A DNA stretch of 64,000 bases from Jannaschia aquimarina (GTDB taxonomy: Bacteria; Pseudomonadota; Alphaproteobacteria; Rhodobacterales; Rhodobacteraceae), in NCBI RefSeq assembly GCF_000877395.1, contig NZ_JYFE01000025.1, forward strand, positions 1-64,000, in the 5' to 3' direction. Position numbers and translations under genes: made by a program. Shown here in pieces: positions 1 to 64,000 of this stretch. Position 1 is the first letter of the stretch. Each line of letters opens with the position of its first letter. Below the pieces are notes generated by a model. That model made no database searches. It worked only from the letters and a program-made list of their open reading frames with translations, and was not told where the DNA came from.

Positions 1-26
1 GCTCGATGCCCCGTCCGATCCGGCCG

Positions 27-485
27 CTACTCGTCCACCACCTGGAACAGCGACGGCACGGCGGGGCACGGGGTGAGTTCGTTCTTCACCACGTCCGACA
101 GGCGCGTCTGATGCAGGAAGACGTAGACATGCGCCGAAAGCGATTCCCACAGCCGGTTGGTCATCGATTGCGCCCGGCTGCCCGACAGCCCGCCACTCGC
201 CGCGGCCCCCTTGTGCATGGCGCTCACCGTTTCGTCGACGGCGCCCAGGACGTCCGAGACCCGCACCTGCTCGGCCGGGCGCGCCAGGCGGTAGCCCCCG
301 CCCGGTCCGCGCACCGACTCCACCAATCCGGCCCGGCGCAGCTTGACGAAGAGCTGCTCCAGATAGGGCAGGCTGATGTCCTGCCGCTTCGACAACTCGC
401 CCAGCGACGTCAGCTCCCCATCGGGCCGCATCGCCAGATCGGCAAGCGCCACCATCGCGTAGCGTCCTTTCGTACTCAGCTTCAT
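27..485 (-). CDS. iscR: Rrf2-family transcriptional regulator, IscR-like (single-cysteine type)
   Basis: A 152-residue Rrf2-family winged-helix repressor. The N-terminus (MKLSTKGRYAMVALADLA) and the wing segment with GPGGGYRLARP are classic Rrf2/IscR sequence. The start at 485 gives this standard N-terminus; an upstream ATG would add eight non-conserved residues. Enterobacterial IscR binds [2Fe-2S] with three closely spaced cysteines near residues 92-104. This protein has none there and only one cysteine, about residue 140. Rhodobacter sphaeroides IscR is described as an Fe-S protein of the same single-cysteine kind. By analogy it would repress the isc/suf operon, whose genes would lie beyond base 1 in the direction of transcription; they are not visible here. 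It is divergent from the hydrolase gene at 560. The family is certain and the IscR role is inferred. Confidence 0.82.
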   Translation of the reverse strand: MKLSTKGRYAMVALADLAMRPDGELTSLGELSKRQDISLPYLEQLFVKLRRAGLVESVRGPGGGYRLARPAEQVRVSDVLGAVDETVSAMHKGAAASGGLSGSRAQSMTNRLWESLSAHVYVFLHQTRLSDVVKNELTPCPAVPSLFQVVDE

Positions 486-559
486 GCGCCCCCTCCATCC
501 GTTGACCAACCGGTCCCGCTCGCATACCTCTCCGCGGACGCGCGCAAAAGGGACCGCAC

Positions 560-1213
560 ATGCCTGAAGTGATCTTCCCCGGACCCGAAGGACGGCTCGA
601 GGGACGCTACCACCCGCAGAAGATCAAGGACGCGCCGATCGCGATCATCCTGCATCCGCATCCGCAATTCGGCGGCACGATGAATAACCGCGTGGTCTAC
701 AACCTACATTATGCGTTCATGGATCTGGGCTTCACCGTCCTGCGGTTCAACTTCCGCGGCGTGGGCCGCAGCCAGGGCGAGTACGATCAGGGCGTCGGAG
801 AATTGTCGGATGCCGCCTCGGCCCTCGACTACCTCCAGAGCATGAACCCGAACACCAAGCATTGCTGGGTCGCGGGCTTCTCGTTCGGCGCGTGGATCGG
901 CATGCAGCTCCTGATGCGCCGGCCGGAAATCACGGGCTTCATCTCGGTCTCGCCGCCGGCGGACCGCTACGATTTCAGCTTCCTCGCCCCCTGCCCCAGC
1001 AGCGGCCTGATCATCAACGGCCTCGGCGACCGCGTTGCGCCCCCCGCCGATACGCGCGCGCTCGTGGCCAAGCTGCACGAGCAAAAGGGCATCACGATCA
1101 CCCACGAGGAGGTCGAGGGCGCGGGCCACTTCTTCGAGGACCCGCATATGGATCCCATGATCGAAAGCGTGAAATCCTACGTCTCCCGCCGGCTGACGGA
1201 AACGACCCGCTAA
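560..1213 (+). CDS. alpha/beta hydrolase (COG2945-type)
   Basis: A 217-residue soluble alpha/beta hydrolase. The nucleophile elbow GFSFGAW holds the likely catalytic serine near residue 107. The oxyanion region is HPHPQFGGTMNN near residues 33-44. The acid is probably the Asp in GLGDRVAP, and the catalytic His lies in GAGHFF near the C-terminus, so the triad looks complete. There is no signal peptide, so it should be cytoplasmic. The size and the HPHP motif match the COG2945 group of predicted hydrolases, whose substrate is unknown. It is divergent from the IscR-like gene, and the 74-base gap probably holds both promoters. As I recall, this hydrolase often sits beside iscR/suf genes in Rhodobacteraceae, which may mean a link to Fe-S assembly; that is an inference. 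Confidence 0.88.
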   Translation: MPEVIFPGPEGRLEGRYHPQKIKDAPIAIILHPHPQFGGTMNNRVVYNLHYAFMDLGFTVLRFNFRGVGRSQGEYDQGVGELSDAASALDYLQSMNPNTKHCWVAGFSFGAWIGMQLLMRRPEITGFISVSPPADRYDFSFLAPCPSSGLIINGLGDRVAPPADTRALVAKLHEQKGITITHEEVEGAGHFFEDPHMDPMIESVKSYVSRRLTETTR

Positions 1214-1264
1214 GATGATGCCCCGCGCGCGGCGCGATCTTCGGGCGGGGCGATCCGATCGGAT

Positions 1265-2248
1265 ATGACCGTCTTTCTCCACATCGGCCTGCACAAGACC
1301 GGCTCGACCGGGCTTCAGAGATTCTTTGCGCGCGAGGAAGCCGCGCTCGCGGCCGCCGGCATCCGCTTTCCGAAGGCAGGCCGTGCGAAGGTGCGGGAGC
1401 AGATCATCCACAGCAACCTGGGCTGGGAATATCTCGGCCACGATTCCTTCGACCCCGCCCTCGGCACGTTGAAGGACATGGAAGCGGAGATTGCCGCCGA
1501 TCCCGGTGCCGACTGGATCCTGTCCAATGAAGGCTTTTCCCGGATAAAGGACACGGCCGAGTTTCTCTCGCAGCGCAGCATCGGTCCAGTCGAGATCGTC
1601 GCTTTCAGCCGCGAGCGGGCTTCTCTGGCCCCCTCGCTCTACACCGAGCAACTCAAGATGCGTCTCGCCAAGACGTTCTGCGAGTGGATCGCGGACGCCG
1701 CCGAGACGGGGCCGCGCCGCCTCGTCGGCATCGACCTTCTGGATCAGGACGTCCTTGTGAACTGCTGGCGCGAGACCGGCGTCCCCGTTCACGAGATCCC
1801 GCTGGCGGATCTGGCCGGGGCGGACGTGACGAAGGCCTTCTTCGCCGCCATAGGTCGCTCACCTCCAGGGGTGACGCTGTCGGCGCCGATGGCGAATGTC
1901 CGGATCTCCACCGCCGAAGCAGCCGCCATGTGTGGGTTGAACGCGGGCCTCCGCCTTCTCGACGAAAGACCGGACGTGGCGAACTACAAGACGCTTTCCA
2001 GCAAGCTCAGGACCGCAATCCGCCGCGACGACGCCCTTCCGTCAGAGCCATTCGTGCTGACGGCCAGCGAACGGTCCGCCCTCGGGGTTCCGTCCGCCGG
2101 GGCGCCCGACGAGAGGGATGCGACCCTGTCGGAGCCGTTACACGCCCACGTGCTGAAGGCCATTGCGGCGTCCCCCTTCGATCCGGATCCCTCCCGGCTT
2201 TCGACTCGGGTCGAACGCCGGATCGCTGCCTTCCTCGGTGGCAAGTGA
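1265..2248 (+). CDS. sulfotransferase-like protein
   Basis: A 327-residue protein whose N-terminus (FLHIGLHKTGSTGLQRFF, residues 4-21) is the 5'-phosphosulfate loop of PAPS-dependent sulfotransferases and related nucleotide-binding proteins. A later segment, VEIVAFSRERASLAPSLYTE near residues 108-127, resembles the 3'-phosphate-binding strand and helix, with the conserved Arg and Ser. There is no signal peptide or membrane segment. The substrate cannot be deduced; bacterial members modify exopolysaccharides, lipids or proteins. The gene faces a second sulfotransferase-like gene tail to tail, with only six bases between their stops. The two share the P-loop signature but little else, so they are probably distant paralogs. 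Confidence 0.75.
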   Translation: MTVFLHIGLHKTGSTGLQRFFAREEAALAAAGIRFPKAGRAKVREQIIHSNLGWEYLGHDSFDPALGTLKDMEAEIAADPGADWILSNEGFSRIKDTAEFLSQRSIGPVEIVAFSRERASLAPSLYTEQLKMRLAKTFCEWIADAAETGPRRLVGIDLLDQDVLVNCWRETGVPVHEIPLADLAGADVTKAFFAAIGRSPPGVTLSAPMANVRISTAEAAAMCGLNAGLRLLDERPDVANYKTLSSKLRTAIRRDDALPSEPFVLTASERSALGVPSAGAPDERDATLSEPLHAHVLKAIAASPFDPDPSRLSTRVERRIAAFLGGK

Positions 2249-2254
2249 ACGGGA

Positions 2255-3271
2255 TCAGCCCTTCGGCTGCGTCAATTCCGCCCGCTGGCTAAACAGCGTT
2301 GCGGCGACGTCCTCCAGCGTCTCGGTGCTCCAGGCAGGCTCGGGATACGTCCGGTGCGTCATAGCCTCGTAGCCTCCAAAAAGGTCCGCCTGTCCACTCA
2401 CCTCTCGCAGCCACGCGACGTCGTCGGCAGCGTCCGCCGCGACCTCCCGATCGAAATCAGGCCCCAGATGAAAGGGCGTCCCCCTGATGCCGCGCAGAAG
2501 GACGTTCGCATCCCCGCGCGAGCGGTTCGGGCCGATCCCTCCATCGACAAGGTACGGATGACGCGCATTCAGGGCGTCCAGCAAGAGCGCCGCTTCGAGA
2601 CAGAGCGAGGCGTTCTGTCGCTTCTGTTCCGGAATCTCCGGAAGGGTCACCTCTGTTCCGAGGATCGCCTCCAACATGGATCCGGGCAGTCCGCCGCGAT
2701 GCCGGCAGGCGGTTTCGAACGCGACGATCTTCAAGGAGTCCCGCCCGAAGGTCTCGATCCACGGCTCGATACGCTGCCGGAAGGCAGGCCCCGGACGACG
2801 GTATTTCAACTCGCCAAGGCGCGCGCCCGATTTCAGCCGCTGTTGCACGATGCTTCGCGCGAACGAGATGGGGTCACGGACATAGCAGAGGATCCGAATA
2901 TCACCGACGCCCAGATCATCGGTCAGCGCCCGGATCCTCTTGACGTCTTCGAGGCTGAAACTCGACGCCGCCTCCCCCGAGATCAGGTAATGCGGTGTCT
3001 TGCACCGGGCTATTTCCGAAGCCAGCCGCTGGCGGGCGCTCTCGCCGAGGCGCGGCAGATCGGCGGCGTCGATCCCCGCATTCACGACGACGGGATAACC
3101 CATCGGATCGCTCTGGAAGGCTACGAGCAGCCGGACGGAGTGGTTCATCCGCTCGAAGCCATAGGTCACGCCATGCTCAGCCAGGCGATCCCGGTTGCCA
3201 TGCATTGCGGCCTGAATCGTCGTGGTGCCCGTCTTGGCGAGCCCGATATGAATGTTCAAACGCGGCGGCAT
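2255..3271 (-). CDS. sulfotransferase-like protein
   Basis: A 338-residue protein starting with RLNIHIGLAKTGTTTIQAAM, the phosphosulfate-binding P-loop of the sulfotransferase superfamily. The second motif, RILCYVRDPISFARSIVQQR near residues 126-145, carries the Arg and Ser that contact the 3'-phosphate of PAPS (the family pattern R-D-P-x6-S). This is a more typical sulfotransferase sequence than its convergent neighbour at 1265-2248. No secretion signal or membrane helix is seen. The acceptor is unknown; cell-surface polysaccharide is a reasonable guess because marine Rhodobacteraceae carry many such genes in glycan loci. No glycosyltransferase sits next to it here. Confidence 0.8.
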   Translation of the reverse strand: MPPRLNIHIGLAKTGTTTIQAAMHGNRDRLAEHGVTYGFERMNHSVRLLVAFQSDPMGYPVVVNAGIDAADLPRLGESARQRLASEIARCKTPHYLISGEAASSFSLEDVKRIRALTDDLGVGDIRILCYVRDPISFARSIVQQRLKSGARLGELKYRRPGPAFRQRIEPWIETFGRDSLKIVAFETACRHRGGLPGSMLEAILGTEVTLPEIPEQKRQNASLCLEAALLLDALNARHPYLVDGGIGPNRSRGDANVLLRGIRGTPFHLGPDFDREVAADAADDVAWLREVSGQADLFGGYEAMTHRTYPEPAWSTETLEDVAATLFSQRAELTQPKG

Positions 3272-3461
3272 CGCATCTCCGTCTCAGGTCAGCGGCAAGG
3301 ATCGGGCATCCTTGTCCGCTAACAGATGTTCTGCCGCGGGTCAGCCACGTGCTGCCCGCGTTGCTTCGGCGCCATGGCCCGGTCCGCGCGTCGCATCCCC
3401 CGCCTTTCCCCCGCCCGGCGTGTCGGCTAACCACCCGACGAGATCAGCCGAAGGACCCGCC

Positions 3462-3701
3462 ATGTCTCGTCTCGCCGAAAAGCTCGCCGACGAAATCGCC
3501 GCGATGACCATCGAGCATATCGACAAGACCGGGGACGAGGACATCGTCCAGATGCTCGCCACGACCATGGGCGACAGTTCGCAGACCCTTCAGGAGGCGT
3601 TCATCACCTCGATCCGGGTCCAACGCGCCGCGATCCGCGCCAAGAAGGACCTCGCCGCCCGCGCCCGCAAGCTGGCCGAAGCGCCGCCCGATGCAGGCTG
3701 A
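3462..3701 (+). CDS. small helical protein of unknown function
   Basis: A 79-residue acidic, alpha-helical protein starting MSRLAEKLADEIAAM, with no cysteines, membrane segment or signal. I do not recognise the family. The ATG at 3462 was chosen because the residues upstream are low-complexity shadow sequence. The stop overlaps the start of the following HD-domain gene by 11 bases, so the two are probably translationally coupled. The repeated Glu/Ala/Arg pattern at the end (KKDLAARARKLAEA) suggests an amphipathic helix that could mediate protein contact. No function is assigned. Confidence 0.6.
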   Translation: MSRLAEKLADEIAAMTIEHIDKTGDEDIVQMLATTMGDSSQTLQEAFITSIRVQRAAIRAKKDLAARARKLAEAPPDAG

Positions 3702-4827
3702 CGCCCTGGACCGGACGATGGCCTTCGCGATGGAGGCCGACAGGCTCAAGTCGGTCGAGCGCGCCAACGTTCTGACCGACAATTCCCGGCCCGAGAACGC
3801 GGCCGAGCATTCCTGGCACCTCGCCCTCGCGGCGATGACGATGGCGACCCACGGCGAGGGCGCCGATATCGACCGGGCCATCGCGATGGCGCTTGTCCAC
3901 GACCTGGTCGAGATCGACGCAGGCGACCATCCCGTCCACCTGCCCGCCGACGGTCAGGCCGACGCCGAACGCCGCGCCGCCGACCGCCTCTTTGCGATGC
4001 ATCCGGGCGGACCCGCTCTGCGTGCGCTCTGGGACGAGTTCGAGGACGCCGCCACCCCGACCGCCCGTTATCTCAAGAGGCTCGATCATCTGCTGCCCGC
4101 GCTCCAGGTGCTCTGGAACCCCGCGCCGCCCGCCGACCATCTCCGGATCGCTGGCCACACCCTGACCGAGGGCCGCGCGGCACCCCTGCAAAGGGAGTGG
4201 CCCGAGGCCCATGCCCACGCTCTTTCACTTCTCGCAGGGGAAAGCCCGGCTGCCGGCCCGCTTGCCGACCGCATGACCTTCCTCGCCGAGGCGGACCGGC
4301 TCAAGACCGTGACTCGCGCCACCCGTCTTACCGACGGCAGCCGCTTCGAGAATAGCGCAGAGCATTCTTGGCATCTCGCGCTCATGGCCCTGACGCTGTC
4401 GCCGTGGTCCGGCGACGCTGACGATGCCGAAGCGATCCGCATGCTGGTCCTTCATGACGTGATCGAGATCGACGCCGGCGATCTGCCCGTCTTTGCCGCC
4501 GGCTGGGGCGGCGCCGACAAGGCTGCCGAGGAACGCGCCGCCGCCGATCGCCTCTTCGGTTACCTGCCCGACGATCAGGGCACGGCCTTCCGCACACTCT
4601 GGGATGCCTTCGAAGCGGACGAGACACCCACCGCCCGGTGGGCCAAGGCGCTCGACCGGTTCCAGCCGCCGAACCTCAATCTCGCCAATGGAGGCGGCTC
4701 CTGGGTGGATTACGACGTCTCCGAAGATCAGGTGCGCGCCCGCGTCGGCACCCGCATCGCGCGGGGCGCCCCCGACTTGTGGGACTGGCTCTCTCCCCGC
4801 ATCGCAGCCCATTTCGCGGCAGGCTAG
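3691..4827 (+). CDS. tandem double HD-domain phosphohydrolase (YfbR/COG1896-like)
   Basis: A 378-residue protein built from two copies of a small HD phosphohydrolase domain. Copy one spans about residues 8-185 and copy two about 190-378. Each begins with FxxEADRLKxVxRAxxLTD, then the metal-binding pairs: EHSWHLAL with LVHDLVEIDAGD in copy one, and EHSWHLAL with LVLHDVIEIDAGD in copy two. Both copies keep the His and HD residues expected of an active metal site. The second copy ends with a recognisable N-x-N-x-G-G-S-W tail that is eroded in the first. Single-domain relatives (COG1896, YfbR) are 5'-deoxynucleotidases of about 190 residues, so this is a gene duplication and fusion. Nucleotide hydrolysis is inferred. 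It overlaps the preceding small gene. Confidence 0.85.
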   Translation: MQADALDRTMAFAMEADRLKSVERANVLTDNSRPENAAEHSWHLALAAMTMATHGEGADIDRAIAMALVHDLVEIDAGDHPVHLPADGQADAERRAADRLFAMHPGGPALRALWDEFEDAATPTARYLKRLDHLLPALQVLWNPAPPADHLRIAGHTLTEGRAAPLQREWPEAHAHALSLLAGESPAAGPLADRMTFLAEADRLKTVTRATRLTDGSRFENSAEHSWHLALMALTLSPWSGDADDAEAIRMLVLHDVIEIDAGDLPVFAAGWGGADKAAEERAAADRLFGYLPDDQGTAFRTLWDAFEADETPTARWAKALDRFQPPNLNLANGGGSWVDYDVSEDQVRARVGTRIARGAPDLWDWLSPRIAAHFAAG

Positions 4828-4858
4828 TGCCGCTCATACGACCGAATCCGGCGCCGCC

Positions 4859-5434
4859 CTACCCCATCCGGGCCGCGACCTCGGCGACGCGCTTGCCCAG
4901 CGCATGGGCATTCGCCAGATCGCCGTTCGTCGGCGCCTCCTCCGGGCTCGCATTCTGCCCGGCCTGCGCGGCGGCGCCCAGATAGAAGCCAAGGCGATTG
5001 TTGCCGTCCTTGTCGGTGTCGGGATGCGTCGGCTCGGTCGGCATCAGGCCGGGTCCGACCCAGATCATGCCGTGCTGCATCGCCAGCTCGCACAGGCGCT
5101 GCAATGTCACCTGCTTGGAACCGTGAAACGACGACGAGCAGGTGAAGCCCGCGCCGATCTTGCCGTGCCAGGCCTGCGTGAACCACTTCTTCGACGTCTT
5201 GTCGACGAAGCTCTCGAACGGGCCCGAGACGCTGCCCATGTAGGTCGGCGAGCCGAAGATGATCGCGTCGGCGGCATCCAGCGGCGCCCAGTCGTCGCCT
5301 TCGGGATCGCCCAGCGCATCGGCCTCCAGCACATCCACCTCAGCGCCGCCCGCGCGCGCGCCCTCGGCGACGGCCAGCGCCTGCTTCTTGGTGTGTCCGT
5401 AGCCGGAATGATAGACGATCGCGATCTTGGCCAT
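4859..5434 (-). CDS. flavodoxin-fold NAD(P)H:quinone oxidoreductase-like protein (WrbA-related)
   Basis: A 191-residue flavodoxin-fold protein. The FMN phosphate loop is [12 protein letters not shown] at residues 8-19. The isoalloxazine contact loop is [16 protein letters not shown] near residues 82-97, and a third loop carries SSSFHGSKQ. This pattern is that of WrbA-like and related NAD(P)H-dependent FMN reductases, which make two-electron reductions of quinones in the cytoplasm. The ATG at 5434 places the first beta strand at the N-terminus as usual. The gene is divergent from icd. Exact subfamily and electron acceptor cannot be read from the sequence. Confidence 0.82.
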
Positions 5435-5565
5435 GGTGCTCTCCAGATGAATACGGCGACAAACGCCCAAGGCCGACAAAGGTTCGGTATGCGACGGCAT
5501 ACCACTGGCCCCCGGCGCTCCGATGGGCTAAGGGCAGCCCCGAAACCAGACCGCCCGGAGGGACC

Positions 5566-6774
5566 ATGTCCAAGATCAAGGTAGAGAACCCCGTCGTCGA
5601 ACTCGACGGCGACGAGATGACCCGCATCATCTGGCAGTTCATCAAAGACAAGCTGATCCTGCCCTATCTGGACATCGACCTGCTCTATTACGACCTCGGC
5701 ATCGAAAGCCGGGACGAGACCAACGACCAGATCACCATCGACGCCGCCGAGAAGATCAAGGAAGTCGGCGTCGGCGTGAAATGCGCCACCATCACCCCCG
5801 ATGAAGCGCGGGTGGAGGAGTTCGGCCTCAAGAAGATGTGGCGCTCCCCAAACGGGACGATCCGCAACATCCTCGGCGGCGTCGTCTTCCGCGAGCCGAT
5901 CATCTGCTCCAACGTGCCGCGCCTGGTGCCGGGCTGGACCAAGCCGATCATCATCGGCCGCCACGCGTTCGGCGACCAGTATCGCGCCACCGACATGAAG
6001 TTCCCCGGACCCGGCAAGCTGTCGATGAAGTTCGAGGGTGCCGACGGCACCGTGATCGAGGAAGAGGTCTTCGACGCCCCCGCCAGCGGCATCTACATGG
6101 GGATGTACAACCTCGACCAGTCGATCATCGACTTCGCGCGGGCCTCGTTCAATTACGGCCTCAAGCGCGGCTACCCCGTCTATCTGTCGACCAAGAACAC
6201 CATCCTCAAGCAGTACGATGGCCAGTTCATGATCCTCTTCCAGAAGGTCTTCGACGAGGAGTTCAAGGACCAGTTCGAAAAGGCCGGCCTGACTTACGAG
6301 CATCGCCTGATCGACGACATGGTGGCCGCCGCGATGAAGTGGTCGGGCGGCTATGTCTGGGCCTGCAAGAACTACGACGGCGACGTGCAGTCCGACACCG
6401 TGGCGCAGGGCTTCGGCTCTCTGGGCCTGATGACCTCGCAGCTGATGACGCCCGACGGCAAGATCGTCGAGGCCGAGGCGGCCCACGGAACGGTCACCCG
6501 CCATTACCGCCAGCATCAGGCCGGCAAGGAGACGTCGACCAACTCCATCGCGTCGATCTTCGCCTGGACCGGCGGCCTCAAGCACCGCGCCAAGCTGGAC
6601 GGCAACGACCAGCTCAAGACCTTCGCCGAGACGCTGGAGAAGGTCATCGTCGACACCGTCGAGTCGGGTCACATGACCAAGGACCTCGCGCTGCTGGTCG
6701 GCCCCGATCAGAAATGGCTGACGACGATGGGCTTCCTCGAAAAAATCGACGAGAACCTTCAGGCCGCTCTCTGA
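5566..6774 (+). CDS. icd: isocitrate dehydrogenase, NADP-dependent
   Basis: A 402-residue enzyme of the dimeric, eukaryote-like NADP-isocitrate dehydrogenase type. It converts isocitrate to 2-oxoglutarate in the TCA cycle. Recognisable landmarks are [14 protein letters not shown] near the N-terminus, the substrate serine/arginine region [17 protein letters not shown] near residues 87-103, the metal/substrate segment [20 protein letters not shown] near 250, and the NADP-binding [10 protein letters not shown] near 305. The length matches the family (about 400-410). It stands alone and is followed by a strong terminator-like hairpin. Confidence 0.97.
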
Positions 6775-6786
6775 GCCGAACCTGAG

Positions 6787-6809
6787 AGGGGGGCCGCACG
6801 GGCCCCCTT
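6787..6809 (+). terminator. Rho-independent terminator after icd
   Basis: Thirteen bases after the icd stop, a run of six G followed by CC pairs with GG and five C around a five-base loop, extended by a G-U and an A-U pair. A short T-rich tail follows. It separates icd from the convergent gene ending at 6959. Confidence 0.75.
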
Positions 6810-6958
6810 CGCATTTTCGATGGCAGATCCTGCCAAGGCGCCCCGCACGTCTCGACGACTCGGTCCGGCCACCCTTCCGTTACGGTCGGATGTCAGGGCC
6901 TACCGAAGACGGTAGCGCCCCGCCACACATCCGGGGACAGGCTCTCGTTGCCCGGACT

Positions 6959-7663
6959 TCAATCCATCCCGGCAATCCGTCGCGCCGCGGGGTTTTTGGG
7001 CACGCCGTCCCAATTGTAGAAGTCCATGTCGTAGCCGCGCATATGGGCGATGAAGCGCGCCGCGTTGATCTCGTCCGCGGTTCCTTCCACGATCCGGCCG
7101 CCCGCCGTGATGCGGCTGCGCATCTCTCGCGCCAGATAGTCGGCGATCTTCTGAGACCCCGTGTGATTGCCGACATAGCCAATCTCCTGCTCGAACCAGG
7201 CTCCGGCGATGTATGCCGCACCCTCTTCATGGAAGATCGCTGTTTGCCGCCCCCAGATATCGTGCATCGCATGCACGCCCTCATGGACCGCACGGCGCTT
7301 CTGCGGAATGGTCGTCAGATCCATGTCGTCGTGGAAGATCATGGCGTTGAATCGATCCTCGCTCACATACATCGCGAGGACATCGTCAGGTTCGCTTCCG
7401 GGGTTGCGAATGGCGATCGCCTCGGAATTGATGACGACGGCGATCTCGCCCAGGGCAAGGCGGAGCGCGACCTGCCGAAATCCTTCGGGCGTGACACGCA
7501 CGTGCTCCAACTCGAAGGCGATCCGCTGGACAGCCCTGCTTTCGTAGAGCCTGATAAGCTCCTCGACCAGGTCACGCGGTGCGGGCCGGGCGTCCGAAAG
7601 GTCAAATCGTTCCTTGAACGCGTCGGGAAAGGTGGCGACTGGAACTTGTGTCGTGGCCGGCAT
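6959..7663 (-). CDS. HEXXH-motif protein, putative metallopeptidase-like, paralog of the next gene
   Basis: A 234-residue protein of no family I recognise. It carries HEGVH at residues 127-131, a zincin-type HEXXH motif, followed about 15 residues later by HEEGAAYIAGAW, whose glutamates could supply a third metal ligand. This layout would suit a zinc metallopeptidase, but neighbouring family landmarks are missing, so the activity is inferred only. The start at 7663 (MPATTQVPV) is preceded by TGGAG eight bases upstream, better than the ATG at 7687. No signal peptide or membrane helix is evident. The next gene upstream (7872-8498) encodes a related protein with the same motif pair, so this is a tandem duplication. 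Both point the same way, with about 200 bases between them. Confidence 0.72.
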   Translation of the reverse strand: MPATTQVPVATFPDAFKERFDLSDARPAPRDLVEELIRLYESRAVQRIAFELEHVRVTPEGFRQVALRLALGEIAVVINSEAIAIRNPGSEPDDVLAMYVSEDRFNAMIFHDDMDLTTIPQKRRAVHEGVHAMHDIWGRQTAIFHEEGAAYIAGAWFEQEIGYVGNHTGSQKIADYLAREMRSRITAGGRIVEGTADEINAARFIAHMRGYDMDFYNWDGVPKNPAARRIAGMD

Positions 7664-7871
7664 GAGAATGGCTCCAGATGAAATCAAATATGGTTCGGGA
7701 CCTTACCGCGCGCGGATGTGCGATTCCAGAGGGCAGGCCCCGCTCCGATAGGCTGCCATTCGGACCGGGGGGATCCCGCAAATGGATCGGATCGTCCGGC
7801 GGGCGCTGCTCCGGCCTTCGGCTCGTCTTCTGCGTGAACGGCATCAAGCCGCCCGCGAGAGACGGATGCCC

Positions 7872-8498
7872 CTACCAGCCGTTGTACTCGTAGACCCCGG
7901 GCGTGCGGTACCGGGGCTGGTTCAGCACGTAACCCACGACAGCCTTGACCTCCGAGTCGGTCGCCGAGACCGGAACGGTGCCGTCCAACGCCCGCTTGCG
8001 CATCGCGTCCACCGCTTCAAGGAGAGGGCGGTCCGCTTCCGGCGCATCGCTGTTGCTGAGGTCCACGACACCCCGTTCCAACATGTACCACACGGTCGCG
8101 ACATAAGCTGCGCCCTCGTCCATCTGTATCGAGACCGCGGCGGCTTTCCGGTCGGAAATCGCGTGCACTGCTTCGTGCACCACGAACGCACTCATCCCGA
8201 TCGAGGTCAGACTGTCGCCTCCAAGCTGGAGGGCCGACGAGAAGACGAATGCGTTCAAATCCTGATCGTAGGCGGCTGTCCCGTCGATCGCGCCCAGAAA
8301 CCCGGGGTCGATTTCGACAGCGAGGTCCCCGGACCGGACGGCGGTCGCAACCGCTGCAAAGTCGTGGGACAAGACCGAGACGGGGCCGAAGACGAAGCTG
8401 ATACGCGAGACTTCTGTAGAAGAAAGCAGCGATGCGATAGCAGTCTTCATCGAGGCCGGTGCATCCCGGCGAGAGTTCTGTGATTTGGAAGGAGGCAC
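7872..8498 (-). CDS. HEXXH-motif protein, paralog of the adjacent gene
   Basis: A 208-residue protein with HEAVH at residues 108-112 and DEGAAYVATVWY about 15 residues later, the same arrangement as its neighbour at 6959-7663. The two also align before the motif: VSRISFVFGPVSVLSHDF here matches VQRIAFELEHVRVTPEGF there. The N-terminus is chosen at a GTG (8498) because TGGAG lies eight bases upstream, the same signal that precedes the neighbour. The ATG at 8450 has no such site and would give 192 residues. No transmembrane segment or clear secretion signal is seen. If the His, His and later Glu bind zinc, the pair would be small metallohydrolases of an undescribed family. Function is unknown. 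Confidence 0.68.
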   Translation of the reverse strand: MPPSKSQNSRRDAPASMKTAIASLLSSTEVSRISFVFGPVSVLSHDFAAVATAVRSGDLAVEIDPGFLGAIDGTAAYDQDLNAFVFSSALQLGGDSLTSIGMSAFVVHEAVHAISDRKAAAVSIQMDEGAAYVATVWYMLERGVVDLSNSDAPEADRPLLEAVDAMRKRALDGTVPVSATDSEVKAVVGYVLNQPRYRTPGVYEYNGW

Positions 8499-8646
8499 TC
8501 GGAAATCTCCAGGAAATGTAGAATTCAGCGTTAAATCGCATCCAAGGCGTAATGCCGGAGAACGCACCGGGCAAGCACCGTCCATCGACGGGGATGCCCG
8601 AGCGGTCTCCACGCCGCACGACAGACCCTCCGCTTTCGGACCAACC

Positions 8647-9291
8647 ATGCCGACTTCCACCACCGCACGCCCCCCGTCACCGCCGCGCCCGGAGCCGGCT
8701 CCCACTGCGCATACACCCCTCGAAGACGCCTTCGCGCTCCTGATCGGGACGTCGCTCTGCGCGCTCGGGGTGCTGCTGCTTCAGGCGGCGGGGCTCGTCA
8801 CCGGGCAGACGGCGGGGCTGGGCGTGCTACTTTCCTACCTCACGCCCTACGGGTTCCCTGTCTGGTTCTTCGTTCTGAACCTGCCCTTCTATGCGCTCGG
8901 CTGGATCCAGCTCGGGCCACGGTTCGTCGTCAAGACAGCGATCGCAGTGACGCTGGTCTCGGTCTTCGTGCGCCTGCTGCCGGATGTGGTCACGATTCAG
9001 GCCTCGCCCTGGGTTGCGGCGCCGATCTCCGGCGCGCTGATCGGCATGGGGCTGCTCGCCGTCTTCCGCCATGGCGCATCGCTCGGTGGGGTCGGCATCC
9101 TTGCCCTGTGGCTCCAGGAACAGTCCGGCATCCGTGCGGGCTGGGTCCAGCTCGGCTTCGACCTCGGGCTCTTCGCCGCAGCGCTCCTCGCCCTGCCGTT
9201 CCAGCTCGTGACGGCCTCGGCCATCGGCGCTGTCATCGTCAATCTGATCGTCGCGGTGAACCACAGGGGCGACCGGTATATCGGCCGCTGA
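8647..9291 (+). CDS. YitT family membrane protein
   Basis: A 214-residue integral membrane protein. After a Pro-rich N-terminus of about 30 residues there are five to six hydrophobic segments (starting near residues 32, 65, 93, 122, 165 and 190). The loop GLVTGQTAGLGVLLSYLT and the later RHGASLGGVGILALW are typical of the YitT/DUF161 family. The transported substrate of the family is not established. The start at 8647 follows an in-frame region without coding character. It lies upstream of the sit operon but is separated by 183 bases containing a repeat and an operator, so it is probably transcribed separately. Confidence 0.8.
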   Translation: MPTSTTARPPSPPRPEPAPTAHTPLEDAFALLIGTSLCALGVLLLQAAGLVTGQTAGLGVLLSYLTPYGFPVWFFVLNLPFYALGWIQLGPRFVVKTAIAVTLVSVFVRLLPDVVTIQASPWVAAPISGALIGMGLLAVFRHGASLGGVGILALWLQEQSGIRAGWVQLGFDLGLFAAALLALPFQLVTASAIGAVIVNLIVAVNHRGDRYIGR

Positions 9292-9346
9292 AAGAGGACC
9301 GCTCCGTCCCGTACCCCGTTCCCCTTGGCGGCCGCCGGGATGCTTT

Positions 9347-9403
9347 GTCTGCCACTTGTGCAGACGGGGGGTGCACAGGGGGTGCACAGGGGGTGCACAC
9401 CGA
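9347..9403 (+). repeat. hairpin followed by three 11-bp tandem repeats containing GTGCAC
   Basis: Between the YitT gene and sitA, a 6-bp hairpin (GTCTGC, 9347-9352, with GCAGAC, 9360-9365) is followed by three in-phase copies of GTGCACAGGGG beginning at 9371, 9382 and 9393. GTGCAC is itself a palindrome, and the 11-base period puts the copies on nearly the same face of the helix. This could be a protein-binding array or simply a short tandem repeat. Confidence 0.6.
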
Positions 9404-9436
9404 TTTCGACGATTTCGGACCTTGCCGGGCACCTTT

Positions 9437-9455
9437 CTTGCGACTAATTCGCAAG
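9437..9455 (+). promoter_or_regulatory. perfect inverted repeat, candidate Mur/Fur-family operator of sitABCD
   Basis: CTTGCGA (9437-9443) and TCGCAAG (9449-9455) form a perfect 7-bp inverted repeat around CTAAT. It ends 19 bases before the sitA start, next to the GGAGGT ribosome site. In alphaproteobacteria the Fur-family repressor Mur controls sit manganese transporters through palindromes with TGC/GCA ends, which this resembles. Zur or Fur binding is the alternative. The exact consensus was not checked. Confidence 0.65.
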
Positions 9456-9474
9456 TATCAGAACGGAGGTTCCC

Positions 9475-10353
9475 ATGCGTTTCGCCGCCCTTTTCGCCGC
9501 CCTCCTGTCCCTCGCCGCTCCGGCGTGGGCCGAGGACCGCTTCAAGGTCGCCACAACCTTCACTGTCATCGCCGACATGGCCCGCAACGTCGCCGGAGAC
9601 GCCGCCGAGGTCGTCTCGATCACTCGTCCCGGGGCCGAGATCCACGGCTACCAGCCGACGCCGGGCGACATCATCGCCACGCGGGATGCCGACCTCGTCC
9701 TGTGGAACGGGCTCAACCTCGAGCTTTGGTTCGAACAGTTCTTCCGAAACCTGAGCGATGTTCCTCAAGCCGTTGTTTCCGAAGGCATCGACCCCCTTCC
9801 GATCACCGGCGGCAGCTATGATGGCCGCCCCAACCCTCACGCCTGGATGGGACTTTCCGGCGCGCTCATCTACGTGGACAATATCGCCGCCGCCATGGCC
9901 GAGCACGATCCCGAAAACGCGGAGACCTACATGGCCAATGCCGAGGCCTACAAGGCAGACATCACTGCGACTATCGGCCCGCTCCGCGACGCGATCCTCG
10001 CCCTGCCCGAGGAGGAGCGCTGGCTCGTGACGTCGGAAGGCGCCTTCAGCTACCTCGCCCGCGACTACGGCCTGAAAGAGCTGTTCCTTTGGCCCATCAA
10101 CGCCGACTCCCAGGGCACGCCGCAGCAGGTCCGCCGCGTCATCGACGAGGTAAGGGCCAACGATATCAAAGTGGTATTCAGCGAGTCCACCGTCTCACCC
10201 GATCCCGCGCGGCAGGTGGCGCGCGAAACCGGAGCGGCCTATGGCGGCGTGCTCTACGTCGACAGCCTCTCAGAAGAGGATGGCCCGGTCCCGACCTATC
10301 TGGACCTGCTGAGGGTAACCTCCGAGACGATCATGCAAGGCCTGACGGAGTGA
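9475..10353 (+). CDS. sitA: manganese/iron ABC transporter, periplasmic substrate-binding protein
   Basis: A 292-residue cluster A-I metal-binding lipoprotein-type receptor, exported by an N-terminal signal ([19 protein letters not shown], cleavage after AWA). The four expected ligands are visible: His in EIHGYQPTP (about residue 57), His in NPHAWM (about 122), Glu in TSEGAFSYL (about 188) and Asp in YVDSLS (about 263). The His-His-Glu-Asp set is that of the Mn/Fe receptors SitA, PsaA and MntC; zinc receptors such as ZnuA have a third His instead of the Glu and a His-rich loop, which is absent here. It is the first gene of a four-gene operon, under a candidate Mur operator and preceded by a strong GGAGGT. 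Confidence 0.9.
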
Positions 10354-11186
10354 GCGGCGAAGGCATCGACGCACGCGGCCTGACCGTCGCCTATCCGGGC
10401 GGCGTGGTCGCGCTGCGCGATGCCACCTTTCAGCTTCCGACAGGAACGATCGCCGGGCTGGTCGGCGTAAACGGTGCCGGGAAATCCACTCTTTTCAAGG
10501 CTCTGATGGGCTTCCTTCAAGTCAGGGCCGGGACCGTCACGATGCTGGGACTGGAGGTGCGAGAGGCGCTGTCACGCAACCTCGTCGCCTACGTCCCCCA
10601 GTCCGAAGAGGTGGATTGGTCCTTCCCGGTTCTCGTCCGGGACGTGGTGATGATGGGGCGTCAGGGCAGGATGGGCTTCCTGCGCCGCCCCTCCGCCGCC
10701 GACCGCGAGGCCGTGGCCGCCGCTCTCGCCCGCGTGTCGATGTCCGATTTAGCCGACCGCCAGATCGGCCAGTTGTCCGGCGGCCAGAAGAAGCGCGTGT
10801 TCCTGGCCCGCGCGCTCGCCCAGGACGGACAGGTCATCCTTCTGGACGAGCCCTTTACCGGCGTCGACGTGAAAACCGAGGACGCTATCGTCGCGCTTCT
10901 GCGGGAGATGCGGGAAGAGGGTCGTGTCATGCTCGTTTCGACCCACAATCTCGGATCGGTTCCCGAGTTCTGCGACAGGACCGTTCTGATCAAGGGCACC
11001 GTTCTCGACTACGGCCCGACCGAGGAGGTCTTCACCCCCGACAATCTGCGCCGGGCCTTCGGTGGCGTCCTGCGCCGCTACGATCTGGGCGGCGCCGACC
11101 TGCACGACGACGACGACGAACGGCGTGTCACGGTCCTGACCGACGACGAACGCCCCTTCGTGATCTACGGGGACAAGCATGACTGA
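10350..11186 (+). CDS. sitB: manganese/iron ABC transporter, ATP-binding protein
   Basis: A 278-residue ABC ATPase. Walker A is GVNGAGKST near residue 39, the signature is LSGGQKKR near 141, Walker B is [12 protein letters not shown] near 161, and the switch His is in VSTHN. The start is a GTG at 10350 that overlaps the sitA stop (GTGA), so translation is coupled; an extended frame upstream lies entirely inside sitA. The C-terminal Asp-rich tail after residue 245 ([10 protein letters not shown]) is longer than in many SitB proteins. It energises manganese uptake through the two permeases encoded downstream. Confidence 0.92.
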
Positions 11187-11207
11187 CCGTGGTCCGGAGC
11201 ACCCCGA

Positions 11208-12032
11208 ATGATCCTGCTGGAGCCCTTCAGCTACGACTACATGCTCAACGCGATCTGGGTTTCCGCCCTTGTCGGCGCGACCTGCGCGTTCCTGTCCGCC
11301 TTCCTCACGCTCAAGGGCTGGAGCCTGATCGGAGATGCGCTGTCCCACTCGGTGATCCCGGGCGTGGCGGGCGCCTACATGCTGGGCCTGCCCTTCGCTT
11401 TGGGGGCGTTCCTCTCGGGCGGCCTCGCGGCGGCGGCCATGCTGTTGCTCACCGAAAGATCGGGGCTGAAGACCGACACCGTGATCGGCGTGATCTTCAC
11501 CGCCTTCTTCGGGCTTGGACTTTTCATGGCGTCGCTGTCGCCCGCCCCCATCGACCTGCAGAGCATCGTGCTGGGCAATATCCTGGCCATCACACCGTCC
11601 GACCGCTGGCAGGTCGTCATCATCGCGGCCGTGACCCTGGCCGTCCTGACCTTGAAGTGGCGGGATTTTCTGGCCGTGTCCTTCGACCCGGCCCATGCCC
11701 GCGCGGTCGGGCTGAACCCGCGGCTGTGGAACGCGATCCTGTTCACGCTGCTTGCAGCCTCGACGGTCGCGGCGATGCAGACGGTTGGCGCGTTTCTCGT
11801 CATAGCGCTGGTCGTGACCCCCGGCGCGACGGCCTACCTTCTGACCGACCGGTTCGGAACCATGATCGCTCTGTCGGTCGGGCTTGGGGCCGGAACCTGC
11901 GCCTTGGGTGCCTACCTGTCCTATTTCCTCGATGGCGCGACCGGAGGCGTGATCGTGATCCTCCAGACGCTGGTCTTCGGCGCGGCCTTCCTTCTGGCGC
12001 CTACCCACGGCCTGCGCGCGAGGCGCGGCTGA
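11208..12032 (+). CDS. sitC: manganese/iron ABC transporter, permease
   Basis: A 274-residue ABC-3 family permease with about eight membrane helices. The LKGWSLIGDALSHSVIPGVA segment near residues 35-54 and TVGAFLVIALVVTPGATAYL near 191-210 are characteristic of Znu/Sit/Mnt inner-membrane components. It starts 21 bases after sitB, and its stop overlaps the start of a second permease (TGATG). Having two paralogous permeases marks a SitABCD-type rather than a ZnuABC-type system. Confidence 0.9.
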   Translation: MILLEPFSYDYMLNAIWVSALVGATCAFLSAFLTLKGWSLIGDALSHSVIPGVAGAYMLGLPFALGAFLSGGLAAAAMLLLTERSGLKTDTVIGVIFTAFFGLGLFMASLSPAPIDLQSIVLGNILAITPSDRWQVVIIAAVTLAVLTLKWRDFLAVSFDPAHARAVGLNPRLWNAILFTLLAASTVAAMQTVGAFLVIALVVTPGATAYLLTDRFGTMIALSVGLGAGTCALGAYLSYFLDGATGGVIVILQTLVFGAAFLLAPTHGLRARRG

Positions 12033-12859
12033 TGGAGAGTCTGACCTTCCTCTGGCAGCTTCCCTTCCTTCGGGATGCGACTCTGACCGCACTCCTCGTC
12101 GCGGGCACGTGTGGGGCACTCTCGCCCTTCCTCGTGCTCAAGGGCTGGAGCCTCATCGGCGACGCCATCGCCCATGCCGTCCTGCCCGGCGTGGCGATCG
12201 CCTATTTCATGGGGCTGCCCCTGATCGCGGGGGCCTTCGTTGCCGGGATGGGCAGCGCGCTGCTGACGGGCTGGCTGGATGCCAACAGCCGGGTCAAGCG
12301 GGACACGCTGATGGGGGTCGTCTTTTCGGGGATGTTCGCCGTCGGCACCGTCCTGATCGTCGCCTTTCCGACCGACGTGCATCTGGACCACATCCTGTTC
12401 GGCAATCTCCTGGGGGTATCCCCGTTCGAGCTCGGCACCGCCGCGGTGGTCGCAGCCATCGTCGTCCTGGCACTCGGCGCGCGGTGGCGGGATTTCCTGA
12501 CCCACGCCTTCGACGAGTCCCATGCTCGCGCCATCGGCCTGAGGACGACGTGGATCGCGAACGCCATGCTTGCGATGATCTCCGCTGCCGTCGTCGCGGC
12601 GCTCGGGGCCGTCGGCATCGTCCTCGCCATCGCATTGTTGATCACGCCGGGGGCCATCGGGTTCCTCCTTGCCCGGTCGTTTTCCGCCATGATGGGCCTT
12701 TCCGTCGGCGTTTCCCTGCTGTCGGCGGTTTCGGGCATGTGGCTCTCCGTGGCCATCGACGCGTCTCCGGCAGCGTCCATCGTGATGGTCCTGACCCTTG
12801 CTTTTCTGGGCGCATTTGCGGTTTCGCGGTGGCGGGATCGGCGCGCGCTGAGGCCTTGA
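12032..12859 (+). CDS. sitD: manganese/iron ABC transporter, second permease
   Basis: A 275-residue ABC-3 permease, paralogous to SitC throughout. It has the same LKGWSLIGDAIAHAVLPGVA motif near residues 35-54 and AVGIVLAIALLITPGAIGFL near 191-210. The start ATG shares a base with the sitC stop. SitC and SitD would form the heterodimeric membrane channel used by SitA and SitB. A cuckoo-type sRNA lies about 60-100 bases after the stop, so no terminator for the operon itself could be separated from it. Confidence 0.9.
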   Translation: MESLTFLWQLPFLRDATLTALLVAGTCGALSPFLVLKGWSLIGDAIAHAVLPGVAIAYFMGLPLIAGAFVAGMGSALLTGWLDANSRVKRDTLMGVVFSGMFAVGTVLIVAFPTDVHLDHILFGNLLGVSPFELGTAAVVAAIVVLALGARWRDFLTHAFDESHARAIGLRTTWIANAMLAMISAAVVAALGAVGIVLAIALLITPGAIGFLLARSFSAMMGLSVGVSLLSAVSGMWLSVAIDASPAASIVMVLTLAFLGAFAVSRWRDRRALRP

Positions 12860-12915
12860 GACCACACAGGACCGCCGGCCTTCGTAAACTGCCTATTCTT
12901 TCTGCACTCGCATCG

Positions 12916-12943
12916 TTGACTTTGCTGCAGTGCAGCTTAATCT
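12916..12943 (+). promoter_or_regulatory. promoter with palindromic spacer, upstream of a cuckoo-type sRNA
   Basis: TTGACT (12916-12921) and TAATCT (12938-12943) are separated by 16 bases and resemble -35 and -10 elements. The spacer contains GCTGC-AGT-GCAGC (12924-12936), an inverted repeat that recurs with a different centre upstream of the DUF1127/cuckoo array (31038-31050), at the same distance from a TTG. A start near 12950 would fit the hairpins at 12961-13032. Confidence 0.6.
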
Positions 12944-12949
12944 CGGTCT

Positions 12950-13042
12950 CATCGAAGCAAGGGTCTCCTCCTCCCTGACCCGCGCCAAGATTGAATGCGC
13001 AGCCCCGCCCCACCTCCTCCCTGGGCGGGGCTGATGCGTTTT
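12950..13042 (+). ncRNA. solitary cuckoo-type small RNA (two hairpins with CCTCCTCCC loops)
   Basis: Two hairpins lie in the gap after sitD. The first has stem GGGTC/GACCC (12961-12965 with 12977-12981) and an 11-base loop holding TCCTCCTCCC. The second has a perfect 10-bp stem, AGCCCCGCCC with GGGCGGGGCT (13001-13010 with 13023-13032), a loop holding CCTCCTCCC, and a TTTT run at 13039-13042. Two stem-loops presenting the anti-Shine-Dalgarno-like CCUCCUCCC motif define the 'cuckoo' RNA family (CcsR RNAs) of Rhodobacteraceae. Those RNAs act in stress responses and can mimic the 16S rRNA tail or bind SD-like regions. The 5' end is estimated from the promoter at 12916-12943. The target is unknown. 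Confidence 0.7.
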
Positions 13043-13149
13043 CAGGGTACGGTCGTCCGGTTTGTCGCCGATCCGCGAACAAACTCATCGGAATCTGCCT
13101 TATTTCGGCCATCTTTGCGCCCCGCCAACCGCATCGTCCTTTGCTACCG

Positions 13150-13165
13150 CTGGATCTGTATCCAG
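13150..13165. other. short perfect inverted repeat
   Basis: CTGGAT and ATCCAG (13150-13155 and 13160-13165) flank CTGT, just before the start of a very short reading frame at 13180. It may be an operator or a small RNA hairpin; there is no further support. Apart from this and the sRNA, the 12860-13316 gap shows nothing else. Confidence 0.3.
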
Positions 13166-13179
13166 TACGGAGCAATCCG

Positions 13180-13278
13180 ATGACTCAGGCAAAACCCCAA
13201 CCGACGACACCGCCTCAGGCGCCGATCAAGCGGAAACCGAGGCCGACCGTGCGGTTCACGGATTGGGCCTCGATCTGA
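13180..13278 (+). CDS. possible 32-residue basic peptide
   Basis: A very short frame encodes a Pro-, Thr- and Lys/Arg-rich peptide (MTQAKPQPTTPPQAP, then a basic stretch ending FTDWASI). CGGAG lies seven bases before the ATG. There is no recognisable family, and a peptide this short can arise by chance, so this is tentative. It precedes the TfoX C-terminal gene by 38 bases and could be cotranscribed with it. Confidence 0.25.
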   Translation: MTQAKPQPTTPPQAPIKRKPRPTVRFTDWASI

Positions 13279-13316
13279 GCCTTCCGGCGAGGCGCATGTC
13301 CGGCTAGCCTGCCGGC

Positions 13317-13649
13317 ATGACCGCCATTTCAACGCTGCCGGGCCTTGGACCGGCGATGGAAAGCTCGTTCATCAAGGTCGGCATTCCCGATGCCGAGACG
13401 CTTCGGGACCTCGGGACCGATGCGGCCTACGAAAGGCTGCTCCGCGACGGCCTCCGTCCGCATTTCATCCCCTACTACGTCATCGAGATGGCCCTTCAGG
13501 GCCGTGCGTGGAACGATTGCCGCGGGCAAGAAAAGGCGGACCTCCGCATCCGGTTCGACCGGATCAAGGCGCGCGTCGCCGAGGGGCGCGATATACACCG
13601 CGATGCCTTCGAGGCGATGATGGACGCGATCGGCGTGATCGAGAGATAA
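13317..13649 (+). CDS. TfoX C-terminal domain protein
   Basis: A 110-residue protein with the TfoX C-terminal fold: STLPGLGPAMESSFIKVGIP (a helix-hairpin-helix-like motif), then LRDLGTDAAYERLL, then LQGRAWNDC near residue 60. TfoX/Sxy regulates competence genes in gammaproteobacteria, but proteins with only the C-terminal domain are common in alphaproteobacteria and have no proven role. The N-terminal TfoX domain is absent, and no room for it exists upstream. DNA binding is possible through the hairpin motif. Confidence 0.75.
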   Translation: MTAISTLPGLGPAMESSFIKVGIPDAETLRDLGTDAAYERLLRDGLRPHFIPYYVIEMALQGRAWNDCRGQEKADLRIRFDRIKARVAEGRDIHRDAFEAMMDAIGVIER

Positions 13650-13717
13650 GGGTTCGGGCCGGCTGACCACGCGGGGTCATTTGTAACACCCCGTCGCGGC
13701 GGCCGAATGACCGCCCG

Positions 13718-14230
13718 TCAGACAGAGGGGTCCGCGCCGTCCAACATGGCGACCATCAACAGATCCGCCTCGGGACCGGTATCCTCCATTATCACGGCAC
13801 GCGGCATCCGGCCGACCTTCACGAACCCGTGCCGCTCGTAGAAGGCGAATGCGCGTCCGTTCGCCTCCGCGACCCAGAGATCGACCTGACGGATCCCGCT
13901 CTCGCGCAAGATAGCAAGGACGCCGTCCAAGAGCCGATAGGCCGCTCCGGTTCCTTGCCATGCGGGGCGGATGTAGAATGGGCCGAGATAGGCACGGTGC
14001 GCCATGCGGGACAGCGTCTGGAACCGGATCGAGGCAAAGCCGACAAGATCGTCACCCTCGAAGACACCCCAGTGATGGCCGTCGCGCATGATGGATGGGA
14101 GTCTGTCCCGTGGCGTCGCCCGGGCCTCCCCGGGTGTCTGGAGGAACGCGGCTGGGAAGAGCGTCGCGCCCTCGACCAGCAGGCGGAACCACGCTTCCCC
14201 ATCCTCGGGTTCGAGCCTGCGGACCGTCAC
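13718..14230 (-). CDS. GNAT family N-acetyltransferase
   Basis: A 170-residue acetyltransferase. The fold is clear from LVGFASIRFQTLSRMAHRAY (beta 4), YLGPFYIRPAWQGTGAAYRL near residues 84-103 (motif A with an R-x2-Q/G-x-G/A-type CoA loop) and AFAFYERHGFVKVGRMP near 132-148 (motif B). The start is a GTG at 14230 that overlaps the stop of the DUF2948 gene (GTGA), indicating coupled translation. The acetyl acceptor is unknown. The frame remains open further upstream, but that region is the DUF2948 gene in another phase. Confidence 0.83.
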   Translation of the reverse strand: MTVRRLEPEDGEAWFRLLVEGATLFPAAFLQTPGEARATPRDRLPSIMRDGHHWGVFEGDDLVGFASIRFQTLSRMAHRAYLGPFYIRPAWQGTGAAYRLLDGVLAILRESGIRQVDLWVAEANGRAFAFYERHGFVKVGRMPRAVIMEDTGPEADLLMVAMLDGADPSV

Positions 14231-14685
14231 GCGTCGTGATCCGGGGCCTTTCCGGACGGGGCGGCGTAGGGGCGCGTGACATCGCTCAAACGGATGTCGA
14301 GGCATTCCGCCTCGACCCGCACGGCCCCGTCCCCGGCGAAGGTCAGGATCAGGGCGCCCTGCCCGTCCTCCCCGGGCTCCCACTCGAGCGTCAGCAGCGA
14401 GAGGATGGTGTCCGGGTCGCCAGGCGTGATCCCCTGCCCCCCGACCCGCGTCACGTCCGAGACGACCAGAACCGACCTTACACGCTCGGCATCCCTGCGA
14501 TCTTCCCACCGGAACCGGTTGAGGAGCATGGCGAACCGGCGTTCCGAGGCGATCCACCGCATCTCGGATGCCGGCAGCACGGCGTCCTGACAGAGGGCGG
14601 CGACGACCTGCAAGTCCTCGGCATCGGTCGCCCAGAGGCGCAAGGGCCGGTCGGGCGCGCCATCAGCGAAGGTCGCGTCACCCAT
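14227..14685 (-). CDS. DUF2948 family protein
   Basis: A 152-residue protein of the DUF2948 family, recognisable from [20 protein letters not shown] at residues 16-35, [16 protein letters not shown] near 47-62, and the C-terminal [20 protein letters not shown]. The family is nearly confined to alphaproteobacteria and has no assigned function; it is typically encoded directly after murA, as here. The start overlaps the murA stop by eight bases, and its own stop overlaps the GNAT gene. In several alphaproteobacteria hisD follows at this point, as I recall, but a GNAT gene takes that place here. Confidence 0.85.
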
Positions 14686-15949
14686 CTTCGGCCACCCTTT
14701 CGATCCTGGCGCCGACGCCTTCCAGCTTGCGCACCAACTGCTCGTAGCCGCGATCGAGGTGGTAGACACGGCTGACGCGCGTCTCTCCTTCTGCCGCGAG
14801 TCCCGCGAGGATCAGGCTCACGCTTGCCCGCAGGTCGGTCGCCATGACCGGCGCGCCGCGCAGGCGCTCCACCCCGGTCACCTCGGCCGTCCCGCCATGA
14901 ACGTCGATCCGCGCACCCATACGGATCAGTTCGGGCGCATGCATGAACCGGTTCTCGAAGATCGTCTCTTCCAGCCGGGACGTCCCCCTGGCCGTGCACA
15001 TCGCAGCCATGAGCTGTGCCTGGAGGTCGGTCGGAAAGCCGGGATAGGGCTCCGTCCGGACGTCGACCGCTGTCAGGGGGCCATTGGAGCGGCGGACGGT
15101 CAGCCCACCATCCACCGCATCGATCTCGGCGCCCGCAGCCTCGATCGTCTCGCAGAAGCGGTTCATCAGGTCGCGCCTCGCACCCTTAAGCGTCACCTCG
15201 CCCCCCGCAATCAGCGGCGCCATCATGAAGGTGCCGGTCTCGATCCGGTCAGCGATCACCTCATGCGTACAGCCATGCAGCCGGTCGACGCCTTCGATCG
15301 TCAGCGTCGAGGTGCCGATCCCGTCGATCTTCGCGCCCATTTGCGTCAGGCAAAGCGCCAGATCGGCGGTATCCGGCTCCTGCGCGGCATTGCGGATGAC
15401 AGTCGTGCCCTGCGCAAGCACGGCAGCCGTCAGCGCGTTCTCGGTCGCGCCAACGGACACGAAGGGGAAGTCGATCTCGGCGCCCTTCAGGCCGCCGGGG
15501 GCGGAAGCGTGGACATAGCCCTCGCGCAATTCGACCGTGGCACCTAGCGTCTCAAGCGCCTTGAGATGCAGATCCACCTTACGCGCCCCGATCGCGCAGC
15601 CGCCGGGCAAGGAAACGACCGCGTCATGTTCCCGCGCAAGTAGCGGCCCAAGCACGTTGAAGGACGCGCGCAGCTTGCGGACGATGTCGTAGTCGGCCTT
15701 GCGATTTGTGATCTCGCGCGCCGACAAGACCATGACGCGCCCATCCTGCAACAGCGCGACCTCGACGCCGAGCGTCTCCAGCAGATGGGCCAGGGTGGTG
15801 ATGTCCGACAGGCGCGGGACATTGGTCAGCGTAACCGGCTCGTCGGTCAGAAGCGCCGCGCACATCAGCTTGAGGCAGGTATTCTTGGCACCCGAGATCG
15901 GGATCGTTCCCGACAGCGGCCCGCCCCCCTGCACGACGATGCTATCCAT
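14678..15949 (-). CDS. murA: UDP-N-acetylglucosamine 1-carboxyvinyltransferase
   Basis: A 423-residue MurA, which transfers enolpyruvate from PEP to UDP-GlcNAc in the first committed step of peptidoglycan synthesis. It starts with [20 protein letters not shown], including the Lys-Asn pair that binds substrate. The active-site cysteine, target of fosfomycin, is in [16 protein letters not shown] near residue 117. A second conserved segment, [16 protein letters not shown] near 308, completes the family pattern. The length is typical. It is the second gene of a tightly packed run: a 50-residue basic protein overlaps its start and DUF2948 overlaps its end. It lies apart from the other mur genes at 17.8-28 kb. 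Confidence 0.97.
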
Positions 15950-16094
15950 TCGGCTTCTCCTGCTCGCGGGTCTTCGCCCGCCCTTCGTGGTTGGGGGTCG
16001 ATCCGCGTGCCTTGGTCTGCGCCTTGCGACGCGCCATGTTGGCCTTGAGCGCCGCTTTCAGGCGGTCCTCACGGCCCTTCGTTGGCTTTCCCAT
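15942..16094 (-). CDS. small basic protein upstream of murA
   Basis: A 50-residue, strongly basic peptide ([20 protein letters not shown], then [11 protein letters not shown]) overlapping the murA start by eight bases. I recall short proteins of this composition upstream of murA in other Rhodobacteraceae, which supports a real gene, but no function is known. The predicted single amphipathic helix with many Lys and Arg suggests nucleic-acid or ribosome contact; that is speculation. The ATG at 16094 was chosen over an upstream one because the extension runs toward the tRNA-Thr gene and has no coding character. Confidence 0.6.
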
Positions 16095-16200
16095 GGTCCT
16101 GCCCCCGTTGCCTGAAGCCCACATAGCTTCGGGCCGGAGGAGGGTCCAGCAAGAGGGGTTGCAGGCGCCCCCGCGACAGTCTATCCGCGCCGCCACAAGC

Positions 16201-16275
<75 letters not shown>

Positions 16276-16336
16276 TCCCCCGCCATCATCACGGATTGTC
16301 GACAGGCTCGGATGGTGTCGAGCCGTGCTCGTGCGC

Positions 16337-17785
16337 TCAGGCCAGCCAGAACCGTCGCGTGAACAGGACGAAGACGGCCATCAGTTCCAGCCGCCCGGTC
16401 AGCATCGCCGCCGAGAGGATCCATTTCGCCGTATCGTTCAGCGGCGCGAAGTTTCCAGCGGGTCCGATGGTGTCACCGAGGCCCGGGCCGATATTCGCGA
16501 TCGCCGTCGCCGCACCCGAGACGGATGTGGTGAAGTCCAGGCCCGTCATCGCCAGCGCCACCGCCGTGATTCCTAGCGAGACCACGAACATCACGAAGAA
16601 AGCCATGACTGAATTCAGAACATCGTCGGTCACGGGGCGGCCCTCGTAGCGGGGCCGGAAGATGCCGTGCGGCGAGTGGATGCGCCGGATCTGCGCCTTC
16701 GCGGCCGCGAAGAGGATCTGGTAGCGGAACACCTTGATCGAGCAGGAAGTCGATCCCGCGCAGCCTCCGATCAGGCCGAGGAAGAAGAACAGCGCCACGG
16801 CGAAACCGCCCCACTGCATGTAGTCCACGCTGGCATAGCCCGTGCCGGTCATGATCGAGGCGACGTTGAACAGGGCCTCTCGCAGGGCAGTCTCGACACC
16901 GTAGTTGAAATCCAGGATCAGCGTAACGACTGTGGCCGTCACGAGGGTCGCGTAGATCGCCAGGAAGACCCGCACCTGACTGTCCCGCCAGAGGGGCGCC
17001 GCATCCCCGTTCACGAGCCGGACATAGAGCACGAACGGGATCGCCGCCGACAGCATGAAGATGACCGCGATGTATTCGTGCGGACCCTTGAAGGCGCCGA
17101 AGCTGGCATCGTAATTCGCGAACCCGCCCGTCGAGACTGTCGTCATGGCGTGAACCGCAGCGTCGAACGCGTTCATTCCGGCGGCACCGTAAGCCAGGGC
17201 GCAAGCGACAGTGATGCCCACATAGATCGTCGAGATCTGAGCGCTGATCTCGGCTGCACGCGGCAGCACCTTCCCCATCGTGTCGAACGCCTCGGATCGG
17301 AAGATCTGCATCCCCCCGACGCGCAATTCGGGCAGGAACACCATCGCCATGACGATGACGCCGATGCCTCCAAACCATTGCAGAAGGCCCCGCCACAGAA
17401 GGACTCCCGCCGGCAGGTCGTCGAGACCGCTGAAGACCGTCGACCCCGTCGTCGTCAGCCCCGACATCGCTTCGAAGAAGGCATCGGTCGCGCTGGCATT
17501 CGTCGCGCCCAGCATGAAAGGGATCGCGGCGAAGATCGGCAGGGCCACCCAGACCGTGACCGTCAGCAGAAACGTCTGCTGCAGGCTGAGACGATCCCGC
17601 ACTGCATTCGAGCATGACAAGGCAAGCGACATGCCCGCGAGCCAGGTCATCGCGGCCGACTCGAAGAATACGAACCACTCGCCGTTCCCCTCGATCAGGT
17701 CGGCGGCCATCGGCAGCAGCATCGAGGTCGCCAGGATCAGCAGCAGCAGGCCGATCACGTAGCCGACAGGGCGGGCGTCGATCAT
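16337..17785 (-). CDS. trkH: Trk/Ktr potassium uptake membrane subunit
   Basis: A 482-residue TrkH-family potassium transporter with the fourfold membrane-pore-membrane design. The four selectivity-filter segments are visible: SGLTTTGSTVF near residue 110, TTVSTGGFANY near 220, SIMTGTGYASVD near 317, and NIGPGLGDTIGP near 433. There are about ten hydrophobic helices in all. The start at 17785 (MIDARPVGY) follows the murD stop by 34 bases in the same direction, so it may be transcribed from the end of the cell-wall operon. The regulatory NAD-binding partner TrkA is not in the window. Confidence 0.93.
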   Translation of the reverse strand: MIDARPVGYVIGLLLLILATSMLLPMAADLIEGNGEWFVFFESAAMTWLAGMSLALSCSNAVRDRLSLQQTFLLTVTVWVALPIFAAIPFMLGATNASATDAFFEAMSGLTTTGSTVFSGLDDLPAGVLLWRGLLQWFGGIGVIVMAMVFLPELRVGGMQIFRSEAFDTMGKVLPRAAEISAQISTIYVGITVACALAYGAAGMNAFDAAVHAMTTVSTGGFANYDASFGAFKGPHEYIAVIFMLSAAIPFVLYVRLVNGDAAPLWRDSQVRVFLAIYATLVTATVVTLILDFNYGVETALREALFNVASIMTGTGYASVDYMQWGGFAVALFFFLGLIGGCAGSTSCSIKVFRYQILFAAAKAQIRRIHSPHGIFRPRYEGRPVTDDVLNSVMAFFVMFVVSLGITAVALAMTGLDFTTSVSGAATAIANIGPGLGDTIGPAGNFAPLNDTAKWILSAAMLTGRLELMAVFVLFTRRFWLA

Positions 17786-17819
17786 CGACCGTCGCCCGGC
17801 CGCAGAAGCGCGCCGTGTA

Positions 17820-19202
17820 TCATGGGAGTTCCGCGACGCGGGCGGCGAAGTCCTCGCCCCGCCGCTCGAAGCTGTCGTATTGGTCGAAACTGGCCGCGGC
17901 CGGGGCAAGCAGAACGGTCTCGCCGGCCTGCGCATCCTCTGCGGCGCGGGCGACGGCGGTGGCCATGTCGGTGCAGATCTCGGTCTCGACCCCCGGCCCC
18001 AGCGCGACCGCGAAGCCCGCCGCCTCGCGCCCGATCACGTAGGCCCGGACGACGTTGCCCAGATGCGGGCGCAACCCGTCCAGACCGCCTTCCTTCATCA
18101 AGCCCCCCGCGATCCAGCGGATGCGCGGGAAGGCTGCAAGCGCTTTTGCGGCCGCATCGACATTCGTCGCTTTCGAGTCGTTGACGAAGACGACGCCGTC
18201 CCGCTCGGCGATGCGCTGCGACCGATGGGGCAGGCCGGGATAATCGTTCAGCGCGGCCTCGATGTCCCGCGGGGCCAGCCCGAGGGCGCGGGCCGCCGCC
18301 CAGGCGCAGGCGGCGTTCTGGTGGTTGTGCGCGCCCGGCAATCCCGCGACCGTGCGAAGGTCCACCGAAGCGATCTGACGCGCCTTGCGGTGTTCGGCCA
18401 GCCAGCCCTTGCGGTGGCTGACCTGCCACCCGGCCCCGGAGGGCTTTGCCGTCGTCACGCGGATCACGCGATCGTCGCCGGGCGCCTCGGCCAACTGATT
18501 GGCCAGGAAGGCGCCTTCCACCTCGTCGGTCCCGATCACCGCACGATCCGGTCCGCCCTCGGAGAACAGGCGCCGCTTGGCGGCGAAATAGCCGCCCATC
18601 CCGCCATGCCGGTCCAGGTGGTCGGGCGTGAGGTTGGTAAAAACGGCAATGTCCGGCGTAAGGCTCCGCGCGAGTTCGGTCTGGTAGGACGAAAGCTCCA
18701 GCACGATCACGTCGTCCTCGCCCGGCGGATCGAGGTCCAGCACCCCGCGCCCGATATTCCCCGCCAGATGAGCCCGCTTTCCTGCGCGGATCAGGATGTG
18801 GTGCAACAGCGCAGAGGTGGTGGACTTGCCGTTCGAGCCGGTGATCGCGACGACCTTCGGCGGGATATCGTCATGCCCCAGTGACTGGAAGAAGAGCCCG
18901 ATATCGTTGTCCACCGGCACGCCGGCTGCCCAGGCCGCGGCGATCGCAGTATGCGGCACGGGATAGAGATGCGGGATCCCCGGGCTCGTCACAAGCGTCA
19001 CGGCATCGTCGAGCGCGCCGGGTCTGGTCAGATCGCGCAGCTCGAAGCCCTCGGCCTCGGCCGCCTCCCTGCCCCCGGCGCCGTCGTCCCAAGCCCGGAC
19101 ATGGGCGCCTCCGTCCCGGAGCGCGCGCGCAGCCGTCAGCCCGGACCGGCCCAGCCCCAGAACTGCGACGGTCTGCCCGTCGAAGCCGCGGACCGGAATC
19201 AT
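17820..19202 (-). CDS. murD: UDP-N-acetylmuramoylalanine--D-glutamate ligase
   Basis: A 460-residue MurD, the ATP-dependent ligase that adds D-Glu to UDP-MurNAc-L-Ala. The N-terminal Rossmann segment is [17 protein letters not shown], the P-loop is [16 protein letters not shown] near residue 118, the metal/substrate region is [16 protein letters not shown] near 192, and the ligase C-terminus has [17 protein letters not shown] near 340. The start overlaps the stop of a small membrane-protein gene by four bases (ATGA). It is the last cell-wall gene of this run; ftsW, murG and murC, which usually follow, are not here. Confidence 0.97.
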
Positions 19203-19429
19203 TGTGCCATCTCCATGCCGAGGCGCTGAAGTTCGCTCCAGCTATCGGTTCCCGTCGGCAGCGGCCCGCCCCGCTCGGCTATCCTGTGACCTTGCCAGAC
19301 CGGCACCGCGAGAATGGCGATTGCGATGCAACAGGCCAATGCCCCCAGACGCGCCGCGCGGACCCCCAAGGCCACGGGCGGCCGCGCCGTCCGCGCCCGC
19401 CAATCCAGATAACGGCGCCAGATCACCAT
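19199..19429 (-). CDS. small single-pass membrane protein
   Basis: A 76-residue protein with one hydrophobic helix ([18 protein letters not shown], about residues 28-45) after a basic N-terminus ([13 protein letters not shown]), which suggests the N-terminus stays in the cytoplasm. The C-terminal 30 residues would be periplasmic. I do not recognise the family. Its start lies within the last bases of the SDR gene and its stop overlaps the murD start, so it belongs to the cell-wall operon and is translationally coupled on both sides. That placement suggests a role at the envelope, but nothing specific can be claimed. Confidence 0.6.
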
Positions 19430-20082
19430 GCGATCGGCCTGCGGTCCCGGAAGAATCCGCCCGTAGGACCGTCCTCGGATAACGTTGCAAGCCAGATCGC
19501 CGTCTCGGCCCCCTCCTCGGGCGAGCGCGTCGCACTTGCCCCGCCCATCCGGGTGCGCACCCAACCGGGGCACATCGCGTTGATCTTCACGCCGGTCGGC
19601 GCCGTACCCGCGGCGCGGACCGTCAGGGCGTTCAGCGCGGCCTTCGCCACCCCATAGGCGCCTCCGCCGCCGATCCCTTCGGCAAAGCTGCCCCATCCAG
19701 ACGAGAGGTTAACCACCCGCCCATAGCCCCGCGCCTCCATGCCGGGAAGGAGCGCGCGCATCAGCAGGTAGGGCGCACGCACCATGACGCCCATGGAGGC
19801 CTCGAAATGGTCCGGATCCTCGAAAAGCCCTTCGTCCCATAGCACGCCGGCGTTGTTCACGAGCACGTCCACCTCGCCCGACCGGGCGACGGCCTCCTGT
19901 ATCGAGGCTTCCGACATGAGGTCCAGCGGCTGCGAGCGGGCGCCGATCTCTCGCGCGACCTCCGCCCCCGCCTCGGCATCGCGAGAGGTCAGGATCACGT
20001 CCAGCCCCTGTTCCACCAGTCCGGCCGCGATGGCCCGGCCTATTCCCCGATTGCCGCCGGTCACGAGGACGCGTCTGGTCAT
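19423..20082 (-). CDS. short-chain dehydrogenase/reductase
   Basis: A 219-residue classical SDR. The nucleotide-binding motif is VTGGNRGIGRAIA at residues 7-19, the structural motif is LVNNAGVLWDEG near 74-85, and the catalytic set is Ser in NLSSGWGSF with the YGVAK motif (Tyr and Lys four residues apart) near 143. PGWVRTRMGG follows. The substrate is unknown. It sits between mraY and murD in the division cluster, where no oxidoreductase is needed for peptidoglycan synthesis, so it may be a later insertion that kept operon polarity. Confidence 0.87.
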   Translation of the reverse strand: MTRRVLVTGGNRGIGRAIAAGLVEQGLDVILTSRDAEAGAEVAREIGARSQPLDLMSEASIQEAVARSGEVDVLVNNAGVLWDEGLFEDPDHFEASMGVMVRAPYLLMRALLPGMEARGYGRVVNLSSGWGSFAEGIGGGGAYGVAKAALNALTVRAAGTAPTGVKINAMCPGWVRTRMGGASATRSPEEGAETAIWLATLSEDGPTGGFFRDRRPIAW

Positions 20083-20151
20083 GTCACCTCCGCTGGATGA
20101 ACAAGTGCCTTGGAAGCATTTGCAAATCGCTTCGACGCGATTTGTCCACCC

Positions 20152-21234
20152 TTAGCGAACTTTCAGCGTCGCGAGACCGATGAGCGCGAGGATCAGCGCG
20201 ATGATCCAGAACCGGATCACGACCTGCGGCTCGGCCCATCCCTTCTTCTCAAAATGGTGGTGGATCGGCGCCATCAGGAAGACACGGCGGCCCGTCGATT
20301 TGAAGTAAAGCACCTGAATGATCACCGACAGCGCCTCGACCACGAAGAGACCGCCGACGATGGCCCAGACCAGTTCGTGCTTGGTGACGACCGCGACCGT
20401 GCCCAAAGCGGCGCCAAGCGCCAGTGATCCGGTATCGCCCATGAAGACGGCCGCGGGCGGCGCGTTGTACCACAGGAACCCCAGCCCTCCACCGATCAGC
20501 GCGGCCGAAAAGACCAGCAGCTCCCCGGTCCCGGGGACGTAGTGGACGCCCAGATATTCCGTGAAGTCCGTCCGACCCACCGCATAGGCGATGACGCCGA
20601 GTGTCCCTGCGGCGATCATGACCGGCATGATGGCGAGGCCATCGAGCCCGTCCGTCAGGTTCACGGCATTGGCCGACCCCACGATCACAATCAGCGTGAA
20701 AGGGATGTAGAACCAGGCCAGGTTCAGCAGGAACTCGTTCACGAAAGGCAAGGCAAGACGATATTCCAGCTCGGTCGGGTGCGCCCAGACGGCGACCAGC
20801 GCCACCAGCACGCCGATCACGCATCCCAGCGCGAGGCGAACCTTCGCGGGCACGCCCTTCGTGTCCCCGGCCGAAATCTTCGCGTAATCGTCCACGAAGC
20901 CAATGGCGCCGTAGGCGATCGTGACACCGAGGACGAGCCAGACATACGGATTGTCGAGCCGCGCAAACAGCAGCGTCGCAACCGTGATCGCCCCGAGGAT
21001 CAGGACGCCCCCCATCGTCGGCGTCCCCGCCTTGACGAAATGCGTCTCCGGCCCGTCGTCCCGGATCGGCTGTCCCTTGCCTTGCCGCTTGCGGAGAAGC
21101 CCGATCAGCGGGGGGCCGAACAGGAAGCCGAAGACCAGGGCTGTGAAAAAGCTGAGACCCGCGCGCACGGTGATGTAGCGGAAGAGGTTCAGGACCCCTC
21201 CGCCATCGGACAATTCGGCCAGCCAGTAGAACAT
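20152..21234 (-). CDS. mraY: phospho-N-acetylmuramoyl-pentapeptide-transferase
   Basis: A 360-residue MraY, the inner-membrane enzyme that moves phospho-MurNAc-pentapeptide to undecaprenyl phosphate to make lipid I. About ten membrane helices are seen. Landmarks are [14 protein letters not shown] near residue 71, [10 protein letters not shown] near 112 with the conserved Asp pair, [14 protein letters not shown] near 190, and [13 protein letters not shown] near 323 (the His cluster). The length of 360 is exact for the family. It lies 121 bases after murF, the largest gap within the cluster. Confidence 0.98.
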
Positions 21235-21355
21235 CGCGAAGCCCCCTACGCGCTTGGTCGGTGGCGTTTACAGCGGTGCTCCGGCAGGTCCAACGCCTGC
21301 CCGGGCGTCAGCGCCGCGCCGTCGCGCCGGGGCCACAGGGGGCCGACGCCGCCCC

Positions 21356-22732
21356 TCATCGACGGGCCAGGGCACGGACCCCCTCGACGATCCTCGCCAT
21401 GTCCATGGACAGCGAGCCCTTGACCATCACCGCATCCCCCGGCCGCACCATGTCCGGCAGGTACTTGGTCATCGCGCCGGAGGTCTCGGTATGGTGGCCC
21501 CTCATGTCGGCGGGCAATGCATCGTGCAGGTGACGCATCAGCGGCCCGACCGTGTGCACCTCGTCCAGATCCGACATCGCCGGCAGCTCTGCCAGATCGG
21601 CATGGAGCGCGGGGCCGGTCGGACCGAGCTCCTTCATGTCGCCAAGGATCGCGATGCGGCGGGCCCGGCGCGGAGGCTCCGTCCCCGCGAGCAGGTCCAG
21701 CGCAGCGGCGACCGAGGCAGGATTGGCATTGTAGGCATCGTCGATCAGGTCGACGGGCGGCGCGTCGGGGGCAAGAGGCACGGAATGGCGCCGCCCCCTG
21801 CCTTCCGGCGGTGTCCAATCCGCCAAGGCCATCGCCGCCTGCGGCACATCGGCGCCGGCCGCGTGGCAGGCCGCCAGAACCGCCAGCGCATTCAGAGCGA
21901 AATGCCCGCCCGGCGCGCCGACCCGGAAGGCGAGCGTGCCGTCCGGCGTCTCGGCCGCGCAGGTCACCGCGTTCGGCCCGGCATTCAGATCGGTCAAGCG
22001 CCAGATCGCGTCTTCGGAATGACCGAAGGGAATCGTCCCCCGCTCGGCCAGGATCGCCGCCGTCTCGACATCGGCGTTCCAGATCGCCGCGCCATTCGGC
22101 TCAAGTCCCTCGAAGATCGAAGCCTTTTCGCGTGCGATCCCCTCTATGCCATCCGCGAAAGCCTCCAGGTGGACGGGCGCGACGGTCGTGACCATCGCGA
22201 CATGGGGTCGTGCATGCCGCGCCAGGGGGGCGATCTCGCCCGGATGGTTCATGCCGATCTCGATCACGGCGAAATCCGCATCGGGCGGGCAATTCGCCAA
22301 GGTCAGCGGCACGCCCCAATGGTTGTTGTAGCTCTTGATCGCGGCATGGGTTCGACCCTGCGGGGAAAGCGCGTGGGCCAGCATCTCCTTGGTCGAGGTC
22401 TTGCCGACGCTGCCGGTGATCGCGATCACCTTGGCGCCTGTCCGTGCGCGTCCGGCGCGGCCCAACGCCTCGAGCCCGGTCTGCACGTCATTCACCAGCA
22501 GGCAGCGGGCGGGATCGACGCCATCGGGAATGCGGCTGACCAGCGCGGCCGCAGCCCCCTTCGCCAGCGCGTCGGCCACGAAATCGTGCCCGTCGCGCGC
22601 GGCCTTCAGGGCCACGAACATCTCGCCGGGCCGGATCGCCCGGCTGTCGATGCTCAGGGCACCGGCGGCCCAGTCGCCCGCGACCGTCCCGCCCGTCGCT
22701 GCCGCCGCGTCGGTGGCGGTCCAGAGGGTCAT
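21356..22732 (-). CDS. murF: UDP-N-acetylmuramoyl-tripeptide--D-alanyl-D-alanine ligase
   Basis: A 458-residue MurF, which adds D-Ala-D-Ala to the muramyl tripeptide. The P-loop is ITGSVGKTSTKEMLAHAL near residue 104, the N-terminal recognition motif is DSRAIRPGEMFVALK near 29, a conserved region is IEIGMNHPGEIA near 157, and the ligase domain has DAYNANPASVAAALD near 330. The start ATG overlaps the murE stop (ATGA). The length and domain order (Mur ligase N, middle, C) are normal. Confidence 0.97.
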   Translation of the reverse strand: MTLWTATDAAAATGGTVAGDWAAGALSIDSRAIRPGEMFVALKAARDGHDFVADALAKGAAAALVSRIPDGVDPARCLLVNDVQTGLEALGRAGRARTGAKVIAITGSVGKTSTKEMLAHALSPQGRTHAAIKSYNNHWGVPLTLANCPPDADFAVIEIGMNHPGEIAPLARHARPHVAMVTTVAPVHLEAFADGIEGIAREKASIFEGLEPNGAAIWNADVETAAILAERGTIPFGHSEDAIWRLTDLNAGPNAVTCAAETPDGTLAFRVGAPGGHFALNALAVLAACHAAGADVPQAAMALADWTPPEGRGRRHSVPLAPDAPPVDLIDDAYNANPASVAAALDLLAGTEPPRRARRIAILGDMKELGPTGPALHADLAELPAMSDLDEVHTVGPLMRHLHDALPADMRGHHTETSGAMTKYLPDMVRPGDAVMVKGSLSMDMARIVEGVRALARR

Positions 22733-24183
22733 ACCTCTCTCCCTTCCAGCGCCGCGACCGAGATCGAGGCCTGCTCCACATCGTCGAAAGGCAGGACCAT
22801 GTCGCCGACCGTCTGCCCGGTCTCGTGGCCTTTGCCCATCACCAGAAGCGTATCGCCGGGCTCCAGCATGCCGGCGCCCCGCAGGATCGCCTCGGCCCGG
22901 TCGCCGATCTCGATCGCTCCGGGTGCGCCCTCCATCACGGCGGCACGGATCGCGGCGGGCTCTTCTGAGCGGGGATTGTCATCGGTGACGATCACGCTGT
23001 CGGCATGGGCGTGGGCCGCGGCCCCCATCAACGGGCGCTTGCCCCGGTCGCGGTCGCCGCCCGCGCCGACGATGGCGACGAGCCGGCCCATGACGTGGGG
23101 CCGCAATGCCTGGATCGCCGTGGCCACCGCATCCGGCGTATGGGCGTAATCGACGAAGACCGCCGCGCCGTTCTCGCGGGTGGCGGCAAGCTCCATCCGG
23201 CCGCGCACGCCGCGCAGCGAAGGCAGCACGCCGAAGACGCGCTCCGCTTCCTCTCCGGCACCGATGGCAAGCCCGGCCGCGATAAGCGCGTTCGCCGCCT
23301 GGAACCCGCCGATGAGATCCAGCCGCACGGAACGGGCGCGTCCCTGCCAGCGGAACAGAACCTCCTGCCCCGTCGCGTCGAAGCGTTGCCCCGTCAGACG
23401 CAGCCGCGCCGCCTCGTTTCGGCCGACACCGATGACTTCCTGCCCGCGCGCCTCGCAGGCGGCGGCGAGATCGGGGCCTCTCGGGTCATCGAGATTGACG
23501 ACCGCGACGCCGTCGCCGGGCAATAGGCGGTCGAAGAGCCCGGCCTTGGCGGCGAAATAGCTGTCCATGTCGCCGTGATAGTCGAGGTGATCCTGCGTCA
23601 GATTGGTGAATCCGGCGGCGGCCAGACGCACGGCTTCCAGCCGGCGCTGGTCCAGCCCGTGGGAGGACGCCTCCATCGCGGCGTGGGTGACCCCCGCCTG
23701 CGCCATCTCGGCCAGCATCCGGTGCAGGGTGATCGGCTCTGGCGTGGTGTGGGGGCTGGGCGCCGTCCATGCGCCCTCGACACCGGTCGTGCCGATGTTG
23801 ACGGCGCTCAGGCCCAGCGCCTCCCAGATCTGCCGCACGAAGGCCGCGACCGAGGTCTTCCCGTTCGTTCCCGTGACGGCGACCATCGTCTCGGGCTGGC
23901 TCCCGGCCATCAACGCGGCGGCGAAAGCCAGGGCTGCGCGCGGATCCTCGACGGTCAGGACCGGCACGCTCAGGTTCTCCAGCGTGGCGGCGCCGGCCCG
24001 GTCGGTCAGGATCGCGACGGCGCCCCGCTCCACCGCGTCGGGGGCGAAGCGGGCGCCATGGGTGACGCTGCCGGGCAGCGCGGCGAACAGATCGCCGGGC
24101 CCTGCGCGCCGGTTGTCGACGGCGAGGCCAGCGATCCTCAGATCCGAAGGACCCGTCAGGCCGAGTTCGGACAGGGACTTCAC
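22729..24183 (-). CDS. murE: UDP-N-acetylmuramoyl-tripeptide synthetase (meso-diaminopimelate adding)
   Basis: A 484-residue MurE, which adds meso-diaminopimelate to UDP-MurNAc-L-Ala-D-Glu. The P-loop is VTGTNGKTSVAAFVRQ near residue 103, and the DAP-recognition motif is DDNPRSEEP near 400, which marks DAP rather than lysine specificity. The GTG at 24183 is chosen because GGAGGGAGGC directly precedes it and the product then begins KSLSELGL, as in related proteins. An ATG at 24204 and a TTG at 24261 would add residues without conserved character. The gene lies about 130 bases after ftsI and overlaps murF. Confidence 0.95.
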   Translation of the reverse strand: MKSLSELGLTGPSDLRIAGLAVDNRRAGPGDLFAALPGSVTHGARFAPDAVERGAVAILTDRAGAATLENLSVPVLTVEDPRAALAFAAALMAGSQPETMVAVTGTNGKTSVAAFVRQIWEALGLSAVNIGTTGVEGAWTAPSPHTTPEPITLHRMLAEMAQAGVTHAAMEASSHGLDQRRLEAVRLAAAGFTNLTQDHLDYHGDMDSYFAAKAGLFDRLLPGDGVAVVNLDDPRGPDLAAACEARGQEVIGVGRNEAARLRLTGQRFDATGQEVLFRWQGRARSVRLDLIGGFQAANALIAAGLAIGAGEEAERVFGVLPSLRGVRGRMELAATRENGAAVFVDYAHTPDAVATAIQALRPHVMGRLVAIVGAGGDRDRGKRPLMGAAAHAHADSVIVTDDNPRSEEPAAIRAAVMEGAPGAIEIGDRAEAILRGAGMLEPGDTLLVMGKGHETGQTVGDMVLPFDDVEQASISVAALEGREV

Positions 24184-24311
24184 GCCTCCCTCCGAGGTAA
24201 GCATCGCCCCTCGGGGGCGCGGTTCCATCGCGGCGTCAGGTCGTGTCTTCGCACGGTTCAACCCCCTGCTCGTTTCGCGCCGGACTACCGCCGCAACCGG
24301 GTCCCGTCCAG

Positions 24312-26102
24312 CTATCGCGCCGCCGCCAGATATGCCGCTGCCGCCTCATGCGCCGGATCGAAGTCGGGCCGCACGCCCAGAAGCGGCGCGATGCGGCGCG
24401 TTACCTCGGCCGAGACGGGAACGGCCGTCCAGCCCGCGGTCCGCCGTTCCTCTCCGGCGGCGAAGACCTGCGGCTCGTCCAGCGTCACCACCAGCACGTA
24501 TTCCGGATCGTGGGCCGGGAAGATGCTGGCGAAGGTGGTGATCGTCTTGTCTTCCCAATAGCCGCCCGTGTGCTTTGGCTTGTCGGCCGTTCCGGTCTTG
24601 CCGCCCACATAATAGCCGGGCACCTCGGCCAGAGAGGCGGTCCCTTCGGTCACGACCTTGCGCAGCATCAGGCGCGACTCGGCGCTCGTGCGCGCACTGA
24701 CCACACGGGGCCCGGGCTCGGATGGCCGGCCCGCCAACAAGGTCGGCTGCACCCGCGTGCCCCCATTCAGGAGCGACGCGTATCCGGTCGCCAGATGCAG
24801 CGGCGAGGCCGACATCCCGTGGCCGTAGCTCACGGTCGCGGTAACGATGTCGGGCCAACGGTCGGGGATCAGCGGCCGGGCGCCGCGTGCCTCGATCAGT
24901 TCGACCGGCGAGGGATCGAAGAACCCCAGCGAGGCCAGAAACGCCTTCTGCCGCTCCGCGCCGATCTGAAGCGCCAGCCGCGTCGTCCCGATATTCGACG
25001 ACTTCACGATGATGTCGGTCACCGACAGTTCGGGGCCGTAATTGTGGAAGTCGCGGATCCGCCGCCGGTTCACCCGCAGGCCGGGCTTCGTGTCGATCAT
25101 CGTCGATGCGTTCGTCAGACCGAGGTCCAGCGACTGGGCCGAGGCGAAGATCTTGAACGTGGAGCCCAGCTCATAGAGCCCCTGCACCGTGCGGTTGAAC
25201 AACGGATCCTCTGCCGGATCCCCCTCCAGCAGCGGGCGCGGCCGGGCATTCGGATCGAAGTCCGGCAGACTGGCCAGCGCGATCAACTCGCCGCTGTGGA
25301 TATCCATCACGATGGCCGCCGCGCCCTTGGCATTCGTCAGGCGCATGCCCGAGGCGAGGACGCTCTCGACCGCGGACTGGACGCCCAGATCCAGAGACAG
25401 ACGCAGCGGCGCCCCCTCCCGCGCGGGGTCGCGCAACTCGTCGTCGAAGACCTTCTCGATCCCGGCGATCCCGATGATCTCGGCCGCGCGCACGTCCTGC
25501 TGACCGTAGCGGTAGCCCCCGAGAACATGCGCCGCGAGAGGCCCATTCGGATAGAGCCGCATCTCGCGCCGTCCGAACAGCAATCCCGGCTCGCCCAGAT
25601 CGTGCACCGCCTGCTGCTGCTCGGGCGAGATGTTGGGCTTGAGCCAGAAGAAGCGGCTGTCCGAGGTGAACCGGCGGTGCCAGACCTCGGGATCCATGTC
25701 GGGGAAGATGCGCGCCAGCCCCTCGGCGGCGGCCTTCGGGTCCACCATCAGATGCGGCTGCGCATAGAGCGCGGTGGCGTCGACGTTCGTGGCCAGGACA
25801 CGCCCGGCCCGGTCGACGATGTCCGCGCGCGCGTTGACGATGGCCGCCCCTGCGCCACGCGTGGTCACCGGCTCGCGCGCGTCGGTCGCAGCGATCGTGC
25901 CCATCTTCAGACCCACCGTCATGAAGGCGGCCAGAAAGCACCCGGCGGTGAATTTCAGGCGCCGCTCGGCGCGGGCCCGCACGACGGCGGCCGGCTCGCG
26001 CGTGGGCGCGGGCCGGGCCTTGGGCGGCGCAGCCTCCAGCGACGGGACCGGTCGGAACGGATCTGTCGGCACGATGCGGCGGCGGCGGAACGGTCCGATC
26101 AT
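24312..26102 (-). CDS. ftsI: division-specific penicillin-binding protein 3 (peptidoglycan transpeptidase)
   Basis: A 596-residue class B PBP. A basic cytoplasmic N-terminus of about 55 residues, with a Pro/Ala-rich stretch, precedes a single membrane anchor (FTAGCFLAAFMTVGLKMG). The transpeptidase motifs are intact: STFK near residue 315, SSN near 367, and KTGT near 501. The PBP dimer domain lies between. It cross-links septal peptidoglycan at the divisome. The start at 26102 overlaps the ftsL stop (ATGA), and a much longer open frame upstream is ftsL in another phase. Confidence 0.96.
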   Translation of the reverse strand: MIGPFRRRRIVPTDPFRPVPSLEAAPPKARPAPTREPAAVVRARAERRLKFTAGCFLAAFMTVGLKMGTIAATDAREPVTTRGAGAAIVNARADIVDRAGRVLATNVDATALYAQPHLMVDPKAAAEGLARIFPDMDPEVWHRRFTSDSRFFWLKPNISPEQQQAVHDLGEPGLLFGRREMRLYPNGPLAAHVLGGYRYGQQDVRAAEIIGIAGIEKVFDDELRDPAREGAPLRLSLDLGVQSAVESVLASGMRLTNAKGAAAIVMDIHSGELIALASLPDFDPNARPRPLLEGDPAEDPLFNRTVQGLYELGSTFKIFASAQSLDLGLTNASTMIDTKPGLRVNRRRIRDFHNYGPELSVTDIIVKSSNIGTTRLALQIGAERQKAFLASLGFFDPSPVELIEARGARPLIPDRWPDIVTATVSYGHGMSASPLHLATGYASLLNGGTRVQPTLLAGRPSEPGPRVVSARTSAESRLMLRKVVTEGTASLAEVPGYYVGGKTGTADKPKHTGGYWEDKTITTFASIFPAHDPEYVLVVTLDEPQVFAAGEERRTAGWTAVPVSAEVTRRIAPLLGVRPDFDPAHEAAAAYLAAAR

Positions 26103-26530
26103 GGCAACTGCTCTCCATCGTCGGCAAGCGTCGGAGGGGCGATCAAGGCCGGCGGGGCGTCGGCCCCGAATTCGTGGCGGAGCGTCGCGATCGCCTCCAG
26201 CTTCTCGTCCAGCGCGGGACCATCCGCCCACGAGGCGTCGCGCACGACGGGATAGGCCACCTGTTCGGCCAGCGCGTAATGCTCGGAGGCCAGCGGCATC
26301 AGCTGCAACCGCTCGAAGTTCATCTCGGCGAGCGCCCGCAGCCGGTCGGGGCGGTTCAGATAGGCCCATTCCGCCCGCAGCATCGCAAGCTCCTCGTGAC
26401 GGCGACCGATCTCGGTCGACAGGTGGCTGACCGCGCGCGCCGTCGCGCGGGTCTTGTAGCCTTCGCCGTAGGCCCAGAAGGCCAGGGCGACGACGCTGAG
26501 GATCGAGGAGGCGTAGAGGAACGGTCGCAT
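26099..26530 (-). CDS. ftsL: cell division protein FtsL
   Basis: A 143-residue bitopic membrane protein. One hydrophobic helix near the N-terminus (FLYASSILSVVALAFWAY) is followed by a heptad-rich helix (about residues 27-65) that would form the FtsL-FtsB coiled coil in the periplasm, then an Ala/Pro-rich tail. Sequence similarity alone is weak, as usual for FtsL, but size, topology and position between rsmH and ftsI identify it. NRPDRLRALAEMNF near 59-72 matches the conserved FtsL motif. Confidence 0.92.
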   Translation of the reverse strand: MRPFLYASSILSVVALAFWAYGEGYKTRATARAVSHLSTEIGRRHEELAMLRAEWAYLNRPDRLRALAEMNFERLQLMPLASEHYALAEQVAYPVVRDASWADGPALDEKLEAIATLRHEFGADAPPALIAPPTLADDGEQLP

Positions 26531-26533
26531 GGG

Positions 26534-27505
26534 CTACTGGTGAATCAGGCGAATCGGTTCGGGAAGCCCCAGCGTCGCCCGCGGCACCTCGGCCGCCGGC
26601 GCGTGAGTCCGGCGTGCAACACGCAGGCGCGCCGACCGGGCGCGGGGATTGGCGGCGACCTCATCCGCATCCGGAGAGATGGCCTTGGACAGATCGGCAA
26701 AGGCCGGATCGCGGACCGGCGCCGCCGGGGCGTGACGCGAGCCGCCGCCCCCCGCATCCGACCGGTCGGCCAGAAAGCGCTTCACCGCCCGGTCCTCCAG
26801 CGAATGGAAGGTCACGACCGCCAGCCATCCGCCCGGCGCCAATGCGCGTTCGGCCGCCATCAGGCCGCGATGCAACTCGCCCAGTTCGTCGTTCACCGCG
26901 ATCCGGATCGCCTGAAAGCTGCGCGTCGCCGGATGGACCTGCCCCGGCTTCGGACGCGGCAGACAGCCCGCGATCACATCGGCCAGGTCCAGCGTCCGCT
27001 CGAATGGCGCGTCCTCGCGGCGACGGACGATGGCGCGGGCGATGCGGCGGGCGGCGCGCTCTTCTCCGTAGCGATGCAGGATATCGGCCAGATCGGCTTC
27101 GCTGGCGGTATTCACCAACTCCGCCGCCGTCGGCCCCTCGCCTGCCATCCGCATGTCGAGCGGGCCGTCGCGCAGAAAGCTGAAGCCCCGCTCGGCCCGG
27201 TCAAGCTGCATGGACGACACGCCCAGATCCAGCACCACACCATCGAGGCCGGTCGCGAACTCGTCCAGCCGCGAGAACTCGGTCAGATGTGTCTCGACCC
27301 GCCCGTCGGCCCAGGTCGCGGCCATCTCGTGCGCCAGGGGGTCGCGGTCGAGCCCGATCAGCCGCTCGGCTCCGGCGTCGAGCAGGGCGCGCGCATACCC
27401 GCCCGCCCCCATCGTTCCGTCCAGCCAGACGCCGCGGATCGGCGCGCAGACCCTCAGGATGGCGTTGATCAGGACGGGAACGTGCGGGGCCGTGCCCTTG
27501 CTCAT
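26534..27505 (-). CDS. rsmH: 16S rRNA (cytosine1402-N4)-methyltransferase
   Basis: A 323-residue RsmH (MraW), which methylates C1402 of 16S rRNA with S-adenosylmethionine. It begins [13 protein letters not shown]; the SAM-binding motif is [18 protein letters not shown] near residue 28, a conserved catalytic region is [20 protein letters not shown] near 93, and later come [11 protein letters not shown] and [17 protein letters not shown] near 250. The start overlaps mraZ by four bases and the stop lies three bases before ftsL. Confidence 0.97.
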
Positions 27506-28011
27506 TCCGCAGGATCCCTGCGGCGTGCCGGCAGGAGGGACGTGACCGGCACCTCGGGCGGCATCTCGTCGAGGCGGGTCTTGAGGCGGCTCGTCGCCTG
27601 TGTCGGGACGTCGGGCGAGAAGATCCGGAAGGTCTTGCCCCGCGCCTGGAACACAGCCTCCGACCCGATCCCGATCTGCTCGCGCAGGGATTGGGACAGG
27701 ACCAGACGGCCGCTATCGTCGATCCGCATCGTCTCGGCGTTCGAGTAGAAGTATTCTTCCAGCGTCAGGCGATCGGGATCGCCTTCGTCCATCCGGTCGA
27801 TCAGCTCGTCGATCTCCTCCATCGCCTGGACGGAGTAGCAATCGAACCACGGGTTCCGGGTATCGCCATAGAGAAGGACAACCGATGGGTTCGTGCCGGG
27901 ATCGCGGTCGGGATCCTGCGCATCCAGCACGCGGCGGAAGTCGGCCGGGATCGAGACCCGCCCCTTGGCGTCCACCTTATGGGTGCTGGTGCCGCGGAAC
28001 CTCTGGGCCAT
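27502..28011 (-). CDS. mraZ: transcriptional regulator MraZ
   Basis: A 169-residue MraZ with two SpoVT/AbrB-like DNA-binding repeats. The first is around [20 protein letters not shown], and the second around [19 protein letters not shown] near residue 97. MraZ proteins form rings that bind short direct repeats upstream of their own operon and repress the division cluster. It is the first gene here, behind a long leader that carries a terminator hairpin. It is slightly longer than the E. coli form (152), as in other Rhodobacteraceae. Confidence 0.96.
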
Positions 28012-28072
28012 GACCTCTCAACCATGCGGGGTCGCGCGAGTGCAACCGCCAGTTGTGCCGCCCCCTGAAAGG

Positions 28073-28112
28073 AAAAGCGGCGGATCGGGGTCTGCCAAAC
28101 CCGATCCGCCGC
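28073..28112 (-). terminator. Rho-independent terminator/attenuator within the mraZ leader
   Basis: A perfect 13-bp stem (28077-28089 with 28100-28112) around a 10-base loop is followed, reading on the minus strand, by TTTTCC. It lies 62 bases before the mraZ start, inside the transcript leader rather than at the end of a gene. It would stop part of the transcription into the division operon and release a short leader RNA. Confidence 0.85.
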
Positions 28113-28284
28113 GGGTCCCGAAAACCGGGCGTCCTTCGCGCGCGCTCACCTGGGGGGATGCTGCTCACCGCGCGCTTCGGATCTTTCGTCGTCCGGAGAC
28201 ATGTGGGGGTTGCCTGTTCTGCCCTGCCTCTTCTGGGTCTGGGGTGAGGTCTTCGCCTCTTTCCTTGTCCCCGTGCTCCGATGT
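28073..28284 (-). ncRNA. upsM: UpsM-type sRNA from the mraZ 5' leader
   Basis: In Rhodobacter sphaeroides the division cluster is preceded by an unusually long leader that is partly terminated to give UpsM, an abundant sRNA of about 200 nt. The same arrangement is seen here: a leader with no reading frame, a strong Rho-independent hairpin 62 bases before mraZ, and a possible promoter (CTTGGC at 28314-28319, 17 bases before a weak -10 near 28291-28296). A start near 28284 would give an RNA of about 210 nt. The 5' end is an estimate. Identity rests on position and architecture, not on a sequence comparison. Confidence 0.62.
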
Positions 28285-28290
28285 CGAGAG

Positions 28291-28319
28291 TGATGCCACG
28301 AACCCCGCGCCACGCCAAG
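28291..28319 (-). promoter_or_regulatory. candidate promoter of the division cluster and leader sRNA
   Basis: On the minus strand, CTTGGC (28319-28314) is followed after 17 bases by GCATCA (28296-28291). The -35 shows the TTG core common in Rhodobacteraceae, while the -10 is weak. The position agrees with the length expected of an UpsM-type leader. The DnaA-box-like repeat lies 17 bases further upstream. Confidence 0.4.
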
Positions 28320-28335
28320 CCTTTTCATGCCATTT

Positions 28336-28368
28336 TAACCCACAGGTTGATCCACAGTCTGTGGATAA
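28336..28368. promoter_or_regulatory. cluster of DnaA-box-like sites forming an inverted repeat
   Basis: TGTGGATAA (28360-28368) is a perfect DnaA box (TTATCCACA) on the minus strand. Facing it, TGATCCACA (28348-28356) has one mismatch, and TAACCCACA (28336-28344) has two. The first two make a perfect 8-bp inverted repeat, ATCCACAG and CTGTGGAT, around one T (28350-28366). An AT-rich stretch follows at 28377-28470. This may be a DnaA-controlled site for the division operon or part of a replication origin. Confidence 0.55.
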
Positions 28369-28379
28369 AAGAGGCATTT

Positions 28380-28700
28380 CGATGGTTTTATACTATATGT
28401 AGTGCGCACAGCGTGGTCTAAAGCGGTATATTGTCTTCAAAAAAGATACGAAGAATCTAGGTGCCTGATCTCTTGCGTGGCAGCCAAAACACAGGGGAAG
28501 CCCCCTTCGACGACTTACCGTAACGGAAGGCAATATTCGGCCCTCGCCCTGGCCGATATCCGCCCGTCCGGATTCTGCTTTGTCAGAGAACGACTTGCGA
28601 AATCCGATCGGACTCCGCGCCGGATTTTCAGCCGGAACGACCACGAAATGGCATGGGAATCCGTGATTCTCTCGGCGAATCGGCGCCGGTCGGCGATGGC
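28380..28700. other. intergenic region without a convincing gene
   Basis: About 320 bases between the DnaA-box cluster and the mrp stop. The first 90 bases are clearly richer in A and T than the surroundings (for example TTTTATACTATATG near 28385). The rest has normal composition, with no tRNA and no reading frame with family resemblance. An 83-residue minus-strand frame (28393-28644) has a Cys/Arg/Phe-rich composition and no ribosome site, and was not accepted. Confidence 0.5.
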
Positions 28701-29774
28701 TTACGCCACGCCCCCCTCGATCAACCCAGAGGCGAGCTTCGCGAACGCCTCGGCAATGGGCCCGTCTCCGCTCGCCACGGGCCGCCCATCATCGCCCGCG
28801 ACGCGCGTCGCAAGATCGATCGGCAGAGCCGCCAGCAACGGCAGGCTCAGCTTCTCCGCCTCGGCCGCCACGCCGCCATGTCCGAAGACATGCGCCTCAT
28901 GTCCGCAATTGGGGCAATGGAACAGCGACATGTTCTCGATCAGGCCCAGAACCGGGGTCTTCAGCGTTGCGAACATGTCCAAGGCCTTGCGTGCGTCCAG
29001 CAAGGCCACGTCCTGCGGCGTGGAGACGACGATGGAACCGGTGACCACCGCCTTGGTGCAGAGCGTCAACTGCACGTCCCCGGTCCCCGGCGGCAGATCG
29101 ACGATCAGGATGTCGAGCGGCCCGTGGTGATGCGCCCAAGCCACCTGCCCCATCATCTGCTGCAAGGCGCCCATCAGCATCGGGCCGCGCCAGATCACCG
29201 CCTTTTCGGCGGCCAGCATCAGCCCGATCGACATCACGGTGACACCATGGGCGTGCAGCGGGATGATCGTCTTGCCGTCCGGCGAAGCGGGCCGCGCCGT
29301 CAGGCCCATCATCCGCGCCTGGCTCGGCCCGTGGATATCGGCGTCGAGCAGACCGACCTTCCGCCCCTGCCGCGCCAGCGCAACCGCGAGGTTGGAGGCA
29401 ATGGTCGACTTGCCGACCCCGCCCTTTCCGGAGGCGATGGCAATCACCCGGGCCACGTTCGGGATCCGCTTGGGCCCATCCTGCGGCTTCGGGTGTCCCC
29501 CGATCTTAAGCGACGGGGGCGCCTTGGCGTCGGTCGGCGCGGTGAGCACGGCCTGGACCGAGCCGACGCCCGCGATCCCCTCGACCGCCGCCTGGGCCGC
29601 CGCGCGCAGAGGCTCCATCAGCCGGGCGACCTCCGCGGAGGGCGCCTCGATGATGAATGAGACACGCTCCCCTTCGATCCGCAGCGCCCGGATCATGTCG
29701 TCGGCGATCAGGTTGCCCCCGTCCGGGGTCGCGATCCGGGACAGGGTCGCGCGCACGTCGTCGGGGGTCGCCAT
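28701..29774 (-). CDS. mrp: Mrp/ApbC/NBP35 family Fe-S cluster carrier ATPase
   Basis: A 357-residue P-loop ATPase that carries and delivers Fe-S clusters. The N-terminal DUF59/MIP18-like domain (residues 1-90) is followed by the deviant Walker A motif SGKGGVGKSTIASNLAVAL near residue 118, the switch LLDADIHGPSQ near 143, and the cluster-binding CPNCGHEAHVFG near 283 with its CXXC pair. The start at 29774 has GGAG six bases upstream; an ATG four codons earlier overlaps that ribosome site. It acts in the cytoplasm as a dimer bridged by a 4Fe-4S cluster. Immediate neighbours give no further hint. Confidence 0.93.
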   Translation of the reverse strand: MATPDDVRATLSRIATPDGGNLIADDMIRALRIEGERVSFIIEAPSAEVARLMEPLRAAAQAAVEGIAGVGSVQAVLTAPTDAKAPPSLKIGGHPKPQDGPKRIPNVARVIAIASGKGGVGKSTIASNLAVALARQGRKVGLLDADIHGPSQARMMGLTARPASPDGKTIIPLHAHGVTVMSIGLMLAAEKAVIWRGPMLMGALQQMMGQVAWAHHHGPLDILIVDLPPGTGDVQLTLCTKAVVTGSIVVSTPQDVALLDARKALDMFATLKTPVLGLIENMSLFHCPNCGHEAHVFGHGGVAAEAEKLSLPLLAALPIDLATRVAGDDGRPVASGDGPIAEAFAKLASGLIEGGVA

Positions 29775-29802
29775 CTTTCTCTCCATCTGCCCGTTCGGGC
29801 TG

Positions 29803-30933
29803 TCAGGTGGTCCGCCCCGCCCATCTTGGCAAGAGCAGCGCCAGCAGCGAGAGGCCCAGGACCCCGGCCGCGATCAGTGTCGTCGGCAGCCCGACCTGCC
29901 CCGCGAGCCAGCCCATGCCGCCCGCCCCGATGGCGACGGCCCCCATCCCGACGACGACCCAGAGCGACATCACCCGGCCCCGCATCCCGTCGGGCAGATC
30001 CTCCTGCATCATCGCCTGCAGACTGACCCCGGCGAAGGTCGAGGCGAACCCCATCAGCCCGGTCCAGGCCAGCGTCGCGACCCACGACCCGCTGAGCCCC
30101 TGCCCCAGAAGCGCGCCCATCCCGGCGACCAGCATGAGGCCCAGCAGGCCGCGCCGCCGCAGACCGGCCGCCTTGCCAAGGGCCGCGAGCACTGCGCCGG
30201 CGCCGGCCGAGGCGGTCAGCCAGCCCAGCCCGGTCGCGCCCCGCCCATGAATGCCCTCGGCCATGACGGGCAGCAATTCGAGATAACCGCGCAGGAGGAC
30301 CGCCATCAGAAAGGTCAGCAGGATCGCGCGCCGGGCCAGCGGCGTGCGCGCGATATAACGCGCGCCGGTCAGCAGCCGGGCGCGCAACGGCTCCGGATCC
30401 TCGTCGGGCAAGGCCCGTGGGTTCATCCACCGGGTCACGAACAGCATCGGCGCGAAAAGCGCCGCCGCCACCCACAGCGTCGCCACGGCGCCCACCGTCG
30501 CCAGGGCGATACCGGTCAGCACCGGCGCCAGAAGCCGTGCGAGATTGAAGTTCAACGCCGAGAGCGCGATCACCGAAGGCACCTCGGCCATGGGGACGAG
30601 ACGCGGCCCCAGTGACATGCGGACCGGATGATGCGCCGAGACGACCACGCCCATGGCCAGCGACATCGCCACCAATCCGCCCCGCCCCAGCCCGACGGTC
30701 CCCTCTAGCGTCGCGGCCAGAGCCAGCAGCAGGACCATGCCGCCGGAGGTCAGGCGCAGGGCCTTCAGGATGTCGGCCCGGTCCACGAGGGCGCCGAAGA
30801 CCGGCCCCGTCAGCCACATGGGCGCCACGCCCAGCGCGGCGATCAAGCCGACGAAAGCCGGATCGCCCGACACCTCCCAAGCCAGCCAGCCCAAGGTGAC
30901 GCGCTGCGCCCACATGGCCTGAACCAGCGGCAC
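29803..30933 (-). CDS. MFS transporter (enterobactin-exporter-like, MFS_3)
   Basis: A membrane protein of about 376 residues with 11-12 predicted helices. WAQRVTLGWLAWEVSGDPAF, ALVDRADILKALRLTSGGM and HHPVRMSLGPRLVP match the MFS_3 group (EntS-like exporters). The usual family N-terminus (H-x-x-F-R-x-Y/F-F-x-G) is present in frame upstream as HTGFRAYFAG, but no ATG, GTG or TTG precedes it after the in-frame stop; only a CTG near 30981 does. The GTG at 30933 would cut into the first helix, so the true start may be the unusual CTG, or the start may have been lost. The substrate is unknown. Confidence 0.78.
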   Translation of the reverse strand: MPLVQAMWAQRVTLGWLAWEVSGDPAFVGLIAALGVAPMWLTGPVFGALVDRADILKALRLTSGGMVLLLALAATLEGTVGLGRGGLVAMSLAMGVVVSAHHPVRMSLGPRLVPMAEVPSVIALSALNFNLARLLAPVLTGIALATVGAVATLWVAAALFAPMLFVTRWMNPRALPDEDPEPLRARLLTGARYIARTPLARRAILLTFLMAVLLRGYLELLPVMAEGIHGRGATGLGWLTASAGAGAVLAALGKAAGLRRRGLLGLMLVAGMGALLGQGLSGSWVATLAWTGLMGFASTFAGVSLQAMMQEDLPDGMRGRVMSLWVVVGMGAVAIGAGGMGWLAGQVGLPTTLIAAGVLGLSLLALLLPRWAGRTT

Positions 30934-31029
30934 CGCGCCGGCGAAATAGGCCCGAAAGCCGGTATGGGCGAAAGCGGACAGGGCCTAATTCGACTTGGGA
31001 AAGGGGGTCTGGATGACGCTGCGCCAGCC

Positions 31030-31057
31030 TTGCAGATGCTGCATAGCAGCATTGACG
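31030..31057 (+). promoter_or_regulatory. candidate promoter/operator of the DUF1127-cuckoo RNA locus
   Basis: TTGCAG (31030-31035) is followed by a 16-base spacer holding GCTGC-ATA-GCAGC (31038-31050; flanked by A/T to a 7-bp repeat, ATGCTGC/GCAGCAT) and then TTGACG. The same inverted repeat in the same place after a TTG occurs at 12916-12943, before the solitary cuckoo RNA. The -10 here is poor for the housekeeping sigma factor, so an alternative factor such as RpoH may be used. Confidence 0.5.
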
Positions 31058-31183
31058 ACAGACCGATTGTGCGGCTGCAGCATGTGCCCCATCTGTTGGT
31101 CAACGAAACGAACGGCCCACGCCATCCGGGCGGGGCCGCACAGCCGGGGGCCGAAACGGCTCCGAACTTCGAGAGGAAACGAC

Positions 31184-31399
31184 ATGGCCTTCACCACTTA
31201 CGGCAGTGCCGAGCGTACCGCCACCTTCGGTCGTCTTGCCCTGCTCCGCAACGAGCTGGTCACCCGGTTCGCCAAGTGGCGGACCTACCGCAAGACGGTC
31301 AGCGAATTGTCCGAGTTGTCCGAGCGTGAGCTGGACGATCTGGGCCTCGCGCCCGGCGACATCCGCAACGTCGCCATGCAGGCAGCCTACGGCGCCTGA
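31184..31399 (+). CDS. ccaF1: small DUF1127 protein, CcaF1-like RNA-binding protein
   Basis: A 71-residue basic protein whose C-terminal half (RTYRKTVSELSELSERELDD, then LGLAPGDI) is the DUF1127 (YjiS-like) domain, with Arg- and Leu-rich helices. The ATG at 31184 follows GAGAGGAAAC. In Rhodobacter sphaeroides the homologous gene lies directly upstream of the CcsR1-4 RNAs; its product, CcaF1, binds RNA and affects sRNA maturation and turnover under stress. Here too the gene is followed within 22 bases by an array of CCUCC-loop hairpins, so the assignment by context is strong. It is probably cotranscribed with the array. Confidence 0.85.
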   Translation: MAFTTYGSAERTATFGRLALLRNELVTRFAKWRTYRKTVSELSELSERELDDLGLAPGDIRNVAMQAAYGA

Positions 31400-31414
31400 G
31401 CGATAGCGACGGAT

Positions 31415-31698
31415 CTCCCGGCGCCCTCCTCCCTGGGCGCGGCGGGGATCCTGACGGAGGCGGTCCATCCTCCCTTGGACCCCTTCGGACGACCCGGCCC
31501 CTTTCCTCCCATCGGGGTCGGCGATTGGACCGGCGGCACCCCCCTCCTCCCTCGGGGTGCCGCGCGGTCCAAGACATACCGTCCGGACGCATTCCTCCCT
31601 TCGCGTCCGAGACGGGCAGCGGCGGCCTCCTCCTCCCAAATCGGGGCCGTGCGCGACTTGAACGGCGGCGCCACTCCTCCCTTCGGCGCCGCCGTTTT
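31415..31698 (+). ncRNA. ccsR: array of cuckoo/CcsR-type RNAs: seven hairpins with TCCTCCC loops
   Basis: Seven successive stem-loops each expose TCCTCCC. Stems are 31421-31426/31435-31440, 31462-31467/31476-31481, 31496-31501/31514-31519, 31525-31542/31554-31572 (18 bp with one bulge), 31579-31590/31603-31615 (12 bp with one bulge), 31622-31627/31645-31650, and 31661-31672/31685-31696 (12 bp, perfect). The first two loops are identical (TCCTCCCT). Stem sequences differ while loops are conserved, which points to selection on the loop. In Rhodobacter sphaeroides four such RNAs of two hairpins each (CcsR1-4) are cut from one transcript with the DUF1127 mRNA. The CCUCC loop resembles the 3' end of 16S rRNA. 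How this transcript is cut cannot be seen. Confidence 0.85.
31661..31698 (+). terminator. terminator of the ccaF1-ccsR transcript
   Basis: The last hairpin (12-bp perfect stem AACGGCGGCGCC with its complement, 12-base loop ending in CTTC) runs into TTTT at 31695-31698. It therefore serves both as the final CCUCC hairpin and as a Rho-independent terminator. Confidence 0.85.
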
Positions 31699-31699
31699 C

Positions 31700-32080
31700 G
31701 TGCGTGGATTTCCCGAACGACGACACCGGCCCCGGAGCGCAGGCGCTACGGGGGGGGTGGTCGGGCCAGAGCGGCCAGAAGCCGCGAAATCTCGGATCTG
31801 GATGTGCCTGCAGGCGGACGCAGACATGAAGAGGAAGATCGGCGCCGTGGACGCGAACGTCCAGACATGGCCCGCGACGCGTCACCGCCGCCGGGCACCC
31901 GTTGGGCTCGTCCGGCTCGATGCCGGCTCGTCACCCGATGATCATGTGGGCGGAGCGCCGGGTCGGGCGCCCCCTGTCGTCTTCTTCGGTGTTCGAACGG
32001 TCGAAAGAAATCGGCCAGAGCGGTTAGCAAAGCGTAAAGACTAGGCAGAAATCGCCCCTTCTTCGCTTCTCAAATATCCC
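31700..32080. other. intergenic region, no supported gene
   Basis: About 380 bases between the ccsR terminator and the downstream element of uvrD. Reading frames on both strands are Arg/Pro/Ser-rich without family resemblance. The sequence GGCCAGAGCGG occurs twice (near 31764 and 32013). No tRNA, hairpin-terminator or promoter was recognised. Confidence 0.45.
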
Positions 32081-32107
32081 GGGGAGCGCGAGGGGCTGGC
32101 CCCTCGC
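32062..32107 (-). terminator. hairpin element after uvrD
   Basis: Reading on the minus strand after the uvrD stop, GCGAGGGGC and GCCCCTCGC (32088-32107) form a tight hairpin, followed by CCCCGGGATATTTGAGAAG and a purine-rich tail. There is no T-run. I recall similar hairpin-plus-ATATTTGAG tails after operons in Rhodobacteraceae, so this may be a lineage-specific 3' element; a database count was not possible. Confidence 0.45.
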
Positions 32108-32142
32108 CGGCGCACGCACAGACGACAGAGGCACCGGAAGCC

Positions 32143-34575
32143 CTAGAACGGAACGTCGCCCGCCTGCGCCTCGGCCAGCAGGAACCGGCCCACGATCTTC
32201 TTGGTTCCGGCGTGGTCGAACTCGACCTCCAGCTTGTCGCCCTCGATCCCCATCACCTCGCCGCCGCCGAACTTCTGGTGAAAGACACGGTCCCCGACGG
32301 CGAAGGCGCTGACGGCGCTCGCGTCGATGACGAGGTTCTTGGCCTCGGTGGGCTGACGCACGGGGCGCGTCGCGTTCTGCTGCAGGCGGCGCCAGCCGGG
32401 GGAATTGTAGACGTCGGCGCGCGTCGCGCGATCCTCCAGATCGCTGTCCACGCCGCCGCCCATCGCCGATTTCTGCGCCGCCGCCATCCCGGTCGCGCCA
32501 AAGCCGCCACCGTAAAGCCCCGGCGGCGTCAGCACCTCCACATGGTCCTGCGGCAACTCGTCGATGAAGCGGCTGGGCAGTGCCGATTGCCATTGCCCAT
32601 AGACCCGACGGTTGGCGGCGAAGGAGATCGTGCAGACCTCCTCGGCGCGGGTGATGCCGACATAGGCAAGCCGCCGTTCCTCCTCGAGTCCCTTCAGGCC
32701 GCTTTCGTCCATCGAGCGCTGCGAGGGGAACAGGCCGTCCTCCCACCCGGGCAGGAACACAACCGGGAATTCGAGCCCCTTCGCCGCGTGCAGCGTCATG
32801 AGCGTGATCTTCGGCTCTTCCTCGGCGCCCGCATCGTTGTCCATGATCAGCGAGACATGTTCGAGAAAGCCTTGCAGGTTCTCGAACTGCTCCAGCGCCT
32901 TGACCAGTTCCTTGAGGTTCTCCAGGCGGCCAGGCGCCTCGGGTGTCTTGTCGTTCTGCCAGAAGCCCGTGTAGCCGCTTTCGTCCAGGATCTCTTCGGC
33001 GAGGTGGATGTGATCGCGGCCATCCAAGAGCTCCGCCCGCCAGCGATCGAGGCCGTCGCACAGCTCCTTGAGCGCCGCCCCGCCCTTGCCACCGATGGTC
33101 TTGGTGCGCACGCAAAGCTTCGCGCCCTCAAGCAATGAGACGCCGTTCGACCGCGCCATGCGCTGGATCGTGCCCTGCGCCTTGTCCCCGAGACCGCGCT
33201 TGGGCGTGTTGACGATCCGCTCGAAGGCGAGATCGTCGTCCGGCGAGACGACGAGGCGGAAATAGGCCATCGCGTCCCGGATCTCGAGCCGTTCGTAGAA
33301 GCGGGGACCGCCGATGACACGGTAGGGCAGACCGATGGTCAGGAACCGGTCCTCGAAGGCGCGCATCTGATGGGCGGCGCGCACGAGGATCGCCATGTCG
33401 TCGAGCGAGAACGGCCGCATCCCGCGCGTGCCCCCTTGCATGGCCTCGGCTTCCTCGCCGATCCAGCGGGCCTCTTCCTCGCCGTCCCAATGGCCGATCA
33501 GGCGGACCTTCTCGCCTTCATCGGCATCCGTCCACAGCGTCTTGCCCAGCCGACCCTTGTTCGAGGCGATGACGCCCGAGGCGGCGGCCAGAATATGCGG
33601 GGTGGAGCGATAGTTCTGCTCCAGCCGCACGACTTCGGCCCCTTCGAAATCCTTCTCGAAGCGCAGGATGTTGCCGACCTCGGCACCGCGCCAGCCGTAG
33701 ATCGACTGGTCGTCGTCGCCCACGCAACAGATGTTGCGATGCCCGCCTGCCAATAGCCGCAGCCAGAGATACTGCGCGACGTTGGTATCCTGGTACTCGT
33801 CAACGAGAATGTACCGGAACCACCGCCGATACTGTTCCAACACGTCGTCATGTTCCTGGAAGATGCGGATGACGTGGAGCAGCAGGTCCCCGAAATCCAC
33901 GGCGTTCAGCGTCAGCAGGCGGTCCTGATATCGCCGGTAGAGATCGACGCCGCGACCGTCGAAGGCGGCCGCCTCGTGCTCGGGCACCTTGTCGGGCGTC
34001 CAGGCGCGGTTCTTCCAGTGGTCGATGATCCCCGAAAGCTGCCGCGCGGGCCACCGCTTCTCGTCCATGTCGGCAGCGAGGATGAGCTGCTTGAGCAGCC
34101 GCGTCTGGTCGTCGGTGTCGAGGATCGTGAAGTTCGACTTGAGGTGGATGTCGCGGGTCGCGCCCTCAAGCAACGGGTCCATCTGGGTTTTGCCGATCAG
34201 TTCCGCATGGCGGCGCAGCAGCTTGACGCAGATCGCATGGAAGGTTCCCAGCCAGGGCATTCCCTCGGCGACCTCGCCCATCATGCGGCCCACCCGCTCG
34301 CGCATCTCGCGGGCGGCCTTGTTGGTGAAGGTGACGGCGAGGATCTCGTTCGGACGCGCCTTTCCCTGCATCAGCAGATGCGCGATCCGCGCCGTCAGCG
34401 CGCGGGTCTTGCCTGTGCCCGCGCCCGCCAGCATCAGCACCGGCCCGTCGAGCGTGTTCACCGCGCGCAACTGCGCCTCGTTCAGCCCGTCCAGATAGGG
34501 CGCCGGCCGCGCAGCCATCGCACGCGATGACAGGCTTGCACCCTCGAAGGCCTCGGATTCGTCGAGATCGGTCAT
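32143..34575 (-). CDS. uvrD: ATP-dependent DNA helicase UvrD/PcrA
   Basis: An 810-residue superfamily 1A 3'-5' helicase. Walker A is AGAGTGKTRALTARIAHLL near residue 49, motif Ia is AVTFTNKAAREMRERV, motif II is ILVDEYQDTN near 262, motif III is CCVGDDDQSIYGWRGAE near 285, motif IV is LEQNYRSTPHILAAAS, motif V is LMTLHAAKGLEFPVVFLPG near 605, and motif VI is RRLAYVGITRAEE near 645. The C-terminus (VFHQKFGGGEVMGIEGDKLE) is a Tudor-like PcrA domain that contacts RNA polymerase. It unwinds DNA in excision and mismatch repair. The start at 34575 (MTDLDESEAFEG) is followed by a short acidic N-terminal extension. Confidence 0.96.
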   Translation of the reverse strand: MTDLDESEAFEGASLSSRAMAARPAPYLDGLNEAQLRAVNTLDGPVLMLAGAGTGKTRALTARIAHLLMQGKARPNEILAVTFTNKAAREMRERVGRMMGEVAEGMPWLGTFHAICVKLLRRHAELIGKTQMDPLLEGATRDIHLKSNFTILDTDDQTRLLKQLILAADMDEKRWPARQLSGIIDHWKNRAWTPDKVPEHEAAAFDGRGVDLYRRYQDRLLTLNAVDFGDLLLHVIRIFQEHDDVLEQYRRWFRYILVDEYQDTNVAQYLWLRLLAGGHRNICCVGDDDQSIYGWRGAEVGNILRFEKDFEGAEVVRLEQNYRSTPHILAAASGVIASNKGRLGKTLWTDADEGEKVRLIGHWDGEEEARWIGEEAEAMQGGTRGMRPFSLDDMAILVRAAHQMRAFEDRFLTIGLPYRVIGGPRFYERLEIRDAMAYFRLVVSPDDDLAFERIVNTPKRGLGDKAQGTIQRMARSNGVSLLEGAKLCVRTKTIGGKGGAALKELCDGLDRWRAELLDGRDHIHLAEEILDESGYTGFWQNDKTPEAPGRLENLKELVKALEQFENLQGFLEHVSLIMDNDAGAEEEPKITLMTLHAAKGLEFPVVFLPGWEDGLFPSQRSMDESGLKGLEEERRLAYVGITRAEEVCTISFAANRRVYGQWQSALPSRFIDELPQDHVEVLTPPGLYGGGFGATGMAAAQKSAMGGGVDSDLEDRATRADVYNSPGWRRLQQNATRPVRQPTEAKNLVIDASAVSAFAVGDRVFHQKFGGGEVMGIEGDKLEVEFDHAGTKKIVGRFLLAEAQAGDVPF

Positions 34576-34729
34576 GGTCGCAAGGTAGGGCGACCGGACC
34601 CGAATGGGAAGGAGGCGTTCGCGATGTGTTCCAGTCTTTCCCCGCGCCGGCGCGCCGTCCGCCATGCCGACCTTGCTCCGCACCCGAGGCGGGCGACGCG
34701 GCCACGGACCGCCGCCCGCCTCGTCGAGG

Positions 34730-35506
34730 TCACGCCCGTTCCAGGGCCGCGGCGCGCATCGCCTCGATATTCGCGTGCATGTGCGCGGCCTGCGTGGTGC
34801 CCGGGATGGGGATGACGTTCGGCGCAAGGCGGACCAGCCAGCCCAGCGCCTCGCCCGGTTCCAGTTTGGCGCCCGGTTTCATCGGGGCCGCGCCGAGCGG
34901 ACCGTAGGGCAGGAACGCGATGCCACGCGCGGCGGTCTCGGCGACCATTTCCCGATGTTCCGCATCTTCGAGGTTCAGCCGGTTCTGCACGCTGGAAATG
35001 GGCGCGATCCGGCTGGCGCGCTCCAATTCGTCAAGCGACACGTTGCTGAGCCCGATCCTGCGGATGCGGCCATCGGACTGCGCCCGTGCCAATGCCTCGA
35101 CCGAGGTTTCCAGCGGCACTTCGGGGTCGACCCAATGCAACTGGAACAGATCGGGGACGCGGCGCAGATCCTCGGTCGCGTCGGCGATCTGCCGATCCAG
35201 CACCGCGGGCGACGCATCGCGCTGCAGATCGGTCGGGGAGAGCTTGTCGATGCCGCCCTTGGTAGCCAGCATCACGCGCGGATCCTCGCCCAGCGCGTCG
35301 CCGAGCAAACGATCTGCATGGCGCGGACCGTAGGCGCGCGCGCTGTCGAAGAGGCGGACGCCCGCATTCGCGGCCTCGCGCAACAGGGCGATGCCAGCGT
35401 CCCATTCGGGATACGGTCCGAAGTTCCCGGGCTGACCCGTGAGGCGCATCACACCCATGCCGATGCGGTCGATGGTCCTGCCGTCCATGAAGATGAAGGT
35501 TGTCAT
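34730..35506 (-). CDS. aldo/keto reductase
   Basis: A 258-residue aldo/keto reductase, shorter than the usual 290-330. The catalytic residues are visible: Asp and Tyr in RLFDSARAYGPRH (about residues 50-62), Lys in LATKGG (about 80), and His in LFQLHWVDP (about 119). The C-terminal NADPH-binding region is VIPIPGTTQAAHMHANIEA. Substrate is unknown. AAGGAG lies upstream of the start at 35506. The gene is divergent from a LysR regulator with 90 bases between them, the usual arrangement of a LysR-controlled enzyme gene. Confidence 0.88.
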   Translation of the reverse strand: MTTFIFMDGRTIDRIGMGVMRLTGQPGNFGPYPEWDAGIALLREAANAGVRLFDSARAYGPRHADRLLGDALGEDPRVMLATKGGIDKLSPTDLQRDASPAVLDRQIADATEDLRRVPDLFQLHWVDPEVPLETSVEALARAQSDGRIRRIGLSNVSLDELERASRIAPISSVQNRLNLEDAEHREMVAETAARGIAFLPYGPLGAAPMKPGAKLEPGEALGWLVRLAPNVIPIPGTTQAAHMHANIEAMRAAALERA

Positions 35507-35596
35507 GATGGATCTCCTTTCGGGGATCAAACTGGACGCCAAAGCGGCCAAACGGTACAGGCATGGCATGAAAAGTGGATATTCATTTTCTGCATC
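35507..35596. promoter_or_regulatory. divergent promoter region with LysR-type operator
   Basis: The gap between the aldo/keto reductase and the lysR gene contains ATGAA (35568-35572) and TTCAT (35582-35586), an inverted repeat around nine bases that includes a T-N11-A core (T at 35569, A at 35581). This is the form of LysR binding sites, though such short repeats also occur by chance. Confidence 0.45.
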
Positions 35597-36454
35597 ATGC
35601 CGGACCGGCTCGACCGTCTGAGCGCGTTCCTCCGCGTGGCCGAGCGCGGCAGCCTCACGGCAGCGGCGCGGGATCTGGGCGTCAGCCAACCGACGGTGAC
35701 CCGCGCCATCGACGGGTTGGAGGCCGATCTTGGCGCGTCGCTTCTGCACCGCACGACCCATTCCATCGCGCTGACCGAAGCGGGACGGATGCTGGTCCCC
35801 CGCGCACGTCGGATGCTGGCCGCATGGGAGGGGCTGGCCGAAGACCTGTCTGAAAGCGAGGCGCTGTCGGGCCCCCTCCATGTCGTCGCACCCATCGCGC
35901 TGGGTCAGACCGCGCTCGTGCCCGTGCTCGCCCGGTTCCGCACCGAAAACCTCGGCGTGACGCTCAATTGGCAACTGAACGATGAGGCGATCCGGATGGA
36001 TGAGGTGGGGTGCGACCTCTGGATCCGGGTCGGGCCGGTTCCCGACGACCGGCTCGTGGTGCGCCATGTCGGCGACGTGCACCGGTCGGTTTTGGGCCAT
36101 CCGCGGTTCGCAGGCCGTCCGTTGGAGGCCTGCCCGTGGATCACGTTGGGTCCGTTCGAAGGGCGTCGCATCCCGCTGGACGGACGGATGCTCGAGGTGA
36201 AGCCGGTCCTGAACACGAATTCCGTCGCGGTCGTCGGGCGCGCCCTGACCGAGGGCGTCGGCGTCGCGATCGCCCCGGACTGGTACATGGAAGACGCGCT
36301 GGGAAGCGGCCGTGTCGTGCGCCTCGACACGCTGGACCGGGCCCTGCCCGTCCACCTGGCCTGGTCCCCCGAGCGACGGACCCGGCGGCTTGCGGCACTG
36401 GTCGAGGCGGTCGATGCGGGATTGCGAGGTACGGTCACGTCGCAGAGCCCCTGA
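35597..36454 (+). CDS. LysR family transcriptional regulator
   Basis: A 285-residue LysR regulator. The N-terminal winged helix (LSAFLRVAERGSLTAAARDL, then GVSQPTVTRAIDGLE) is standard. The rest forms the two-lobed effector domain (about residues 88-285), with LHVVAPIALGQTALVPVLAR at its start. A charged linker helix lies at about 60-85. The ATG at 35597 gives the usual N-terminus. It is likely to control the divergent aldo/keto reductase and itself through the 90-base gap. The effector is unknown. Confidence 0.93.
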   Translation: MPDRLDRLSAFLRVAERGSLTAAARDLGVSQPTVTRAIDGLEADLGASLLHRTTHSIALTEAGRMLVPRARRMLAAWEGLAEDLSESEALSGPLHVVAPIALGQTALVPVLARFRTENLGVTLNWQLNDEAIRMDEVGCDLWIRVGPVPDDRLVVRHVGDVHRSVLGHPRFAGRPLEACPWITLGPFEGRRIPLDGRMLEVKPVLNTNSVAVVGRALTEGVGVAIAPDWYMEDALGSGRVVRLDTLDRALPVHLAWSPERRTRRLAALVEAVDAGLRGTVTSQSP

Positions 36455-36679
36455 CGATGCCTGCGGGCCGCGTTCGGAAGTCGTCGGAGATTCTAGCCCA
36501 AGTTCCACAAGGCGACTATCGCCGCGATCTCAATCGACCCGACGTCCTTAGTGCGCTCCAATCACTCCGTCGGCGGACCAGCCCGATCGAGCAGAGGCCG
36601 CGCCCCCTCCCCACTTCCCCGGAGTTGCCGCGTTGCAGCGTTGACGTTACCAAACCGTCATCGACCCAGGGGGGACCGT

Positions 36680-39600
36680 ATGGCCGAGTTCAAGAAGATC
36701 CTCATCGCCAATCGCGGCGAGATCGCCATCCGTATCGCGCGCGCCGCCAACGAACTGGGCAAACGGACGGTGGCGGTCTACGCCGAAGAGGACAAGCTGG
36801 GCCTGCATCGGTTCAAGGCGGACGAGGCCTACAAGATCGGCGAGGGCATGGGGCCCGTGCAGGCCTACCTCTCGATCCCGGAGATCATCCGCGTCGCCCG
36901 CGAGTCCGGGGCCGACGCGATCCATCCGGGCTATGGGCTCCTGTCGGAGAACCCGGAATTCGTGGATGCCTGCGAGGCGAACGGGATCACATTCATCGGC
37001 CCCAAGGCCGAGACGATGCGCGCACTCGGCGACAAGGCCAGCGCCCGCCGGGTCGCCATCGAGGCGGGCGTGCCCGTCATCCCGGCGACCGAGGTCCTTG
37101 GCGACGACATGGCCGCAATCCGCAAGGAGGCCGGAGAGATCGGCTATCCGCTGATGCTCAAGGCGTCCTGGGGTGGAGGCGGCCGGGGCATGCGGCCGAT
37201 CTTCTCAGAGGAGGAGGTGGAGGAGAAGGTCCTCGAAGGCCGCCGGGAGGCCGAGGCCGCGTTCGGCAATGGCGAAGGCTATCTGGAGAAGATGATCCAG
37301 CGCGCCCGTCACGTGGAGGTGCAGATCCTCGGCGACAAGCACGGCGCGATGTATCACCTGTGGGAACGCGATTGCTCTGTCCAACGGCGCAATCAGAAGG
37401 TCGTGGAGCGGGCCCCTGCCCCCTATCTGTCGCCCGCCCAGCGCGAACAGATCTGCAATCTGGGCAAGCGCATCTGCGAGCATGTCAGCTACGAATGCGC
37501 GGGAACGGTCGAGTTCCTGATGGATATGGACTCGGGAGAATTCTACTTCATCGAGGTTAACCCTCGCGTTCAGGTCGAGCATACCGTCACCGAGGAAGTG
37601 ACGGGCATCGACATCGTCCGCGCACAGATCCTGATCGCCGAGGGCAAGAGCCTGACCGAAGCCACCGGCGTGCCCAGCCAGTATGACGTCCAGCTCGACG
37701 GGCACGCGATGCAGTGCCGGGTCACGACCGAGGACCCGACCAACAACTTCATCCCGGATTACGGGCGGATCACGACCTATCGCAGCGCGACGGGGATGGG
37801 CATCCGGCTCGACGGGGGCACCGCCTATTCCGGCGCGGTCATCACGCGCTACTACGACAGCCTGCTGACCAAGGTCACGGCCTGGGCCAAGACGCCCGAG
37901 GCCTGCATCGCCCGGATGGACCGCGCCCTGCGCGAGTTCCGCATCCGCGGGGTGACGACGAATATCGACTTCGTCATCAACCTGCTGAAGCACCCGACCT
38001 TCCTGTCGAACCAGTACACGACGAAGTTCATCGACGAGACGCCGGATCTGTTCGACTTCAGGCCCCGCCGCGACCGGGCGACGAAGCTGCTGACCTATAT
38101 CGCCGACATCACGGTGAACGGGCACCCGGAAACGGCAGGCCGGCCGCGCCCGCCCGCCGACATCCGGGCGCCACGCGCACCGGAGAAGTTGCGCGATACG
38201 CCACCGGACGGGACGCGTCAGATCCTCGAACGCGAGGGCGCCAAGGGCCTCGCCGACTGGATGCTCGCACAGGATCGTCTGTTGCTGACCGACACGACCA
38301 TGCGGGACGGGCACCAGTCGCTGCTGGCCACGCGGATGCGGTCGATCGACATGGTACGGGCCGCCCCTGCCTACGCGGCGAACCTGCCGCAGCTCTTCAG
38401 CGTCGAATGCTGGGGCGGCGCCACCTTCGACGTCGCCTACCGGTTCCTGCAGGAATGCCCGTGGCAGCGGCTGCGCGACCTGCGCAAGGCGATGCCCAAC
38501 CTGCTGACGCAAATGCTGCTGCGCGCATCGAACGGGGTCGGCTATACCAACTATCCCGACAATGTCGTGCAGGCCTTCGTGAAACAGGCCGCCGAGACCG
38601 GCGTCGATGTCTTCCGCGTCTTCGACAGCCTCAACTGGGTCGAGAACATGCGCGTCGCGATGGATGCCGTCATCGAGACCGGCAAGGTCTGCGAAGGGAC
38701 GGTCTGCTACACCGGCGATATCCTCGACCCGGATCGGTCGAAATACGACCTGAAGTATTACGTCGATATGGCCAAGGAGCTTGAGGCCGCCGGCGCGCAG
38801 GTCCTCGGCCTCAAGGACATGGCCGGACTGCTCAAGCCGGCCGCGGCAACGGCCCTCTTCAAGGCTCTCAAGGACGAGGTCGGCCTGCCGATTCACTTCC
38901 ATACCCACGATACGGCGGGGATCGCCTGCGGGACGATCCTCGCGGCCGCCGAGGCCGGGGTCGATGCCGCCGACGTCGCGATGGACGCGCTGTCGGGGAA
39001 CACCTCGCAGGCGACCTTCGGCACGGTAGTCAATTCCCTGAGGGGGCATCCGCGCGACACGGGGATCGACCTCAAGACCGTCTGGGCCATGTCCGACTAC
39101 TGGGAAGCGGTGCGCGCGCAGTATCTGGCCTTCGAGAGCGGGATGCAGGCGCCGTCGTCCGAAGTCTACCTGCACGAGATGCCGGGCGGGCAGTTCACCA
39201 ACCTCAAGGCGCAGGCGCGTTCGATGGGACTTGAGGACCGGTGGCGCGAAGTGGCGCAGATGTACGCGGACGTGAACGCCATGTTCGGCGACATCGTCAA
39301 GGTCACGCCGTCCTCGAAGGTGGTGGGTGACATGGCGCTGATGATGGTGGCGCAGGGGCTCACGGTGGAACAGGTCCTCGATCCGAAGATCGAGGTCGCC
39401 TTCCCCGACAGCGTCATCGACATGATGCGCGGCAATCTGGGACAACCGCCCGGCGGCTGGCCCGCCAAGCTGCAGAAGAAGGTGCTCAAGGGCGAGAAAC
39501 CGGCGACCGATCGACCAGGCAAGCATCTCGATCCCGTGAACCTGGAAGCGGTGCGCGCGGAGATCGCCGAGAAGCTGGGACAGACGATCGACGACGAGGA

Positions 39601-40120
39601 TCTGAACGGCTACCTGATGTATCCCAAGGTCTTTTCCGATTATGCGGAGCGGCATCAGACCTATGGTCCCGTCCGCGCCCTGCCGACGCCCGTCTTCTTC
39701 TACGGGATGGAGCCGGGGGACGAGATCGAGGCAGAGATCGACCCCGGCGTGACGCTGGAGATCCGGCTCCAGGCGGTCTCCGAAACGCATGACGACGGCG
39801 AGGTCCGCGCCTTCTTCGAGTTGAACGGCCAGCCCCGCGTGATCCGAGTGCCCGACCGCAAGGTCGCAGGCAGCGCGGCCCGGCGCCCGAAGGCGGAGTT
39901 GGGGAACGAGGCTCATGTCGGCGCACCGATGCCGGGTGTCGTCGCCAGCGTGACGGTTTCCGAGGGTGCGAGCGTGAAAAAAGGCGATCTGCTGCTCACG
40001 ATCGAGGCGATGAAGATGGAGACAGGCCTTCATGCGGAGCGCGACGCCAAGGTTGCGCGCATCCATGTGACGCCCGGAGCCCAGATCGACGCGAAGGACC
40101 TGCTTGTCGAACTCGAGTGA
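36680..40120 (+). CDS. pyc: pyruvate carboxylase
   Basis: A 1146-residue single-chain, biotin-dependent pyruvate carboxylase making oxaloacetate from pyruvate and bicarbonate. The biotin carboxylase domain (about 1-450) begins KKILIANRGEIAIRIARAAN and has the ATP loop KASWGGGGRGMR near 160. The carboxyltransferase domain (about 520-810) starts LLLTDTTMRDGHQSLLATRM and includes GLKDMAGLLKPAAATAL. The C-terminal biotinyl domain carries EAMKMETG with the biotinylated Lys near 1112. Length and domain order are normal. It replenishes the TCA cycle. The ATG at 36680 follows GGGGGACCGT. Confidence 0.97.
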   Translation: MAEFKKILIANRGEIAIRIARAANELGKRTVAVYAEEDKLGLHRFKADEAYKIGEGMGPVQAYLSIPEIIRVARESGADAIHPGYGLLSENPEFVDACEANGITFIGPKAETMRALGDKASARRVAIEAGVPVIPATEVLGDDMAAIRKEAGEIGYPLMLKASWGGGGRGMRPIFSEEEVEEKVLEGRREAEAAFGNGEGYLEKMIQRARHVEVQILGDKHGAMYHLWERDCSVQRRNQKVVERAPAPYLSPAQREQICNLGKRICEHVSYECAGTVEFLMDMDSGEFYFIEVNPRVQVEHTVTEEVTGIDIVRAQILIAEGKSLTEATGVPSQYDVQLDGHAMQCRVTTEDPTNNFIPDYGRITTYRSATGMGIRLDGGTAYSGAVITRYYDSLLTKVTAWAKTPEACIARMDRALREFRIRGVTTNIDFVINLLKHPTFLSNQYTTKFIDETPDLFDFRPRRDRATKLLTYIADITVNGHPETAGRPRPPADIRAPRAPEKLRDTPPDGTRQILEREGAKGLADWMLAQDRLLLTDTTMRDGHQSLLATRMRSIDMVRAAPAYAANLPQLFSVECWGGATFDVAYRFLQECPWQRLRDLRKAMPNLLTQMLLRASNGVGYTNYPDNVVQAFVKQAAETGVDVFRVFDSLNWVENMRVAMDAVIETGKVCEGTVCYTGDILDPDRSKYDLKYYVDMAKELEAAGAQVLGLKDMAGLLKPAAATALFKALKDEVGLPIHFHTHDTAGIACGTILAAAEAGVDAADVAMDALSGNTSQATFGTVVNSLRGHPRDTGIDLKTVWAMSDYWEAVRAQYLAFESGMQAPSSEVYLHEMPGGQFTNLKAQARSMGLEDRWREVAQMYADVNAMFGDIVKVTPSSKVVGDMALMMVAQGLTVEQVLDPKIEVAFPDSVIDMMRGNLGQPPGGWPAKLQKKVLKGEKPATDRPGKHLDPVNLEAVRAEIAEKLGQTIDDEDLNGYLMYPKVFSDYAERHQTYGPVRALPTPVFFYGMEPGDEIEAEIDPGVTLEIRLQAVSETHDDGEVRAFFELNGQPRVIRVPDRKVAGSAARRPKAELGNEAHVGAPMPGVVASVTVSEGASVKKGDLLLTIEAMKMETGLHAERDAKVARIHVTPGAQIDAKDLLVELE

Positions 40121-40278
40121 CCCGATACGTTGCCGCGCAGGCGACATGCCGGGCGCGCCGGGCCTATCGTCGCTAGACTTGCAACCTGTCGCCCGCATTC
40201 CGCCACCAAACCGCCGCGGTTCCCGCCGCATTTGCGACGTAGCGAGGACAGAAGCCGACGAAGTCAGGAGTCTTCTCA

Positions 40279-41016
40279 ATGCGCCGAAATGCGTTCTCTC
40301 GTTTCCAGTCGAATGAAATCGGCGCGATCACGGTCGAGTGGGTGGTGCTCACCGCTCTCATCACCGGGATCATCATCGCGAGCAAGGACAGCTTTGCGGC
40401 GGCGCTCGGAATTCATTCGGACAACATCTCCGAGGAGCTGACCAATTCCGAGATCGTCCGCGCCGGCGCAAACGGGGCGCATTCCGATACGTTCGGGGAC
40501 GGAGCAGGCCGCTGGACTGGCGGCGGTGTTTACGACGTCCCGGGGTTCGGGGAGATTCTCGGTCACATCACCGGCACACCGGGCGGCGAGCAAAGCGTGA
40601 GCCACGACTTCATCATGGCGTCCAATGTCGATGAGTCAGTGATCACCTTCGATCTCTTCTCCTTCGACGGCATCGGCGAAGGGGACGCCGGGATCTTCTA
40701 TATCAACGGGGTGGAAGTCGGCCGGGTCACCGGCGGAGATGCGACGTTGGTCACGAGTTCGGTGGACGGCGTCACCATCGAGACGACGACTGTTTCGACC
40801 GGTGACAATCTCGGCGGCTACGGAGATCCGAACACCGCCACGGACAGCGAACTGGACGACACCCATACGATCGTGAAGATCACCCTGGACGATCCCGACG
40901 ACGCGGTCACGTTCGGCTTTGGCTCCACCGCCAATCAGGGCGAGAACCAGGGCGACCACAACTATGAGAGCTACGGGATCGACAACTTTTCGATCACGGG
41001 CGTCGACCAGTCCTGA
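40279..41016 (+). CDS. Flp-pilin-like secreted protein with beta-rich ectodomain
   Basis: A 245-residue protein. Its N-terminus (a basic start, then NEIGAITVEWVVLTALITGI) resembles a Flp/TadE prepilin: a Gly before the cleavage point, a Glu at about +5, then a hydrophobic helix. The rest (about residues 45-245) is Gly/Asp/Thr-rich, cysteine-free and probably beta-stranded, with DPDDAVTFGFGS and other Asp-rich loops that could bind calcium. I do not recognise the ectodomain. A related N-terminus occurs in the gene at 45265-45882, whose ectodomain is quite different. No tad pilus genes are in the window. AGGAG precedes the ATG. Confidence 0.7.
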   Translation: MRRNAFSRFQSNEIGAITVEWVVLTALITGIIIASKDSFAAALGIHSDNISEELTNSEIVRAGANGAHSDTFGDGAGRWTGGGVYDVPGFGEILGHITGTPGGEQSVSHDFIMASNVDESVITFDLFSFDGIGEGDAGIFYINGVEVGRVTGGDATLVTSSVDGVTIETTTVSTGDNLGGYGDPNTATDSELDDTHTIVKITLDDPDDAVTFGFGSTANQGENQGDHNYESYGIDNFSITGVDQS

Positions 41017-41089
41017 CGGACTGGAATACGCGGCGGAGTCGGATCCGGTCCGGCCTCGAACTTTGACGGCTGGAGCACGGGTTGAGCAA

Positions 41090-41129
41090 CGGGCGCAGCG
41101 GCTTGAAAATAGCCCTTGCGCCCGTCTTT
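41090..41129 (+). terminator. terminator after the pilin-like gene
   Basis: CGGGCGCA (41090-41097) pairs with TGCGCCCG (41117-41124). Inside this, GGCT pairs with AGCC across a two-base symmetric bulge, and TCTTTC follows. It lies 74 bases after the stop and before tRNA-Gly. Confidence 0.65.
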
Positions 41130-41161
41130 CGCTTTTCCTATCTCCGCTCTCACCGAAAGGG

Positions 41162-41236
41162 GCGGGCGTAGCTCAGGGGTAGAGCATTACCTTGCCAAGG
41201 TAAGGGTCGTGAGTTCGAATCTCATCGCCCGCTCCA
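41162..41236 (+). tRNA. tRNA-Gly (anticodon GCC)
   Basis: A complete cloverleaf: acceptor GCGGGCG/CGCCCGC, D-arm GCTC/GAGC, anticodon stem TTACC/GGTAA with loop TTGCCAA (anticodon GCC), T-arm GTGAG/CTCAT (one G-U pair) with TTCGAAT, and an encoded CCA. It reads GGC and GGU. Confidence 0.97.
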
Positions 41237-41239
41237 ATT

Positions 41240-41277
41240 GAAAACGCCCCCGGCCGCAGATGGCCGGGGGCGTTTTC
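41240..41277. terminator. strong bidirectional terminator between tRNA-Gly and the RTX gene
   Basis: A perfect 16-bp stem (41240-41255 with 41262-41277) around a six-base loop has A-runs on the left and T-runs on the right arm. It can therefore end transcription of the tRNA on the plus strand and of the RTX gene, which stops at 41298, on the minus strand. Confidence 0.92.
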
Positions 41278-41297
41278 ATTTTCGATATTCCCGGCTC

Positions 41298-43880
41298 TCA
41301 GGCGACAGCCAGCGCGCGTGCATGTGCAGGTTTGGGCAGCGTTCGTGCCGGTCGCAGACCGCATCCGCAGGCCAGATCGGGACGCAACGCGATGAGACGC
41401 GCGCGGTCGGCGGGATCGAGGCCCCGCAGCGCCTCGTCTCCGCCAAGGAAGCTCTCGCAGGGAACGTCCTCGGCCAGAATGACTTCGTGATCATCGAGCA
41501 TGAGATGGTGATACGTGATGCGCTCTGACGCGTCGGCGCGCAGGATGCGCTCTCCGTCGACGAGGACGTGCGCGGGGACCAGGACCTCAGGCTCTCCGAA
41601 GAGCAATTGCGCGCGCCAATCCGCGACCAGCAGGCGATGCATGGGAGAGACGCGCAGGTCGCGCCGGTTTCCCCAGATCCCGCCCGCGCGAATCGTGACC
41701 GGGGCCTGGGACGCGCGCGCTGCCACGTCGCGGCGCCCGGTCCAGCGGATCGGCCTCAACCCTGCGTCGCGCGTCAACACGAGATCGCCCTCGCGCAGGG
41801 TCTCGACCGCGCGCGGACCATGGGGCGTCGCGATGCGCGTTCCTGCCACGAAACAGATGATCGTCTCGATCTCGCTGAAGGTGACGATCGTCCCGTCCAG
41901 CAGTTCGGCCGTGCCGGAGAAGCCGCCCGCCGCGTCGTCCGTGTTGCTGTAGACGATCGAGCCCTGCAGAAGCTGGCCGTTGAAATCGAGCGTGTCGCCT
42001 GCGGTCTCGCCGGTTTCGCCGCCGACGATGGTGATCGGATCGCCATCCAAGGCGGCCGGGTCAAGGATGAAGAGGTCATCCCCCTCGCCCCCCGTTGCGG
42101 TATCGCCCCCTCCGACCGTCAGGCTGTCGTCGCCGTCCCCGCCGTCGAGCACGTCCGCCCCGGCACCGCCGTCCAGCGTGTCGCGACCCGTCCCGCCGCT
42201 CAGGACATCGTCCCCCGCACCGCCGGACAGGACATCGGAATTGTTGCCGCCATCAAGCGTATCGGCGCCGTCGCCACCCGACAGGGTATCGTCGCCGCCT
42301 CCGCCGAGGATCAGGTCGTCGCCCGTGCCGCCGCTCAGCGTATCGGTGCCGTTGCCGCCATCCAGCGTGTCATTTTCGGCACCGCCGTCGAGCTGGTCGG
42401 ACCCGATGCCGCCATCGAGACTGTCCGCGCCCTCGCCGCCCTCCAGCGTGTCGGAGCCGTTGCCGCCGATCAGGGTGTCATCGCCCTCGCCGCCCAGCAG
42501 GCTGTCGGAATTGCCGCCGCCATCGAGGCTATCGTTCCCGGCCCCGCCGGACAGGGTATCGTTGCCGCCTTCCCCGAAGGCGGTGTCGTCGCCCGTTCCG
42601 CCCTCGATCAGATCGCGCCCGCCGCCGCCGATGAGGCTGTCGTCGCCAGATCCGCCATCCAGCGTGTCGTTGCCCACACCCCCGTCGACGGTATCATCGT
42701 CGGACCCAGCAAAGACGCTGTCGTTTCCGGCCCCGGCTTCGATCGAGTCCGCATTGCCGCCGGTCTGGACGGTCGCGAAGTGGATATCCGAGACGTAGAC
42801 GGCCTGCTGGGTATTTCCGCCATTGTCGTAGATGAGCTCGATCCGCGCGACGGGTCCGTCGATCTGGACGAGGGCGGCCCCATCCGCCTGGAACCCCTCG
42901 TCGCTGTCGATGAGGGCCGTGACTGTATTGCCGGACACACTGTCATTGCCGAGCGCCGTGAGCGCGACCTCGACCGCGTTGCCCTCGGCATCGAAGGCGA
43001 GAACGGTGACGATGTCCTGGAAGTTGTTCGCGGCATCGACCACACCGTCGATATCCGTGATCAGGAAGCGGACGTCCTGCACCTCGCCCGTGACGTCCGC
43101 GCCCTGAGCCGCCGCGAAGTCGATCTGAAGCGTGCTGTCGGCCTGGTTTCCGTTCGCGAAGAGCCAGGCGGAGCTGTCGCTCGCGATATCGACATCGCCG
43201 GGAACGAAGATCGTCGTATCGGTGGCCGTGAAGGTCGTGCCTGCCGCAAGGCCCGTGGTGACGGTAACCTCGACGTCGCCCGAAACCTGGGTCTGGCTGC
43301 CGGACAGATCGGTGCCGGTCCCGTAATCCGACCACTGGAACGACCCCTCCTGGCGGCCTGTCCCCATCTGGTCGTTCCCGTCGACCACGTCGCCATTCGG
43401 ATCGCCGGTATAGTCCCGGTCGATAACGTCGTCGCCATTCGTTCCGGTGACGATGCCATCGTTGAACTCGGCATAGGCGAAGCCGAAGCCGTCATTGTCC
43501 GCAGGCAGGCCGTCGTAGCCGATCGTCTCGTAGGCGCGGCCTTCGACGAGGGGCGCCGACGTCAGCATGTAATCGTCGCCGACCGTGTCGACGCGGACCA
43601 CGCGGATCGTCTCTCCGGTGACGGTGTCGCGGACCAGCCATGCTTCCTCGGCGTCGATCAGGCCGGTCGTCGTGGTGCCGCCATCTACGATGGTCGCGGT
43701 CGCCGTCTCCGAGCGGTTGTCATCCGTAAGGAAGTCCGCTTCGGTCCCGATGCCGTTGTCCACCACCGTCGCCAGCACGTCCGCCACGGAGGGGCCGCCA
43801 TAGACGGCCTCGTCCCCGACACCTGTGCCGAAGATCAGACGCGGGTCGGCGCCATAGAAGCGGAGGTTGTAGGTGGGCAT
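41298..43880 (-). CDS. RTX calcium-binding protein with C-terminal Hint domain
   Basis: An 860-residue acidic protein without a classical signal peptide. The N-terminal 370 residues are beta-rich and unassigned. About residues 375-600 are hemolysin-type nonapeptide repeats (G-G-x-G-x-D-x-L/x), more than 20 copies such as [20 protein letters not shown], which bind calcium after secretion. From about residue 674 a Hint (hedgehog/intein) domain begins with [20 protein letters not shown], whose Cys could carry out self-processing, and includes [12 protein letters not shown]-Hint proteins are common in Roseobacters and are exported by type I secretion; no exporter is encoded here. Role at the surface or outside the cell is inferred. 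Confidence 0.88.
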
Positions 43881-44051
43881 CCAGGTCCGTTTCGCTACTC
43901 GTTAAATTATTCGGACACTCGACTCGTACTTTATCTTTCTGGTCGCAATTTGGCGTTGACAGGCCCCCGGAGTGGCAGCGGGACCGAAAGGAATCACCTT
44001 TCGCGCCCCGATTGCCCTGCCTATAAGCCGCGCGACTTCAGGAGGTACGGC

Positions 44052-44639
44052 ATGCGCAAGGCGCGGATCGAAAGGCGGACGGCCGAGACGGAGATCGTGG
44101 TCGAGATCGACCTCGACGGCACCGGGGCCTACGATTGCAACACGGGCGTGGGCTTCTTCGACCACATGCTCGACCAACTCGCGCGCCATGCCCTGATCGA
44201 CCTGACCGTCTCGACCAAGGGCGATTTGCATATCGACGATCACCACAGCGTCGAGGATACGGGCATCGCCATCGGCCAGGCCCTTGCGGTGGCGATGGGC
44301 AACAAGCGTGGCATCCGCCGCTACGGCGAATGCCCCCTGCCGATGGATGATACCTTGGTCCGCGCCGCACTCGACCTGTCAGGGCGGCCGTGGCTGGGCT
44401 GGGGTGTGGAGATGACGTCCGCGAAGATCGGCACCTTCGACACCGAACTGGTGCGGGAATTCTTCCAGGCGCTATCGACCCATGGGGGGATCACGCTGCA
44501 TGTGGATCTGATCCGCGGCATAAACAGCCACCACATCGCCGAGGCCAGCTTCAAGGCGGTCGCGCGTTCCCTGCGCGACGCGCTGGACGTTGACCCGCGC
44601 AAATCCGACGCCATCCCCTCGACCAAGGGGACGTTGTGA
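44052..44639 (+). CDS. hisB: imidazoleglycerol-phosphate dehydratase
   Basis: A 195-residue HisB (dehydratase only, without the phosphatase domain found in enteric bacteria), acting at the sixth step of histidine synthesis. Metal-binding His clusters are visible: [14 protein letters not shown] near residue 34, [17 protein letters not shown] near 60, and [18 protein letters not shown] near 157. GGAGGT precedes the ATG at 44052. Its stop overlaps the hisH start (GTGA). A very long frame upstream is antisense to the RTX gene and not part of HisB. Confidence 0.97.
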
Positions 44640-45268
44640 GTTGCATCCTGGTCGATATCGGCCACGGCAACCTGCATTCGGCTCAGAAGGCGTTCGAACG
44701 GATGGCGGCCGAAGGATCCGGCGCCCGGATCGCCGTCACGTCCGATCCGGACGCGGTGGCACAGGCGGATCGCATCGTGTTGCCCGGAGATGGTGCCTTT
44801 CCTGCATGCCGACGGGGTTTGGCCGGCGTGGACGGGCTGGAAGAAGCCTTGCGCGACGCGGTGGAGAGCCGGGGCGTGCCGTTTCTGGGGATCTGCGTGG
44901 GCATGCAGCTTCTGGCGACGGCGGGATTTGAGTTCGAGGAGACGCCCGGTCTGGGCTGGATCGCGGGCACGGTCGACCGAATTCCCGCTCCGGGCCTGAA
45001 GGTGCCGCATATGGGTTGGAATGATCTGGTGATCGAACAGCCACACCCCCTGCTCGACGGACTGAGCTCCGGCGATCATGCCTATTTCGTGCATTCCTAT
45101 GCGATGCAGGTGACCGACACCAAAGACCGGCTGGCCTACGCCTCCTATGGCGGGGACGTCACGGCGATCGTCGCGCGTGGCAATATCGCGGGGACCCAGT
45201 TCCACCCGGAAAAGAGCCAGCGCACGGGGCTGCGTCTGATCGCCAACTTCCTCGAATGGACGCCCTAG
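44636..45268 (+). CDS. hisH: imidazole glycerol phosphate synthase, glutaminase subunit
   Basis: A 210-residue class I glutamine amidotransferase that supplies ammonia to HisF. The nucleophile Cys is in [10 protein letters not shown] near residue 86, and the His-Glu pair in [10 protein letters not shown] near 186. The oxyanion strand is VLPGDGAF near 45. It starts with a GTG overlapping the hisB stop. It meets the convergent Gly/Ser-rich gene at its last four bases, so hisA, the usual next gene, is displaced by 1.36 kb. Confidence 0.96.
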
Positions 45269-45882
45269 CGGGAGCGTCCATTCGACCCGCCACCCCAACC
45301 GCCCTTTCCGTTGGGATTCTCGCCACCATTGCCGACGGCCTTGTCGTTGCCGGGATTGCCGACACCCCCCGACGGTCCGGTGGCGTTCGCGCGTCCGCCG
45401 TCATTCCCGCCGCCGTTGGTGTCGCCCTGGCCGTTGCTGCCACCGCCCCAGCCGTCCTGGCCGTTCGGGTTCTCTCCGCCATTGCCGACCGGCTTGTCGT
45501 TGCCGGGATTGCCCGCGTTCCCGCCCGATCCTCCGCCGGACGCGCCGCCGCTGCTGGCGCCTCCGCTGCTCGAGCCACCGCCCGACGACGCACCGCCCGA
45601 CGACGCACCGCCGGAAGATGCACCGCCGCCACCAGAGCTCGCCCCTCCGGAACTGCCCCCGCTGCTTGCGCCGCCATTCGTGGAATCGAACGTCGTCTCG
45701 ATTTCAATTGTTGTCAGCCTCTCCGCGAGAATCCCGCTCTGTGCGTCCAGCCCGGCCTTCACCAGGGCCGCGACCATGATGACGAGGCCGCAGATAAGCG
45801 CCGTGACGGCGACGTAGTCGACCGATACGGCACCCCGCTCATCTTTCAGGAAGTCAGTCAGTCTTTTTCTCGCCTTGAACAC
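45265..45882 (-). CDS. Flp-pilin-like protein with Gly/Ser-rich repetitive ectodomain
   Basis: A 205-residue protein. Residues 1-45 resemble a Flp prepilin: a charged start (MFKARKRLTDFLKDERG), then AVSVDYVAVTALICGLVIMV with an acidic residue after the Gly. About residues 68-120 are a Gly/Ser/Ala low-complexity tract (repeats of GGASSG). The end holds two near-identical repeats of about 30 residues, each with GNPGNDK-x-VGNGGENPNG and then GWGGGSNG. The stop overlaps hisH. The gene has its own upstream region (45883-46065) and is a likely insertion in the his cluster. It shares its N-terminal type with 40279-41016. No function is known. Confidence 0.72.
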   Translation of the reverse strand: MFKARKRLTDFLKDERGAVSVDYVAVTALICGLVIMVAALVKAGLDAQSGILAERLTTIEIETTFDSTNGGASSGGSSGGASSGGGGASSGGASSGGASSGGGSSSGGASSGGASGGGSGGNAGNPGNDKPVGNGGENPNGQDGWGGGSNGQGDTNGGGNDGGRANATGPSGGVGNPGNDKAVGNGGENPNGKGGWGGGSNGRSR

Positions 45883-46068
45883 GGATCAACTCGAACACCA
45901 GCTACAATCGCCGATCATCGGCGCAGACTCTTTGTCGCGGACCGCAGTGCCGTCCGCGTGATCGAATCGTGGCTTCGTTAAGGCTTGAGACGAATTCGTG
46001 TCGAACGAAGTTGGCCCGGGCGGCGGGTTGTTGCCGAGCAGGCCTGACCAAAAGTCGGGCCAACGAAA

Positions 46069-46092
46069 AACGGCCCGCCGAGGCGGGCCGTT
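46069..46092 (-). terminator. terminator after the DUF2147 gene
   Basis: AACGGCCCGC (46069-46078) and GCGGGCCGTT (46083-46092) form a 10-bp stem with loop CGAG. On the minus strand the stem is followed by TTTTTC. It lies 30 bases after the DUF2147 stop. Confidence 0.85.
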
Positions 46093-46121
46093 CAATCGGA
46101 TCGGTAAGGCGTGATCGCGGA

Positions 46122-46499
46122 TCAGTTGATGCGCGTCCAGGTCTGGCCACGACAGAAGACGGTGACGCACCCCTCTACCTTCAAGGAGTTACCGTTCATG
46201 GTCATCTTGGAGTTGTAGGTCTTGTCCTGATCCGGCGCCCAGATCTTGCCGCCGCGATACTGGCCGTTTCCCCGTGCCTGCATGTCCCAAATGATCTGGC
46301 GTCCGACGATCGAGGTGTTGGAATTGCCCTTCACCTCGGTGATCGTGCCACAGACCTTTCCGCCGCATCCCGCGATCCGGACGTGGACGTAGCCGCCGGT
46401 CTCACCCGGCTCGCTGCGCCATAGCCCCAAGACGGGGTCGGCCAGCGCGGCGGTTCCAAAGCCGAACGTGGCGGCGGCGATCAGGAAAAGTCTCTTCAT
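46122..46499 (-). CDS. DUF2147 domain periplasmic protein
   Basis: A 125-residue exported protein. A signal peptide (MKRLFLIAAATFGFGTAALA) is followed by DPVLGLWRSEPGETGGYVHV, typical of DUF2147, and by IWDMQARGNGQYRGGKIWAP and KVEGCVTVFCRGQTWTR. The paired cysteines (two near residues 44-49, two near 110-116) could form disulfides in the periplasm. Members are small beta-barrel proteins of unknown function, common in Rhodobacteraceae. Its own terminator follows. It lies between hisH and hisA in the opposite direction to both. Confidence 0.85.
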   Translation of the reverse strand: MKRLFLIAAATFGFGTAALADPVLGLWRSEPGETGGYVHVRIAGCGGKVCGTITEVKGNSNTSIVGRQIIWDMQARGNGQYRGGKIWAPDQDKTYNSKMTMNGNSLKVEGCVTVFCRGQTWTRIN

Positions 46500-46623
46500 G
46501 TCTTTGGTCCTCCCGCGGTGACAATCGCCAGCCCGATGCGCCCGGCGCAAGTGTGACGTACCGGCACGGGCTTTAATATCCCGTCAGGCTGCGGCACAGG
46601 AGGTCGAGATCCCGGAGGCGCGC

Positions 46624-47343
46624 ATGATCCTTTACCCTGCCATCGACCTGAAGGACGGCCAGGCCGTCCGTCTCCTGCGGGGAGAGATGGAGGCGGCCAC
46701 GGTCTTCAACGACGACCCGGCCGCCCAGGCCCGCAGCTTCGTTGAAGCAGGCTGCGAATGGTTGCATCTCGTCGACCTGAACGGCGCCTTTGCCGGTCGG
46801 CCCGTGAACGGCGAGGCGGTCGAAGCGATCCTGCAGGCCATCGACGTGCCCACGCAACTCGGGGGCGGCATCCGGGACATGGCGACGATCGAGGGCTGGC
46901 TCGGCCGCGGGCTGGGTCGGGTAATCCTGGGGACGGTGGCCGTCGAAGACCCGGATCTGGTTCGCGAGGCGGCGCGCACCTTTCCAGGCCAGGTGGCCGT
47001 CGGCATCGACGCACGCGGCGGAAAGGTCGCGACGCGCGGCTGGGCGGAAGAGACCGATGTCGAGGCCACCGATCTCGCGCGCCGCTTCGAAGATGCCGGC
47101 GTCGCAGCGCTGATCTATACCGATATTGACCGGGATGGCGCGATGGGCGGACCGAATGTCCCCGCCACGGAGGCGCTGGCGCGTGCCGTTTCGATCCCCG
47201 TGATCGCGTCGGGCGGTGTCTCGTCGCTGGACGATCTGCGGGCGCTCAAGGCGACCGGCGTCGTGGCGGGCGCCATATCCGGGCGCGCGCTCTATGATGG
47301 TGCGATCGACCTGGGCGCCGCGCTCGACGTCTGCCGCGGATGA
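46624..47343 (+). CDS. hisA: phosphoribosylformimino-5-aminoimidazole carboxamide ribotide isomerase
   Basis: A 239-residue TIM-barrel isomerase of histidine synthesis. The N-terminal catalytic Asp is in [20 protein letters not shown] (Asp 8), the second near residue 128 in [17 protein letters not shown]. Phosphate-binding loops are [14 protein letters not shown] and [17 protein letters not shown]. It is separated from hisB-hisH by two minus-strand genes, and its stop overlaps a small membrane-protein gene. Confidence 0.96.
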
Positions 47344-47618
47344 ACCCCGCCGCCCGGATGGCATTGGCAGTCGTTCTTGCGGGCGCGGTCTATGTCGCAG
47401 CCCGGTTCGGGATGGCGGCCTTTCTCGACGCGCAAGCCTGTGCGGTGGGCTGGCTCCCCGGTTGGTGGCCCTCTTGGGCGGCATTCTGTGCCGATGACGG
47501 AGGGGTGCAGACGGCGCGGGCCTTGCAGGTCGCGGATTGGCACCGCGCCCTGCCGCTGGTCCTGGCGGCCGCCACCTTCCTCGCGGTGGCCTATCCGTGG
47601 CGGGCGAAGCGCCGCTAG
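47340..47618 (+). CDS. small two-helix membrane protein
   Basis: A 92-residue protein with two hydrophobic segments, [20 protein letters not shown] near the N-terminus and [17 protein letters not shown] near the end. The loop between them is Trp-rich ([12 protein letters not shown]) and holds two cysteines. The start overlaps the hisA stop (ATGA), so it is translated with hisA. I do not recognise the family, and nothing suggests a role in histidine synthesis. Confidence 0.6.
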
Positions 47619-47671
47619 GGTCGCCAGGACGGGGAACGCCGCAAGGCACCGGTTACATGCCCGTCCGACTG

Positions 47672-48112
47672 CTAGTCGGATGCGACGGCCGCATCGGTGA
47701 GGGTCGAGAGCGCACCATCGATCCGGATTGCAGCCTCCGAAGACAGATCCACATCCAGCCCGGCGAAGAGGCTTTCCGCGCTCTGATAAGTGACGGCCGC
47801 CGCGTCCCCGTCCGCATGGACCAGCACGCGCAGCGGAAGGACCGCACCGGCGCGAAGGTCCTGCTGCATGACCGGAGTACCGGCGCGCGGATTTCCGAAG
47901 ATCACCAGTTCAGCCTCCGCAAGCTCCATGTCCACTCCGGCAGCGGCCTGAGAATGCAGCACACGGGCCACGATCGTGGCGCCCGCCCCCTCGGCCGCGG
48001 CGACGAGGCGGTCGGCCGTCTCGCCGACGGAATGCGGCGACGGCTTGGTGACGATCTCCGCCATGGCGGGCGCGCCCGCAAGGATGAGGGCGAGGGTAAG
48101 CGATCTGATCAT
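47672..48112 (-). CDS. DUF302 domain periplasmic protein
   Basis: A 146-residue protein with a signal peptide (MIRSLTLALILAGAPAMA) and a DUF302 domain: ETADRLVAAAEGAGATIVAR, then ELVIFGNPRAGTPVMQQDLR near residue 72 and LPLRVLVHADGDAAAVTYQS. DUF302 folds are small alpha/beta domains of unknown function, often found in exported proteins. The start at 48112 (MIRS) removes a 22-residue non-signal extension. It stands alone between hisA and the glycan operon and points in the same direction as the operon. Confidence 0.85.
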   Translation of the reverse strand: MIRSLTLALILAGAPAMAEIVTKPSPHSVGETADRLVAAAEGAGATIVARVLHSQAAAGVDMELAEAELVIFGNPRAGTPVMQQDLRAGAVLPLRVLVHADGDAAAVTYQSAESLFAGLDVDLSSEAAIRIDGALSTLTDAAVASD

Positions 48113-48235
48113 GCCGAAGCTCCTTCGTGATCGGGATGTGACAGCACCCTGCACGATCTTGCGCGCCGTCCCGATCACATCGCGGTGACGGAAGCGCGAT
48201 GCGCGGTTCGCTGCAATGCGCGAGAGATCTGCCGG

Positions 48236-50356
48236 TCAGGCTGATCGCGCGGAAGCTGCGGACAGCGATTGGGCGGTCGGGGCCAGATGGTGCAACAGCC
48301 GTGGAAACGCTTCTGTCCGCCCAGGGATCCGCAAGCAGATGGCGAGGTGTCTGGCAAGCGAGATCCGATGCATCAGGTCGATATCGTCCCCCGATGCAGG
48401 GCCACCGGCATCCGCATACCCCTCTCGAAACGCATGGATCTGGGGCCGAAGCGTCGTCGGATCGCCATCTCGGCGCAGGGCCAGCTCCTCCAGATGCGCC
48501 GTGAAGTTTCCGGGATCGATCGCCGGGTGTCCCCGCGCCATCAGGTCCAGATCGACCAGCCACATGCGCTCGCCGTCGATGAGGATCTGATCGAAATAGA
48601 AGTCCCGGTGCAGCGGCACCGGCCGCGCATCCGACAGACGGTCGAGTTCGCGCCTGAGTTCTGAAGCGAGCTTGTCGATGCGATCCTTGTGTTTCGGTTC
48701 GCGCTCTGCCGCCTGACGGAGAGCCCGGGAAAGGACGGCCCACTCGTCGGCCAGGCCCCAGTCTTGCGGTAGCGAAACGTCCAGACGATGCAGTGCGGCG
48801 AGGGCGCGCCCTGCACGTTCGAACGGCGCGGCATCCCGGCCCGGCCGGGCATGATCCGCCAGTGGCTCTCCCGCAACGGCCTCCATCAGGAAGGCGTCCA
48901 ACCGGTCCGGGCCGGGCCACGCACGGGGGATGGCGAAGGGGGCCGCCCTTCCGTCGAAGCCCGCCTCTCTGAGCGTATGATGCAGCGCCGGTGTCGCGCG
49001 GTCGGGCCCCTTGGCCCGGAGTTTGATCAACCGATCCCCTGCGGCGCAGGGCAAGCGCACAATCGCGCGGCGTCCCGGCTTGTGGCGCAGCAATTCCGGT
49101 GAGCCCGTCAACTCCACCCCGGTCGCCGCGACGACGGAGGCCATGGCCCTGCGGTCGAGGCATTCCGCCAGCGTCGGCATCGCCGCATCGATCGGCTCCG
49201 TAGTGCGGGGCACCACATCGGCGACGCGCCGCAGAAGCGCCGCCGTCATCTCGTCCCAGTCGCGCAGTTGGCGGCGGAACGGCTCTGTCACCAGCCGGAG
49301 TAGATGCGCGGCGTGCTGCGAGGCGATCCAGGCCATCGCGGCGGCGTCCGGACCATATCCGGACAAAAAGGACGCCGCCGCCTGCCGCGCCTCCGCGGCC
49401 GATCGGGTGCCGTCCAGCACGTCCATGTCCAGCCGGGCCAGATAGCTGCCCAGATCGACGAGTTGATCGCCCCGGCCTGCCCTGTCCCAATCGACGATCC
49501 GTGCGCCGTCCGCCGCGACGAGGACTTGATCGGCACTGAAATCGCCGTGGACCGATCCGAAGCGTCCGGGGGAGGCCAAGAGGCTGCGCAGGACGGCGTC
49601 GCAGGCGGATGCCAGCCGGTCCTCCAATTCTGGCAATAGATTGGCGGCGTACGCGCAGATCCGGCGCAGGGTTTCGGCACTTTCACCCGGAGCCTCGTCA
49701 AAGCCCCCCGGAGATGGCGCGGCGTGGAGGCGGACCAAGGCCTCTCCCGCTGCGCGATGCCCGGCCAGATCGACCGGCGCCCCGTCGAGCCAACCACATG
49801 CAATTGCGCACAACGAAGCGTCCGCCCCCAGAAGCGGGGCGTGGCCCAGCAGATCGCTGCGTACTGCCCCCGCCTGCGCGCGTGCGAACCCGGAGGGCGT
49901 GTGCAGCTTGACGAGCGCCGCCTGGCCGAATGTCGTGACGCGCGCGACCAGGCGCCGCCCGGCCTTGTATCGCAGGATCTCGATCCGACCTCTGGCGAGC
50001 GGATGATCCCCGAACAGCGGGCGCAGGATGCGGTGCGGTTTGCCGAAGAAGTGCCGTGCGCCGGGGAGCGCCTGATCCTTCGCGGGGTTTTTGCGATGGA
50101 TCGCCAGCCCGGACAGGTCGCCTGAGCTTTGCTTCCGGGCAAAGCGCTTGCGCGGCACGGCCTTGAGAACCTCGATACTGTGGTCCGCCTTCCGGACCGC
50201 GACGCGGCAACTGGTACCGGGTTTGTAGCGCAGGTACAGGCGCTCGATCCTGGACGTTCCCAGCGCCTCGGCCAGCGCCACATCGTCCAGCAAAAGCGCG
50301 AGGCCAGGCAGCGCCGAGTCACGGCGGATCAATTGCTCATTCGGCGGCGATATCAC
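48236..50356 (-). CDS. double aminoglycoside-phosphotransferase-fold protein
   Basis: A protein of about 706 residues with two APH/choline-kinase-like domains in tandem. The first has the catalytic loop VHGDFSADQVLV and the metal-binding IVDWDRAG near residues 270-290. The second has LHRDFYFDQILI and LVDLDLMARG near 590-610, so both keep the Asp residues expected for phosphotransfer. The start is uncertain; a GTG at 50356, overlapping the ABC transporter stop by 20 bases, is the most likely. It is the last gene of an operon with three glycosyltransferases and an ABC exporter, so it may phosphorylate a sugar or sugar alcohol of a glycan. Antibiotic resistance is unlikely from context. Confidence 0.75.
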   Translation of the reverse strand: MISPPNEQLIRRDSALPGLALLLDDVALAEALGTSRIERLYLRYKPGTSCRVAVRKADHSIEVLKAVPRKRFARKQSSGDLSGLAIHRKNPAKDQALPGARHFFGKPHRILRPLFGDHPLARGRIEILRYKAGRRLVARVTTFGQAALVKLHTPSGFARAQAGAVRSDLLGHAPLLGADASLCAIACGWLDGAPVDLAGHRAAGEALVRLHAAPSPGGFDEAPGESAETLRRICAYAANLLPELEDRLASACDAVLRSLLASPGRFGSVHGDFSADQVLVAADGARIVDWDRAGRGDQLVDLGSYLARLDMDVLDGTRSAAEARQAAASFLSGYGPDAAAMAWIASQHAAHLLRLVTEPFRRQLRDWDEMTAALLRRVADVVPRTTEPIDAAMPTLAECLDRRAMASVVAATGVELTGSPELLRHKPGRRAIVRLPCAAGDRLIKLRAKGPDRATPALHHTLREAGFDGRAAPFAIPRAWPGPDRLDAFLMEAVAGEPLADHARPGRDAAPFERAGRALAALHRLDVSLPQDWGLADEWAVLSRALRQAAEREPKHKDRIDKLASELRRELDRLSDARPVPLHRDFYFDQILIDGERMWLVDLDLMARGHPAIDPGNFTAHLEELALRRDGDPTTLRPQIHAFREGYADAGGPASGDDIDLMHRISLARHLAICLRIPGRTEAFPRLLHHLAPTAQSLSAASARSA

Positions 50357-52151
50357 TTCGGCCACCGGTCTGGAGAAGATCCGCGAACGCGCCCGGCCGG
50401 TCGCGCAGCGTGCCGGGCGCGCCATCTTGGGCGATCCGCCCGCGATCCAGTACGACCACCCTTTCGGCGCGGGACGCAAGGGCAAGGTCATGGGTGACCA
50501 ATATGGTCGTACGCCCCCGGGCCAGCCTGATGAGCGCCTCCTCGACGGCGACGGATGCCTTCCGATCCAGTCCCGCCGTCGGTTCGTCCAGGATCAGGAT
50601 GGGGGCGTTCCGCAGCGCCGCGCGGGCGATGGCGAGCCGTTGCCGCTGCCCCCCGGAGAGGGTCGCGCCCCGCTCGGCCAGTTCGGTGTCATAGCCCTGT
50701 GGCAGCGCCGAGACGAAACCATGCGCTTCGGCAAGTCGGGCTGCGTCCTCGATCTCCTGGCGCGTGACGTCGCGCCCGGAGGCAAGTGCGATATTCTCCG
50801 CCACGCTCGCACGGAGGAGCAACGTCTCTTGCGGGACGAAGGCGATATGACGACGGAGGCCGGAGAGCGTGACGTCCCGCACGTCCTCACCGTCGATGCG
50901 CAACGCGCCAGCTTGAGGTTCGGCGAGACGCAGGATCAGAGAGGCCAGGGTCGACTTCCCCACACCCGACGGGCCGGTGACAGCGACGAACTGGCCCGAG
51001 GGGATGTCGAGCGATACGTCCTGTAGCACCGGGGCGCCTTCAGAGTCATACCGGAACGACACGCGTTCCAGCGATATCGCGCCGTTCGGAAACGAGGCCG
51101 CCCTTGCATCGGGACGGTCGGCGATGGCGACGGGCCGGTCGAGCAGTTCGATCACCCGCTCGCCGGCGGCGGTCGCGCGCGCGAGGCGGGCCGCCTGCTT
51201 TGCGTAGCCTCGGACCGGGCGGTACGTGTTCTTGATGTAGGTGATGAAGACGATAAGGTCGCCGGGCGTCATCCGCCCATCGAGGACGGACCGCGCCCCG
51301 AAGAGCAGGACGAGCGCGAGGCTCACGCCCACGAGAACGTCCACCGACCGCTCCAATCCTGCGGCGAGGCGCTTCGCCTTCACCCCCTCGCCCAGGCTGC
51401 GCGCGTTCGCCGCGCCGAACTGGCTGGCGACCTTCTCCTCCAATCCCATCGCCTGCACCGTGCGGATGCCGGCCAGCGCTTCGGCCGAGGTCGCGGCCAT
51501 GGCGCCTTCGGTCTTGCGGACCTTGCGACTTATCCCCTGGATCCGCCGTCCCATGCGGAGCGAGGCGAGATAGAGGATCGGCAGAGGCAGAAGCGCTATC
51601 AGCGCCAATTGCCAATCCAGCCAGAGCATCACGGCGACCATGCCCGCAAGAACAAGGACGTTTACCGCAAGCGGCATCAGGGCCGTGACCGCGGCCTCTT
51701 TCAGCATTCCGATATCGGAGATCAGCCGCACCGTCAGATCTCCGGTCCGCGTTCCGGTATGGAAGGAGAGCGGCAAGGCCTGCAAATGCCGGAACAGGTC
51801 GGCCCGGACCTCCGTCAAGATCCGGCTTCCAGCGAGCGCGAAGGCGATCGTGGCAAGATACTCGAACGCCGCGCGCAGGGCCACGATTGCAAGCAGCCCC
51901 GCCGCGCAACTCAGCAAGAGCGTCATCGGATCGAGCGCCGTGCCCATCGGATCGGTCCCGCCCGCCGATGTGACGACATGGTCGATCACGAATTTGAGCG
52001 GCCACGGCTCCAGCAGCTTGAATGCGACACCGGCCAGCAGTGCCCCTGCCCCGCCCGCGACGAGCGCCTTGTTGCGCGCGGTATAGGGGGCGAGTCTGCG
52101 CAGGACGTGCCGCAGGCCTGGCAGGCTGTCGGTCAGGGACGGGTCCGCCAT
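50337..52151 (-). CDS. ABC exporter (MsbA-like, fused membrane and ATPase domains)
   Basis: A 604-residue half-transporter. Residues 1-330 form the six-helix exporter domain, with a cytosolic-loop sequence SYRKVRKTEG-like segment (ISRKVRKTEGAMAATSAEAL). The ATPase domain has Walker A GPSGVGKST near 388, signature LSGGQRQRLAIARA near 492, Walker B ILILDEPTAGLD and switch VTHD. It would work as a homodimer in the inner membrane. It lies between glycosyltransferase genes and the double-APH gene, so it probably exports the lipid-linked or free glycan made by the neighbours. The start overlaps the previous stop by one base. Confidence 0.9.
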   Translation of the reverse strand: MADPSLTDSLPGLRHVLRRLAPYTARNKALVAGGAGALLAGVAFKLLEPWPLKFVIDHVVTSAGGTDPMGTALDPMTLLLSCAAGLLAIVALRAAFEYLATIAFALAGSRILTEVRADLFRHLQALPLSFHTGTRTGDLTVRLISDIGMLKEAAVTALMPLAVNVLVLAGMVAVMLWLDWQLALIALLPLPILYLASLRMGRRIQGISRKVRKTEGAMAATSAEALAGIRTVQAMGLEEKVASQFGAANARSLGEGVKAKRLAAGLERSVDVLVGVSLALVLLFGARSVLDGRMTPGDLIVFITYIKNTYRPVRGYAKQAARLARATAAGERVIELLDRPVAIADRPDARAASFPNGAISLERVSFRYDSEGAPVLQDVSLDIPSGQFVAVTGPSGVGKSTLASLILRLAEPQAGALRIDGEDVRDVTLSGLRRHIAFVPQETLLLRASVAENIALASGRDVTRQEIEDAARLAEAHGFVSALPQGYDTELAERGATLSGGQRQRLAIARAALRNAPILILDEPTAGLDRKASVAVEEALIRLARGRTTILVTHDLALASRAERVVVLDRGRIAQDGAPGTLRDRPGAFADLLQTGGRSDIAAE

Positions 52152-53299
52152 CAGGCTGCGCCGGCCGTGACCCGACTTTCGCGCGCGAGGTCGAGGACGC
52201 GTCCCGCCACTCGGTCCCAGGAATGATGCGCCAGCACATGCGCCCTGCCCGCGGCACCCAGACGGTGCCGGTAGTCGGGATCCGCGGCAAGTGCGATCAG
52301 GATGCGGGCCAGTGTCTCGGCATCGTCCGGCGGCACGGCGATGCCGCCCTCGCGGACCGCTTCGGCCAGATCGCCGACATCCGAAACCACCCCCGGCAGA
52401 CCAGCCGCCATGTATTCCCGCAGCTTCAGCGGAGAGAAATAGAAGGGATCCGAGGCGCGATAGGGGGCGACACCCACATGCATCTGGGCGAGCCAGCCGG
52501 GGACGTCCTTGGGGCGGACGGTCCCAGTGAACTTCACCCTGTCCGCAACACCGAGATCGCGCGCCTGCGCTTCCAACGCTGCCCGCTCGGGCCCGTCAGC
52601 GACGATCAGCACCCTGGCGTCCGGTTCCGCGCGTTCCATCAGAGCCAGCGCGTCGATGATCGTGGCGACGTCGTGCCAGGGTCGCAAGGTTCCGAGGAAG
52701 CCGATCGTGAACGGACCATCCGCCGGTGCGGTCGGCGGGAACCGCGCGGGGTCGATGCCGTTGGGGATCACTTCGACACGGTCCGCCCCGAAATCCCGTA
52801 CGTAGTCGGCCACGGGGGAGCTGACCGCGATGGCCGCCCGAGCCGAGAGGAACTGGCGACGAGCGGCCACTTCCGCTTCGCCGGGCAAGGGAAGGATGCG
52901 ATGCCGCCGGCTCTCCTCGATCAGAGGTGCGTTCACTTCCAAGAGGCCGGGCGCTCCGGTGGCGTCGGCGTATTCCATACCGGCATGAGCGAAGAGCGCA
53001 TGCCGCTCGTAGATCATGTCGAAGGGCCGCGCTTTCGCCAGCACTTCGGTGACGGTGTCGTTCTGCCTGAGAAGGGCGCGCGCCCGGCCTTCCGCATCGC
53101 CTCCGGGCAAAGCCGGAAGCGGCATGCGGGTCAGCCCTTGCAGGCCGTCGGGAACATCGCCCTCCATCCGGGGTGAGATCAGCGTCACGTCCATGCCGCG
53201 GCGAAGAAAGGCGCGGCAGACTTCCTGGACATGGACCGAGGCACCCTTGGTGCCGAAGACCGGGATGCCTGGATCGGTACAGAGATAAGCGATCCGCAT
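52151..53299 (-). CDS. glycosyltransferase family 4 protein
   Basis: A 382-residue GT-B glycosyltransferase. The N-terminus MRIAYLCTDPGIPVFGTKGA holds the acceptor-side Gly loop. The nucleotide-sugar domain has VIPNGIDPARF near residue 180, IGFLGTLRPWHDVATIIDAL near 200, and FSPLKLREYMAAGLPGVVSD near 295, in the place of the usual E-x7-E motif. The donor sugar is unknown. The start at 53299 shares a base with the stop of the preceding glycosyltransferase, and its own stop overlaps the ABC exporter. Confidence 0.9.
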   Translation of the reverse strand: MRIAYLCTDPGIPVFGTKGASVHVQEVCRAFLRRGMDVTLISPRMEGDVPDGLQGLTRMPLPALPGGDAEGRARALLRQNDTVTEVLAKARPFDMIYERHALFAHAGMEYADATGAPGLLEVNAPLIEESRRHRILPLPGEAEVAARRQFLSARAAIAVSSPVADYVRDFGADRVEVIPNGIDPARFPPTAPADGPFTIGFLGTLRPWHDVATIIDALALMERAEPDARVLIVADGPERAALEAQARDLGVADRVKFTGTVRPKDVPGWLAQMHVGVAPYRASDPFYFSPLKLREYMAAGLPGVVSDVGDLAEAVREGGIAVPPDDAETLARILIALAADPDYRHRLGAAGRAHVLAHHSWDRVAGRVLDLARESRVTAGAA

Positions 53300-54519
53300 C
53301 ACGCCACGCCTTCCAGCCTGGGCGCCGCCGCGCCTAAAAAGACCTCGCGCAGTCGGGCGGCATTCCGGTCGATATCGAACTCCGCCTCGATCAGACGGCG
53401 AGCCGCCGACGAGACGGACATGCGCAGGTCGTCGTTCCCGACCATGCGCCCCAGCGCATCCGCCAGTGCGAGCGGATCGCCTTCGGGCACACACAGGCCG
53501 GTCTGCCCATCGCGCACGATTTCGGGCAGGCCCGTCACGTCGCTGGACACGACCGGGAGCCCGAGGGCCATGGCCTCCAACACGACGGTCGGCAGCCCGT
53601 CCCGATTGCCGTCGCGCCCGACCACACAGGGGCATGCCAGAACGGCCGCCCCGCGCATTGCCGCGATCACGTCCGACTGGGCCATCGGACCGGCGAGGGT
53701 CACGATATCCTCCAGCCCGGACGCAGCGATCTGTTCGCGCAGGGCGGCCTCCTCCTCGCCCGATCCGATGATCCGGCACGGGTGGGGGCGGCCCCGTTCC
53801 TTCATCACCAGCAAGGCTTCGAGGAGAATATGGAACCCCTTCTTCTCGACCAGCCGCCCTACGGCGAGGATCTCGCGCGCGTCGGATCCGGGCGGCATAT
53901 GGTCGAAGCGGCTAAGGTCGAGGCCGTTGTAGATGCGGATCGTCCGATCCGCGTCCCTGCCCGCCAGCGTCCGCAGATGGGCGAGATTGTAGTCGGAGAC
54001 GGTGATCGTCGCATCCGCCTCGCGCATCTTGAGGTTCAGACGCACCGGTTCGGCATAGTCGTGGTATATGTCCTTGGCATGTGCGGTGAAGCTCCAACTC
54101 AGGCCTGCGATCCTGGCCGCGAGCCGGGTGACGCTGGCGGCCTGCGTCCCGAAATGCGCGTGAAGGTGAGTGACGCCCCTTTCCCGCGCCTCGCAGGCCA
54201 AGGCGAGCGCCTGCATGCCATCGCCATGGGAAGCGCCCTGCGCCGCGAGCGCCTCGACCGCGCCGGGAAATCGCTGCGCCGCCCGCATGAGCATCGACCA
54301 ACCCGCACCGGAACGTTCTGGACGGATCAACCGTGTGACCGGCGCGCGTACGTGTGCGATCGCATCCTGGAAGTGCGTCTCTTCGACGGGGCCGAGCGCG
54401 AAGATCTCCAGGTTCCAGCCGGCCGCTTCGTGGGCAAGGATCTCGTTGACGACGAATGTCTCCGAGAAGCGGGGATAGCGTTTGAGAACGTATCCGACCT
54501 TGGGCGGCTCGATGGGCAT
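53299..54519 (-). CDS. glycosyltransferase family 4 protein (exopolysaccharide type)
   Basis: A 406-residue GT4 enzyme. The N-terminus VGYVLKRYPRFSETFVVNEI is that of exopolysaccharide glycosyltransferases of the WcaL/AmsK kind. HLHAHFGTQAA and FTAHAKDIYHDY lie near residues 115-150, IYNGLDLSRFD near 200, and DGLPTVVLEAMALGLPVVSS near 305. The first acidic residue of E-x7-E is Asp here. GAGGAG precedes the ATG at 54519. It is the second gene of the operon, 11 bases after the first. Confidence 0.92.
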   Translation of the reverse strand: MPIEPPKVGYVLKRYPRFSETFVVNEILAHEAAGWNLEIFALGPVEETHFQDAIAHVRAPVTRLIRPERSGAGWSMLMRAAQRFPGAVEALAAQGASHGDGMQALALACEARERGVTHLHAHFGTQAASVTRLAARIAGLSWSFTAHAKDIYHDYAEPVRLNLKMREADATITVSDYNLAHLRTLAGRDADRTIRIYNGLDLSRFDHMPPGSDAREILAVGRLVEKKGFHILLEALLVMKERGRPHPCRIIGSGEEEAALREQIAASGLEDIVTLAGPMAQSDVIAAMRGAAVLACPCVVGRDGNRDGLPTVVLEAMALGLPVVSSDVTGLPEIVRDGQTGLCVPEGDPLALADALGRMVGNDDLRMSVSSAARRLIEAEFDIDRNAARLREVFLGAAAPRLEGVA

Positions 54520-54530
54520 GGCATCTCTCC

Positions 54531-55733
54531 TCAGGCGGCTTGCACTGCGATTTCGGCGAGTCTCAGCGCTTCGGATGCGAAGGCCGCGAAGCGGTCCAGC
54601 CCATTCAGATCGAACCGCAGGTCGCCCGTCCCGGCGCAAGCCGGTCCGGCGAGCCAATCCGTCAGAGCGCGGGGCGTCAGATCGTCGGGCAGCAGCATGT
54701 CCAGCGCACCGACCGCCGCCAGACGTTCAGCGCGAATTGCCTGTTCACGGCGGGGTGCCGTGCGGGGCACGATCAGAGCCGGCCGGCGGAGCGACAGGAT
54801 CTCGCAGATCGTGTTATAGCCGCCCATGGCGATCACCCGCTCGGCGCCGGACATCACGGACACGAGATCCTTCATGAACGGAACGACGGTGATGGCCGGG
54901 TTTCGTGCGGCCAGGTCTGCGATCCGATCCTGCGCGGCCGCATCCATCTGCGTCCCGGTCACCAAGAGGCCCTGCATTCCGTCAGGGAGCGCGGCGCGGG
55001 CGAAGGCCTCGGCCAGCGCGACGCCGTCACGTCCACCCCCGACGGTGCAGAGCACGAGCGGCGCCTCGTCCGAGGCGCGCCCGGCATCCGTCACGCCCGA
55101 AGTGGCAGGCACATCGCGGCGCAGATACCCAGTATAGCGTGTTTTCGCCGCGATCGCTTCGCCCAGCCCATATTCTGCGACGGGATCGTAGAACCCGGGA
55201 TCGCCGTAGATCCAGACTTGGTCGTAGTGCTCGCGGAGGGTCTCGAAATTGCGTGCGCGGATCCACTGGCTGCGTACCTTGCGCCGATCGTCGATCACGT
55301 CGCGCAGGCCGAGCACGATCCGCGTTTCACCTGCGGCGCGCAGCGCCTGAAGCGCCGGCTCCAACTCTCCCTGAGCCCCAAGGGGCACGTTGTCGACCAC
55401 CACGAGGTCTGGTTTGTAGCCAAGCAGCGCAGAGCGGATCGTTTGCGACCTGAGGGACGCCAATTCCGAAAGCGACAGACCCAGATGGCGCGCGGCGTAG
55501 GTTCCGCCGCAATCTTTCGCGTAGCCCGGCAGGCTGAGCAGATCGACGCCTTCGGGAAGATCGAAGGCCCCCGCCTCGCGCATTCCGGCGATCAGCAGGA
55601 CATCGGGCGCCTGTGGCAGGTCGCGGAGGCGACGCGCAAGAAGGAGGTTGCGGCGCAAATGTCCAAAGCCGAGCGTGTCGTGCGAATAAAGCGCGACCCT
55701 GGGGCGTCGTGAAATCGATCTGTCGATGAACAT
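54531..55733 (-). CDS. glycosyltransferase-like protein (COG4671 type, MurG-like fold)
   Basis: A 400-residue predicted GT-B glycosyltransferase. It begins RVALYSHDTLGFGHLRRNLL, the acceptor loop of the COG4671 group. The C-terminal domain resembles the UDP-binding part of MurG, with LVLCTVGGGRDGVALAEAF near residue 225, VIAMGGYNTICEILSLRRPA near 305, and RTAPRREQAIRAERLAAVGA following. The family has no firmly established reaction. It is the first gene of the five-gene glycan operon; GAGGAG precedes the start at 55733, and the 245-base gap to hisF must hold its promoter. Confidence 0.82.
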   Translation of the reverse strand: MFIDRSISRRPRVALYSHDTLGFGHLRRNLLLARRLRDLPQAPDVLLIAGMREAGAFDLPEGVDLLSLPGYAKDCGGTYAARHLGLSLSELASLRSQTIRSALLGYKPDLVVVDNVPLGAQGELEPALQALRAAGETRIVLGLRDVIDDRRKVRSQWIRARNFETLREHYDQVWIYGDPGFYDPVAEYGLGEAIAAKTRYTGYLRRDVPATSGVTDAGRASDEAPLVLCTVGGGRDGVALAEAFARAALPDGMQGLLVTGTQMDAAAQDRIADLAARNPAITVVPFMKDLVSVMSGAERVIAMGGYNTICEILSLRRPALIVPRTAPRREQAIRAERLAAVGALDMLLPDDLTPRALTDWLAGPACAGTGDLRFDLNGLDRFAAFASEALRLAEIAVQAA

Positions 55734-55978
55734 TTCCGAGCTCCTCTCTTGGTGCGGCGTGGTGGGGTGGCGTACGCACATTCGAAGAGGTGGTTTGGCG
55801 CTGAAATATGTCCTGTAACCGATATGAAGGTTTCATGAACGCGGGATTAACAGCCGTCGACGGCATGCAGCCCATTTCCCGACAATTGAAGTTTCCCAGG
55901 ATCCCGCGAGCATGAGCGCGATGCCCGCGCTGTCGCCGGGCCTTGTCACCGGACGCCACCCGGTTCATCACCCGGACC

Positions 55979-56746
55979 ATGCTGAAGACCCGCATCATTC
56001 CGTGTCTCGACGTCGCCGATGGACGGGTCGTGAAGGGCGTGAACTTCGTCGATCTCGTCGATGCGGGCGACCCCGTCGAAAGCGCGCGCGCCTATGATGC
56101 GGCGGGCGCGGACGAACTCTGCTTTCTCGACATTCACGCCACGCACGAGAACCGCGGCACGATGTACGACCTCGCCACCCGGACGGCGGAGGCATGTTTC
56201 ATGCCGCTCACGATCGGGGGCGGCGTCCGGACCGTGGATGACGTGCGCAACCTTCTGTTGGCCGGGGCCGACAAGGTGAGCTTCAACTCGGCCGCCGTCG
56301 CGGATCCGGACGTGCTGTCCCGCGCGGCCGATATTTTCGGCAGCCAGTGCATTGTCTGTGCCATCGACGCGAAGACCGTCGAGCCCGGCCGATGGGAAAT
56401 ATTCACCCATGGCGGGCGCCGCGCCACGGGCATCGACGCGGTCGAATTCGCCCGCACCGTCGCCACGAAAGGCGCAGGAGAGATCCTTCTGACCTCGATG
56501 GATCGGGATGGGACCAAGGCGGGGTTCAACCTCCCCCTCACGCGCGCCATCGCGGACGCCGTCGACATACCGGTCATCGCGTCGGGCGGCGTGGGCACGC
56601 TGGATCACCTGGTCGAAGGCGTGACCGAGGGCCGCGCCAGCGCCGTGCTGGCGGCCTCGATCTTTCATTTCGGGGAATTCACCATCGGCGAAGCCAAGGC
56701 TCACATGGCCGCCGCAGGAATTCCGATCCGGCCGGTGGACGCCTGA
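55979..56746 (+). CDS. hisF: imidazole glycerol phosphate synthase, cyclase subunit
   Basis: A 255-residue TIM-barrel HisF, which joins PRFAR and ammonia from HisH to make imidazole glycerol phosphate and AICAR. Catalytic Asp residues are in [20 protein letters not shown] (Asp 11) and CAIDAKTV near 130. Phosphate loops are [20 protein letters not shown] and [15 protein letters not shown]. The ATG at 55979 gives the standard N-terminus although the ribosome site is weak. It is followed directly by hisE and lies 8.6 kb from hisA. Confidence 0.97.
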
Positions 56747-57081
56747 TGGACGCGCTCACCCGGCTCTGGACCGAGATCGAAGCCCGCAGGGACGCCTCGC
56801 CCGATGAAAGCTGGACCGCGCGCCTTCTGTCGAAGGGGCCCGAGAAATGCGCCGAGAAGTTTGGCGAGGAGGCCGTGGAAGCGATCATCGAAGCCGTCCG
56901 CGGGGATCCGGAGCGCCTGACTTCCGAGGCGGCAGACGTGCTCTATCATCTGCTCGTCATGCTTGCTGCACGTGGCGTCACCCTGGACGATGTGGCGCGC
57001 GAACTCGACGCCCGGGCCGGCCGATCCGGCTTGGAAGAGAAGGCCGCTCGCCGCGACGAATCAGGCGGCGCCACGGGCTGA
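56746..57081 (+). CDS. hisE: phosphoribosyl-ATP diphosphatase
   Basis: A 111-residue HisE, which hydrolyses phosphoribosyl-ATP to phosphoribosyl-AMP in the second step of histidine synthesis. The all-alpha MazG-like fold shows SWTARLLSKGPEKCAEKFGE, EEAVEAIIEAVRGD and EAADVLYHLLVMLAARGV, with the acidic metal ligands in E-E-x-x-E and E-x-x-D. The start shares a base with the hisF stop (TGATG). Confidence 0.96.
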   Translation: MDALTRLWTEIEARRDASPDESWTARLLSKGPEKCAEKFGEEAVEAIIEAVRGDPERLTSEAADVLYHLLVMLAARGVTLDDVARELDARAGRSGLEEKAARRDESGGATG

Positions 57082-57219
57082 CAGCCGCTGGACAGACCGG
57101 TGCGTCCAGGCAGGCAGGATCAATGCCGCCGCGCAAGTATCTGTTTCTGAAAAGCAATGTGCAAGGCGACGCTCGGGGTGCGGAACCTTCGCGTCGCCTT
57201 GCGTGTTGCGATCACAACC

Positions 57220-57235
57220 AACCTGCAAACAGGTT
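57220..57235. promoter_or_regulatory. inverted repeat upstream of the PRC-barrel gene
   Basis: AACCTG (57220-57225) and CAGGTT (57230-57235) flank CAAA, 26 bases before the ATG. It overlaps the place where a -10 or transcription start would lie, so it may be an operator; no regulator is suggested. Confidence 0.4.
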
Positions 57236-57260
57236 ACAACCACAACACAAGAAGGCTAGG

Positions 57261-58091
57261 ATGAAACTCTTTCTCACGTCTACCGCTATCGTTCTCGCAG
57301 CTTCCGGCTTCGCACAGGCCGACAATCACGCCGCGTCGATGACCGACGACGTAGAGATGCCACCGCGCGCGGAAGGCGTCATGAATGTGACCTCCGAAGG
57401 GTCCGGCCTGACGACGCAGGCGCCCACCACGACGCAGGTCGTGCCGGCCCCGGGCGGCGTTCCCAGCGGCACCTATACCAGCGGTGGTGGAACCATCGAC
57501 ACGGCGATCGTTCCGCGGACGGACCCCGAAGCGGGTGTAGAAGGCGCAGTCATGCAGGCGCCAGTGGACGTGCCTGACTTGGATGACGGCACAGTCGTCG
57601 CTAATCCGCAAACGCCTGCGACCGCCGTGATCTCGGACGGCCAAGTCGAGACGCCGGTTATGGATAGCACCTCGGAAGCCGCCGCGACCGGCGGCGCCGA
57701 TGAAGGGTCAGCGACCGTCGATCCCACACAGGCCGCCGACAGCGAAGGCAGCACCGTCACCAACGATATCGATTTCGCAGCCAGTCTCGGCCGCGACGGT
57801 GATATCGTGCAAAGCGACACGCTGACCCTGCCGCAGATCGAGGGTGTAGACGTCCGGGACAGTACGGGTGAGATCGTCGGCGAGATCGGCTACACCGTGA
57901 ATGGTGCAATGGGTGAGAACAACATGGCACAGGCTGTCGTCGACATCGGCGGGTTCCTCGGCCTCGGCGAGCACAGCGTGCTGATGCCCTTGGAAGAGAT
58001 TGTCTTTCTCCGCTCTGACGGGGGCGAATTGGAAGCCTACATCGATATGACGCGGGAAGAACTCGAAGCGATGCCTGAATACGAGGGCTGA
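57261..58091 (+). CDS. secreted PRC-barrel domain protein
   Basis: A 276-residue exported protein. A signal peptide (MKLFLTSTAIVLAASGFAQA) is followed by a long Thr/Ala/Glu/Pro-rich, probably disordered region (residues 20-185). A PRC-barrel then covers about residues 190-276: IEGVDVRDSTGEIVGEIGYT, then HSVLMPLEEIVFLRSDGGEL. PRC-barrels occur in photosynthetic reaction-centre H subunits and the ribosome factor RimM, and alone in many exported alphaproteobacterial proteins of unknown role. The gene has its own terminator. Confidence 0.85.
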   Translation: MKLFLTSTAIVLAASGFAQADNHAASMTDDVEMPPRAEGVMNVTSEGSGLTTQAPTTTQVVPAPGGVPSGTYTSGGGTIDTAIVPRTDPEAGVEGAVMQAPVDVPDLDDGTVVANPQTPATAVISDGQVETPVMDSTSEAAATGGADEGSATVDPTQAADSEGSTVTNDIDFAASLGRDGDIVQSDTLTLPQIEGVDVRDSTGEIVGEIGYTVNGAMGENNMAQAVVDIGGFLGLGEHSVLMPLEEIVFLRSDGGELEAYIDMTREELEAMPEYEG

Positions 58092-58113
58092 CCTCTCAAC
58101 CACTGAACTCTTG

Positions 58114-58140
58114 GGCCCGGCATGTTCTGCCGGGCCTTTT
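58114..58140 (+). terminator. terminator after the PRC-barrel gene
   Basis: GGCCCGGC (58114-58121) and GCCGGGCC (58129-58136) form a perfect 8-bp stem with a seven-base loop, followed by TTTT. The convergent CoA-binding gene stops two bases later. Confidence 0.92.
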
Positions 58141-58141
58141 G

Positions 58142-58621
58142 TCATCGCGGCAGCTTGGAACTGACGATGCCGGTCGCGAAGCCGCCCATGCGGAGCTCTC
58201 CGAACAGGCGCTGGTGTTCGATCTTCGGACACCTGTCCTGCACGATCGCAACGCCCGCTTGCGCACAGAGCCTCTCGGACTCCGGGCTGACGATACCGAT
58301 TTGAAGCCAGATCCCTCGCAGACTCGGGTAAAGCGAAAGCGCCTCATCCACGATCGCCGGGACTGCTTCAGGGCGGCGAAAGATATCGATGACATCCGGT
58401 GCCTCGTGCAAATCTGAAAGGCCCGCCACACAGACCGCCCCGAACATCTCCGTGCCGGCATGTCCGGGATTCACCGCCTGGAGCCGGTATCCCCGTCGCG
58501 CAAGATACCTCGCGACGTAGTTCGAGGGACGCACGGGGTTCGGTGACACGCCCACCATGGCGAACGTCGCCGGCCGGGCCAGCATCGCACGCAACAAGTC
58601 ATCAGAGGGCGTCGTCGTCAT
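58142..58621 (-). CDS. CoA-binding protein (YccU-like)
   Basis: A 159-residue Rossmann-fold protein of the CoA_binding_2 family. The nucleotide-binding motif is FAMVGVSPNPVRPSNYVARY near residue 21; VIDIFRRPEAVPAIVDEAL and GIWLQIGIVSPESERLCAQA follow, and the C-terminus VQDRCPKIEHQRL is typical. Relatives such as YccU are small proteins of unknown biological role that resemble the succinyl-CoA synthetase CoA domain. The ATG at 58621 gives a usual length; the longer frame upstream passes through a terminator hairpin. Confidence 0.9.
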   Translation of the reverse strand: MTTTPSDDLLRAMLARPATFAMVGVSPNPVRPSNYVARYLARRGYRLQAVNPGHAGTEMFGAVCVAGLSDLHEAPDVIDIFRRPEAVPAIVDEALSLYPSLRGIWLQIGIVSPESERLCAQAGVAIVQDRCPKIEHQRLFGELRMGGFATGIVSSKLPR

Positions 58622-58670
58622 TCCCGAAGAATGATTGCGGGGCGTCCCGAAGAAAAGACCGGGAGGCTCC

Positions 58671-58704
58671 AAAAAAAAGGCCCGCGACACAATCGGCGCG
58701 GGCC
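58671..58704 (-). terminator. terminator after the zinc-ribbon gene
   Basis: On the minus strand, GGCCCGCG and CGCGGGCC (58704-58697 with 58686-58679) form a perfect 8-bp stem with a 10-base loop, followed by eight T. It terminates transcripts from the zinc-ribbon gene and rlmB, about 150 bases after the stop. Confidence 0.92.
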
Positions 58705-58855
58705 CGAGGTACGGAACGAGGGACAGTGAACGGAAGAGCGGAGGTTCCGGATCCGCCTTCCACAGACAACGAGGTAACTGCCCCCGCCCCGGATTGTTCC
58801 CGGCTTGTGGAAAATATTTCGTACGGTCGAGATTTCGACTGACAGCATGGCGAGG

Positions 58856-59140
58856 TCAGTCGAAGATTTCGTCGATCACCTCCTCGGCGATCTTCATCCA
58901 GAAAGGTCTGTCCTTCTTCTTCTTTTTCTTCTTGTAGCCGGTGTCTCGCTCGATCTTGTGCGGTTTTCGATCTGGCGAATGCGTGTTCGCCGACCTTGCT
59001 GCATCCATTTTGAGCGGCTTGATCATGTGCAGCGGTGCCCCGCAAGAGCCGCAAGCGAGTTCGTGACCACCATGGGCGGTATTCCGCAGGACGGTCTTCT
59101 TGCCGCAATAGGTGCAGGTTGCCTTCTTGATCTCGAACAT
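58856..59140 (-). CDS. zinc-ribbon protein with poly-lysine segment
   Basis: A 94-residue protein. Two CxxC pairs (CTYCGKKT near residue 9 and CGSCGAPL near 30) form a likely zinc ribbon. A linker rich in Lys and Arg follows, then seven Lys in a row near 70-76, and the protein ends with an amphipathic helix (WMKIAEEVIDEIFD). The start at 59140 shares a base with the rlmB stop, so the genes are cotranscribed. Zinc binding and nucleic-acid or ribosome contact are inferred from composition. I do not recognise a named family, although short zinc-ribbon proteins next to rlmB appear common in this lineage. Confidence 0.7.
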   Translation of the reverse strand: MFEIKKATCTYCGKKTVLRNTAHGGHELACGSCGAPLHMIKPLKMDAARSANTHSPDRKPHKIERDTGYKKKKKKKDRPFWMKIAEEVIDEIFD

Positions 59141-59919
59141 CAGCCCTTCCTCGTTGCGTACAGCGCGACCGCCGCCGCATTCGACACGTTCAGCGACCCG
59201 AACGCCCCGGCGGGGTCGATCCTCGCCATGCGGTCGCACAGGTTCCGGGTCCGGTCGCGCAGCCCCGGCCCCTCGGCGCCAAGTACCAGTGCGAGCGGAA
59301 CGTCCGCGACGTCGACGGCCGCTTCATGGAGCGTTTGCGGCGCTTCTTCGTCGAGGCCCATCGTCACGTAGCCCATCGCCCGCAATCGCTCCATCGCATC
59401 GCCGAGGTTTCCCACACGCAGGTAGGGCTGACGCTCCAGCGCCCCGGACGCGGTCTTGGCCAGCGCGCCACTCTCGGGCGCAGAGTGCCGCATGGGCGCG
59501 ACAACCGCCCTCGCCCCGAAGACTTCAGCCGAGCGAAGGATGGCGCCGACATTGTGCGGATCGGTCACACGGTCCAGCAGAACCATCCGGGGCGCCTGCC
59601 CCGCGCCGGGCCGCGCCAGATCGTCCAGCCGCCCCCAATCCAGCGGCCTGACCTCGAGTGCGGCGCCCTGATGGACGGATGCGGGGTCGAGCGGCACCGG
59701 AAACTTGCGTGGATCCGCGATCTCTGGTTCGGGCCCGCCTCCCAACGCATCACCAAGGCGGTCCGCCGCGTTTCGCGTCACGACGAGGCGCAGCTTCTCG
59801 CGTGCCGGGTTCGAAAGGGCGTCCCGCACGGCGTGCAGACCGAACAGCCAAACGGTCGATTGCGCCGCCGTGCGACGTCCACGCTCCTTCTCCACCACCC
59901 ATTTCGGTTTCTGTGCCAT
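59140..59919 (-). CDS. rlmB: 23S rRNA (guanosine-2'-O-)-methyltransferase (TrmH/SpoU family)
   Basis: A 259-residue SPOUT methyltransferase. An N-terminal substrate-binding domain (FGLHAVRDALSNPAREKLRL) is followed by the knotted catalytic domain with its three motifs: DRVTDPHNVGAILRSAEVFG near residue 114, LVLGAEGPGLRD near 211, and SLNVSNAAAVALYATR at the end. RlmB methylates G2251 in the 23S rRNA P-loop; the identity as RlmB rather than another TrmH-family enzyme is likely but not certain. The start at 59919 (MAQKPKWVVEKERG) omits a short upstream extension. Confidence 0.9.
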   Translation of the reverse strand: MAQKPKWVVEKERGRRTAAQSTVWLFGLHAVRDALSNPAREKLRLVVTRNAADRLGDALGGGPEPEIADPRKFPVPLDPASVHQGAALEVRPLDWGRLDDLARPGAGQAPRMVLLDRVTDPHNVGAILRSAEVFGARAVVAPMRHSAPESGALAKTASGALERQPYLRVGNLGDAMERLRAMGYVTMGLDEEAPQTLHEAAVDVADVPLALVLGAEGPGLRDRTRNLCDRMARIDPAGAFGSLNVSNAAAVALYATRKG

Positions 59920-60018
59920 CGTATCCCTCACCGGTCGCCCCGCCTTAGCGTGCGGCCCGAGGAAGGTCACGTCACCGCTTGACCCCTCGGACGCGGGCGC
60001 CTAATTGGCGCCTCCAGT

Positions 60019-60102
60019 GGGCGACGTGCTGCAAGGTGCGGCAGCGGACTGTAACTCCGCCGGCGAGAGCCATGCCTGGTTCGATTCCAGGGTCGCCCAC
60101 CA
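60019..60102 (+). tRNA. tRNA-Tyr (anticodon GTA)
   Basis: A class II tRNA of 84 nt. Acceptor stem is GGGCGAC/GTCGCCC, anticodon stem GCGGA/TCCGC with loop CTGTAAC (anticodon GTA), a short variable arm GGC-GAGA-GCC, T-arm CCTGG/CCAGG with TTCGATT, and an encoded CCA. The D-arm is only weakly paired, perhaps three base pairs, though the loop contains the expected GG. The long variable arm and GTA anticodon fit tyrosine. Confidence 0.9.
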
Positions 60103-60233
60103 TTTCGCGCTATTCATCCGTTCATCGACCACTCGCGTGCCTAAGGCCGGAGCCAGGCGCGCAGATCGGCGCGGGCGGCATGGCGACGGACGAGTCGGTT
60201 GGAAGTCCGACTGCCGAACGCCGCAGGGGACCC

Positions 60234-60920
60234 TCAGGAGATGACGGAGTCGGCCGAGGCGCCCTCCTCCAGGGCACGCAAATGGGCCGCGAACTTGTTC
60301 ATCATATGGGTCTTCATGAGCTGGCCCAATTCGGACCCGCGCCGGGCGTGAAGCAGCTCCATCATACGCTCGTGCTCCTCGATGGCTTCGGACCAGCGTG
60401 CCTCGGACAGGTTGACCATGAAGCGCGCGCGGCGGATCCGGGTCGCGAGCGTGCGGTGCTGGGCCGACAGGACGGCATTCGCGGCCCCTTCGACCAACGC
60501 GCCGTGGATATCCTGATTGGCCTCGAAATACGACTTGCGATCCCCCTTCCGAAAGGCGGCGATCATCTCGTCGTGACGCGCCTGGATCGCAGCGATGGCG
60601 GCATCGTCGAGGCGTTCGGCAGCCAGCTCGCCCGCAAGCTGTTCGAGGGCGGCGATAACGGGGAAAACCTCTGCCAGTTCCTCGGCGGTGATCTCGGTCA
60701 CGCGCGCTCCGCGATTTGCCTGGAGCACCACCAGCCCCTCGGAGGCGAGCACCTTGAGTGCCTCGCGCAGCGGAGTGCGGGAGACGCCAAAGGCTTCGCA
60801 AAGCTGCGCCTCGGCGATCTTCTCACCCGGCTTCAGCGTGTCGTCGACCACCAGCGCGCGCAGCCGCTCGACGAGTTCTTCGTGGAGCGTGGGACGATTC
60901 AGGATCTCTGTCAGGGCCAT
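60234..60920 (-). CDS. GntR family transcriptional regulator (FadR/FCD subfamily)
   Basis: A 228-residue GntR regulator. The N-terminal winged helix is LRALVVDDTLKPGEKIAEAQ, followed by FGVSRTPLREALKVLASEGL (residues 43-62). The C-terminal all-alpha FCD domain covers about 80-215, with the metal/ligand residues in NQDIHGALVEGA and the late EEHERMMELL and KTHMMNKF. It starts 12 bases after the stop of the FAD-linked oxidoreductase gene in the same operon and is likely to control that operon through the AT-rich palindrome near 63869-63886. The ligand is probably an organic acid. Confidence 0.92.
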   Translation of the reverse strand: MALTEILNRPTLHEELVERLRALVVDDTLKPGEKIAEAQLCEAFGVSRTPLREALKVLASEGLVVLQANRGARVTEITAEELAEVFPVIAALEQLAGELAAERLDDAAIAAIQARHDEMIAAFRKGDRKSYFEANQDIHGALVEGAANAVLSAQHRTLATRIRRARFMVNLSEARWSEAIEEHERMMELLHARRGSELGQLMKTHMMNKFAAHLRALEEGASADSVIS

Positions 60921-60932
60921 AACGCAACCCTC

Positions 60933-63806
60933 CTACGATGAAAGTGCCATGTCCAGCACACGCGACACGTGTACGGCGCGGCGGGGCGTCCCGTCCGCGA
61001 TCTGGTGACGGCAGGACGTCCCGTCGGCGACGATCAGGGCGTCGTCAGGCGCCGCCTCGACCGCGGGGAACAAGTCCAGCGCGCCCATCTTGAGCGAGAC
61101 GTCCACCGTGTCCGGCGCGTAGCCGAACGCACCGGCCATGCCGCAGCACGCGCTCTCGATCAGGTAAACCTCCGCACCGGGGATGCGGCGCAGCACCGAC
61201 ATCATGGGCGAAACCGCGTCATGCGCTTTCTGATGGCAATGGCCATGGACGTGCAACGGCCGCTCGAGTGGCGCCAGCGGCAGGTCGGAGATGTCGGCGA
61301 GGTATTCCTCGAAGGTACGGGTGGCCGCGGCAAGTGCCTCGGCATCGCGACCGGGGCAAAGGGCCAGCGCCTCGTCCCGGAAGGTCAGGATCGACGACGG
61401 CTCCAGCCCGACGAGCGGAATGCCGTTCGCGACAGCATCGCGCGTCGCATCTATGACGCGCTGCACTTCCTCGCGGGCCTCTTCGACGCAGCCCACCGAA
61501 AGCAGCGTGCGCCCGCAATCCAGCGCGCGGCCCGTTCCGTCGCGGGCCACGGCGACCTTCAGACCTGCGGCGCGGAAGACCCGCAATGCGGCGCGCAGGT
61601 TCTCGGGCTCGAAGTGACGATTGAAGACATCCGCCCAGAGCAGAAGGTCGGGAGACGCGTCCTGCGCCTCGTCGTCGCGGAACGGATCGGAGGACCAGAT
61701 CGGAAGGTCGCGGCGCGCGGACATGCCCGTGATCCCCTCCGTCAGATTGCGCAACGGGCGGACCTTGTTGCGAAGGTTCATCAGCCAAGCCACTCGCGCC
61801 GCGCTTGGTGCGTAACGAGGCAGGTAGCCAACCAACTTGTCGGCCAACGTCAGCCCGCTTTCCTTCCGGCGGGCCGCCAACACCTCGATCTTCATCCGCG
61901 CCATGTCGACGCCCGTCGGACATTCGCGGCGGCAGCCCTTGCAGGAGACGCACAGCTTCATCGTCTCGGCCATCGCATCCGATGTCAGACCGCCGGGCAA
62001 CTGGCCCGAGATCGCAAAGCGCAGCGTGTTGGCCCGGCCGCGGGTCGTATCGCGTTCGGCCCGTGTCGCGCGGAACGACGGGCACATGACGCCCCCCTTC
62101 AGCTTTCGGCAGGCGCCGTTGTTGTTGCACATCTCGACGGCGCCCTGAAATCCACCAGCGGCCCCGGGCCAGGCCGACCAGTCCAGCGCGGTTTCGAAAT
62201 CGGGCACCTCGTAATCGGGGCCGTAGCGAAAGACGCGTCGGTCATCCATCGCGGGGGCGTGGACAACCTTGCCGGGGTTCATCAGGCCTTGCGGGTCGAA
62301 GCGGCCCTTCACCTCTTCGAAGGCAGAAACGATCCGCGCCCCGAACATCTTCTCGTGAAACTCGGACCGGACAATGCCGTCGCCATGTTCTCCGGAATGG
62401 GAGCCCTTGTACCGTTTGACGAGGTCGAAGGTCTCTTCGGCGATGGCGCGCATCGTCGACACGTCCTTATCGAGCTTCATGTTCAGGACGGGCCGGACGT
62501 GCAGACACCCGACCGAGGCATGGGCGTACCACGTCCCCTTGGTGCCGTGGCGACTGAAGATCTCCGTCAGGCCGGCCGTGTATTCGGCGAGATCCGGCAA
62601 GGCGACTGCGCAATCCTCGACGAAGGAGATCGGCTTGCCGGCCTGCTTCATCGACATCATCACGTTGAGGCCCGACTTGCGGTACTCTGCGATCGCCGAT
62701 TGCAGCTTCTTGTCCGTCACCGGGACCACACCCCCCCAGCGATCGCCCGCGCCGGTGAAGGCGAAGCCCAGATTACCCATGCGGTCCGCAAGCTGCGCAA
62801 GCTTGGCTGCATTCGCCTCGGCCGATCCTTCGGCGAACTCGACGAGCAGCAGAGCGGCCGGCTCGCCCTGGACGAATGCATCGATCGTCCTTGCGAAGAG
62901 CGGGATGTCGCGGCCCAGCGCGATCATCGTGTCGTCGACCAACTCGACCCCCATCGGGTCCAGCGTCACCAGATGCTGCGTCGCGTCCATCGCGGCGTAG
63001 AAGCTTGGGAAATGACAGACGCCGAGGACTTTTTCGCCGGGCAGAGGCGCAAGCGAGAGCTCCAGTTCGGTGAAGTAGGCGAGCGTGCCCTCGGATCCGA
63101 CCAGGAGATGCGCCATGTTGACGTCGTTGCCGGTCAGGGCGTCGATGTTGTAGCCGCCGACACGCCGCTGCACCTTCGGGAAGCGGGCTTCGATCTCGTC
63201 GGCCTCGCGCTGACCGAGGGCGCGCATGTCGGCGACGAGATCTGCATAGGGACCCGGTTCGGGATCGGCGCCGTTGAAGCGGGCCTTCGTGCCGTCGGGC
63301 AGGACCGCTTGGATCGCACGGACATTGTCGCGGGTGATCCCGTAGCGCAGCGATTTCCCACCGGACGAGTTGTTCGCCGCCATCCCGCCAAGCGTGCAAC
63401 GCGAGGCCGTGGACGGATCGACCGGAAACCACAGCCCATGGGGCGCCAGGGCACGGTTCAATTCGTCCAGTACGAGGCCCGGCTGCACGCGCGCCGTCAG
63501 TCCTTCGGCGTCGATCTCGATGATTCGGTTCAGGTGGCGCGTATTGTCGAGCACGACCCCGCGATTCACCGTCTGACCGCATTGCGATGTACCGCCCCCC
63601 CTTGGAAGCACACAGGTTTGCGCCTCTCGCGCGACTTCCATCGCAGCAATCACGTCGTCTTCGGATCGGGGGATGACGATCGCATCCGGGACCATTTGGT
63701 AGATCGATGCGTCGGTCGCATAGCGCGCCCGCGATGCAGGGTCCGACAAGACGTCGCCTTGGACGGAAGCACGCAAACTTCTGGATATTCTACTATTTTC
63801 CCGCAT
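60933..63806 (-). CDS. FAD-binding and Fe-S 2-hydroxyacid oxidoreductase (YdiJ/D-lactate dehydrogenase-like)
   Basis: A 957-residue fusion of a FAD-linked oxidase and an iron-sulfur subunit. The FAD_4 domain (about 30-230) has VLPRGGGTSQCGQTVNRGVV and TLGGMAANNSSGGKSLRYG. The FAD-oxidase C domain (about 250-500) includes the His-rich KGSHSGEHGDGIVRSEF. The C-terminal part has CNNNGACRKL, VSCKGCRRECPTGVD (4Fe-4S), HGHCHQKAHD and SACCGMAGAFG (CCG domain). This layout matches YdiJ and related D-2-hydroxyacid dehydrogenases, which pass electrons to the respiratory chain. The substrate may be D-lactate, D-2-hydroxyglutarate or glycolate. It is cotranscribed with the GntR gene and divergent from an aminotransferase. 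Confidence 0.9.
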   Translation of the reverse strand: MRENSRISRSLRASVQGDVLSDPASRARYATDASIYQMVPDAIVIPRSEDDVIAAMEVAREAQTCVLPRGGGTSQCGQTVNRGVVLDNTRHLNRIIEIDAEGLTARVQPGLVLDELNRALAPHGLWFPVDPSTASRCTLGGMAANNSSGGKSLRYGITRDNVRAIQAVLPDGTKARFNGADPEPGPYADLVADMRALGQREADEIEARFPKVQRRVGGYNIDALTGNDVNMAHLLVGSEGTLAYFTELELSLAPLPGEKVLGVCHFPSFYAAMDATQHLVTLDPMGVELVDDTMIALGRDIPLFARTIDAFVQGEPAALLLVEFAEGSAEANAAKLAQLADRMGNLGFAFTGAGDRWGGVVPVTDKKLQSAIAEYRKSGLNVMMSMKQAGKPISFVEDCAVALPDLAEYTAGLTEIFSRHGTKGTWYAHASVGCLHVRPVLNMKLDKDVSTMRAIAEETFDLVKRYKGSHSGEHGDGIVRSEFHEKMFGARIVSAFEEVKGRFDPQGLMNPGKVVHAPAMDDRRVFRYGPDYEVPDFETALDWSAWPGAAGGFQGAVEMCNNNGACRKLKGGVMCPSFRATRAERDTTRGRANTLRFAISGQLPGGLTSDAMAETMKLCVSCKGCRRECPTGVDMARMKIEVLAARRKESGLTLADKLVGYLPRYAPSAARVAWLMNLRNKVRPLRNLTEGITGMSARRDLPIWSSDPFRDDEAQDASPDLLLWADVFNRHFEPENLRAALRVFRAAGLKVAVARDGTGRALDCGRTLLSVGCVEEAREEVQRVIDATRDAVANGIPLVGLEPSSILTFRDEALALCPGRDAEALAAATRTFEEYLADISDLPLAPLERPLHVHGHCHQKAHDAVSPMMSVLRRIPGAEVYLIESACCGMAGAFGYAPDTVDVSLKMGALDLFPAVEAAPDDALIVADGTSCRHQIADGTPRRAVHVSRVLDMALSS

Positions 63807-63861
63807 CCGCCTCTCTCCCCGATGTCAGCCTAGCGAGGCTGCGATCCCCGTCAAATAGCGG

Positions 63862-63889
63862 TTGACTGAATTATGAATTCATTATTACG
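63862..63889 (+). promoter_or_regulatory. AT-rich divergent promoter region with palindromic operator
   Basis: TTGACT (63862-63867) resembles a plus-strand -35. The following 18 bases (63869-63886) form an imperfect palindrome with the perfect core ATGAATTCAT (63873-63882). The site lies in the 136-base gap between the oxidoreductase start and the aminotransferase start, and is much richer in A and T than its surroundings. It is the best candidate for the binding site of the GntR regulator encoded at 60234-60920. Confidence 0.5.
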
Positions 63890-63942
63890 GTTTTCGCAAT
63901 GGGGAACGCGCCGCGGCAGATGGCGCCAGGGGAGGGGTACGG

Positions 63943-64000
63943 ATGCGTCAGGCAGGCAGGCATTTTCTTCAGATACCGGGACCGAGCGCCGTCCCGGACC
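63943..64000 (+). CDS. serine--glyoxylate aminotransferase-like protein (partial, runs off the window)
   Basis: Only 19 codons are visible, starting at the ATG after GGAGG with a seven-base spacing. The peptide begins MRQAGRHFLQIPGPSAVPD, which closely resembles the N-terminus of class V serine-glyoxylate/alanine-glyoxylate aminotransferases (G-R-H-x-L-x-I-P-G-P-S). These PLP enzymes convert glyoxylate to glycine. The gene is divergent from a 2-hydroxyacid oxidoreductase, which would fit a shared role in glycolate/glyoxylate or hydroxypyruvate metabolism. The assignment rests on the N-terminus only. Confidence 0.7.
   Translation, partial: MRQAGRHFLQIPGPSAVPD

Follow-up and report, generated by a model that had tools for sequence, protein, structure and literature searches.

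In Jannaschia aquimarina a short DUF1127 gene is followed by seven hairpins whose conservation is directed at the loop, and the conserved promoter region in front of the gene resembles the phasin operators of the genus. We consider it probable that the locus is an operon controlled by stress and by carbon storage, in which one transcript would encode an RNA-binding DUF1127 protein and continue into the seven-hairpin chain; PhaR would repress it, and the loops would block the translation of uptake transporters. The whole analysed stretch of 64,000 nt is termed the window. Beyond the content of an earlier note on this DNA, a promoter box and a second cuckoo locus were found in the same window.

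Hairpin array and locus type

The gene and the hairpins have the following positions:

31184..31399, + strand: DUF1127 protein, 71 aa, CcaF1-like (Pfam PF06568, E 7.3e-14)
31411..31451, + strand: hairpin 1 (genus H1), 15 bp, loop TCCTCCCT
31455..31487, + strand: hairpin 2 (genus H2), 12 bp
31494..31521, + strand: hairpin 3 (genus H3), 8 bp
31525..31572, + strand: hairpin 4 (genus H5), 18 bp, one bulge; genus median 18 bp
31579..31615, + strand: hairpin 5 (genus H6), 12 bp, one bulge
31619..31654, + strand: hairpin 6 (genus H7), 10 bp
31660..31697, + strand: hairpin 7 (genus H8), 13 bp; possible terminator, tail TTTTC

Seven stem-loops with TCCTCCC in the loop behind a DUF1127 gene had been described before, and folding, shuffled sequences and the Pfam match bore this out. 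The loop motifs start at 31427, 31468, 31504, 31545, 31593, 31631 and 31675, all on one strand. Seven of the 13 TCCTCCC copies of the window are packed into 255 nt 3' of the DUF1127 gene; the window-wide total is not over-represented (13 observed vs 14.1 expected), and the exceptional aspect is the clustering, not the total count. The unconstrained fold of 31396-31710 had an energy of -179.8 kcal/mol (z -6.6) that none of 100 shuffles matched, and its centroid contains all seven hairpins. Five hundred dinucleotide shuffles of 31400-31700 presented at most two TCCTCCC copies and at most two hairpins with a CCTCC loop, against seven observed in both cases.

The short DUF1127 gene sits directly upstream on the same strand and the hairpins of the 3' region display CCUCC loops in seven of seven cases: the locus is of the CIN1 type described in PMC10253847, a DUF1127 gene with a CcsR/cuckoo-like RNA. 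The earlier note had proposed a cuckoo array behind a DUF1127 gene and pointed to the matching place of the CcsR RNAs in Rhodobacter sphaeroides. According to the secondary source PMC4504443, cuckoo RNAs keep a loop motif on helices without conservation, a pattern also present in the array, and possess 2-4 hairpins each; the array has seven in one chain, a comparison made before any processing into units. Processing into separate sRNAs, carried out by RNase E at CIN1 loci, may differ in the array, because the linkers between its hairpins measure only 3-6 nt.

With ccaF1-CcsR1-4 of R. sphaeroides (RF02791; CIN1) the locus shares a short DUF1127 gene followed by CCUCC-loop hairpins on one strand, a conserved promoter region and a final hairpin with a T run. 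The CcsR1-4 type differs by its two-hairpin units with linkers of about 30 nt (eight hairpins in genome G154), and the CcsR1 covariance model reached only 26.2 bits on the array, at 31616-31698, against a gathering cut-off of 65.3. The other relative is NfeR1/ar14 of Sinorhizobium meliloti (RF02344), likewise several hairpins with anti-Shine-Dalgarno loops and variable stems, which differs in having three hairpins, its own promoter and nitrogen control. The ar14 model gave the best Rfam match of the array, 43.2 bits, under its cut-off of 58.8. The covariance search suggested in the earlier note thus yielded matches, all of them sub-threshold, and membership at the Rfam gathering level was rejected; only two tRNAs pass the cut-offs in the window. 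A protein scan of named genomes for the locus returned only four loci, one of which (Plesiocystis) is probably unrelated.

Conservation within the genus

A DUF1127 homologue followed by CCUCC hairpins was present in all 20 genus genomes, J. aquimarina included (G012 was taken from a separate set of loci). Unconstrained folding of the aligned arrays yielded 178 hairpins of at least 5 bp, 146 of them with a CCTCC loop, 5-11 per genome. All seven loops of J. aquimarina contain CCTCC; in every one of the 19 relatives one or more hairpins carry a different loop, often, as judged by eye, in the linker between array hairpins five and six. Loss of the loop from a retained stem was confined to scattered single hairpins. 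By alignment the genus has a common plan of eight hairpins, H1-H8. H4, present in 14 of the 20 genomes, is absent here, as is the linker hairpin, so that the array is a trimmed, compact version of this plan.

The two stems formerly singled out as much longer, 18 bp and 12 bp with one bulge each, are real; three others, however, match or exceed 12 bp, namely the first with 15 bp, the second with 12 bp and the last with 13 bp. Nor are the two singled-out stems special to J. aquimarina: long stems are common in the genus, with medians of 18 bp for H5, 12 bp for H6 and 19 bp for H8. That the last hairpin doubles as terminator is plausible, but only TTTTC follows it; several congeners have longer T runs and a few none (e.g., G010, G019). 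In the alignment of this hairpin from 20 genomes 98.6 % of the cells pair, and 8 of 11 pairs have changed on both sides; a one-column shift of the partner lowered the pairing to 35 %. These two-sided changes argue that the loop is under selection and that compensation maintains the stems, in line with the earlier proposal of loop-directed selection on variable stems.

CcsR arrays in other genera

At least 99 of 120 family genomes match the Rfam CcsR1 model, seven of them above the curated cut-off, among the best matches listed. Alignment to the model revealed that it represents a two-hairpin unit; thus the four CcsRs of R. sphaeroides are about eight hairpins, and seven hairpins are therefore unremarkable and do not exceed the R. 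sphaeroides locus. A locus of four units and eight hairpins in G154 was taken as the R. sphaeroides CcsR type. Seven hairpins as a record were rejected as well: the largest arrays fetched from other genera have 14 (G094) or 13 hairpins (G131, G068, G134), so that the proposed comparison of hairpin numbers spans 5-11 per congener and up to 14 in other genera. The arrays of other genera are mostly hairpin pairs set apart by linkers of roughly 25-55 nt, or of some 10 nt in G082. The locus is of a known kind; its architecture is compact, yet not exceptional, and ordinary for the genus.

Two side observations concern these arrays. The linkers between two-hairpin CcsR units in other genera (L084, L087, L088) often seem, by eye, foldable into a small hairpin, e.g., CCGGGCCACGTGCCCG in G131, which is repeated along with the CcsR unit. 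Locus L089 (G026 C6:20400-23600), an apparent tandem duplication of the operon, contains four DUF1127 genes in a row, three of them followed by CCUCC hairpins and two of these three with a TGC box.

Promoter region of the array

Three elements were located upstream of the DUF1127 gene:

31035..31053, + strand: PhaR-type operator-like box GATGCTGCATAGCAGCATT, 20.6 bits, containing CTGCATAGCAG at 31039-31049
31067..31094, + strand: RpoH-like promoter TTGTGC-N14-CCCCATCT, by likeness to the RpoH consensus
31067-31084, + strand: second TGC-rich element TTGTGCGGCTGCAGCATG, the first part of the RpoH-like promoter; spacing 4, not 3; kept in the genus

The elements at 31067-31094 are presumably an RpoH-like promoter, judged by the RpoH consensus; an RpoHI/RpoHII promoter is among the features of CIN1 loci. 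Neither TTGTGC nor the C-A-x-x-T of the promoter's second element varies among the 20 genus sequences, and the 20 aligned upstream regions read TGCYGCATRGCRGCAWTG, a gap, TTGTGC, NGCAGCA-like letters and a CCAT-like element. A search for a sigma-70 promoter before the DUF1127 gene found none. The second TGC-rich element was rejected as a normal PhaR box (-1.6 bits); it resembles the mmgR promoter site CAATTGTGCACCGCAGCATTA of S. meliloti, which has one base less between its halves (PMC12542648).

PhaR is a regulator that binds polyhydroxybutyrate (PHB) granules and, in S. meliloti, also the promoter of the sRNA mmgR; its site in R. sphaeroides is given as CTGCNNNGCAG (both PMC12542648). The box at 31035 matches this site exactly, so that the promoter carries a CTGCNNNGCAG/phaP-type box as in the PhaR regulon, with a centre base deviating from YGCRNYGCR. 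Counterparts of at least 16.4 bits precede the array in 20 of 20 genus genomes. They share a 17-nt frame, ATGCYGCANNGCRGCAT, with the phaP promoters of the genus, which differ by having two boxes 26-29 nt apart with a central pyrimidine. The centre of the array box is A or G in all 20 genomes (consistently ATR), against the pyrimidine of the phaP core YGCRNYGCR, and on account of this purine a protein other than PhaR is possible at the box; the box of G119, from another genus, has a central pyrimidine. The array box lies upstream of the -35 region, a position less typical for a repressor. Its score of 20.6 bits is below that of the lowest training box (21.5) of the matrix described in the next section and above that of the second phaP box of J. 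aquimarina (19.1). A search of the J. aquimarina genome for the first box with at most one mismatch retrieved four places, among them the array promoter and the gap between phaC and the phasin-like gene. Both phaR (PF07879) and a phaP homologue were found in 20 of 20 genus genomes, J. aquimarina included, where phaP was assigned from a Phasin_2 match of 21.0 bits (cut-off 24.9) and its place beside phaC and near phaR.

PHB synthesis is a known target of several sRNAs, and MmgR is a 77-nt RNA acting on phasin expression (PMC9049629). With MmgR of S. meliloti, an sRNA with a PhaR-bound promoter (PMC12542648), the array was compared by the site alone; within the literature searched MmgR is the only sRNA described with its own promoter under PhaR control. 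The S. meliloti PhaR study makes no mention of DUF1127 in its main text, and a literature search for DUF1127 or CcsR together with PhaR or PHB, with most subscription papers outside its range, returned no title on such a link.

PhaR matrix and second cuckoo locus

A symmetric 19-nt matrix was built from 38 boxes, two from each of 19 congener phaP promoters, with J. aquimarina left out, and used to scan the approximately 64,000 positions of the window. Further features entering at this point are:

12921..12939, + strand: PhaR-type box of the second cuckoo locus, 22.8 bits; canonical phaP-type core CTGCAGTGCAG at 12925-12935
12957..13041, + strand: second cuckoo locus, two hairpins of 7 and 18 bp; no DUF1127 gene
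36624..36642, + strand: third-best PhaR-type box, 14.0 bits, 37 nt before pyruvate carboxylase
36680-40120: pyruvate carboxylase (pyc), PYC_OADA and biotin carboxylase domains

The highest score in the window was obtained at 12921 before the second cuckoo locus and the second highest at 31035 in the array promoter. The box before pyc ranked third; pyc/Pyc is among the proteins downregulated by PhaR in S. meliloti (PMC12542648). Rank 4 (53192, 12.6 bits) lies inside a coding frame, glycosyltransferase-like by eye, and was discarded as a probable chance match, and all remaining positions scored below 8 bits. One of 200 simulated windows reached 20.6 bits (its maximum being 23.3), and one of 500 permuted matrices placed both top matches in the two cuckoo promoters.

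The second cuckoo locus folds with a z of -4.1 (12945-13045), has a TTGAC-like element directly before it, and was scored by the ar14 model with 36.4 bits, under the cut-off. It was recognised in 15 of 20 genus genomes, its sequence conserved as judged by eye. In 14 of 14 relatives the top-scoring box of a 1-kb stretch lies just before the locus, with scores from -4.8 to 20.4; its distance to the first loop is 46-52 nt in 13 of these relatives, and two genus members stay below 5 bits (G011 -4.8, G005 4.8).

Distribution of the box in the family

A full box was found upstream of 29 of 34 DUF1127 genes with an array vs none of 36 without (Fisher 7e-15, among related genomes), a count that covers all 70 DUF1127 matches with a motif written after many scored arrays had been seen. 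Two genes depart from this pattern: in G022 an array gene has no box (-5.6 bits), and in G031 (L067) a box of 23.4 bits lies further upstream of a DUF1127 gene that has no array. The strict short site CTGCNNNGCAG was present before 10 of 34 array vs 5 of 36 array-less DUF1127 genes (p 0.15), with one end base relaxed before 26 of 34 vs 5 of 36, and four times in the window vs 1.8 expected; the strict pattern was rejected as a discriminator, only the longer box separating well. The array-less DUF1127 genes of G031 and G032 (L067, L183, L184) have CTGCNNNGCAG sites upstream.

In 16 of 16 arrays from other genera the top-scoring box of the stretch is placed 337-443 nt ahead of the first loop, with about 10 bits or more in 13 of them and less in G154 (2.9), G082 (1.5) and G129 (7.7); these arrays were hand-picked, non-randomly, from CcsR-positive genomes, and four genus members among the 20 loci were left out and scored elsewhere. 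Among the matches listed for 120 family genomes, the exact 18-nt motif occurred in 50 of 99 genomes with a CcsR match vs 3 of 21 without (p 0.003) and was absent or variant in the other 49 CcsR-positive genomes. Of its 56 places, 35 belong to genomes for which a CcsR match had been copied by hand, as a selection of the listed best matches; at 31 of these 35 such a match follows 1-900 nt downstream on that strand, and one more motif place, the 32nd (G032), precedes an array.

An alternative that we rate as unlikely, if still the strongest, sees here a usual CIN1 locus governed solely by RpoH-type stress control, with TGC boxes that belong to another activator or to the promoter itself and are unrelated to PhaR. 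The ATR centre, consistent in the genus and unlike the phaP boxes, would fit this, as would the association of the long box with arrays and not with DUF1127 genes in general. It accounts poorly for the canonical phaP-type core at the second cuckoo locus, a locus lacking a DUF1127 gene, and for two cuckoo promoters outranking all other window positions with a matrix that never saw them. The new claim, a probable PHB-linked control of the array via PhaR, is supported by the independent matrix, the co-occurrence across genera and pyc as a neighbouring match.

Loop pairing and candidate targets

Duplex energies of the loop UCCUCCC were -12.2 kcal/mol with GGGAGGA, -9.9 with AGGAGGA and -6.2 with AAGGAGA, GGGAGGA being favoured by 2.3 and 6.0 kcal/mol, respectively. 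GGGAGGA precedes an ATG by 4-10 nt at 149 places in the genome, compared to 10 for the reversed control pattern. Candidate targets were sampled as the first 30 loci by contig order per pattern, of 149, 85 and 107 matches; five short ORFs were dropped for GGGAGGA, six short ORFs and one locus without an ORF for AAGGAGA, and three duplicates and four short ORFs for AGGAGGA. In this one genome uptake-transport components, identified by Pfam, made up 9 of 25 ORFs behind GGGAGGA, seven of the nine being binding proteins, compared to 0 of 23 behind AAGGAGA and 1 of 23 behind AGGAGGA. ORFs without a Pfam match (4 of 25, 6 of 23 and 6 of 23), some of which may not be genes, were counted as non-transport, including the binding-protein-like L111. 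The bias (9/25 vs 1/46) had a Fisher p of 2e-4 against both controls and 0.011 against AGGAGGA alone, in a comparison of one genome and 25 GGGAGGA ORFs made after the NfeR1 literature had been seen. Among the AGGAGGA controls was a PHB depolymerase gene (PHB_depo_C, L253, C5:15277), near phaC on the same contig.

The loops of NfeR1 pair with mRNA and block the Shine-Dalgarno sequence (PMC10746234), and its predicted targets are mostly transporter mRNAs, some of them silenced through the anti-Shine-Dalgarno loops (PMC7143759, PMC10746234). The bias of the small sample agrees with this targeting. The array most likely acts by a translation block of GGGAGGA-led mRNAs; Shine-Dalgarno blocking had been proposed before and, demonstrated for the related NfeR1, is also the mechanism favoured here.

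Loop-only conservation would equally suit a protein site, and for CcaF1 both RNA binding and an effect on CcsR maturation have been reported (PMC10253847, PMC12501420). With a DUF1127 gene in the same operon, the array might act as a protein sponge or reservoir, its CCUCC hairpins being recognised by an RNA-binding partner (the DUF1127 protein itself or Hfq), with antisense pairing in a secondary role. We regard this as improbable in view of the second cuckoo locus without a DUF1127 gene, the base-pairing of NfeR1 loops with mRNA (PMC10746234) and the functional bias of the genes behind GGGAGGA.

CCUCC is also the core of the 16S anti-Shine-Dalgarno sequence, and the loop is able to bind every GGAGG sequence (-7.9 kcal/mol), so the RNA could be imagined as a general mimic that competes with 16S rRNA for mRNA and damps translation at large without selectivity. 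The conserved loop, however, is UCCUCCC and not the 16S sequence CCUCCUUU, and the preference for GGGAGGA over the two other sites renders this still more doubtful than a protein sponge. Repetitive or structured DNA without RNA function, e.g., a repeat expansion, is practically dismissed despite similar tandem elements in an intergenic stretch: the stems differ among the hairpins, the covariation in 8 of 11 pairs of the last hairpin contradicts it, and array and promoter are kept genus-wide. These alternatives are not mutually exclusive.

Proposed regulation

For the proposed operon controlled by PhaR and stress, transcription would start from the RpoH-type promoter. PhaR would bind the upstream box and lower the expression in cells without PHB, and PHB granules would titrate PhaR away and release the operon, as described for phasins. 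Base-pairing of the UCCUCCC loops with GGGAGGA Shine-Dalgarno sequences would then keep mRNAs, mainly those of uptake transporters, from being translated; the repeated hairpins may provide dose and redundancy, comparable to the three redundant motifs of NfeR1. Under this logic nutrient uptake would be cut when carbon is already stored or under stress.

CcsR/cuckoo RNAs have been described as stress RNAs, and the PhaR-type box suggests that stored carbon helps to control the arrays. A modulating effect of CcsRs on the pyruvate dehydrogenase complex has been reported (PMC8625941). Provided that the arrays are under PhaR control, PHB storage, stress sigma factors, pyruvate metabolism and nutrient uptake would be connected by a single circuit in a large bacterial family. 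Tentatively, and with less confidence than for the single operon, we propose that the cuckoo/CcsR arrays of the Rhodobacteraceae belong to the PhaR regulon: the PHB granule would titrate PhaR, the RNAs would silence GGGAGGA-led uptake-transporter genes so that stored carbon represses uptake, and some mRNA leaders would answer with mirror hairpins bearing the loop AAGGGAGGAG.

Leader hairpins

'Type 3' places, considered as a third cuckoo locus, were rejected in this role and fit better as a leader hairpin on the other strand. In six congeners (L147, L148, L149, L150, L151, L152) a GC-rich leader hairpin precedes a gene whose product starts with MPKD.GIGAS..RREDVRFLTGKGRYTDDI. Its loop is AAGGGAGGAG in four congeners, AGGGAGGAG in G002 and TTGGGAGG in G012; AAGGGAGGAG complements the cuckoo loop CUCCUCCCUU exactly, the match being perfect in four of the six and one base shorter in a fifth. 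The hairpin is a possible loop-loop target or sponge for cuckoo RNAs. It is located 46-65 nt before a GGGAGGA Shine-Dalgarno sequence, and the gene behind it is of the aldehyde-oxidase/xanthine-dehydrogenase type, with an Ald_Xan_dh_C domain in the one case tested (L150).
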